DNA of 37,032 nt from an uncultured Acholeplasmatales bacterium. Its GTDB lineage: Bacteria > Bacillota_I > Bacilli_A > Acholeplasmatales > Anaeroplasmataceae. The DNA lies in assembly GCA_905236965.1 (NCBI GenBank), contig CAJOQR010000125.1, positions 1 through 37,032 on the forward strand, in the 5' to 3' direction. Under the pieces are notes generated by a model that was given only the letters and a program-made list of their open reading frames with translations, was not told where the DNA came from and did not search any database. Numbering within the stretch: position 1 is the stretch's first letter; each line of letters begins with the position of its first letter. The translations under genes were made by a program, and so were the position numbers. Below are positions 1 through 37,032 of the stretch, piece after piece.

Positions 1-591
1 GATCAATATAAAGGTTATATTTTATTATTCTTAGGTGCTGAATATACTAAGCATGGTTGGACACAACAATATCATATTGGTGCTTTAAGAAATAATTCTA
101 AATCAATGCTAGCTAAGATTGGTCCTGATACTGGATATGATGCAATTGAAGACCAAGTTTATATGGAAAAATTATCTTTATTATTAGCAGCATTAGATGA
201 AAAAGGTAATTTACCTAAAACTATTTTATATAATTTAAATCCACGCGATAATTATGCTTTAATGGTTTTAGCAGGCTGCTTCCAAAAAGAAGGAACTAAA
301 AATAGAGTTCAAGTTGGAACTGCTTGGTGGTTTTTAGATCAACAAGATGGTATGAGACAAAATTTAGAAACAGCAATGCAAGTTACAGTTATATCACAAA
401 CTGTTGGTATGCTTACTGATTCTCGTTCTTTCTTAGCATATCCTCGTCATGAATATTATAGAAGATTATTATGTCAAATGTTAGGTGAATTAGTTGAATC
501 AGGCCAATATCCAGCAGAAGAGTTGGATACTTTAGGCAAGATTGTTGAAGATATTTGTTATAATAATGCTAAAGAATTTTTTGGATTCTAA
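1..591 (+). CDS. uxaC: Glucuronate isomerase (uronate isomerase), C-terminal part
   Basis: The reading frame is open from base 1, so the gene starts outside the window and only the last 196 residues are present (the family is usually about 470). UxaC interconverts D-glucuronate/D-fructuronate and D-galacturonate/D-tagaturonate, the first cytoplasmic step of hexuronate breakdown. Family-typical stretches are visible: RDNYALMVLAGCF, VQVGTAWWFLDQQDGMRQ, GMLTDSRSFLAYPRHEYYRR and DICYNNAKEFF at the end. The gene ends just before a strong hairpin terminator, so it is the last gene of its operon. No other uronate gene is in the window; partners would lie upstream. Family assignment is secure from these motifs. 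Confidence 0.93.
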   Translation, partial: DQYKGYILLFLGAEYTKHGWTQQYHIGALRNNSKSMLAKIGPDTGYDAIEDQVYMEKLSLLLAALDEKGNLPKTILYNLNPRDNYALMVLAGCFQKEGTKNRVQVGTAWWFLDQQDGMRQNLETAMQVTVISQTVGMLTDSRSFLAYPRHEYYRRLLCQMLGELVESGQYPAEELDTLGKIVEDICYNNAKEFFGF

Positions 592-608
592 TATAAAAAT
601 TAAATATG

Positions 609-645
609 ATTAAAGCCTACTATGTAGGCTTTAATTTGCTTTTTT
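609..645 (+). terminator. Rho-independent terminator after uxaC
   Basis: A perfect 11-bp inverted repeat, ATTAAAGCCTA and TAGGCTTTAAT, with a 5-nt loop (CTATG), is followed by TTGCTTTTTT. It begins 18 nt after the uxaC stop and separates uxaC from the membrane-protein pair downstream. Confidence 0.9.
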
Positions 646-659
646 AAGGGAGTAAATTT

Positions 660-1775
660 ATGAAAAAAAAGATTTTAAAAATTCTTAAAATTTTGCAAAT
701 TTTTATTTCAATTATTACATTTTCTTTAATATTTTTTTCATTAAGAGATAATGAATTGAATTTAGTTTTGCCAAATGCAATACAATTTTTACCTTTTATA
801 TTTTATGGAATATATTTAATATTTTTTGCTTTCGAATTTTTTATATCTAAATCTAATTTTCGTTTATTAATTAATTATTTTGAAATAGTTTTTATTTTAT
901 CTTCTTTTATAAATATAAATATTGAAACTATTAGCTTAATTATTATGATTTTTTCTATTTTTAATGCGATTATAGTTGTTGCATCATATATAAAAGATTC
1001 AAAAGAAAATGATGTAAAAACCTTACCAATAAGCTATTTTAATGAAATTCATTTATATACTGTTTATGGTACGCTTGCATTTTTAACAACTATTGGTATT
1101 TTTTGTTGGGCATTATTTGAAAAATTTGAAATTAATAAAGCATATATTTTATTATTTATTCCAATAATAATTATTGTTATGTTTATTGTAATGATTGAAT
1201 TAAATCCTTTTAATAGGGCTTGTAATTATATTAATAATAAGCTTGATTATGATACTTTTAATTTAAAATTAGATAAATTAATGGCAAATAATCTTCATAC
1301 AGAAACAAGATCTTATCTTGAAATTACAAGAGCTAATTATATGCTTTTAAATGATAAAAAGGAAGCATTAAAATATTATAAGGATGTTACTCCTGTTAAA
1401 AATAAAGTTTTTATGAGCTCATATTTAATGATTAAAGCAAATTTTGCAATCATTAAAAAAAATAGAGCTGAATTTGATGAGGCATATAATATTTTAATGC
1501 TTAATTCAAGAAATAAAAAAATGCTTTTTGATTTAGATTTAAGATGGAAAATTGAAAACACTAAAGATGAAATTGAAAATATAGAAAACATATTAAATGC
1601 TAAAGAAAGATATTTATTATCAACAATTATTAATAAAGAATTACTTTTAATATATTATATTTCAAGAGATAAATTAGATTTAGCAAGGAATTTAGCTTTA
1701 GAATTAAAAGATTGTCCTTTAAATGAAATAAAAAAATTAGCTCTTGATTTTTTGGAAATAAAATATGAAGAATAA
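660..1775 (+). CDS. Membrane protein with six N-terminal TM segments and a helical cytoplasmic domain, function unknown
   Basis: I do not recognise a family. The 371-residue protein has a short Lys-rich start, then about six hydrophobic segments (near residues 8-27, 36-58, 68-86, 90-112, 128-150 and 158-182). A charged, helix-rich C-terminal half (about 185-371) has a weak TPR-like rhythm (YLEITRANYMLLNDKKEALKYY, then YLMIKANFAIIKKNRAEFDEAY), compatible with helical hairpins. An AGGGAG ribosome site lies 8-9 nt before the ATG. It follows the uxaC terminator, so it should have its own promoter, which I cannot identify. It overlaps the next membrane-protein gene by 11 nt, so the two are probably co-translated and may form a complex (inference). 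Confidence 0.75.
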   Translation: MKKKILKILKILQIFISIITFSLIFFSLRDNELNLVLPNAIQFLPFIFYGIYLIFFAFEFFISKSNFRLLINYFEIVFILSSFININIETISLIIMIFSIFNAIIVVASYIKDSKENDVKTLPISYFNEIHLYTVYGTLAFLTTIGIFCWALFEKFEINKAYILLFIPIIIIVMFIVMIELNPFNRACNYINNKLDYDTFNLKLDKLMANNLHTETRSYLEITRANYMLLNDKKEALKYYKDVTPVKNKVFMSSYLMIKANFAIIKKNRAEFDEAYNILMLNSRNKKMLFDLDLRWKIENTKDEIENIENILNAKERYLLSTIINKELLLIYYISRDKLDLARNLALELKDCPLNEIKKLALDFLEIKYEE

Positions 1776-2184
1776 AAAAATAAAATTAATTAATTTATTA
1801 AATTTAATCGCATTAATTATTGAATTTATAATTATGCTTATTATATCAATTTGGAAAAAAGATTGGCTTTTTACTTATAAACAAATGTGCATAGCTTTAG
1901 CTTTATCTGGTGTTATAAATTTCATATTTTTATTGATTAAAGAAATAAAATTTATAACATATGATTCTAAAAAATATACGCCATTTATATTTATAGCTCA
2001 TAGCTTTTTTTCTATATTGTGTTATTATGTTGCAATTTTTATAGAATTTAATGATTATTGTTTATTATTATGGTGTTTATTAATTTTAGTTTTAATAATA
2101 CCTTTAATTGTTTTTCCTTTGCTTAATTATTTTATTTATAAAAAAAATAAAGACAATAAACCTAAATTTATTGTAAATAAATAA
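1765..2184 (+). CDS. Small four-TM membrane protein, function unknown
   Basis: This 139-residue protein is almost entirely hydrophobic, with about four membrane segments (near residues 8-28, 39-57, 71-93 and 98-125) and a Lys/Asn-rich tail (YKKNKDNKPKFIVNK). No motif or family is recognisable. It starts inside the end of the preceding membrane-protein gene (11-nt overlap) behind a weak TGGA ribosome site, which argues for translational coupling. The tight pairing suggests a two-component membrane complex, but nothing in the sequence says what it does. No terminator is visible after it. Confidence 0.65.
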   Translation: MKNKKIKLINLLNLIALIIEFIIMLIISIWKKDWLFTYKQMCIALALSGVINFIFLLIKEIKFITYDSKKYTPFIFIAHSFFSILCYYVAIFIEFNDYCLLLWCLLILVLIIPLIVFPLLNYFIYKKNKDNKPKFIVNK

Positions 2185-2249
2185 TATATAATACATAATT
2201 ATTATTAAAATTTTATAATTTTAATATTTAACTATAAAATCATAAGCTT

Positions 2250-2261
2250 TTGTGGTAAAAT
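2250..2261 (+). promoter_or_regulatory. Possible extended -10 promoter for leuS
   Basis: TGTGGTAAAAT carries an extended -10-like TG followed by TAAAAT (2256-2261), 36 nt before the leuS start. No good -35 lies 17 nt upstream (TATAAA). It is the best candidate in the 113-nt gap. The gap is too short and lacks the conserved T-box pieces, so leuS does not appear to be T-box controlled. Confidence 0.35.
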
Positions 2262-2297
2262 ATTATGAAATGTTTTTAAAGTTTGGAGGTTATTTGA

Positions 2298-4724
2298 ATG
2301 AGCGAATATAATCATAAAATAGTAGAGAAAAAATGGCAAAAATATTGGGAAGAAAATCAAATTTTCAAAACTGATGTATGGGATTTTTCCAAACCTAAAT
2401 ATTATGTTTTGGATATGTTCCCATATCCTAGTGGCGTTGGTTTACATGCTGGTCATCCTGAAGGATATACTGCAACAGATATTATATCTAGAATGAAAAG
2501 AATGCAAGGATATAATGTATTACACCCAATGGGATATGATTCATTTGGCCTTCCTGCTGAGCAATATGCAATTACTACAGGAAATCATCCTGAAGGATTT
2601 ACTAAAAAGAATATTGAAACATTCACTAAACAATTAAAAGAATTAGGTTTCGATTATGATTGGAGTAAATGTATTTCTACATCTGATCCAGAATTTTATA
2701 AATGGACTCAATGGATTTTTAAAAATTTATATTTAGATGGATATGCTAAATATATTGATATGCCTGTTAATTGGTGCGAAGAATTAGGTACTGTTTTATC
2801 TAATGATGAAGTAATTGATGGTAAAAGTGAAAGAGGAGGATATCCTGTTGTAAGAAAAAATATGAAGCAATGGGTTATTGATCAGCCTGCTTTTGCAGAA
2901 GAGCTATTAAATGGTTTAGATGAGATTGATTGGCCTGAATCTACAAAAGAAATGCAAAGAAATTGGATTGGAAAATCAACAGGTGTAGAAGTTGAATTTA
3001 AAATTGTAAATGGTGGAAAATTTTCAATTTTTACTACATGTATTGAAACAATTTATGGTATTACTTTTATGGTTATAGCTCCAGATGGAGAAATTGCTAA
3101 ATCACTTTTAAATAGAGTTGAAAATAAAGAAGAGGTATTATCTTATATAGAAGAAACTTCTAAAAAAAGTGATCTAGATAGGACTGAGCTTAATAAAGGA
3201 AAAACAGGTTGTATTTGCAAAGGTGTTTATGCAATTAATCCTGTTAATGGAAAAGAAGTTCCTATATTCTTAGGTGATTTTGTTTTAGCAAATTATGGAA
3301 CAGGTGCTGTTATGGCTGTACCAGCTCATGATCAAAGAGATTATGAATATGCTTTAGTGCATAATATTCCAATGATTCAAGTTATATCAGGTGAATCTAT
3401 TAAAGAACATGCATTTGAAAAACAAGATTATTTAGGAAAAGGTTATAAATTAATTAATTCAGCTGAATTTGATGGATTGACTGTTGAAGAGGCTAAAGAA
3501 GCAATAACTAATAAATTAGAAAAAATGGGTGTTGCAAAAAGAACTGTTAATTATAGATTTAGAGAATGGATATTTGCTCGTCAAAGATATTGGGGTGAGC
3601 CTGTACCAATTGTACATACAAAAGATGGTGATTATGCACTACCTGATGATGAACTTCCTTTAGTTTTACCATTATTAGATGATTATAAAAGTAAAAATGG
3701 TAAAGCACCTTTAGAAAATGCTACAAATTGGAAAAAATATAATAAAAATGGTGTTGAAGGAATAAGAGAAACTTCAACAATGCCTGGGTCTGCAGGTTCT
3801 AGTTGGTATTTTTTAAGGTATATTGATCCTGATAATAAAAATGAATTAGCAAATAAAGAATTATTAAAGCATTGGATGCCTGTTGATTTATATATAGGTG
3901 GACCAGAACATGCAGTAGGACATTTAATGTATTCTAGAATTTGGAATAAATATTTATATAATAAAGGAATTTCTCCAGTTAAAGAGCCATTTAAAAAATT
4001 AGTTCATCAAGGAATGATTTTAGGCTCTAATGGTATAAAAATGGGAAAAAGATTCCCTGAATATGTTATAAATCCTTCTGATATTGTTGAAGAATATGGG
4101 GCAGATACATTGCGTTTATATGAAATGTTTATGGGACCTTTAGAAGCATCAAAGCCTTGGAGTAATGCTGGTGTTGAAGGTGCTAGAAGATTTATAGATA
4201 GAGTTTTTAGATTAGTATCAGATGATACATATAAAAGAAAATTTAGTTATGAATATGATGATACATTAGAAAAAATATATCATCAAACTGTTAAAAAGGT
4301 TACATTAGATTTTGAAGCATTATCTTTTAATACTGCAATATCACAAATGATGATTTTTGTTAATGAAGCATATAAAACAGATAAAATTTATATAGGTTTT
4401 ATTGAAGGATTAGTTCAATTATTATCTCCTATATGTCCTCATGTATGTGAAGAGATGTGGGAAGAATTAGGACATAAAGAATGCATTGCAAAATCTAATT
4501 GGCCTAAATATGATGATGAAAAGATTTTAGATAATGTCATAACTTATCCTATTTCTATAAATGGTAAAATGCGTGATAAAATTATTATATCTGCTGATGC
4601 TTCAAAAGAAGAAGTAGAAAAATTAGCATTAGAAGGCGAAAAGGTTAAAAATTATATTCAAGGAAAAGAAATAGTAAAGATTATTGTTGTTCCTAAAAAG
4701 ATTGTTAATATAGTTATTAAATAG
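2298..4724 (+). CDS. leuS: Leucyl-tRNA synthetase
   Basis: It charges tRNA-Leu in the cytoplasm and is a class Ia synthetase. The length of 808 residues matches bacterial LeuRS. The HIGH motif appears as HAGH (residues 50-53) within MFPYPSGVGLHAGHPEGY. The region with VNWCEELGTVLSNDEVIDG, the editing-domain AVPAHDQRDYEYA with its conserved Asp, the REWIFARQRYWGEPVPI block and the C-terminal anticodon-binding region are all present. Two signatures deviate: KMSKS reads KMGKR (581-585) with one extra residue after it, and the editing motif usually TTRPDT reads TTCIET. The start is backed by a TTTGGAGGT ribosome site. It heads a run of genes separated by under 15 nt that goes on through the suf genes. 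Confidence 0.95.
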   Translation: MSEYNHKIVEKKWQKYWEENQIFKTDVWDFSKPKYYVLDMFPYPSGVGLHAGHPEGYTATDIISRMKRMQGYNVLHPMGYDSFGLPAEQYAITTGNHPEGFTKKNIETFTKQLKELGFDYDWSKCISTSDPEFYKWTQWIFKNLYLDGYAKYIDMPVNWCEELGTVLSNDEVIDGKSERGGYPVVRKNMKQWVIDQPAFAEELLNGLDEIDWPESTKEMQRNWIGKSTGVEVEFKIVNGGKFSIFTTCIETIYGITFMVIAPDGEIAKSLLNRVENKEEVLSYIEETSKKSDLDRTELNKGKTGCICKGVYAINPVNGKEVPIFLGDFVLANYGTGAVMAVPAHDQRDYEYALVHNIPMIQVISGESIKEHAFEKQDYLGKGYKLINSAEFDGLTVEEAKEAITNKLEKMGVAKRTVNYRFREWIFARQRYWGEPVPIVHTKDGDYALPDDELPLVLPLLDDYKSKNGKAPLENATNWKKYNKNGVEGIRETSTMPGSAGSSWYFLRYIDPDNKNELANKELLKHWMPVDLYIGGPEHAVGHLMYSRIWNKYLYNKGISPVKEPFKKLVHQGMILGSNGIKMGKRFPEYVINPSDIVEEYGADTLRLYEMFMGPLEASKPWSNAGVEGARRFIDRVFRLVSDDTYKRKFSYEYDDTLEKIYHQTVKKVTLDFEALSFNTAISQMMIFVNEAYKTDKIYIGFIEGLVQLLSPICPHVCEEMWEELGHKECIAKSNWPKYDDEKILDNVITYPISINGKMRDKIIISADASKEEVEKLALEGEKVKNYIQGKEIVKIIVVPKKIVNIVIK

Positions 4725-4732
4725 GTGAAAAT

Positions 4733-6172
4733 ATGAAAAAAATTGGGCTTAGAACTATAAAAACTGCAATTTCAATTTTTATATGTTCTTTAATATATAT
4801 AATTTTAAGAATAATAGATAAATCAACTAATTCATCTTTTCATTTTTCATATATATTATATAGCCCATTTTTTGCAGGTATTGCTACTGCTTATTCTTTA
4901 TATCCAGATAAAAAAAGAAGCTTAAATCAAGCAAAAAATAGAATTGTGGCTTCTATTATAGGCGGATTAATAGGAATTATATTAGTAGTTATTTATGAGC
5001 TTATTTTTGGAAAAAATTCTTGGCCTTTGGTTATTGATATTAATAGGAATACCACTGAATATATAATACCTTTTATTTTAGTTGCTTGCTTTGTGGTTTT
5101 AGTTATTGAGGTTTCAATAGCATTAAAACAAAACGCTGTTGTTTTTGTTGCCATATTGACATTTATTTCAATAACTTTAAATCCTAATGCGACATTATCT
5201 AGAGAAATTGGTATTTGGATTTTTGGCTTTAATAGAATAATTTCAACAATTATTGGAGTTGTTGTGGCATTATTTGTTAATACATTTCATTTGCCGCATA
5301 GAATTAAAAACAAAGATTTATTGTTTTGCCTTGGCTTAGATGGATTATTAAAAAGCGATAAAGCAACAATAAAAGGTTTTATGAATTATAAATTAAATTA
5401 TTTATGTAGTCATGGTGCTAATTGTACAATATTTACAACGAGAACCCCATCTACATTTATGCAAATATTAGATGATGTTAATATTAATTTGCCAATTATA
5501 TGCTTTAGCGGGGCAGCTTTATATGATTGTAGAAATAATAAATATATATATAAAGAGCTTATTGATAATGAATTAGAAATTGAATTGGAAAATTATTTTA
5601 AATCTATTAATATTTCTCCTTTTAAAAATTATATAATTGATGATCTTCATCATGTATATAATGATAAAATTAATAATTTTGGTGAAGAATTATATAAAAA
5701 AACAAGAAAAAATTTATCATATATAAGCTATGATGAGATTGATTCATCTAAAAAAGGTGATTTAATTAATTATCTTTTAATTGAAAAAGAAGAAGTTATA
5801 AAAAATATGAAAAATGATTTATTAAATGGTCCTTTAAAAGATAAAATATCAATTCAAATATATGATTATTTTGATTCTAATGATGATTTAGTACCAGAAT
5901 TAAAATATGCTAAAATTTATAGTAAAAAAATAGAAGATTTAAATGGTTTAAAAGAATATGCCAATAAAAATAATTACCGTATTGTAGGAGTCACTTATTC
6001 TCAAATAAATAATAATTTATTATATAATAGTGATTTTAAAGTTACATCAAAAGAAAATAAGGATTTTTTAAATGATTTAAATATCATTAATAATTCTAAG
6101 ACATATGATGATTTATTTAAAGTGATGCAAAAAATGTATTATAGTAAAAAATATAGTAAGAAAGTTGAGTGA
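4733..6172 (+). CDS. FUSC/aromatic-acid-exporter-like membrane protein fused to a degenerate HAD (Cof-type) domain
   Basis: Residues 1-190 hold about five or six membrane segments with the FUSC/DUF939 pattern (NRIVASIIGGLIGIIL, then a final TM ending VALFVNTFHLP). Residues about 195-479 resemble a Cof-type HAD phosphatase: LGLDGLLKS at motif I, FTTRTPS at motif II, LPIICFSGAALYD, and a C-terminal GVTYSQINNNLLYNSDFKV at motif IV. The motif I nucleophile Asp is Gly and the motif IV Asp residues are missing, so the domain looks catalytically dead (inference). It starts 8 nt after leuS and ends 6 nt before sufC, so it is probably co-transcribed with both. The substrate is unknown. Confidence 0.7.
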   Translation: MKKIGLRTIKTAISIFICSLIYIILRIIDKSTNSSFHFSYILYSPFFAGIATAYSLYPDKKRSLNQAKNRIVASIIGGLIGIILVVIYELIFGKNSWPLVIDINRNTTEYIIPFILVACFVVLVIEVSIALKQNAVVFVAILTFISITLNPNATLSREIGIWIFGFNRIISTIIGVVVALFVNTFHLPHRIKNKDLLFCLGLDGLLKSDKATIKGFMNYKLNYLCSHGANCTIFTTRTPSTFMQILDDVNINLPIICFSGAALYDCRNNKYIYKELIDNELEIELENYFKSINISPFKNYIIDDLHHVYNDKINNFGEELYKKTRKNLSYISYDEIDSSKKGDLINYLLIEKEEVIKNMKNDLLNGPLKDKISIQIYDYFDSNDDLVPELKYAKIYSKKIEDLNGLKEYANKNNYRIVGVTYSQINNNLLYNSDFKVTSKENKDFLNDLNIINNSKTYDDLFKVMQKMYYSKKYSKKVE

Positions 6173-6178
6173 ATTTAA

Positions 6179-7003
6179 ATGAGTAATGTATTAAAAATTA
6201 CTAATTTAACAGCGAGAGTTGAAGAAAAAGAAATTTTAAAAGGTGTTGATTTAGAAATAAAAACAGGCGAAATTCATGCGATTATGGGGCCTAATGGTAC
6301 AGGTAAATCAACATTATCATCTGTAATTATGGGACAAAGAAGATATGAAGTAGAAGCTGGAGATATTACATTAGATGGTAAATCAATTTTAAATATGGAA
6401 GTTGATGAAAGAGCTAGAGCTGGTATATTTTTAGCTTATCAATCACCTGTTGAAGTTCCAGGTGTTACAAATAGTGATTTTGTTAGAACTGCAATGAAAG
6501 CTGTTACTGGAGAAAATGTTTCATTATTTAAGTTCATTAAAGAATATGATAAAGCATGTGCAGATTTAAAAATGCCTGATGATTTGGCTCATAGATATTT
6601 AAATGAAGGATTTTCAGGTGGCGAAAAGAAAAGAAACGAAATTTTGCAAATGAAAATGCTAAAGCCTAAATTTGCTATTTTAGATGAAATTGATTCAGGA
6701 CTTGATGTTGATGCATTAAGAATTGTTGGCGAAAATGTATATAATATGGTTGATGATAACCTAGGAGTTTTATTAATTACACATTATGAAAGATTATTAG
6801 ATTATATTAAACCAGATTTTGTTCATATAATGATTAATGGAAAAATTGTAAAAACTGGCGGAAGAGAATTAATTGAAAAGATTGATAAAGAAGGTTATGA
6901 TTGGGTAAAAGAAGAGCTTGGTATTGAAATTGACCCTGACCAAGATAAAAAAACTCATGTTCTTTTAGGATCTTGTGCTAGAAATACTAATTCTATAAAA
7001 TAA
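6179..7003 (+). CDS. sufC: Fe-S cluster assembly ATPase SufC
   Basis: SufC is the cytoplasmic ABC-type ATPase that drives the SufBCD scaffold during Fe-S cluster assembly. Walker A is GPNGTGKST (residues 37-45), the signature is FSGGEKKRNE, and Walker B is FAILDEIDSGLDVDAL followed by the THYERLL histidine switch. At 274 residues it is slightly longer than usual because of a C-terminal tail ending in LLGSCARNTNSIK. It opens the block sufC-sufD-sufS-sufU-sufB, the standard Firmicutes order. Its stop codon overlaps the sufD start by one base (TAATG), indicating translational coupling. Confidence 0.96.
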   Translation: MSNVLKITNLTARVEEKEILKGVDLEIKTGEIHAIMGPNGTGKSTLSSVIMGQRRYEVEAGDITLDGKSILNMEVDERARAGIFLAYQSPVEVPGVTNSDFVRTAMKAVTGENVSLFKFIKEYDKACADLKMPDDLAHRYLNEGFSGGEKKRNEILQMKMLKPKFAILDEIDSGLDVDALRIVGENVYNMVDDNLGVLLITHYERLLDYIKPDFVHIMINGKIVKTGGRELIEKIDKEGYDWVKEELGIEIDPDQDKKTHVLLGSCARNTNSIK

Positions 7004-7779
7004 TGGATAAAAAAATTATTTTAGCCTCAAATTTGGGTCAAAGAGGCATAATTGATAAAACATTAGATGTTATTTATGAAATTAAAGATTCTATTAATTT
7101 AACAATTAAAGATGGAGTATTTGCCAATATTTTAGACAGTACATGTAATAGTGATGTTATAATAAATGTTGAAAAAAATGCATCTGTTAATTATTATGTA
7201 TTAAATACTAAAAATACAAAAAAAGTTTTTAATTTATCTGGAGAATTAAATTTATTAGAAATTAATTTAGATGAAACAGATGAAAATATAAAAGCTAATT
7301 TATTAAATGAAAATGCTACATTTAATGTAAAATTATTGTCATTTTCTAATAATTTTAATTCTAAATATTCATTTTATGTATCACATAAATCAGGAAAAAC
7401 TTTTTCTAAAATTGAAAATGTTGGTGTTGCATTAAATGGTGGTAATTTATTATTTGATGTAACAGGTAAAATTGAAAAAGGCATGAAAGCAAGCAAAGCA
7501 TCTCAAATTTCAAGAGGAGTAATTATGGATGATAATTCAAATATCATTATTAATCCTATTTTATTGATAGATGAATATGATTGCTTTGCAAACCATGGTG
7601 CTGCAATAGGTAAAATAAATGATGAAGATTTATTTTATTTAATGAGTAGAGGATTAAATAAAAATGAAGCATTTTTATTAATGCTTCAAGGTATGATAAA
7701 ACCATATGTTGATTCTATTCCGACTGATTCTTTAAGAAATAAAATTAATGCAGAAGTTTTATCTTTTATAACGAGGTAG
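7003..7779 (+). CDS. sufD: Fe-S cluster assembly protein SufD, short form
   Basis: SufD partners SufB and SufC in the Fe-S scaffold. The C-terminal beta-helix core and end are recognisable: ISRGVIMDDNSNIIINPILL, the conserved [22 protein letters not shown], and the helical tail. The protein is only 258 residues against about 430 in Bacillus; the N-terminal helical region is missing and the ORF begins directly in beta-rich sequence. The start is fixed by the one-base TAATG overlap with sufC, so this is a compact SufD and not a mis-called start. It lies 4 nt before sufS, whose ribosome site (GAGGTAG) is inside its end. Confidence 0.88.
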   Translation: MDKKIILASNLGQRGIIDKTLDVIYEIKDSINLTIKDGVFANILDSTCNSDVIINVEKNASVNYYVLNTKNTKKVFNLSGELNLLEINLDETDENIKANLLNENATFNVKLLSFSNNFNSKYSFYVSHKSGKTFSKIENVGVALNGGNLLFDVTGKIEKGMKASKASQISRGVIMDDNSNIIINPILLIDEYDCFANHGAAIGKINDEDLFYLMSRGLNKNEAFLLMLQGMIKPYVDSIPTDSLRNKINAEVLSFITR

Positions 7780-7783
7780 AAAT

Positions 7784-8989
7784 ATGAATTTAGAAGAAAT
7801 TAGGGCTGATTTTCCAGTTTTTAGGAATGAGCCTAATTTAGCTTATTTAGATAATGCTGCAATGGCATTAAAGCCTGATTGTGTTATTAATGCTGTAAAT
7901 GATTATTATTCAAAGCTTGGTGTAAATGTTCATAGGGGCGTTTATAGATTAAGCTATGAGGCAACAGATAAATATGAAGAGGCAAGAAAAACTATTGCTT
8001 CATTTATTAATGCTTCTTTTGAAGAAGTTATTTTTACAAGAGGTGCATCAGCATCCTTAAATTTAGTTGCATCAAGCTATGGACTTAATTTTTTAAAGCC
8101 TGGTGACGAAGTTATTACATCAGAGCTTGAGCATCATTCATCTAATATGCCATGGTTTGAAGTATGCAAAAAAACAGGTGCTGTTTTAAAATATATTCCT
8201 CTTGATGAAGAAGGAAGAATTACTGTTGATGCTTTCAAAAGCGTATTGAGTGATAAAACTAAAGTAGTTGCTATAACATATGTTTCAAATGTAATGGGTT
8301 ATATAACACCAGTTAAAGAAATTATTAAATTAGCTCATGAAAAAAATGCTATTGTTAGCTTAGATGGAGCACAAGCTGTTCCTCATATGAAAGTTGATGT
8401 TAAGGATTTAGATTGTGATTTTTTATCATTTTCTGGTCATAAATTATGTGGTCCAACAGGTATTGGAGTTTTATATGGTAAATCTAATTTGTTAGAATTG
8501 ATGCCACCTATTGAATTTGGAGGAGATATGGCTGATGTTGTTACAACTACATCTCAAACATATAAAGCATCTCCTTATAAATTTGAAACTGGAACACCTA
8601 TAATTGCATCTGCTCTAGGTTTAGCAGAAGCATGTAAATATATTGATGCAATAGGCTTTGATAATATTATTTTTCAAGAAAGAAAATTAAGAAAAAAAGC
8701 AGTAGAAGAATTAGAAAAAATTCCAGGTATAATTATTTATAATAAAAGCTGTGAAACAGGAATTATATCATTTAATTTAGAAGATGTTCATCCTCATGAT
8801 GCAGCATCTGTATTTGATAATAATGATGTATGTATAAGAGCAGGACATCATTGTGCTCAATTAATAACCTCATGGTTAAATACAATTGGAACTGTAAGAG
8901 CTTCATTTTATTTTTATAATACTGAAGAAGATGTAGATAAATTTATAAAAGCTGTTAAGGATGCAAAAAATTTTTTCTCTAGCTTTTAG
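7784..8989 (+). CDS. sufS: Cysteine desulfurase SufS
   Basis: A PLP enzyme that takes sulfur from L-cysteine as a persulfide and passes it to SufU for Fe-S assembly. The length of 401 residues is normal for type II desulfurases. Visible motifs are YLDNAAMALKP at the N terminus, VHRGVYRLSYEATDKYEEAR, SELEHHSSNMPW, the PLP lysine in FLSFSGHKLCGPTGIG (Lys220), and the catalytic cysteine in IRAGHHCAQ (Cys357). It lies between sufD and sufU, as expected for a SufS/SufU pair. Confidence 0.96.
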   Translation: MNLEEIRADFPVFRNEPNLAYLDNAAMALKPDCVINAVNDYYSKLGVNVHRGVYRLSYEATDKYEEARKTIASFINASFEEVIFTRGASASLNLVASSYGLNFLKPGDEVITSELEHHSSNMPWFEVCKKTGAVLKYIPLDEEGRITVDAFKSVLSDKTKVVAITYVSNVMGYITPVKEIIKLAHEKNAIVSLDGAQAVPHMKVDVKDLDCDFLSFSGHKLCGPTGIGVLYGKSNLLELMPPIEFGGDMADVVTTTSQTYKASPYKFETGTPIIASALGLAEACKYIDAIGFDNIIFQERKLRKKAVEELEKIPGIIIYNKSCETGIISFNLEDVHPHDAASVFDNNDVCIRAGHHCAQLITSWLNTIGTVRASFYFYNTEEDVDKFIKAVKDAKNFFSSF

Positions 8990-9001
8990 GAGGCTATAAT
9001 T

Positions 9002-9445
9002 ATGGATTTAAATACTTTATATAGAACTGTTATAATGGATAATTATAAAAATCCTAAAAATAAAGGTTTAACAAGAAGTGATGAATTTCATTTTGTTCAT
9101 TTAAATAATCCATCGTGTGGTGATGAAATGAATGTTGAAATTAAAATTGTTGATGATAAAATAGTTGATATTCATCAAGATGGTCATGGTTGTTCAATTT
9201 CTATGTCATCAGCATCAGTTATGAGTGATGTATTAATAGGTCATACAGTTAATGAGGCAAAATCATTAATTAATGATTTTTATGAAATGGTTAAAGGTAA
9301 TGATGATATTGATGAAGAAGGCCTAGGTGAGGCAATTGCTTATATGGGAGTTAGAAGTTTTCCTGCCCGTATTAAGTGTGCAACTCTTGCATGGAAGGCC
9401 ATTGAAAAAGCTATAGATGAGGTGGAAGCAAATGGCAAAAAATAA
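9002..9445 (+). CDS. sufU: Zinc-dependent sulfurtransferase SufU
   Basis: SufU accepts the persulfide from SufS at its zinc site and hands it to SufB. The 147-residue protein has the expected zinc ligands: Cys39 and Asp41 in NPSCGDEMN, Cys64 in [13 protein letters not shown], and Cys126 in [12 protein letters not shown]. The SufU-specific insertion after the second cysteine is present ([21 protein letters not shown]), which separates it from IscU. An AGGAGG ribosome site precedes the ATG. Its last 14 nt overlap the start of sufB. Confidence 0.95.
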
Positions 9446-10838
9446 TATTGCAGATGATATTGTTAGCGATTATAAATATGGCTTTAAAACTGATGCAACT
9501 AATGTATTAACATCTGGAAAAGGTTTAAATGAAGATGTAATAAGATTTATTTCAAATGCAAAAGGTGAACCAGAATGGATGTTAGAATTTAGGCTTAAAG
9601 CTTATCAAAATTTTTTAAAGATAAAAAATCCTAAATGGGGACCAGATTTATCTAATATTAATTTTGATGATTATACATATTATATAAAATCATCTAATAA
9701 GGTTGAAAATGACTGGAATGAAGTTCCAGAAGCAATAAAAGACACATTTGATAAATTAGGAATTCCAGAAGCTGAAAGAAAATATTTAGCTGGTTCATCT
9801 TCTCAATTCGAATCAGAGGTTGTTTATCATAACAATATGAAAGAATTAGAAGAACAAGGTGTTATTTTTACTGATACAGATACTGGTTTAAGAGAATATC
9901 CAGAAATTTTTAAGAAATATTTTGGCACATTAGTTCCATCAGATGATAATAAATATGCAGCGCTTAATAGTGCTGTTTGGAGTGGTGGATCATTTATATA
10001 TGTCCCTAAAGGTGTTAAATTAACTAAACCAGTTCAATCATATTTTAGAATAAATACAGAAAGAATGGGACAATTTGAAAGAACCTTAATTATAGTAGAT
10101 GATGGTGCTGATATACATTATGTTGAAGGATGTACAGCTCCAATATATTCAAAAGATTCCCTACATGCAGCAGTTGTAGAAATATTTGTTGGAAAAAATG
10201 CACATTGTAGGTATTCTACAATTCAAAATTGGTCTAATAATATTGTTAATTTGGTAACAAAAAGAACTTTGGTTGATGATTATGGCCATATGGAATGGAT
10301 AGATGGAAATGTTGGTTCTGGTTTAAATATGAAATATCCAGCATGCATTTTAAAGGGTAAGAATGCGAAAGGAACATGTATTTCGATAGCATTTGCATCA
10401 GAAGGGCAGCTTCAAGATGCTGGAGCTAAAATGATTCATTTAGGTGAAAATACAACATCAACTATCATTTCTAAAAGTATTTGTAGGAATGGTGGTAAAG
10501 TTAATTATCGTGGCTTAGTTTCATGTGAAAATAAAGCATTAGGTGCTAGATCACATGTTGAATGTGATACTCTAATTTTAGATGAGAAATCATCATCAGA
10601 TACAATTCCTAAAAATATTGGAAAAAATGGTAATATGTATATTGAGCATGAAGCAACTGTATCAAAAGTAAATGAAGAAGAATTATTTTATTTAATGAGT
10701 AGAGGTTTAACAGAAGCAGAAGCAACTGAAATGATTGTTATGGGCTTTATTGAACCATTTTCTAAAGAATTACCTATGGAATATGCAGTAGAATTAAATA
10801 GATTGATTAAGCTAGAAATGGTTGATTCAATCGGATAG
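9432..10838 (+). CDS. sufB: Fe-S cluster assembly scaffold SufB
   Basis: The main subunit of the SufBCD scaffold on which Fe-S clusters are built. Family stretches include [53 protein letters not shown] and the C-terminal [22 protein letters not shown] choose the ATG at 9432 (MAKNNIADD, 468 residues) over the in-frame ATG at 9417 because GAGGTGG (9419-9425) lies just upstream as a ribosome site. Bacillus SufB has nearly the same length. The gene overlaps sufU by 14 nt and is the last of the suf set; an RDD-family gene follows after 9 nt. Confidence 0.95.
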
Positions 10839-10847
10839 GAGAAAAAA

Positions 10848-11540
10848 ATGACTTTTAGATATGCAACAAAAGGAAGAAGATTTATAACATATTTAATTGA
10901 TTTTGTTTTATTATCAATCATTGCAGGGCATTTAGGTGGTTTTTTTGAAAATTTATTTGGACTAGATTCATCTATTGAAAACTCATATCTTGAATTAGCT
11001 TTAATGGAATATGTAAATTATATGGGTGGTTCTGGTTCAATGGAAAATGTTTTTTATTATTCTCAACAATACGTTTTGCATTATTTGATTAATACATGCT
11101 TTAATAGTATAACAATTTTGTTTTTGATAATTATTTTCTTAATAATTATTCCTAAATTTTGGGGTGGAAAAACCATTGGTAGATGGTTAACTAGATTAAT
11201 ATTGGTTGATAATAAAGGACATTATGTAAATACTAATAAATTAATTTTAAGAGAAATAGTTGGTACATTTATTTTTTATTCAATATTAGGTGGTTTAGGT
11301 ATAATTATTTCAGCATTTATTGTATTAGCTAAAAAAAGGTCAATACCAGATTTAGTCTCTAAAACATATTTAGTTTTTGAACCTGATATGAATGTTAATA
11401 GTAATGATAATAATACTTTTAAATCAAATGATATAACTGATAAATTTGATGATTCTTTAAGTGTTGAAAGCAATTATAAAGAAGTATCAAATGAAGATAT
11501 AAATAATGAAGATTCAGAAGATGATTATAAAATATTTTAG
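10848..11540 (+). CDS. RDD family membrane protein with acidic tail
   Basis: The RDD family consists of small membrane proteins of mostly unknown, possibly transport-related, role. The N-terminal RYATKGRRFITYLIDFVLLSII matches the RDD start (Arg and Asp in the first segment). WGGKTIGRWLTRLILVD matches the conserved Gly/Lys loop, followed by a last hydrophobic pair near residues 140-165. About three or four TM segments are visible. Residues about 180-230 form a soluble acidic tail (many Asp, Glu and Asn) ending EDSEDDYKIF, which is not part of the core domain. It starts 9 nt after sufB and ends at the ribosome site of the next gene, so it appears to belong to the same transcript. Confidence 0.8.
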   Translation: MTFRYATKGRRFITYLIDFVLLSIIAGHLGGFFENLFGLDSSIENSYLELALMEYVNYMGGSGSMENVFYYSQQYVLHYLINTCFNSITILFLIIIFLIIIPKFWGGKTIGRWLTRLILVDNKGHYVNTNKLILREIVGTFIFYSILGGLGIIISAFIVLAKKRSIPDLVSKTYLVFEPDMNVNSNDNNTFKSNDITDKFDDSLSVESNYKEVSNEDINNEDSEDDYKIF

Positions 11541-11549
11541 GTGATATTT

Positions 11550-12095
11550 ATGTCAATAACTGTTGTTAAAATTGAAAGTTCATATAAAAATACAATTACC
11601 TCATTGTTAAAAGAACTTGTTGGTTTTAACAATAAAGTAATTGAAAAAGATAATTATACAATCATTGAACATAATTATGAAAACATAGATGATATTAAAT
11701 CATTAATTTTAAGCTTTTCAAGCGAACAAATGATTAATGTTTTTTGTTATCAAACAATCACATATAATTATAATGAAGAATATAATTTAGTTAAAAATGC
11801 ATTAAATAATTATAAAAATGGTTTTTATACTTTAAAGGATTTATTAATTAATGATGATTTAAATAATCATAAAAAAGAAATTTTATCATTAATATTAAGT
11901 GGTTCAGGGATAACTGAAGATTTTATAATTGAATATTTAAAATATGATTTGAATTTAAGCAAAGCAGCAAAAGAGATGTTTATTCATAGAAATACAATGA
12001 TTTATAAATTAGATAAATTAAAGGAATTAACTGGTTTTGATTTAAGGTGCTTTAAAGATTCATATATATTATATAATTTAATAATTAATAAATAA
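11550..12095 (+). CDS. PucR/CdaR-type helix-turn-helix regulator, small
   Basis: The C-terminal 50 residues match the PucR C-terminal HTH: LNLSKAAKEMFIHRNTMIYK (N-S-x-A-A and H-R-N-T signature), then LDKLKELTGFDLRCFKD and a final hydrophobic helix. The N-terminal 125 residues are not a recognisable sensor domain. I take the ATG at 11550 (181 residues, MSITVVKIES) over the GTG at 11541, because AGGTGAT (11539-11545) overlaps that GTG and serves as the ribosome site. It is the last gene of the long leuS-suf run. Targets are unknown; the position suggests a local role in this operon, but that is only inference. Confidence 0.75.
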   Translation: MSITVVKIESSYKNTITSLLKELVGFNNKVIEKDNYTIIEHNYENIDDIKSLILSFSSEQMINVFCYQTITYNYNEEYNLVKNALNNYKNGFYTLKDLLINDDLNNHKKEILSLILSGSGITEDFIIEYLKYDLNLSKAAKEMFIHRNTMIYKLDKLKELTGFDLRCFKDSYILYNLIINK

Positions 12096-12107
12096 TTTTT
12101 GTGCATT

Positions 12108-12138
12108 TTGTACATTTTATTAAAATGCTTTCTATTAT
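12108..12138 (+). promoter_or_regulatory. Possible promoter for the sugar ABC ATPase gene
   Basis: TTGTAC (12108-12113) and TATTAT (12133-12138) with a 19-nt spacer stand 30 nt before the start codon. The spacer is longer than ideal. It is the only candidate in the gap, and a separate promoter fits the different codon choice of the downstream gene. Confidence 0.35.
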
Positions 12139-12168
12139 AAAATCAAAATATAAATGGAGGATTTAAAA

Positions 12169-13275
12169 ATGGCAACATTAAGTTTAAAAAATATTAATAA
12201 AATTTACCCTAATGGCGTACAAGCTGTATTTGATTTTAATCTAGAAATAGAAGATAAAGAATTCATTATTTTTGTAGGCCCTTCTGGATGTGGTAAATCT
12301 ACTACACTTCGTATGATTGCAGGTTTGGAAGATATCTCATCTGGTGAATTATATATCAATGGCGAGCTTATGAATAATGTAAGCCCTAAAGATCGTGGTA
12401 TTGCGATGGTTTTCCAATCATATGCATTATATCCACATATGACTGTTTATAATAATATGGCATTCTCATTACAATTACGTCGTATGGAAAGAGAAGAGAT
12501 TGCTCAACGTGTTGCTGAAGCAGCAAAAATTTTAGGTCTTGAAGCATTCTTATCAAGATATCCAAGACAATTATCAGGTGGACAATGTCAACGTGTTGCT
12601 TTAGGTAGAGCTATTGTTCAACATGCTAGTGTATTCTTATTAGATGAACCATTATCAAATCTTGATGCTAAGCTTCGTGTTACAATGCGTGGCGAATTAA
12701 CTAAATTACATAAGAGATTAGGTTGTACATCAATTTATGTAACACATGACCAAATTGAAGCTATGACAATGGCAACAAGAATTGTTGTTATGAGAGATGG
12801 TCGTATTCAACAAGTAGGTACTCCAAAAGAAGTTTATAATACACCTGCAAATGTATTCGTTGGTGGATTTATTGGAACACCTCCTATGAATTTTATTCAT
12901 GGTACTTTAACAGATAAAGGTGAATTTATATCTTCAAAAGGAAATTATAAGATCCGTATTCCTGAAGAAAAATTAACTGAAGCAAGAGAAAAAGGATATG
13001 AAAACAGAGATATTATTTTTGGTATTCGTCCTGAAGATATAACAGATAAGAAAGCTGTTATTCAAGCATATCCTGAATCAGTTGTTGATGTAACAGTTGA
13101 ATTATCAGAATTATTAGGTGCTGAAACAAACATCTATACATCAGTTGATGGTGATGCAATTATTGCATCTGTAACTGCAAGAGATGATTTAGCTCCTGGT
13201 CAACCATTAAAGCTTGCTTTTAATATGCATCATTGTCATTTATTTGACCCTGAAACAGAAGAAATTATTAAATAA
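12169..13275 (+). CDS. Sugar ABC transporter ATP-binding protein, MsmK/UgpC type
   Basis: An ATPase that energises carbohydrate importers of the CUT1 class (maltose, oligosaccharide or glycerol-3-phosphate uptake). Visible: Walker A GPSGCGKST (37-45), signature LSGGQCQRVALGRA, Walker B VFLLDEPLSNLDAKLR, the THDQIEAMTMATRIVVM switch region, then the TOBE-type regulatory domain (about 235-368). I prefer the ATG at 12169 (MATLSLKN, 368 residues): an upstream in-frame ATG at 12154 overlaps the TGGAGG ribosome site (12155-12160). No permease or binding-protein gene is adjacent, so it is probably a shared ATPase serving several importers, as MsmK does in streptococci (inference). It uses CGT and other codons rare in its neighbours, suggesting high expression. 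Confidence 0.92.
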   Translation: MATLSLKNINKIYPNGVQAVFDFNLEIEDKEFIIFVGPSGCGKSTTLRMIAGLEDISSGELYINGELMNNVSPKDRGIAMVFQSYALYPHMTVYNNMAFSLQLRRMEREEIAQRVAEAAKILGLEAFLSRYPRQLSGGQCQRVALGRAIVQHASVFLLDEPLSNLDAKLRVTMRGELTKLHKRLGCTSIYVTHDQIEAMTMATRIVVMRDGRIQQVGTPKEVYNTPANVFVGGFIGTPPMNFIHGTLTDKGEFISSKGNYKIRIPEEKLTEAREKGYENRDIIFGIRPEDITDKKAVIQAYPESVVDVTVELSELLGAETNIYTSVDGDAIIASVTARDDLAPGQPLKLAFNMHHCHLFDPETEEIIK

Positions 13276-13287
13276 TTATGGTTATTT

Positions 13288-13320
13288 ATGGCTCACTCAT
13301 GTGAGCCATTTTATTTTTAT
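13288..13320 (+). terminator. Rho-independent terminator after the ABC ATPase gene
   Basis: A 9-bp perfect stem, ATGGCTCAC and GTGAGCCAT, with a TCAT loop is followed by TTTATTTTTAT. It starts 12 nt after the stop codon and marks the left edge of the accessory RHS region. Confidence 0.9.
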
Positions 13321-13401
13321 TCTTGAAGATTAATAATATACTTTTTCTCTAAAGTTAATGATATTATAAATAAATTTAAATAAATAATTTATCAAATAAT
13401 A

Positions 13402-13430
13402 TTGACTAAAAAAATGATAGATTATAAAAT
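13402..13430 (+). promoter_or_regulatory. Promoter of the RHS gene
   Basis: TTGACT (13402-13407) and TAAAAT (13425-13430) are separated by 17 nt, about 50 nt before the RHS start codon. This is a good sigma-A-type match. The 205-nt gap otherwise contains only the preceding terminator and AT-rich sequence. An AAAGGTG ribosome site precedes the ATG at 13481. Confidence 0.6.
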
Positions 13431-13480
13431 TATAATGTATTAAATCTATTAAAAAATAAAAAAAAGAAAGGTGTATAAAA

Positions 13481-16400
13481 ATGGCAAACACTGGTTTAAA
13501 GGAATATAATAAATTTTTAGATTATAAAATAGGCGGAATATCTTTAAAAATTAATTTATCAAATGTTAATAAAAACTTTCTTTTTATATCACCTTTAACA
13601 TTACAAATCGGTAAAATGCCATTAGATATAAGCATTATATATAATGATTTATGTAAGGATAATATAGAATATTTTGGAAAAGGAATAAGATCAACTTTAT
13701 ATAAAAAAATAAATGAAATATCAAATGATGAATGGGAAGTTGAAAATCCTGATTTTACAGTTGATACATTTAATAAAATAGAAGATTTTAAATATTTAAA
13801 TTATGAAAATAGGAATGTAATAATAAAAGAATATGTATCAGAAGATTTTAATTATAAATTATATGATAAAGAAGGAAATGTAATAGAATATAATGATAAT
13901 TCAAATAATTATTTTAAGTATGTAAATATTATAGGTGAATCAAAATATTTAATTACATATCCTGCTAATCAAATAATTTATAAAAATTCATTTAATGATA
14001 ATTTAACATTAAATATAACAAATAATAGAATAAATAATTGTTATTATAGAGATTCATCTTCAACAGATATATTATTTGAAACAGAATTAATATATGATAA
14101 TTTAAATAGATTAGAAGAAATAAAGATAAAAAAAGGAAATGAATATTTAAGAGATGAATCAATAATATATGGAAATAATTCATATACATTTATAGATAAT
14201 ATAAGTGGTAATAAAATAATAATAACAATAAATTCAAATTCAACTCTAATTGAAGAATATTTTTTAAATAATTTAATAGGAACAACAACAATAAATTATT
14301 ATATAAATAAAACAAAAGTAATAAATTCATTAGGACAAGAAATAATTTATTTGTTTTCAAATGAAGGATTGTTAATAACAGAATTAGAAGATAATATGGC
14401 AAAAGGATATGTATATAATAAGACATTTAAAGCACCAACACTTCTAACTAATGAATTTAGGGTTAAAAGTATAGATAGCTCGGTAACTAGAAAATCTTTA
14501 GGTACATTTACAACTTCAAATATAAATAAATCTGAATATACACAAACTATTGACTCTGATTTGAGTGAAATAATAGATAATTTATATCAATTAGAAGGAA
14601 CTGGAAATATATATAAAACAGTTACGATTGAAGGCACATCAAATGATTATTTGACTTTTTTGATATGGATGAAAGAAATGACAGTATCATCAAATTCAAG
14701 TGCTTTTATTGAATTGATGGTAAATTCAGATATTCAAAGAATTTATTTAAATGATTTAACAGTATGTAATAATTTTAGGATGATAACAGTAGGAATAAGA
14801 CCTAAAAAATCATATAGTAGTGTTAGAATGTTAATTCATTTAACAAATTGTACACTATTAATGGGAGGAATCCAATTAATAAAAAAAGGATTTGGAATAT
14901 TATATGAATATGATGAGCTTGGAAATGTAATAAAAAAAGAAGATAAGCTTGGAATATCATCATATGAATATAATTCAAATAATAAAATAATAAATGTATC
15001 AGATTATGTAGGAAATATTAAAAATATAGAATATAACCAAAATAATCAACAAGAGATAAATGGAACAAGATATGGAGTTTTAGAAAAAAATGAATATGAT
15101 ACATCAAATATTCATAATTTAATTAAAAAAACATATAAAACAATTGAAGAAGAATTTAGTGAAGAATATTTTTATTCAAATGGAAAAGATTTAACAAAAA
15201 CAAAAGATATATTTTCAAATGAAACATTTTATGATTATGATACATTTAAAAATATATCTAATATATTAAGATTAAATATAGATGTTAAAGAATTTAATTA
15301 TAATAATAAAAATTTATTATCGAGTATAATAAGAAATCCAGAAGATAATTATGAAGTAGCATCATATACATATGATAATTATTATAGAATTTCAACAATT
15401 ACTACAGCATCAAATTCAGTTTATAGCTTTACATATGATAATTATAATAATATATGCAATATAACTCTTGATGGAATATCATTAATTAATTTTACATATG
15501 ATGATAATCAAATGTTAACAAATTTAACATATCCAAATGGAGATTTTTATACAATATGCTATTCAAATAATTATAAAACAATATCATCAATATCTATCAA
15601 TAATATATTAGCATATGAATATACATATGATGTGGAATTAAGATTAACAGGAATATCAAATAATGATATAACAAAAACATATACTTATGATAATGATTCA
15701 AAAATTATAAATCAAGAAATAAATGGTAATTTAATAGAATATAAATATTATTTAGATGAATTAAAAATGATAATTGATCATATTGATAATAAGAATTTTT
15801 ATCAAATATATAATTCAAAAGAAATTGAATTAGGGGCAAATCCTTTAATGTTAGAAAAATATGTTATAAATAATTCAAATCTTTTTATAACAACATTTTC
15901 AAATCCAATAAAGGTAAATAATGAAGAAAATTTTTGTTGTGCAAAAAATAAAAATAATATAATATTACCGATATTATCATCAGGTGGAAATACATATAAT
16001 TGTATTGAAAATGTTGGAGGAGTAAATGCATACTTACCTGGAAAGAATTCGAAATATTTAAGTTATGATTGTAATGGAACGACACCAGAAGGAAGCGGAA
16101 TTGCGATAGGAATGTGGATAAAACCATTTACCATAAATGATAGTTATATATTTATGATAAGAAGGTTTAATTTAAGTACTCCTGCAATATATGCAAGATT
16201 ATTAAATGGAAGTATAAAAATATATGTAGAAAACAATCAAGGAACAAGAATTAATATAATAACAACAGATAGCTTAATAACAAATAATGAGTGGACATTT
16301 ATAGCATTAAATTATTATGTAGATTATATAGAAGAAGATGATTATGGATTTGAAATATATTGTTATGAATTTTATATAAGAAATAAAAAATATACATATT

Positions 16401-18853
16401 ATAGTCAAAGTCAAGATTATAATATATCAAATTTAAATAATTTAAGATATCATTTAGGATATCAAATGATAAATGGAAATATATCAAATGTTTTCAATGG
16501 ATATATAACAGGACTAATAATGTCAAATGGCAATTATTTAAATACAATATTTTTAAAACAATATTATATAGAATCATTTTATGATTTAATAAATAAAGCT
16601 AAAACTAAAGCAGTAGATTATTCTACTCATACATATTTTCATGAATCAGGAATATATCCAAATTATGATATTTTATCACTTAGAGGAAATTTAGAAAGTA
16701 AAAATGGTTTAAGACCAAAAATATATGACATACCACAAATAAATGGAGAATATATAAGTTCAAGCTTTAATTATAATAATATAAAAAATAGTTATGTATA
16801 TACTCCAAAATCACTTTTAGGATATGAATTAAATTATAGAGATTATGGAACAATTATATTAAGTTTTATAACATATGATACATTATTAAAAGAAACTATA
16901 TTAGAATTACATGATTCTAATAGAAAAATAGAAGTATATATTTTAAATGATTATTTATATTTAAATTTGTTTGGGACAACATATAATTTAAATTATTATG
17001 TTTCAAAAAATGCATGGCATAGATTAGGGATAAGCTTTTCATATGATGAGCCAACAATTTCATTTAGACTTTTTTATGATAATAATTCAACATTAAAAAC
17101 AAAAAATATATCACAATTAGCATCAATAAAGACATTATATATAGGTAGTCAAGAAGAAAATAGTAATGCAAGTAATTTGTTGTTTGGACAAATAGCTGAT
17201 GTTTTATTGAATGAGGCATATATAACATATTCAACATTTAATGCAATAACAAATACAACGTTTGCTATATCAAAGGCATTAGAATATGATTCATTAGGAA
17301 GAAAAATAAAAGAAATAATAAATTATGATGGAACTGAGGTATTAATAAATACACATACATATGATAAAATGAGAATAGTATCTGAAAATTTATCAGGTGT
17401 AGGTAGAACTTATAATTATAATGCTAGAAATTATATATCATCAATTATAGATTCAACATATGGAAATCATACATATACATATGATGATAGAGGATATTTA
17501 GCAAGTGATAATAATATAAATTATGCATATGATGGAAATGGAAATATATTAAGTGCAGGATCGATGCAATTTATATATGATTCAAATTATAAAGATAGAT
17601 TAAATTCAGTTGGTGGAATAAATATTACATATGCATCAAATAATCCATATTATCCTATATCATATAAAAATATGACATTTACATATGAAGGAAGAAAATT
17701 AAAAGAAGTAGGATTACCTAATAATAAAAAAGTAATATTTTATTATGATGATGAAGGAATAAGATATAAAAAAGAAATAAAAGAAAATAATGTTGTAACT
17801 AAAACAATATTGTATTATTATGATAATAAGAGATTATTATGTGAAATAGATGGAAATGTAAAAAGAAATTATTTATATGATAATGAAGAATCAATATATG
17901 GATATGTAGAAGGAGAAATGTCGTATTATTATATAAAAGATTCACTTGGAATAATACATGGAATAAAAAACATATCAGGACAAATAGTAGCATCATATAC
18001 ATATGATGCCTATGGAAATATAATAAATGAGACAGGAACATTAAATAATAATATAAAATATAAAGGATATTATTATGATGAAGAAATAGGAATGTATTAT
18101 TTATTATCAAGATATTATTATCCAGAATGGAGAAGATTCTTAACACCAGATAATTATACTTATTTAGATTTTGAAGATATAAATGATTTAAATCTATTTG
18201 CTTATTGCAATAATAATCCTATTATGTATTCTGATCCTGAGGGCCACCTTTTTATAAGTGCCATGGTTATTGGAGGAATTGTTGGCTTTATAACTTGTGC
18301 AGGTGTTAGTGCTATATCTCAAGGTATAACTAGTGGTTGGAATAATATAAATGGATGGCAGGTTCTTTTTGATGGCGTAATTGGAGGAGTTAGTGGCATA
18401 TTATCATCATCAGGTATTGGAGCTATTGCATCTAGAATAATTTCAGGATGCATTGGATTTGCAGGAAGTGTAGGGGGAGATTTAATTTCATCAGGAGGTG
18501 ATTGGGAATCAATTAATTGGTGTAAGGCTGCATCTTTAGCTATTGCTAATGCTATAATTTCTTGGAAAGGTGGAGCACAAAATTCCAAAAATATAGGTGA
18601 AAAACTTCTTAATGATAAAGAAGTAAATAGAACATTTAAAATTTTATATGATGCAACTAATAATTATATTTCTGGTTCGATTTCAAAAAGAGGGTTTGCT
18701 GGAGTTTTTAATTTGTATGGTAAGCAGTTTATTAATTCAGTTACTGATGCTATGCCAGCTATAATAGTTAAATCAACAGCAAATGGACTTGCAAAAAATA
18801 CAATATCTTCGATTGCAAGTGGATTAGCCAATTTTATTGATTATCATGTATGA
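13481..18853 (+). CDS. RHS/YD-repeat polymorphic-toxin-like protein with two LamG-like insertions
   Basis: A 1790-residue protein. The N-terminal ~330 residues are beta-rich, with no signal peptide or lipobox at MANTGLKEYNKF. From about 460 come YD repeats (YEYDELGNVIKKEDKLG, YTYDNYYRIS, FTYDDNQMLTNL). Two insertions, about 800-1025 (GSGIAIGMWIKPF) and 1095-1265 (AWHRLGISFSYDEP), look like LamG/concanavalin-type lectin folds. YD repeats resume (LEYDSLGRKIKE, YAYDGNGNILS) and lead into the RHS core end: YDAYGNI, YYYDEEIGMYYLLSRYYYPE, FAYCNNNPIMYSDPEGH, ending near residue 1590. The last ~200 residues are a Gly/Ile-rich hydrophobic segment plus a short soluble tip of unknown activity. Codon choice changes at the core/tip border. 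Role as a contact-dependent toxin is inferred from architecture and the adjacent candidate immunity gene. Confidence 0.85.
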   Translation: MANTGLKEYNKFLDYKIGGISLKINLSNVNKNFLFISPLTLQIGKMPLDISIIYNDLCKDNIEYFGKGIRSTLYKKINEISNDEWEVENPDFTVDTFNKIEDFKYLNYENRNVIIKEYVSEDFNYKLYDKEGNVIEYNDNSNNYFKYVNIIGESKYLITYPANQIIYKNSFNDNLTLNITNNRINNCYYRDSSSTDILFETELIYDNLNRLEEIKIKKGNEYLRDESIIYGNNSYTFIDNISGNKIIITINSNSTLIEEYFLNNLIGTTTINYYINKTKVINSLGQEIIYLFSNEGLLITELEDNMAKGYVYNKTFKAPTLLTNEFRVKSIDSSVTRKSLGTFTTSNINKSEYTQTIDSDLSEIIDNLYQLEGTGNIYKTVTIEGTSNDYLTFLIWMKEMTVSSNSSAFIELMVNSDIQRIYLNDLTVCNNFRMITVGIRPKKSYSSVRMLIHLTNCTLLMGGIQLIKKGFGILYEYDELGNVIKKEDKLGISSYEYNSNNKIINVSDYVGNIKNIEYNQNNQQEINGTRYGVLEKNEYDTSNIHNLIKKTYKTIEEEFSEEYFYSNGKDLTKTKDIFSNETFYDYDTFKNISNILRLNIDVKEFNYNNKNLLSSIIRNPEDNYEVASYTYDNYYRISTITTASNSVYSFTYDNYNNICNITLDGISLINFTYDDNQMLTNLTYPNGDFYTICYSNNYKTISSISINNILAYEYTYDVELRLTGISNNDITKTYTYDNDSKIINQEINGNLIEYKYYLDELKMIIDHIDNKNFYQIYNSKEIELGANPLMLEKYVINNSNLFITTFSNPIKVNNEENFCCAKNKNNIILPILSSGGNTYNCIENVGGVNAYLPGKNSKYLSYDCNGTTPEGSGIAIGMWIKPFTINDSYIFMIRRFNLSTPAIYARLLNGSIKIYVENNQGTRINIITTDSLITNNEWTFIALNYYVDYIEEDDYGFEIYCYEFYIRNKKYTYYSQSQDYNISNLNNLRYHLGYQMINGNISNVFNGYITGLIMSNGNYLNTIFLKQYYIESFYDLINKAKTKAVDYSTHTYFHESGIYPNYDILSLRGNLESKNGLRPKIYDIPQINGEYISSSFNYNNIKNSYVYTPKSLLGYELNYRDYGTIILSFITYDTLLKETILELHDSNRKIEVYILNDYLYLNLFGTTYNLNYYVSKNAWHRLGISFSYDEPTISFRLFYDNNSTLKTKNISQLASIKTLYIGSQEENSNASNLLFGQIADVLLNEAYITYSTFNAITNTTFAISKALEYDSLGRKIKEIINYDGTEVLINTHTYDKMRIVSENLSGVGRTYNYNARNYISSIIDSTYGNHTYTYDDRGYLASDNNINYAYDGNGNILSAGSMQFIYDSNYKDRLNSVGGINITYASNNPYYPISYKNMTFTYEGRKLKEVGLPNNKKVIFYYDDEGIRYKKEIKENNVVTKTILYYYDNKRLLCEIDGNVKRNYLYDNEESIYGYVEGEMSYYYIKDSLGIIHGIKNISGQIVASYTYDAYGNIINETGTLNNNIKYKGYYYDEEIGMYYLLSRYYYPEWRRFLTPDNYTYLDFEDINDLNLFAYCNNNPIMYSDPEGHLFISAMVIGGIVGFITCAGVSAISQGITSGWNNINGWQVLFDGVIGGVSGILSSSGIGAIASRIISGCIGFAGSVGGDLISSGGDWESINWCKAASLAIANAIISWKGGAQNSKNIGEKLLNDKEVNRTFKILYDATNNYISGSISKRGFAGVFNLYGKQFINSVTDAMPAIIVKSTANGLAKNTISSIASGLANFIDYHV

Positions 18854-19260
18854 TAGATGGAATTAAATTATTATTAGCGAAAAATAGCTGGGTTTGGGTG
18901 CTTTGGCTTTGTTTGTATTATAGTGTATTAAATTACCAATCATTAGGAGTTCTTGATCTTAAAATAGAATTCTACTTGAAATATTGTGTTAAAAATAAGT
19001 TTTTAAATAAGTTATTCTTTAAAGATTCTGATTCTACAATCCTCATTTTTGGTGCTATATACACAATTATACTTTTTTTTGTTGCGCTGTTATATTCGAT
19101 TATTACTGTTGCATGTTATTGTTTAGATATAGAAATATTTAGTTTAAAATTTACATTTTATTTTTTTCCTGTTATATATGTCTATATACCATTTATTTTT
19201 ATGGTATATTTGGATATATTTCAAAGAGATGATTACTACAAAAGAAAAAAAAGAAAATAA
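18850..19260 (+). CDS. Three-TM membrane protein, candidate immunity protein for the RHS tip
   Basis: This 136-residue protein has three hydrophobic segments (near 13-32, 62-90 and 101-122) and a strongly basic end (YYKRKKRK). I recognise no family. Its ATG overlaps the RHS stop as ATGA (4 nt) with no separate ribosome site, so it should be translated by coupling to the RHS gene. Small genes placed directly after an RHS gene usually encode immunity to its variable tip. By that rule it is a candidate membrane immunity protein, which would fit a tip acting at or across the membrane. Function is inference; the ORF and overlap are direct. Confidence 0.6.
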   Translation: MIDGIKLLLAKNSWVWVLWLCLYYSVLNYQSLGVLDLKIEFYLKYCVKNKFLNKLFFKDSDSTILIFGAIYTIILFFVALLYSIITVACYCLDIEIFSLKFTFYFFPVIYVYIPFIFMVYLDIFQRDDYYKRKKRK

Positions 19261-19346
19261 GATAGAGCTTTAAATATGAATTAAAAATTATAATAATATC
19301 TTGGCAATTGTGTTTTATTTTATCCATTTAGTGTCTACTTTATTAA

Positions 19347-19496
19347 GAACACAATACTGCAATTTTCGGTGGAGTAGGATACATTAGTGGTTTTGCAACT
19401 TTAAGAATTCCTTTTGCTGGTGGCAGAGTAGGCTTAAAATATAGTGCGATAAGATTTGGAATTGAAAAAATATTAGATTTACCAAAGTATTTTTAA
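19347..19496 (+). pseudogene. Orphan fragment resembling a displaced RHS C-terminal tip
   Basis: An open frame without a start codon (upstream stop at 19344-19346) encodes about 49 residues, including GGVGYISGFATLRIPFAGGR and GLKYSAIRFGIEKILDLPKY, then TAA. The Gly-rich then basic pattern is protein-like and resembles ends of RHS tips, but it does not match the present tip. It lies after the immunity candidate and 15 nt before a further small membrane gene with a good ribosome site. That is the layout expected of an old tip left behind when a new tip and immunity pair was inserted. The bases from 19261 to 19346 hold nothing I can identify. Confidence 0.45.
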
Positions 19497-19511
19497 AGTT
19501 ATTGGAGTAAT

Positions 19512-19975
19512 ATGAAAATAAATATATTTAAAGGTTTTTCTTTAAGGATTTTGTTTAATGTTGATATATTTATGTCACCATTTTTGATAATGGCTATTAT
19601 TTTATATATTGTTAAAAGTGATTATATCCTATTAACTGTTGTTATTATATTATATATACTCATATCTGCTATAGTTTTATTTATATCATATGTTTTTTTA
19701 GAAAAAAATATAATTATAAATATATTTATTTTGAAGAAGAATCATTTTTGTTGATAAATAGGAATGGAGGAATTATTGATTTTGAAAATTCAAAAATATA
19801 TATTGATAACCCAATTTTAGGATTATTAATATCACCTATTCATCTTGTATTATATTATGAATTAAAATCTGATTTTGAAATAAAAGAAAAAAGTATAGAG
19901 TATACAAGGGTATATTTGACTATTGGAGATTACATAAAATTAAAAAAAGCAAAAAACAAATATGTAGAATCGTGA
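19512..19975 (+). pseudogene. Frameshifted small membrane protein, probable immunity gene of the displaced tip
   Basis: The frame starting at 19512 (TGGAG ribosome site) gives two hydrophobic segments (near 16-35 and 39-62), then runs into a stop at 19752-19754. A second frame continues as a soluble domain (FEEESFLLINRNGGIIDFEN, then SIEYTRVYLTIGDYIKLKKA) to 19975. Adding one A to the seven-A run at 19702-19708 joins them into one protein of about 155 residues reading FLEKKYNYKYIYFEEE at the joint. So the gene is broken by a one-base deletion, or the run is a slippage site, or the base was lost in assembly. Placement after the orphan tip fragment suggests an old immunity gene. No family is recognised. 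Confidence 0.6.
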
Positions 19976-20263
19976 TTTACCCATTTCTTTAGACAAATTT
20001 AATTAATTATAGCTGTCGTGTGGTTTGCTGTCTATATTGTAAATAATATTGATTAAACAAAATAATTAATATAATATTAATTTAGTCTAAAAAATGTACG
20101 CATCCATAATATTACATTTTTATCTTGAAATTTATAGTGATAGAATTGATTTGTGGAAATTATTTATTGATTAGTATAAAAATTCCTAATTATAAGAAAG
20201 TTAAAAAGAAGTTTTTTGATGATAATAGCAATAAATTTAAAAACTAATTAAGGAAATGAGAAT
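19976..20263 (+). other. AT-rich gap in the decaying RHS region, no intact gene
   Basis: These 288 bases contain no convincing gene. A 26-codon ATG frame (20094-20174, including LHFYLEIYSDRIDLWKLFID) and an unlinked frame just after it (PNYKKVKKKFFDDNSNKFKN, ending at 20248) read like protein fragments separated by a frameshift. They may be the remains of another small gene. No promoter or terminator is clear. Confidence 0.3.
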
Positions 20264-21199
20264 ATGAAAAAATCAATTGATACTCAATATGGAAAATTAG
20301 ATTATGTTGAATCATTTTTTACTGGTAAAGTTGATATTTATTTAAATGGAAAACAAGCAATTAAAAAAAAGAAAAAAGAATTTCAAATAGAGACTACTAA
20401 TAATACAAATGATTTAAATACTAGTTTAATTGATATTCATATTTTTGGGAGTTTTATATTTGGAGTTAAGGCAATCTTAAATGGACATTCTTATACAATT
20501 TATGAAAAAGCTAAATGGTATGAATATTTAATTATGATATTATTTATCATTTTAACTATAATATGGGGAAATGTTCCTACTTTATGTAAAATATTACCTA
20601 TTGTTGGTGGAACTATAGGTGGATTTGTTGCTGGATTTATTAATTTTTTAGGCTTTGCTTTAGCAAGGAAAACTGATAAATCATTAATAAAATTAATAAG
20701 CATAATTGGTTCTGGATTATTATCATTTTTCACCTGCTTTTTAATCGCTTTTTGCATTTTATATCCTGGATTAAAGGGTAAAAAATGTTAATGTTGAAAA
20801 CAATGCTGCAAGAGTAATTAATATTGCAGAAAAAGAAACATATTACGCTTATGTTGGTGATTCTTTACACCATTTTATCAAGGGGCTAGTGAAAAATACA
20901 ATTTTGATTCTACTGATAATAAAGTTGTAAGTGTTGATAGAGCTGGATACATAAAATGTAAAAAAAAAGGTAGTGCTAATATTTATGTATATCGTGATTG
21001 GAGTTTTTATGCATATGTTAGTATAAATGTAATAGAAAAACCTGACATTGATTATAATTATGATGAGAATTTAGAAAATGTTGAATTTTCTTATGTTGAT
21101 ATGATTCAAGGAATAAAATTAGAAGGAAATAAAAAATATTATTTAATAGTTCCTAATTATTTTACTAGTGATTATTATATAATTAGAAAAAAATCATAA
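20264..21199 (+). pseudogene. Membrane protein with C-terminal Ig-like (Big2-type) domain, broken by two frameshifts
   Basis: The first frame (20264-20791) gives a beta-rich start (YGKLDYVESFFTGKVDIYLN), then three hydrophobic segments (near 86-105, 111-135 and 143-170). It stops abruptly after LYPGLKGKKC. Removing one A from the six-A run at 20780-20785 continues it as NVNVENNAARVINIAEKETY and AYVGDSL. A second indel near 20865-20868 is then needed to reach PFYQGASEKYNFDSTDNKVV, SVDRAGYIKCKKKGSANIYV and an end at 21199. The segment with VVSVDRAGYIKCKKKGSANI has the look of a bacterial Ig-like domain. Restored, it would be a protein of about 311 residues. A TAAGGAAATGAG region precedes the start. 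The N-terminal part resembles a family common in Firmicutes with no known role. Confidence 0.6.
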
Positions 21200-21208
21200 T
21201 AAAATTTA

Positions 21209-21235
21209 AAGAGGAGGTCAATTTGACCTCCTCTT
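21209..21235. terminator. Bidirectional terminator between converging genes
   Basis: A 12-bp perfect stem, AAGAGGAGGTCA and TGACCTCCTCTT, has a 3-nt loop and is flanked by A/T-rich runs on both sides (AAAATTTAAA left, ATGTTATTTT right). It serves the broken plus-strand gene ending at 21199 and the minus-strand Crp gene ending at 21244. The GAGGAGGT in it is part of the stem, not a ribosome site. Confidence 0.85.
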
Positions 21236-21243
21236 ATGTTATT

Positions 21244-21873
21244 TTACATTTCAGATTCTAATTTATTTAAATCTAAAATTTTATATTTTTTATTATTATT
21301 TTCAATGATTCCTTCTTTACATAATTTTGATATTTCTGTTGATAAAGAAGGTCTTTCAGCATTTAAAAATTGAGCTAAATCTGTTTTTGAATATTCAATT
21401 TCAAATTCTAACTTTTTTCTCATTTTATATTCATTATAAAGATATGCACATATCTTTTTTCTTATGAATTTACAAGATAATAATTTAATATGATTTGATT
21501 GAGTTATTGAATAATCAGAAATATAATTTAATATCTTTTCATTTAAAGATTTATTTAAATTCATTAAATTAAGTAAATCAATTTTTTTTATTGATATTAA
21601 TTTTGCTGTTTTAGATGTAATTGTAAAATTTGCCATATATTGTGGATTTGATGAAAATATTAATGATAAGCCAATTACATCGCCTTTTTTAATTGTTCTT
21701 ATTATTTTTTCATGACCATCATTGTAACTTTTTGTAGCTATAACCTCACCTTTAGTAACTAAAACAATTGATTCACATTGATCAAATTCATGTAAAATTA
21801 TATCACCTTTGGTTGCTTTAAATGTTTGATGATTTATTTTTTTTAAATCTTCATCTTCTATATAAAATTCCAT
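21244..21873 (-). CDS. Crp/Fnr family transcriptional regulator
   Basis: A 209-residue regulator. Residues about 15-110 form the cyclic-nucleotide-binding-type barrel (GDIILHEFDQCESIVLVTKG, GDVIGLSLIF). A long helix near 110-135 leads to a C-terminal winged HTH (about 140-209) with YSKTDLAQFLNAERPSLSTE as the recognition region and KLCKEGIIENNNKKYKILD as the wing. No cysteine cluster for an Fe-S sensor is visible, so it is unlike classic Fnr. It lies 14 nt after the activase partner gene in the same direction, so it is the third gene of that operon and may control it in response to a metabolite. I see no good ribosome site before this ATG, so the start is less certain. Confidence 0.85.
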   Translation of the reverse strand: MEFYIEDEDLKKINHQTFKATKGDIILHEFDQCESIVLVTKGEVIATKSYNDGHEKIIRTIKKGDVIGLSLIFSSNPQYMANFTITSKTAKLISIKKIDLLNLMNLNKSLNEKILNYISDYSITQSNHIKLLSCKFIRKKICAYLYNEYKMRKKLEFEIEYSKTDLAQFLNAERPSLSTEISKLCKEGIIENNNKKYKILDLNKLESEM

Positions 21874-21887
21874 ATTTTAGAAAAAGA

Positions 21888-23165
21888 CTATAATTTAGCC
21901 TTTTCATCCTCCTTAATTTGTTCTTTTGCAATTGCAAGCATTAATTTAATTCTATTTTCTTGGTTAACCTTAGTTGCAGAAGGGTCATAATCTATTGCTA
22001 CAATATTAGCATCTGGGTGAATAGATTTAATTTTTTTCATAACACCTTTTCCACAAATATGATTTGGAAGGCATCCAAATGGTTGTGCACATACGATATT
22101 TCCATAACCTATTTCAACCAATTCCATCATTTCAGCTGTTAATAGCCAGCCTTCACCCATTTTTGTTCCATGATCTAAAACACCTTCTGATAAATCTTTG
22201 GTGTGAGAAAAATATTTCATAGGTGTAAATTTTGTTTTTGAGATGGAGTTTATCATTAATTTTTCTCTTTTTCTTAAATATTTAATTAAAAATTTATTTA
22301 ATAATGCTCCTTTTAAACTTGTTTTATATAATTGTCTATCATATAAACCATTATATAAACAATATAAAATAAAGCCATATAAGCCTGGTACCATTACTTC
22401 AGCATGCTGTGAAACTAAAAATTCTTCTAACCTATTATTTCCTAATGAAGCATATTTTACATATATTTCACCAACAATACCTACCTTTGGTATTGCATGA
22501 GATAAATCTAATTCTAATTTATTAAAGCATTTAGCAATATAATTTATATTTTTCTTTAAATATCTATATTGATATCCTTTGTTATGCTCAAATTGATTTA
22601 ATATTTCATTTATTAGCTTTATAGATAATTCATAAGAACTACCTTTTTTAATTTCATATGAGCGTGTTTTATTATATAAATACATTATTAAATCGCCATA
22701 TGTCATTGCCGCTGCAACTCTAACAATTAAAGGCAATGTAATTTTTAAACCACTATCTTTTTCTAAATTAGACGCGTTTAAAGAAACAACAGGTATATAT
22801 CCATATCCTGCTTTTTTTAAAGCCTTTCTAAGAAGGTGAATATAATTTGATGCTCTACATCCACCACCTGTTTGTGTTATTAATAATACAACTTTATCTA
22901 AATCGTTTCTATGATTTAATGCATCAATGAATTGGCCTATAACTAATGTTGCAGGATAACATGTGTCATTATGAACATATTTTAATCCCTCTTCAATAAC
23001 CTCTGGACCTTCATTATGCAAAACTTCAACTTTATAATTGCATTGTTTTAAAATTCCTTCAAATAAAGTCATATGAAATTCAAGCATAGAAGGAATTAAT
23101 ATTGTATGAGTTTTACGCATAGAAGCAGTAAATTTTGGATATTTTATTTCATCAATGTTTTGCAT
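21888..23165 (-). CDS. Acyl-CoA dehydratase activase-related protein, C-terminal partner subunit
   Basis: It resembles the C-terminal third of the large (about 1400-residue) BadF/BcrA-type activase-related proteins of anaerobic Firmicutes. Conserved-looking pieces are IPSMLEFHMTLFEGILKQ, HNDTCYPATLVIGQFIDALN, TQTGGGCRASNYIHLLRKAL, PFGCLPNHICGKGVMKKI and AIDYDPSATKVNQENRIKLM. Cysteines in these motifs could hold an Fe-S cluster. Two starts are possible; I choose the ATG at 23165 (425 residues, MQNIDEIKYP) because AGGAGG lies 6 nt upstream, whereas the ATG at 23171 abuts it. Its start overlaps the preceding activase gene by 14 nt. Substrate unknown; cytoplasmic. No substrate-specific dehydratase genes are nearby. 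Confidence 0.75.
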   Translation of the reverse strand: MQNIDEIKYPKFTASMRKTHTILIPSMLEFHMTLFEGILKQCNYKVEVLHNEGPEVIEEGLKYVHNDTCYPATLVIGQFIDALNHRNDLDKVVLLITQTGGGCRASNYIHLLRKALKKAGYGYIPVVSLNASNLEKDSGLKITLPLIVRVAAAMTYGDLIMYLYNKTRSYEIKKGSSYELSIKLINEILNQFEHNKGYQYRYLKKNINYIAKCFNKLELDLSHAIPKVGIVGEIYVKYASLGNNRLEEFLVSQHAEVMVPGLYGFILYCLYNGLYDRQLYKTSLKGALLNKFLIKYLRKREKLMINSISKTKFTPMKYFSHTKDLSEGVLDHGTKMGEGWLLTAEMMELVEIGYGNIVCAQPFGCLPNHICGKGVMKKIKSIHPDANIVAIDYDPSATKVNQENRIKLMLAIAKEQIKEDEKAKL

Positions 23166-26085
23166 TTTCATCCTCCTGCTTTAATGCAGAAAATAAACTT
23201 CTAAGTCTTATTTTTACAGCACCTAGATTTGTTATTTCATCTATTTTTATTTGTGTATATATTTTTCCATGTCTTTCTAAAATTTCTTTGCATTCATCAG
23301 ATGTTACAGCATCTAATCCACAGCCAAAAGATACTAATTGTATTAAATTTATATCTTTATTCATAGTTGCAAATTTTGCTGCAGCATATAATCTAGAATG
23401 ATAAGTCCATTGATTTAATACACCTGTTGGGAATTTATCTATTTGATCTGAAATGGAATCTTCAGATATTACTGTTACTCCCATGTCAGATATTAATTTA
23501 TCAATTCCATGATTTACTAAAGGATCAACATGGTATGGTCTTCCTGCTAAAATAACAATAGGCAAATTATTATTTCTAGCATTTATTATATATTGTCTTC
23601 CAGTTAATCTTATATCCTTTAAGAAATTATCATATTCATTATAAGCTAAAGAAGCAGCTTCTTTTATTTCTGGTTTTGTTATTCCTTTATAATATTTTTT
23701 CAAAATAAAATAAATTTTTTCTTCAAAAACATTACGATTATGTATTGAAATAAAATCATGAATAAATGTTACAGAATCTATTGTTCCAACATTATTTAAT
23801 ATTTGCTGAGGATAATATGCAACTACAGGGCAATTAAAATGATTATCGCCTTTATTTTCATCGATATTATATGTCATACAAGGATAGAAGATAGTATTGT
23901 ATCCTTCTTTAATTAATTTTTCAATATGACCATGAACTAATTTTGCTGGATAACAAATTGTATCAGAAGGTATAGTGTTTTGTCCTATTGAATATATTTT
24001 TTCATCTGAAAAGCCTGAATTTATTACATTAAATCCTAAGGTTGTAAAAAATGTATACCAAAATGGATATAGTTCATACATATTTAATGCAAGAGGTATA
24101 GCAATTGTTCCTCTTCCATTTTCTATTTTTTTATTTGTTTTATATCTAGATAATTTATCTTTAATAAATTCATAAATATTTTCACCCTTAACTATATCCT
24201 TTTTAGATAAAGGTTTTTCACATTTATTTCCGCTTATAAATTTATTTGGATTGCTGCCAAAAGTATTTATTGATAATAAGCAATGATTATTACACCCATT
24301 ACAATTTATATTTTTAATTTCATGGTTGAATTTTTTTAATTCATCTTTTGTAATAGTTTTTGATGATTCTATTTTTAAAGATTTTGCATAAAGTGCAGCT
24401 CCATATGCACCCATTAAGCCTGCAATATTTGGACATACAACATTTAGACCTAATTCACGTTCAAATGCTCTTAAAACTGCTTTATTTAAAAATGTTCCAC
24501 CTTGAACAACAATATGCTCACCTAATGCTTTTTTATTTGGAGTTCTAATTACTTTATACAATGCATTTTTTACAACAGAAATTGATAAACCAGCAGAAAT
24601 ATTATCAATTGTTGCGCCATCTTTTTGAGCTTGCTTTACACTAGAATTCATAAATACTGTGCATCTTGAACCTAGATCAACAGGCTTTTTAGCCATCAAG
24701 CCTAAATTTGCAAATTCTGCAATATCATATCCTAAAGCATTTGCGAAGGTTTGTAAAAAAGACCCACATCCAGAAGAGCATGCTTCATTTAAAAATATGT
24801 TTGATATTACATTATTTTCGATTTTAAAGCATTTTATATCTTGTCCACCAATATCTATTATAAAATCTACATTTGGCATAAATTTTTTTGCGGCAGTATA
24901 ATGTGCCATTGTTTCAACTAAGCCACCATCTAAATTAAAAGCATTTTTTGCTAATTCTTCACCATAACCAGTAGAAGCAGAAGCAGCAATTTTAATATTT
25001 GGATATTTATTATATAATTCTTCAAATATTTGCTTTATAACAAAAACTGGATTTCCTTTATTAGGTTGATAATGCTCATATCTAATATTTTCATCTTCAT
25101 CAATTAAAACAAATTTTAAAGTTGTAGAACCTGAATCTATTCCTAAATATAAAATTCCCTCATAATCATCTAAAGAATATGTTGATACCTTATCTTTTTC
25201 GTGCCTTTTTATAAATTCATTATATTCATCTTCATTTGCAAAAAGTGGAGTATTATATTGATAAGTTGCTTTATTTGTGAATTCAATTAATTTATTTATT
25301 GTCTCATCTAAATTAATAACTTCTTTTGAAACTAATGCAGCTCCTATAGCAACATAATATAATGAATTTTCAGGACAAATTCCTTCTGTATGTAATACTT
25401 TATCAAAGCTATTTTTTAATTCAGATAAAAATGTTAATGGACCACCTAAATAAGCAATATTTCCTTTAATTTCTCTTCCTTGAGCAAGGCCTCCTATTGT
25501 TTGATTTACAACTGCATAAAAAATAGAAGCAGCTATATCTGATTTTGATGCACCTTGATTAAGAAGAGGCTGAATATCTGATTTAGCAAAAACTCCACAT
25601 CTTGATGCTATAGAATATAGCTTTTGATGCTCTATAGCTAAATTATTGATTTCTGTTATATCAACATTTAATAATGTAGCCATTTGATCTATAAATGCAC
25701 CAGTTCCACCAGCACATGATCCATTCATTCTAACTTCCATTCCGTCAGTTAAAAATAAAATTTTAGCATCCTCTCCACCTAATTCTATAATGCAATCTGT
25801 TCCAGGAATTAATTTATTTGCAGCGATTCTTGTTGCATAAACTTCTTGTACAAAAGGAATACCAATGCTTTCTGCAATTCCCATTCCTGCAGATCCTGAA
25901 ATTGATAAGCATACTTCATTTGAATCTATAATTTTATCATTTTTTAATTCTTCTATTTTATTTATAATATTATCTTTGATATGAGAATAATGACGCTTAT
26001 AATCTGTATAAATAACATTATCTTGTTCGTCTAGAACAACACATTTTATAGTAGTTGAACCTACATCTAAACCGATTCTCAACAT
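23152..26085 (-). CDS. Tandem BadF/BcrA-type activase domains with DUF2229-like region (2-hydroxyacyl-CoA dehydratase activase family)
   Basis: A 977-residue protein. Domain 1 (about 2-255) is an activase ATPase fold: LRIGLDVGSTTIKCVVLDE, cluster cysteines in MNGSCAGGTGAFIDQMA and IASRCGVFAKSDIQPLLNQG. Domain 2 (about 312-565) repeats it: LYLGIDSGSTTLKFVLIDE, NEACSSGCGSFLQTFA, DLGSRCTVFMNSSVKQAQ. Then a Cys-rich NCNGCNNHCLLSINTF and a DUF2229-like region with SDTICYPAKLVHGHIEKLI, ILAGRPYHVDPLVNHGIDKL and VSFGCGLDAVTSDECKEIL. Known relatives use ATP to push an electron from a bridging [4Fe-4S] cluster into a dehydratase or similar acceptor. The AAGGAGTG site and the upstream promoter support the start. 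It overlaps its partner gene by 14 nt. The acceptor substrate cannot be read from sequence. Confidence 0.85.
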   Translation of the reverse strand: MLRIGLDVGSTTIKCVVLDEQDNVIYTDYKRHYSHIKDNIINKIEELKNDKIIDSNEVCLSISGSAGMGIAESIGIPFVQEVYATRIAANKLIPGTDCIIELGGEDAKILFLTDGMEVRMNGSCAGGTGAFIDQMATLLNVDITEINNLAIEHQKLYSIASRCGVFAKSDIQPLLNQGASKSDIAASIFYAVVNQTIGGLAQGREIKGNIAYLGGPLTFLSELKNSFDKVLHTEGICPENSLYYVAIGAALVSKEVINLDETINKLIEFTNKATYQYNTPLFANEDEYNEFIKRHEKDKVSTYSLDDYEGILYLGIDSGSTTLKFVLIDEDENIRYEHYQPNKGNPVFVIKQIFEELYNKYPNIKIAASASTGYGEELAKNAFNLDGGLVETMAHYTAAKKFMPNVDFIIDIGGQDIKCFKIENNVISNIFLNEACSSGCGSFLQTFANALGYDIAEFANLGLMAKKPVDLGSRCTVFMNSSVKQAQKDGATIDNISAGLSISVVKNALYKVIRTPNKKALGEHIVVQGGTFLNKAVLRAFERELGLNVVCPNIAGLMGAYGAALYAKSLKIESSKTITKDELKKFNHEIKNINCNGCNNHCLLSINTFGSNPNKFISGNKCEKPLSKKDIVKGENIYEFIKDKLSRYKTNKKIENGRGTIAIPLALNMYELYPFWYTFFTTLGFNVINSGFSDEKIYSIGQNTIPSDTICYPAKLVHGHIEKLIKEGYNTIFYPCMTYNIDENKGDNHFNCPVVAYYPQQILNNVGTIDSVTFIHDFISIHNRNVFEEKIYFILKKYYKGITKPEIKEAASLAYNEYDNFLKDIRLTGRQYIINARNNNLPIVILAGRPYHVDPLVNHGIDKLISDMGVTVISEDSISDQIDKFPTGVLNQWTYHSRLYAAAKFATMNKDINLIQLVSFGCGLDAVTSDECKEILERHGKIYTQIKIDEITNLGAVKIRLRSLFSALKQEDENAKH

Positions 26086-26117
26086 AATATTACACTCCTT
26101 TTTTAAAAAACATTATA

Positions 26118-26146
26118 ATTATATTATTATAAATAAAATAAGTCAA
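26118..26146 (-). promoter_or_regulatory. Promoter of the activase-Crp operon
   Basis: Read on the minus strand: TTGACT (26146-26141), a 17-nt spacer and TATAAT (26123-26118), 32 nt before the start codon. This is a near-consensus sigma-A promoter. It lies in the 230-nt gap between divergent genes. I see no clear palindromic Crp site. Confidence 0.75.
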
Positions 26147-26252
26147 TAAATTATTTATCAATTTGTAATAAATATAACAAAAATAAAGATAAAAATTTAA
26201 AACAATTCAAATTTTAATATTTATTTTATGTTTGCTATAAAATGATTTTTTA

Positions 26253-26281
26253 TTGTAAAAACTAAACCTTTATTATATAAT
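26253..26281 (+). promoter_or_regulatory. Promoter of the lipoprotein gene
   Basis: TTGTAA (26253-26258), a 17-nt spacer and TATAAT (26276-26281) lie 34 nt before the ATG. It may also drive cysS and mrnC, because no terminator follows the lipoprotein gene. Confidence 0.65.
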
Positions 26282-26315
26282 AAAAAAAGATATACGTATT
26301 AAGAGGTAAGATTAA

Positions 26316-28181
26316 ATGAAAAAGTTTTTTAAAATTATTTCTCTTGCATTATCTTTTGTCTTATTAATTACATTAGTATCTTGTAATAATGATATAAAAG
26401 GTTCTCTTGAGATTACTACTACATCAACAAAAATAGAAGCTACAGCTTCTTTTAATAAAAATACTATTTTAGAGGAATCTACAACAATTGTTACAATTAA
26501 ATTATATAATGAGGATGTTTCAGAACAATTAGAAAGAAAGACTGTTAATTTAGGCGATGAAAAAGTACAAGGATCTGTTACTTTTGAAGATTTAACATCA
26601 GATACAACATATGTTTTAAGATTATATGTATCTCATAATGGAACAGAAACATTTATTTGTGAAGCTAATGCTATAACTTCTTCAAGTGGTTCATCAGAAG
26701 AAAAACCTATAGAAATAAATTCAATTGCTGATTTTTATTTAATTGAAGAAGATAGAGATGCATATTATAAATTAATGTGTGATTTAGATTTTATTGATGC
26801 AGCTGATATTAGCATTTGTTCATCATCAGAACCTTTCGAAGGTGTTTTTGATGGTAATGGTCATACTATTTCAAATTATAAAATAGCAACTGGTGAATAT
26901 GCTGGTTTATTTGAATATGCTAAAGATGCAACATTTAAAAATTTAAATTTAAGTAATGTTTATATGAGTTCTTCATCTACATGTAAAAATATTGGTGCTT
27001 TAGTTGGATATGCAACTAATACAATAATAAGTGATGTTTGCTTAAATAATTTTGATTTAATAACACCAAGTTCAAGTTCAACTCCAACAACAACATCTCA
27101 AATTGGAGGATTAGTTGGTGTTATTACAACAGAAGCAGATTCAAATGATGATAAGAATATTTCTGAAATTAAAAATTCTAAAGCCTTAAATATTAATTTT
27201 TCATTAACACAAATAAGACCATCTTCAAATTATTTATTTTATTGTGGTGCATTTGCAGGAAGAATTTCTGGTGAAACAAGTGTTGATAATTGTAAGGCTG
27301 AAGGAGTTTTAGATATAAAAACTAAAAGTTCAAATGGAACTGCATATATTGGCGGATTTGCTGGTGCAATTGAATCTTCTTTAGTTGTATCAAATTCTAT
27401 ATCTATGACATCTATTAGCTTAGTAAGAAATTCAAATACCTTTAGCTTATTATGTATAGGAGGCTTTGCAGGATCTAACGCTGCAGGTCAAATTAATTTA
27501 GATAATTGCTTTGCTGTTGGTGATATTGAAGCATTAAATGATGAGGCTAGAAATTCAAATACAACTAATATTGCTATGAAAGCATTTATTGGTGGTGTTG
27601 TAGGATTAATAACATCTTCACCAAAAGGAGTTAAAAATTGTTATTATGCTAAAGCATGTAATGGAATTAGTGTTGTTCAAGCTGATATAGAACAATCAAC
27701 TAATTATGTAGATAAATGCTTTGTATCAACAACAATAGCATATGTATCAAATGCTATAAAAAATAAAATTTCTGATGTTTATTCATATGATGATTGCTTA
27801 AATGTAAAAGGAATGACTATAGAAGGCGCTGATACTTTATATATCGAATCTGCTAATAATAGTGCTTATGAAAATATTTTTAATCAAGATATTAAGGATT
27901 TATTTGAATTATTTATTAATTCAAGAGAATCTTTTATATTAGAAATGTCAAAATTTGATTATGAATCTTATTCTTATACATATGAAATTTTAGAGGATAC
28001 ATCAATTGAATTATCTAATAATGTTTCAATTGTAATTTTAGGAACTTCTAGTGTTTTAAGTGTTGAATCATCAACTATTATTGTTAAACCTGTTGGATCT
28101 CAAGCATTTAATTCAATTAAAATTTCTATGTTATTTGATGATTTTACAATAAATGCTATTGTTCATATGGTAACAAAATAA
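26316..28181 (+). CDS. Secreted lipoprotein with Fn3-like and GLUG-type beta-helix repeats
   Basis: A 621-residue surface protein. A lipoprotein signal peptide is clear: MKKFFK, a hydrophobic core, then the lipobox LVSC with the lipid-bearing Cys at 23. Residues about 30-125 look like a fibronectin-III-type beta-sandwich (ends YVLRLYVSHNGTETFICEAN). From about 140 the protein has GLUG/beta-helix features: FEGVFDGNGHTISNYKI, then repeated Gly-rich turns GGLVG, GAFAG, GGFAG, GGFAG and GGVVG at about 265, 310, 345, 381 and 425, each with a nearby N-C/N-S turn. The C-terminal ~100 residues may be an Ig-like domain. Likely anchored on the outer face of the membrane, perhaps for adhesion or glycan binding (inference). 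cysS begins 23 nt after it without a terminator. Confidence 0.8.
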   Translation: MKKFFKIISLALSFVLLITLVSCNNDIKGSLEITTTSTKIEATASFNKNTILEESTTIVTIKLYNEDVSEQLERKTVNLGDEKVQGSVTFEDLTSDTTYVLRLYVSHNGTETFICEANAITSSSGSSEEKPIEINSIADFYLIEEDRDAYYKLMCDLDFIDAADISICSSSEPFEGVFDGNGHTISNYKIATGEYAGLFEYAKDATFKNLNLSNVYMSSSSTCKNIGALVGYATNTIISDVCLNNFDLITPSSSSTPTTTSQIGGLVGVITTEADSNDDKNISEIKNSKALNINFSLTQIRPSSNYLFYCGAFAGRISGETSVDNCKAEGVLDIKTKSSNGTAYIGGFAGAIESSLVVSNSISMTSISLVRNSNTFSLLCIGGFAGSNAAGQINLDNCFAVGDIEALNDEARNSNTTNIAMKAFIGGVVGLITSSPKGVKNCYYAKACNGISVVQADIEQSTNYVDKCFVSTTIAYVSNAIKNKISDVYSYDDCLNVKGMTIEGADTLYIESANNSAYENIFNQDIKDLFELFINSRESFILEMSKFDYESYSYTYEILEDTSIELSNNVSIVILGTSSVLSVESSTIIVKPVGSQAFNSIKISMLFDDFTINAIVHMVTK

Positions 28182-28204
28182 TTGTAATAAGGGAGTGATT
28201 TATT

Positions 28205-29533
28205 ATGGGTTTAGTAATCTATAATTCATTGACTAATAAATTAGAAGAATTTAAACCTCAAAATGGAAATAAAGTTAATATGTATGTATGTGGACCTACT
28301 GTTTATAATTATATTCATATTGGAAATGCTAGACCTGTTATATTTTATGATATGTTAAAAAGATATTTAACATTTTTAGGTTATGATGTTTGTTATGCTT
28401 CTAATATTACTGATGTTGATGATAAAATCATTAATCAAGCTATAAAAGAAAATAAAACTGAAAAAGAGGTCGCTAGCTTTTTTGAAAATGCATATTTTGA
28501 TGCAACAAAAACGGTTGGTTCAAAAAAGCCTGATATAATTCCTCATGCTACTGAATATATAGAAGAAATGATATCTTTTATTCAAGAATTAATTGATAAA
28601 GGATATGCATATAATGTAGATGGTGATGTATTTTTTAGAGTTAATAAAATTAAAGATTATGGAGTCCTTTCAAATCAAGTATCTACAGATTTAGAAAGTG
28701 GTGCTAGAATTAATGTTAATGATAAAAAAGAAAATCCATTAGATTTTGCTTTATGGAAAAAAACAGATGCTGGTATTAAATGGGATTCACCTTTTGGAAA
28801 AGGAAGACCAGGATGGCATACTGAATGTGTTGTAATGAATCATAAGCTTTTTGGTACAGGATTAGATATTCATGGTGGTGGTATGGATTTAAAATTTCCT
28901 CATCATGAAAATGAAATTGCTCAATTTGAGGCTTTATATAAAACTCATTTAGCTAAATATTGGATTCATGTTGGAAGACTTGATTTAGCTGGTGCGAAGA
29001 TGAGTAAATCTTTAGGTAATGTTATATATGTTAAGGATTTAAAATCAAGTGTAGAAGGAATGGTTTTAAGAACTTTAATTGTTTTATCTCCTTATAGAAA
29101 TATTATTCCTTATAGTCAAGAATTAGTTGACCAATATAAAAAAGAATATGAAAAATGGCAAAGAGCATATAAACAATCAATTTATGAGCTTCAATATAGA
29201 AACATTGATTTAAAAGAAAATGATGAAAAATATATTGAAAGCTTTAAAGAATATATGAATCAAGATTTTAATGTTCAAAATGTTTTAACATTAATTAATG
29301 AAATTGTTAAAGAAATAAATGTAACATTAAGAGGAAAGAATTTTGAGAGAAATTCTATTTGTATTAATACATTAAAAACAATTTTAGATGTTTTAGGTAT
29401 TGATTTATTTATTGAGAAATTAAATGATGAAGATTTAGAACTTTATACTAAATATAATGATGCTAGAAATATTAAAGATTTTGCCACAGCAGATATTTAT
29501 AGAGCTAAATTAATGGAGCATAACATATTATAA
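28205..29533 (+). CDS. cysS: Cysteinyl-tRNA synthetase
   Basis: It charges tRNA-Cys and is a class Ia synthetase. At 442 residues it is slightly shorter than the usual ~465. Visible: zinc ligand Cys29 in MYVCGPTVYNY, the HIGH motif as HIGN (38-41), the GWHTECVVMNHKLFGTGLDI and GGGMDLKFPHHENEIAQ zinc and active-site blocks, and KMSKS exactly at 265-269. An AGGGAGTG ribosome site precedes the ATG. It opens the Firmicutes-conserved cysS-mrnC pair; its stop overlaps the mrnC start by one base (TAATG). No own promoter is evident. Confidence 0.96.
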   Translation: MGLVIYNSLTNKLEEFKPQNGNKVNMYVCGPTVYNYIHIGNARPVIFYDMLKRYLTFLGYDVCYASNITDVDDKIINQAIKENKTEKEVASFFENAYFDATKTVGSKKPDIIPHATEYIEEMISFIQELIDKGYAYNVDGDVFFRVNKIKDYGVLSNQVSTDLESGARINVNDKKENPLDFALWKKTDAGIKWDSPFGKGRPGWHTECVVMNHKLFGTGLDIHGGGMDLKFPHHENEIAQFEALYKTHLAKYWIHVGRLDLAGAKMSKSLGNVIYVKDLKSSVEGMVLRTLIVLSPYRNIIPYSQELVDQYKKEYEKWQRAYKQSIYELQYRNIDLKENDEKYIESFKEYMNQDFNVQNVLTLINEIVKEINVTLRGKNFERNSICINTLKTILDVLGIDLFIEKLNDEDLELYTKYNDARNIKDFATADIYRAKLMEHNIL

Positions 29534-29907
29534 TGGATATTAATTTATTAAATGGATTATCACTTGCTTATATTGGTGATGCTTATTATGAATTAAAAGT
29601 CAGGACTCATTTTATTAATTTGGGCTATATGAAAGTTAATGATTTGCATAAATTTGTTGTTAAATATACAAGTGGTGATGCTCAAGCTAAATTTATTCAT
29701 TATTTTTTAGAGAAAAATATTTTAAAAGAAGAAGAGATTCTTATTTTTAAAAGAGGAAGAAATTCTCATGTTCATACATCAAGAAAAAATCTTGAATTAA
29801 AAGATTATTTAGATGCTACAGGGTTTGAAGCTATATTTGGATATTTATATTTAAAAAATGAAATAAATAGAATTGATGAATTGATGGATATTATATTTAA
29901 AATATAA
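29533..29907 (+). CDS. mrnC: Mini-ribonuclease III
   Basis: An RNase III-like dimeric nuclease without the RNA-binding domain; in Bacillus it matures 23S rRNA. The 124-residue length fits the family. The catalytic acidic residues sit in LAYIGDAYYE (Asp16 and Glu20) and in FEAIFGYLYL (Glu99). The RGRNSHVHTSRKN and DYLDATGFEA stretches are family-typical. The start is set by the TAATG overlap with cysS. In Bacillus the next gene is rlmB; here a P-type ATPase gene stands between them. Confidence 0.93.
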   Translation: MDINLLNGLSLAYIGDAYYELKVRTHFINLGYMKVNDLHKFVVKYTSGDAQAKFIHYFLEKNILKEEEILIFKRGRNSHVHTSRKNLELKDYLDATGFEAIFGYLYLKNEINRIDELMDIIFKI

Positions 29908-29926
29908 AATTGAAGGAGGTTTCTAA

Positions 29927-32900
29927 ATGGGAAGAAAAAAAGTAAAAGATAGTGATATTAAAACTGATGTTATTTTAAATGATGATTTGGAAACTTTAAA
30001 TTCAAAAATTGAAAATAAAACTATTGATAATCTTATAGAAGATCCAATGGTTAGAGAAAAAATAGAACAAAAAAGTAAAAAAGAATTAGCATCAGAATAT
30101 AGATTGGCAGAAAAAAATGCTAAAAAAGAAAAAAAGAAAAATGAAAAATTTGTAAAAAAGCATAGAAAGCAAATCAAAAAGAATCCTGGTACTTTAATTA
30201 GATATAATCCAGATCCTTTAAATGGTTTACCAGATGAAATTGTTGAAAAAAGAATATTAGACAATTTAATAAATAATTCTAAAACAAAAACATCTAAATC
30301 AATTGGAAGAATTATTTGTGGTAATATTTTTACTTTCTTTAATTTTTTAATTTTTACTATTGCTGGTTTTTTAATTTCTGTTAGAGCTTTTACTGATTTG
30401 ACATTTTTATTAATGGTTTTAGTTAATATTAGTATTGGTACTTTTCAAGAAATAAAAGCTAAAAAAACAATTGATAGATTATCTTTAATTTCTGCTCCAA
30501 CAGCATATGTTATGCGTGGTGGTATGAAGCATGAGATTCCTGTTACTGAAGTTGTGCTAGATGATTTAGTATTACTTGAAACTGGTAAACAAATTTGTGC
30601 TGACTCTATTGTAATTGAAGGAACTGTTGAAGTTAATGAATCTTTATTAACAGGTGAATCTGATGCTATTGTAAAAAAACCAGGTGATATTTTATATTCT
30701 GGATCTTTTGTTGTATCAGGAAGGTGCTCATCTAGAGTTGATAAAATTGGAACTGATAATTATATTGAAAGATTAAGTAATCAAGCTAAACAATATAAAA
30801 AGCCAAAATCTGATTTAATGCATTCTTTGAATTTAATCATTACAATTATGGCGTTTATAATTATACCTATTGGTGTTTCATTATTTTTTATAATGTATAG
30901 AAGAACTGGTTTAACATTTACTTATTCTATAAGAAAAACAGCTGGCGCTATGGTTGGTATGATTCCTTCGGGATTATTTTTAATGACAACAATTGCTTTA
31001 GCAGTCGGTGTTATTAAATTATCTTCTAGAAATGTATTGGTTCAAGATTTATATTGTATTGAAATGCTTGCAAGAGTTAATTGTATTTGTTTAGATAAAA
31101 CAGGTACTATAACAGATGGAACAATGAGTGTTAAAAATGTTATAGATTATAATACTTTTTATGGACTGGCTACTAATAATGTTATAAGTGCAATGCTCAA
31201 TGTTTTGCAGGATAATAACTTAACATCGCAAGCATTAGAAGAAAAATTTGGATTAGGTAAAAGAATAAAGCATATTGCTAAAATACCTTTTTCATCTGCT
31301 AGAAAATTTCAGGCTGTTACATTTGAAAAATATGGAACATTTATTTTAGGCGCTCCTGAATTTGTTTTTAAAGAAAAATATAATCTTATTAAAAATGATG
31401 TTAATAAATATGCAGCTTTAGGATATAGAGTTTTAGTATTAGCTCATAAGGATGGAACTATTGAAGGAACTGAACTTCCTAAAACTGAAGTAGAAATGGC
31501 TTCAATGATTTTAATTGAAGATAATATTAGGCTAGATGCGATTAATACCATTAGATATTTTAAAGAATCTGGTGTTGAGGTTAAGGTTATTTCTGGTGAT
31601 AATCCTTTAACTGTTTCAAAAATAAGTCAAAGGGCTGGTATTGAAGGTGCTGAAGATTATGTTTCTTTAGAAGGCTTATCTGAAAATGATGTTAAGCAAA
31701 TGGCTTTAAGATATACAGTTTTTGGTAGAGTTTCTCCTTCTCAAAAGAAAATATTGGTTGAAACATTAAAAGAAAATGGTAGAACTGTTGCGATGACAGG
31801 TGATGGTGTTAATGATATTTTAGCTTTAAAAGAAGCAGATTGCTCTATTGCTGTTGCAAGTGGTTCAGAGGCTGCAAGAAATGTTTCTCATTTAGTTTTA
31901 CTAGATTCTAATTTTGATTCTATGCCTAAAGTAGTTGCTGAAGGAAGAAGAGTCATTAATAATGTTACTTCTGTTGCATCATTATTTTTAACAAAGACAA
32001 TTTTTTCATTATTATTAGCTATTCAAGCTTTGATTACAGGAACATATCCAATTTCTACTAACCAGTTATTTTTAATTGATGTTCTAGCTATTGGTATTCC
32101 ATCACTTGTTTTAGTAATTGAACCTAATAATAATACTTTCCAAGGTAAATTTTTATCTAATGTAATTAGAAAGGCATTACCTGGTGCTATAACGATATTA
32201 TTTATATCAATTATTGTTTTTGGATTAGTTGATAGTCTTAGCCTAGACCGGACTACAACATCAACAATTATTGTTATTGCTGCAACGCATACATGCTTAA
32301 TGGTATTATATAAAGCATGTAAACCATTTAATACAATTAGAAAATTTTTATTTGGAATATGTTATTCGTTATTCTTATTTGCAATATTTTTAATGCCACA
32401 AATATTTGAATTTAAGCCTTTAGTAAGCTTTTCTGAATATTATACTTCTAATTTGAATTCATCTTCTATTGCAAATTACCCTTCTGTTTCGATAAGTGAA
32501 GATAATTATTATGTAATAGATGGTATGATTACAAATTATATAAAAACAACTATATCCTCATCAGATTATTTTACAGCAAGGTATAATTCAAATGATGGTA
32601 AATATTATTATTATATAAATGGTATTACAGCTACTAATATTGAAGTTGAAAATCCTTTAATTTCATATGATAATCAAGGCTTTATATATTTAGGTGGATA
32701 TAGAGTATCTAATTATTCTTATTCAGATTTAATATCTTATACAACTGATGATGCTGGAAATTCTAATGTAATACAAAATATTCATATAGATGAATTAGGA
32801 TATGTATATTATGGACTTTCTGATGATGATAGGCCTGTTAAGATTTTAATTCCTGCAAATGAAAATAATTTATATTATAACCATACTCTTAATTATGGTA

Positions 32901-33907
32901 GAGCAGTTGAAGAAGAAGTTCAATTAAAAATTATGCCAACAGTTGAAATTTCATCTGGAAATATAATTATTGATTCTGTTTCATCTGTTGAAATTTTAAA
33001 TCAAGCTGGAAATAAAATAAATGCTAGATATCATTGTGATAACCTACCAAATTCTACTTTGAATGCTACAATTACTATTAATCCTAAAAATTATCAATTA
33101 TTGATTAATGATAATCCAGTTTATTATGAAGTAAATAATGTAAAATATTATTACACAGTAAGCCTACCTTCATTTACTACAAATGGTTCTCTTGATAGAT
33201 TTGATGCATCGAATACAGCTTATGTATATTCAGCAAATAGTCAATTTAGCTTGTATGAATTATTTGGAGAAAAAGTATCAGATGGATTATATAGATTATA
33301 TTGTTCAGATGGAACAATTGCAGAATATGATAGTTATAATAATTTTATAGAAGCAACATATCTTGATGGTAGCATTGATCAAAATTATATTTTAAAAGAT
33401 ATTCAAAATGGATTAGCATCATATGGTAATATTCCTGGAGGAAGTATAGATGTATCATCATTAAGTGTTATTCCTGGAACAACAAATTATTTATTAACTT
33501 CTGATAATGTTTCTTATTTTCCTGATTCAACTAATGCAGATGAAATAAGAGATGGTGTTTCAATTAATAATTCAATTATTTGTCCAACATTGGAATTAAC
33601 TACTAGTGGTAGATATATAATAAATGATTATTATACAAATTTTGAAGTTAACCAAAGTGATTTAGATCCTAGAATGAATTCTGATAATTATTTAGTATTA
33701 GGTGGAGTAGTAACTGATTATGAGCTTAATAAAGATGATATCATATCTAATACTTCTGGTATTGTTAAAGAATTATCAATTAAAGGTAAAATTTTCTTAT
33801 TAATGCTATGCTTATTATCAGCACCATTAATGAAAATATTACAAGGTTTAGTTCCTTGGATTAAAAAACAAATTAAGGTTATTCAAAAACTTATTACAAA
33901 AATGTAA
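29927..33907 (+). CDS. Cation-transporting P-type ATPase with a large extracytoplasmic insertion
   Basis: A 1326-residue membrane pump. A charged, Lys-rich N-terminal tail (about 1-110) is followed by TM helices, the actuator TGES (242-245), the M4 motif GMIPSGLFLMTT, the phosphorylation site CLDKTGTITDG (Asp390) and the hinge TGDGVNDILALKEADCS (625-630). It looks like the CtpE/Ca-type branch, with ion unknown. After the penultimate membrane segment (ending LMPQIFEF, about 824) there is a ~455-residue insertion, Ser/Asn/Tyr-rich, ending before the last TM (KIFLLMLCLLSAPLMKIL). It contains three related pieces: YYVIDGMITNY, FIYLGGYRVSNY and YLVLGGVVTDY. By topology the insert should face outside. 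A perfect AAGGAGGT site (29913-29920) supports the start. A terminator follows. Confidence 0.88.
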   Translation: MGRKKVKDSDIKTDVILNDDLETLNSKIENKTIDNLIEDPMVREKIEQKSKKELASEYRLAEKNAKKEKKKNEKFVKKHRKQIKKNPGTLIRYNPDPLNGLPDEIVEKRILDNLINNSKTKTSKSIGRIICGNIFTFFNFLIFTIAGFLISVRAFTDLTFLLMVLVNISIGTFQEIKAKKTIDRLSLISAPTAYVMRGGMKHEIPVTEVVLDDLVLLETGKQICADSIVIEGTVEVNESLLTGESDAIVKKPGDILYSGSFVVSGRCSSRVDKIGTDNYIERLSNQAKQYKKPKSDLMHSLNLIITIMAFIIIPIGVSLFFIMYRRTGLTFTYSIRKTAGAMVGMIPSGLFLMTTIALAVGVIKLSSRNVLVQDLYCIEMLARVNCICLDKTGTITDGTMSVKNVIDYNTFYGLATNNVISAMLNVLQDNNLTSQALEEKFGLGKRIKHIAKIPFSSARKFQAVTFEKYGTFILGAPEFVFKEKYNLIKNDVNKYAALGYRVLVLAHKDGTIEGTELPKTEVEMASMILIEDNIRLDAINTIRYFKESGVEVKVISGDNPLTVSKISQRAGIEGAEDYVSLEGLSENDVKQMALRYTVFGRVSPSQKKILVETLKENGRTVAMTGDGVNDILALKEADCSIAVASGSEAARNVSHLVLLDSNFDSMPKVVAEGRRVINNVTSVASLFLTKTIFSLLLAIQALITGTYPISTNQLFLIDVLAIGIPSLVLVIEPNNNTFQGKFLSNVIRKALPGAITILFISIIVFGLVDSLSLDRTTTSTIIVIAATHTCLMVLYKACKPFNTIRKFLFGICYSLFLFAIFLMPQIFEFKPLVSFSEYYTSNLNSSSIANYPSVSISEDNYYVIDGMITNYIKTTISSSDYFTARYNSNDGKYYYYINGITATNIEVENPLISYDNQGFIYLGGYRVSNYSYSDLISYTTDDAGNSNVIQNIHIDELGYVYYGLSDDDRPVKILIPANENNLYYNHTLNYGRAVEEEVQLKIMPTVEISSGNIIIDSVSSVEILNQAGNKINARYHCDNLPNSTLNATITINPKNYQLLINDNPVYYEVNNVKYYYTVSLPSFTTNGSLDRFDASNTAYVYSANSQFSLYELFGEKVSDGLYRLYCSDGTIAEYDSYNNFIEATYLDGSIDQNYILKDIQNGLASYGNIPGGSIDVSSLSVIPGTTNYLLTSDNVSYFPDSTNADEIRDGVSINNSIICPTLELTTSGRYIINDYYTNFEVNQSDLDPRMNSDNYLVLGGVVTDYELNKDDIISNTSGIVKELSIKGKIFLLMLCLLSAPLMKILQGLVPWIKKQIKVIQKLITKM

Positions 33908-33935
33908 AACGGCTATTTGCCGTTTTATTTTTTTA
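33906..33935 (+). terminator. Rho-independent terminator after the P-type ATPase gene
   Basis: An 8-bp stem, AAAACGGC and GCCGTTTT, with a TATTT loop is followed by ATTTTTTT. It overlaps the last bases of the stop codon and closes the lipoprotein-cysS-mrnC-ATPase unit. Confidence 0.9.
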
Positions 33936-34029
33936 GATATTTTTTTACAAATAAAATATACTAATACTATAAAATATGATGGAAGTTTAAATGAAAAAGA
34001 TTGTTTATATTTAAATTAAAAATTTAATA

Positions 34030-34038
34030 TGATATAAT
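34030..34038 (+). promoter_or_regulatory. Extended -10 promoter of rlmB
   Basis: TGATATAAT matches the extended -10 form TGnTATAAT (-10 hexamer 34033-34038), 29 nt before the chosen rlmB start. The -35 position is poor (TTTAAA), as is common for extended -10 promoters. Confidence 0.55.
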
Positions 34039-34067
34039 ACTTTTTGGAAATTAAGTTCGGTGATATT

Positions 34068-34775
34068 ATGAAAATTTATGGAAAGAATTGTATAAACGAA
34101 GCACTTAGAGCTAAGGCTAAGCTTGATAAGGTTTTTTTGCTTGATACAAACCAAAAAAAAGATATTAACATAATTGATCAATTAAATAAAAATTCAATTC
34201 AATATGAAATAATTAATAAGAAAAAAATGGAATCTTTATTTGGATTGAATACTCAAGGATATGCAGCTTATAGACAAGATTATAAAATTTTAGGTGAGGA
34301 TGATTTAAATAATTTTATTAATTCATCTAGAATTTTAATACTTGATGGTATTATGGATCCTCATAATTTAGGTGCAATTTTAAGAACTGTTGATGCATTT
34401 GGGGTTGATTTAGTTATTTTACCAAAAAATAGAAGTGTAAGTGTTAATGAAACTGTTGCTCATGTTTCTACAGGTGCAATTGAACATACTAATATTATGT
34501 ATGTTAATAGCTTACTTAATATTTGTAATAAATTAAAAGGAATGGGTTTTTGGATTTGTGGTACAGATGCAAAAGGTAACATTTTAAGTTCTAATATTGA
34601 TAAAGATTTAAAATTGGCTGTTATTATAGGTTCAGAAGGCTTTGGTATGTCTAAAACTTTAGTTAATGCCTCTGATTATTTAATTTCAATTCCAATGGTT
34701 GGTCATGTTAATAGTTTAAACGCAAGTGTTTCTGCCGCAATTGTTATGTATGATTTAATGAAAAAAGGAGAATAA
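34068..34775 (+). CDS. rlmB: 23S rRNA 2'-O-ribose methyltransferase, SpoU/TrmH family
   Basis: A cytoplasmic SAM-dependent SPOUT methyltransferase. Visible motifs: motif 1 ILDGIMDPHNLGAILRTVDA, motif 2 VIIGSEGFGMSK, and motif 3 ISIPMVGHVNSLNASVSAAI; the knotted domain ends YDLMKKGE. The N-terminal substrate-binding domain (about 1-75, KIYGKNCINEALRAKAKLDK) is present. I choose ATG 34068 (235 residues) over the in-frame TTG at 34044, because GGTGAT lies just before the ATG. The position before a sigma factor and rpmG matches Bacillus yacO/rlmB. The exact rRNA target is inferred from that neighbourhood. Confidence 0.88.
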   Translation: MKIYGKNCINEALRAKAKLDKVFLLDTNQKKDINIIDQLNKNSIQYEIINKKKMESLFGLNTQGYAAYRQDYKILGEDDLNNFINSSRILILDGIMDPHNLGAILRTVDAFGVDLVILPKNRSVSVNETVAHVSTGAIEHTNIMYVNSLLNICNKLKGMGFWICGTDAKGNILSSNIDKDLKLAVIIGSEGFGMSKTLVNASDYLISIPMVGHVNSLNASVSAAIVMYDLMKKGE

Positions 34776-34781
34776 AAATAA

Positions 34782-35309
34782 ATGTTTGTTAACTACAATG
34801 ATTTTGAGTTATTATATTTAATTAATGACGAAGGTAGTGAACAAGCTTTCCATCTTTTGCTAAAAAAATATAAACCTTTAATACATTTTGAGGTTAATAA
34901 CATGCTTTATGATACTGATAAAAGAAAAGATTTGTATCAAGAGGGGTATTTAATTTTAATTAGATGTATAGAATTGTTTAATGATTATTTTAATGCAAGC
35001 TTTTATACTTATTTTTTAATTTCTTTAAGAAGAAGATTAAAAACATTATTGATAAGAGATGATTATTATTCTAATAGCATTTTTTATGATGATATTAGAG
35101 GATTAGAATCTAGTGATATTAATTATAGCTATTATGAAAAAATAATAGAAGAAAAAACAAGCAAGAATGGTGTTTTATATTTTGAAGATTGTATATGTAG
35201 GGGATTGTCTTTAAGTTCTTTTGCTAAAAATAATAATTTATCATATTATGAAGCTCAAAAAATTAAAGATTTAGTCTTAGATGAATTGAAAAAAAATATT
35301 GAATATTAA
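34782..35309 (+). CDS. Small sigma-70 family factor at the SigH position
   Basis: A 175-residue protein with a sigma region 2: a helix with GSEQAFHLLLKKYKPLIHFE, the DTDKRKDLYQEGYLILIRCI block (core-binding region 2.1-2.2) and FNASFYTYFLISLRRRLKTL (region 2.3-2.4). The C-terminal part (CICRGLSLSSFAKNNNLSYY, EAQKIKDLVLDEL) is a short, weak region 4. Bacillus SigH is ~218 residues, so this one is reduced. It lies between rlmB and rpmG, as sigH does in Bacillus, 6 nt after rlmB with an AAAGGAG site inside the rlmB end. By position it may be the SigH counterpart; its promoter targets cannot be told from this window. Confidence 0.75.
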   Translation: MFVNYNDFELLYLINDEGSEQAFHLLLKKYKPLIHFEVNNMLYDTDKRKDLYQEGYLILIRCIELFNDYFNASFYTYFLISLRRRLKTLLIRDDYYSNSIFYDDIRGLESSDINYSYYEKIIEEKTSKNGVLYFEDCICRGLSLSSFAKNNNLSYYEAQKIKDLVLDELKKNIEY

Positions 35310-35327
35310 ATAAAAATAGTCTATAAT
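35299..35327 (+). promoter_or_regulatory. Promoter of rpmG-secE-nusG
   Basis: TTGAAT (35299-35304), a 17-nt spacer and TATAAT (35322-35327) lie 53 nt before rpmG. A small AACC-GTAAA-GGTT stem followed by TTTTTTATTTT (35338-35360) stands right after it. That could act as a weak terminator or attenuator for readthrough from the sigma gene. Confidence 0.6.
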
Positions 35328-35380
35328 ACGGAATGTGAACCGTAAAGGTTTTTTTATTTTACAAAAATGGAGTGAGGCAT

Positions 35381-35530
35381 ATGCGTGAAAAGATAATTTT
35401 GATTTGTGAAGAATGCTTGAATAGAAATTATACTATTACAAAAAATCCTCAAAAAAATCCACAAAGAATAGAATTAAAAAAATATTGTAAATATTGTAAT
35501 AAATACACAATTCATAAAGAAACAAAATGA
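35381..35530 (+). CDS. rpmG: 50S ribosomal protein L33, zinc-binding form
   Basis: A 49-residue ribosomal protein. Cys9 and Cys12 (ICEEC) and Cys36 and Cys39 (YCKYC) form the zinc ribbon of the C+ type L33. The body [20 protein letters not shown] matches the family. A GGAGTGAGG ribosome site precedes the ATG. The stop is TGA, which is direct evidence that TGA is a stop codon here; the secE ribosome site TGAGGAGA overlaps it. The order rpmG-secE-nusG is the standard one. Confidence 0.92.
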
Positions 35531-35540
35531 GGAGATTTTT

Positions 35541-36062
35541 ATGAAAGAAAAAGATTTAAAAGAAAATGAATTAATTGAAAAAGAAGAAGAAAAAGAAGAA
35601 ATAGTAGAAGAAACAGAAAAAGAGAAAATTGAAAATAAAGTTAATGCTCAAATTCAAAAAAAGCAAGAAAAAGAAAATAGGCCATCTAGAATAGCTCAAT
35701 ATTTAAAAGAAGAGCATAAATGGTTTAATTATGTGCTATTATTTATTTCTGTTTTTGTTTTAATGCTAGGTATTTTGATATTAGTAGGTACTTTAGTTGT
35801 AAAAGAAAATATTTGGTTTATAGGTGAACATCCAACTTTATATGGAATTATAATAGTTGTAATTTCTGCTTTAGGTACATTATATTCTTTATATCCTTTC
35901 TATAGACCATGTTTTCCTGAATTTAAAAAAATAACATGGCTTAAAGGAAAAAAATTTATAGCAGATATAGTAAGAGTATTTTTGTTCATAATAATATTTA
36001 CTTTATTGTTCTTATTATATGATTCATTTATTTCACAAGTTCTTGGGTATATATTTAATTAA
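35541..36062 (+). CDS. secE: Preprotein translocase subunit SecE, extended form
   Basis: SecE clamps SecY in the Sec translocon. The SecE core is at the C terminus: PEFKKITWLKGKKFIADIVR (from about residue 126) and the final TM (137-163). Most Firmicutes SecE proteins have about 60 residues with one TM; this one has 173. Residues 1-48 are a highly charged Glu/Lys tail, and two more TM segments (about 62-87 and 98-120) precede the core, giving an E. coli-like three-TM layout. It begins 10 nt after rpmG and ends 16 nt before nusG. Identity rests on the core motif and on the position before nusG. Confidence 0.88.
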   Translation: MKEKDLKENELIEKEEEKEEIVEETEKEKIENKVNAQIQKKQEKENRPSRIAQYLKEEHKWFNYVLLFISVFVLMLGILILVGTLVVKENIWFIGEHPTLYGIIIVVISALGTLYSLYPFYRPCFPEFKKITWLKGKKFIADIVRVFLFIIIFTLLFLLYDSFISQVLGYIFN

Positions 36063-36078
36063 GGAGATATTATAAAAT

Positions 36079-36621
36079 ATGAAAAGATGGTATGTTGTTA
36101 CAACTTATTCAGGATATGAAAATTCTGTAAAGCAGGATTTGGAACGCCGTATTCAATCAATGAATATGCAAGATAAGATTTATCAAGTATTAGTTCCAGA
36201 AGAAATAGTTGAAACTGTAGATAAAAAGGGTAAGAAAAAAGAAAAAATAGTTAAAATGTATCCAGGATATGTATTTGTAGAAATGGAAGTTGAAAAAGAA
36301 ATGGATGATGTTTCTTGGTTCAATGTTCGTAATACACCAAAGGTTACAGGATTTTTAGGATCTTCAGGTTCAGGAACAAAGCCTGTACCAGTTCCAAAAG
36401 AAGAAATGGATGGAATTTTAAGAAAGCTTGGCATGATTTCAAAGCCTAAATTTGAAATTGTTGCAGGTGATAATGTCATTATAGTTGATGGAGCATTTGC
36501 AAATATGGAAGGCGAAGTTGTAAATGTTAATGAAGAAAAAGAAATTGTTACTGTTTTAATTGATATGTTTGGCCGTCAAACACCAATGGAATTCCAATTT
36601 AATGCTGTAAAGAAAAAATAA
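36079..36621 (+). CDS. nusG: Transcription termination/antitermination factor NusG
   Basis: NusG binds RNA polymerase and links it to antitermination or Rho. The 180-residue protein has the NGN domain (about 1-115: RWYVVTTYSGYENSVKQDLE, MYPGYVFVEMEV, VRNTPKVTGFLG) and the KOW domain (about 125-180: AGDNVIIVDGAFANMEGEVV, ending IDMFGRQTPMEFQFNAVKK). An AAGGAGATAT ribosome site precedes the start. In Bacillus the ribosomal genes rplK-rplA follow; here a terminator, a tRNA and an rRNA operon promoter follow instead. Confidence 0.96.
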   Translation: MKRWYVVTTYSGYENSVKQDLERRIQSMNMQDKIYQVLVPEEIVETVDKKGKKKEKIVKMYPGYVFVEMEVEKEMDDVSWFNVRNTPKVTGFLGSSGSGTKPVPVPKEEMDGILRKLGMISKPKFEIVAGDNVIIVDGAFANMEGEVVNVNEEKEIVTVLIDMFGRQTPMEFQFNAVKKK

Positions 36622-36626
36622 AATTT

Positions 36627-36655
36627 AAGGATGATTTTCATCCTTTTTATTTTTG
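36627..36655 (+). terminator. Rho-independent terminator after nusG
   Basis: An 8-bp stem, AAGGATGA and TCATCCTT, with a TTT loop is followed by TTTATTTTTG. It lies 5 nt after the nusG stop and ends the rpmG-secE-nusG unit before any ribosomal protein gene. Confidence 0.88.
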
Positions 36656-36721
36656 TTATATCAATTTAAAAATCTCCTTTTTTATGAAATAAAAATATTG
36701 TCAATTTATAAAAAAATGTTG

Positions 36722-36750
36722 TTGACAAAGAAATATTGTGATGATATAAT
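36722..36750 (+). promoter_or_regulatory. Consensus promoter of the tRNA-Tyr gene
   Basis: TTGACA (36722-36727), a 17-nt spacer and TATAAT (36745-36750): both hexamers are perfect. A hairpin in the 5' leader follows (36758-36779: CACTGTCC, GAAA loop, GGAC, bulge TT, AGTG). It may help leader processing or protect the precursor end. Confidence 0.85.
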
Positions 36751-36789
36751 GAAAAAGCACTGTCCGAAAGGACTTAGTGTTAAATATGT

Positions 36790-36874
36790 GGAAGGGTAGC
36801 GAAGAGGCTAAACGCGGCAGACTGTAAATCTGCTCCCTACGGGTTCGGTGGTTCGAAACCACTCCCTTCCACCA
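36790..36874 (+). tRNA. tRNA-Tyr (anticodon GTA)
   Basis: An 85-nt class II tRNA. The acceptor stem GGAAGGG/CCCTTCC is perfect. The anticodon stem GCAGA/TCTGC holds the loop CTGTAAA with anticodon GTA. A long variable arm (TCCCTACGGG region) is as expected for bacterial tRNA-Tyr. The T arm has the loop TTCGAAA. CCA is encoded (36872-36874) after discriminator A. A T-rich run follows. Confidence 0.96.
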
Positions 36875-36893
36875 CTTTTTTTAAAAGATTTGA

Positions 36894-36922
36894 TTGACAT
36901 TGAATCTTAAAAGTGATATCAT
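36894..36922 (+). promoter_or_regulatory. Promoter of the rRNA operon
   Basis: TTGACA (36894-36899), a 17-nt spacer and TATCAT (36917-36922). It lies just after tRNA-Tyr and reads into a leader with boxA, so it should be an rRNA promoter. Readthrough from the tRNA promoter upstream is also possible. Confidence 0.75.
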
Positions 36923-36929
36923 TAACAAG

Positions 36930-36967
36930 TCGCTGAAATGATAGCGAAAAAAATGGTCTTTGAAAAC
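36930..36967 (+). promoter_or_regulatory. boxB-like hairpin and boxA of the rRNA leader
   Basis: A stem TCGCT/AGCGA (36930-36934 and 36943-36947) is followed by TGGTCTTTGAAAAC (36954-36967). The latter matches the boxA element found ahead of Firmicutes 16S rRNA genes (TGNTCTTTGAAAA). It is the loading site for the NusB-NusE antitermination complex, in which NusG, encoded just upstream, also takes part. The remaining bases to 37032 are leader; the 16S gene itself is not reached. Confidence 0.7.
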
Positions 36968-37032
36968 TGTATATAACTTTGTAAACGACGAAATAAACAA
37001 AAAACGCAATTCAAGAAGTTTGAATGAGCGAA

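Follow-up and report, generated by a model that had tools for sequence, protein, structure and literature searches.

A large acidic hairpin-repeat insert, predicted to be extracytoplasmic, in a P-type ATPase of the Acholeplasmatales

We found a P-type ATPase whose last two membrane helices, M9 and M10, are separated by 448 residues of acidic hairpin repeats that, by P-type topology, are placed outside the cell. The pump is encoded by a rumen bacterium, kin of the mycoplasmas, within the stretch of 37,032 nucleotides that we analysed (the window; contig C125 of genome G000). The initial annotation had called this an unusual pump architecture. There is indeed a large insert in an intact pump, but it is an inherited, family-wide trait rather than the oddity of one pump. 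We hold with about even confidence that it is a surface ectodomain on a pump of the CtpE/P6 kind, which would have arisen by one early insertion and been lengthened later, with a conserved base over the pump mouth and a variable, exposed middle, and which would make contacts at the outer face.

Pump core, topology and relatives

Positions 29927-33907 of the forward strand form a single open reading frame encoding a complete P-type ATPase of 1326 residues. The protein has the hallmarks of the superfamily (TGES, DKTGT and GDGxxND, with E1-E2 and HAD domains), and the three motifs from which a complete core had been proposed were all located (TGES, DKTGT and GDGVND at residues 242, 390 and 625). 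Hydropathy predicts ten helices, M1-M4 and M5-M10, with cytosolic N and C termini; M7 and M8 fall at residues ~750-768 and ~779-795.

28205-29907, forward strand: cysS and mrnC, conserved upstream neighbours
29927-33907, forward strand: P-type ATPase gene P0001, 1326 aa (Pfam E1-E2_ATPase 4e-43, Hydrolase 3e-20)
29927-30196, forward strand: Lys-rich cytosolic N-terminal extension before M1, ~90 aa, of variable length among orthologues
30650-30661, forward strand: TGES, actuator-domain motif, residue 242
30959-30976, forward strand: M4 motif MIPSGL
31094-31108, forward strand: DKTGT phosphorylation site, residue 390
31799-31816, forward strand: GDGVND hinge motif, residue 625
31973-32035, forward strand: M5, residues ~683-703, with a Lys kept in all aligned relatives (hydropathy, alignment)
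32066-32119, forward strand: M6, residues ~714-731 (hydropathy)
32345-32404, forward strand: M9, residues ~807-826 (hydropathy)
32414-33757, forward strand: M9-M10 insert, residues 830-1277, 448 aa, acidic hairpin-repeat domain, extracytoplasmic by topology (borders set against insert-free orthologues)
32480-32539, forward strand: hairpin 1 (PSVSISEDNYYVIDGMITNY), conserved and membrane-proximal
32681-32716, forward strand: hairpin motif FIYLGGYRVSNY, residues 919-930
32933-32974, forward strand: hairpin-like segment MPTVEISSGNIIID
33581-33643, forward strand: hairpin (CPTLELTTSGRYIINDYYTNF), beta strands in the model (pLDDT 74 in the best of five)
33689-33721, forward strand: last hairpin, YLVLGGVVTDY, residues 1255-1265, conserved and membrane-proximal
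33773-33838, forward strand: M10 (ends ~1304; hydropathy core ~1290-1304), then the Lys-rich cytosolic C-terminus
34044-34775, forward strand: rlmB, conserved downstream neighbour

P-type ATPases keep their A, P and N domains in the cytosol, which leaves the M9-M10 loop outside. Because five helices follow the cytosolic P domain, this established topology puts the insert on the extracytoplasmic side of the membrane. The M8-M9 loop and the C-terminus are rich in Lys and Arg, in keeping with this predicted location, and the interior of the insert has no hydrophobic segment by hydropathy (maximum 19-residue mean 1.08). The loop has 448 residues here, against 5-13 in insert-free orthologues and 2-3 in distant named relatives. 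A large outside domain before the last helix, where relatives have short loops, had been proposed at the outset, and the loops of 2-13 residues in the relatives bear this out; its first estimated extent (32400-33790, ~455 residues) was correct to within a few codons of the alignment borders.

None of the NCBIfam equivalog families of characterised P1, P2 and P3 pumps passes its cut-off (the best, TIGR01647, scores 258 bits against 615), and the sole NCBIfam model passed is that of the general P-type subfamily, TIGR01494. The closest plasmid-borne named relatives are annotated 'HAD-IC family P-type ATPase', come from Monoglobus, Enterococcus, Collinsella, Pseudonocardia and Tsukamurella, and are 34-42% identical to the window pump (34% for Tsukamurella, a member of the Mycobacteriales). 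At the M4 site they have PEGL, PKGL or PQGL.

CtpE, or P6, is family 23 of the uncharacterised P-type ATPases (PMC5615198, PMC10654040). CtpE mediates Ca2+ uptake in Mycobacterium smegmatis (PMC5615198), and the P6 group to which it belongs has PEGL in M4 and an Ile replacing the M6 Asp of Ca2+ efflux pumps (PMC10654040). The window pump likewise has a ten-helix core and, in M6, Ile722 (AIGIPS) at the Ca2+-pump Asp position. We take this residue to correspond to the Ca2+-binding Asp in M6 of SERCA, having aligned it by eye with the SERCA motif and also with five relatives. Unlike CtpE/P6, the window pump has PSGL in M4 and an acidic Asp718 in M6, and its M9-M10 insert sets it apart from these kin. 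In its sequence the pump resembles the P6 group and is set beside CtpE by published description, a likeness that does not prove the same substrate. A role in Ca2+ transport would be a lead, not a result.

The insert-free orthologues of the same order (families f2-f5 and genus g7) share the gene neighbourhood, 57-61% core identity and the motif GMIPSGL with the window pump, and differ from it in their short M9-M10 loop. GMIPSGL is the M4 motif in 30 of the 30 orthologues read; it is GMIPAGL in G444. The f2 orthologues (L110, L111), which have no M9-M10 insert, have an M7-M8 loop longer by ~40 residues.

Hairpin repeats and acidic composition

The insert repeats a unit of the form P-x-[IV]-x-[IV]-...-[YF]-Y-[VI]-I-[DN]-G-x-x-T-x-Y. 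Three related pieces had been pointed out in the initial annotation, and all are present (YYVIDGMITNY at residues 861-871 and, as listed above, the pieces at 919-930 and 1255-1265). A profile built from the last hairpin pair only was compared with 2,900 shuffled sequences, the best of which scored 9.9 bits. It detected the first hairpin pair above this maximum in 23 of 27 inserts, with up to 45 bits. Hence, the similarity between the first and last pairs exceeds chance. We set aside an insert-profile search that was partly circular, its alignment including the ABC hairpins described below and some first hairpins.

The last hairpin pair was modelled as beta strands, with a pLDDT of 74 in the best of five models and 43-59 in the other four; a Foldseek search of this model returned no PDB entry with E below 3. 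Modelling of the whole insert, from a two-sequence alignment only, reached a pLDDT of 35. We count this value, the single good run out of five and the missing PDB match against the ectodomain reading. No Pfam family matches the insert. Its profile gave short matches to antifreeze proteins in the PDB (best E 0.028 over 45 residues), which we took as chance.

The proposed richness in Ser, Asn and Tyr is confirmed (N 11.8%, S 11.6%, Y 10.7%). The insert is also strongly acidic (net charge -34, pI 4.1, 41% S+N+T+Y), a property that the initial annotation had left out, as are all 27 homologues (net -14 to -41, pI 4.1-4.9, 0-3 Cys, 32-41% S+N+T+Y). This composition matches that of the surface proteins read in G000 and its relatives (pI 4.1-4.5) and differs from that of the cytosolic proteins checked (pI 5.4-7.8, 19-24% S+N+T+Y). 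One possible use of the Asp/Glu surplus would be a funnel that raises the level of Ca2+, or of some other divalent cation, around the mouth of an uptake pump like CtpE. The charge of all 27 homologues would fit this, as would the Ca2+ uptake reported for CtpE (PMC5615198) and the P6-type change from Asp to Ile in M6. However, we noticed no conserved Ca2+-binding motif in the insert, M4 reads PSGL and not PEGL, and the substrate is unproven. Since acidity is usual for the surface proteins of these genomes, it is not specific to cation gathering, and we consider such a funnel quite unlikely.

Searching with the insert alone retrieved no free protein built of the whole insert, only similar single hairpins in lipoproteins. 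The hairpins 'SDDGYWVIDGIKT' and 'GENGNWFIGDVDTGVKA' of the lipoprotein-like surface proteins L148 (G277:C51) and L098 (G001:C79) weakly resemble the repeats. The hairpins of these two proteins are of the type 'GYWVIDGIKT' or 'GNWFIGDVDTGVKA' and share the pattern G-aromatic-x-I-x-G-x-x-T with the insert. In contrast to those of the insert, the lipoprotein-like hairpins are single or scattered and score weakly (E 3e-4; 10.6 bits against the shuffle maximum of 9.9).

A different setting is found in G020, a genome of the window's family. There, an ABC exporter half (L046, 4629-6722, reverse strand; G020:C31) has a hairpin-repeat stretch of ~94 residues inside its cytosolic nucleotide-binding domain (NBD), between Walker A and the Q-loop. 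Seven related sequences lack the stretch, which reaches 31 bits with the profile of the ATPase hairpins, where shuffled sequences reach at most 9.9. It may be a cassette that has moved or an error of assembly. As it sits in a cytosolic domain, the presence of the hairpin motif is not by itself proof that a protein segment lies outside.

Distribution and history of the insert

Orthologues of the pump turned up by protein search in nearly all relatives. We ran the insert profile against 55 genomes of the window's family (f1) and 395 genomes of the class, all draft metagenome assemblies. The profile matched 49 of the 55 f1 genomes; one match is the ABC protein of G020, which leaves 48 with the insert in the ATPase. 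G032 (genus g7) has an intact gene, a 901-aa open frame with an M9-M10 loop of 7-9 residues and no insert. Contig ends truncate the orthologues of G015 and G067, that of G067 just within the insert, and no strong orthologue was found in G020, G030, G065 and G074, most of which are incomplete genomes. Among the 395 class genomes, the profile matched f1 ATPases only, plus one lipoprotein hairpin in another family (G277, E 3e-4).

The order cysS-mrnC-ATPase-rlmB is kept across the order (families f1-f5): cysS and/or mrnC lie upstream at every locus with enough flank, and rlmB lies downstream where the stretch reaches. We base orthology on this synteny together with the 57-85% core identity. In the window, an acidic 621-aa lipoprotein with GLUG motifs lies directly upstream of cysS (26316-28181, forward strand). 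Elsewhere in the window, a 1790-aa RHS/YD-repeat protein (13481-18853, forward strand; Pfam RHS_repeat 5e-8) is overlapped at its end by four bases of the gene for a 136-aa small membrane protein (18850-19260), possibly a pair of the polymorphic-toxin type.

The full-length f1 orthologues listed have 1196-1419 aa, except that of G032, and those of f2-f5 have 778-949 aa, besides G444 (1017 aa) and a few shorter partial frames. We considered G444 as a long insert-bearing orthologue and rejected it: its extra length is an N-terminal extension. The insert is in frame in every full-length copy that bears it and measures 290-297 aa in genera g2 and g3, 353 in g4, 379 in g6 and 412-494 in g1; narrower borders give 281-485, so that the overall span is 281-494 depending on the border. 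When paralogues served as outgroup, branches were long and support was weak, and we redid the tree without them. In the resulting maximum-likelihood tree (786 core columns), all insert-bearers fall in a single clade (aLRT 99.9, bootstrap 100), and insert-free g7 adjoins it as sister. The tree supports a single gain after g7 split off, with later lengthening, which is the simplest account; a gain before g7 followed by loss in g7 is possible.

The initial annotation would have given up its claim if the insert were a known feature of the family, present in all close relatives. It is indeed present in the relatives, but we found no published description of this pump architecture in the open literature searched, and the domain seems undescribed so far.

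Mean identity per 25-residue block is 0.41-0.47 at the membrane-proximal ends of the insert and mostly 0.12-0.37 in its middle. Between the window and the closest named relative contig (L004, an Acholeplasmatales assembly from sheep rumen), dN/dS is 0.40 in the insert and 0.13 in the core, at a dS of 0.70 and 0.71. Within one gene, the insert is thus under constraint, but less tightly so than the pump core, and it evolves faster. A loop that is tolerated and does little could likewise evolve faster and change in length, and we count both observations against a role as ectodomain. The main rival to that reading is a largely neutral or weakly useful expansion, in which the M9-M10 loop tolerates insertions and hairpin cassettes spread and duplicate in the lineage with no specific job. 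It would explain the stepwise change in length (290 to 450 aa), the variable middle, the hairpins that interrupt an ABC protein and the fact that g7 manages without the insert. Yet the insert is kept in nearly every genome of the family with an intact gene, always in frame in full-length copies; its dN/dS of 0.40, its conserved ends and motifs and its uniform acidity also speak against neutrality, which leaves this alternative possible but doubtful.

Binding to the cell wall had been suggested as a function, and the distribution of wall genes weakens it. We found neither mraY nor a PBP transpeptidase domain in G000 or in several insert-keeping genomes that are 95-99% complete; the absence from G000 carries less weight, as this genome has a completeness of only 83%. 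The insert is kept without both markers in g1 genomes at 95-99% completeness and g4 genomes at 91-99%. An anchor to peptidoglycan would suit the surface-type hairpins and those bearers that have mraY and PBP genes (g3, g6 and part of g1). However, lineages without wall genes keep the insert and insert-free g7 carries both markers. Retention of the insert is thus unlikely to depend on peptidoglycan, and we regard such an anchor as very improbable. Within g1, some members have mraY and PBP genes and near-complete others lack them, which suggests repeated recent loss of the cell wall in this genus.

Proposed role of the insert

On the ectodomain reading, a surface domain would have entered the M9-M10 loop of a P-type cation pump once, early in the family, and then lengthened. 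The domain consists of acidic beta-hairpins in series and, by the established topology, lies on the outer side. Both of its membrane-adjacent ends are conserved and probably serve as a fixed base above the pump mouth, and the variable middle would be exposed. The beta subunits of P4 ATPases and of the Na,K-ATPase place a large ectodomain beside the pump (PMC10654040). The likeness is one of analogy, an ectodomain at the pump's outer face: beta subunits are separate proteins, the insert is part of the pump chain, and the two have no sequence relation. By this analogy, the insert may be a built-in ectodomain, similar to a beta subunit in position and role, that takes no part in catalysis and covers the outer face of the pump, where it may contact ions, polymers or other surface proteins. 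A stronger version, which we think rather unlikely, would make it an intramolecular beta subunit that governs how the outer pump mouth is reached or what it interacts with, and that is built from hairpin cassettes able to enter other proteins, such as the NBD of the ABC exporter.

In other cation pumps, large ectodomains come mainly from separate subunits. The insert-bearing lineage, its insert-free sister genus and their conserved gene neighbourhood offer a natural before-and-after pair for the effect of an ectodomain on a P-type pump. The insert also gives a P6-like pump of uncultured gut and rumen bacteria, about which little is known, a surface domain that is accessible.
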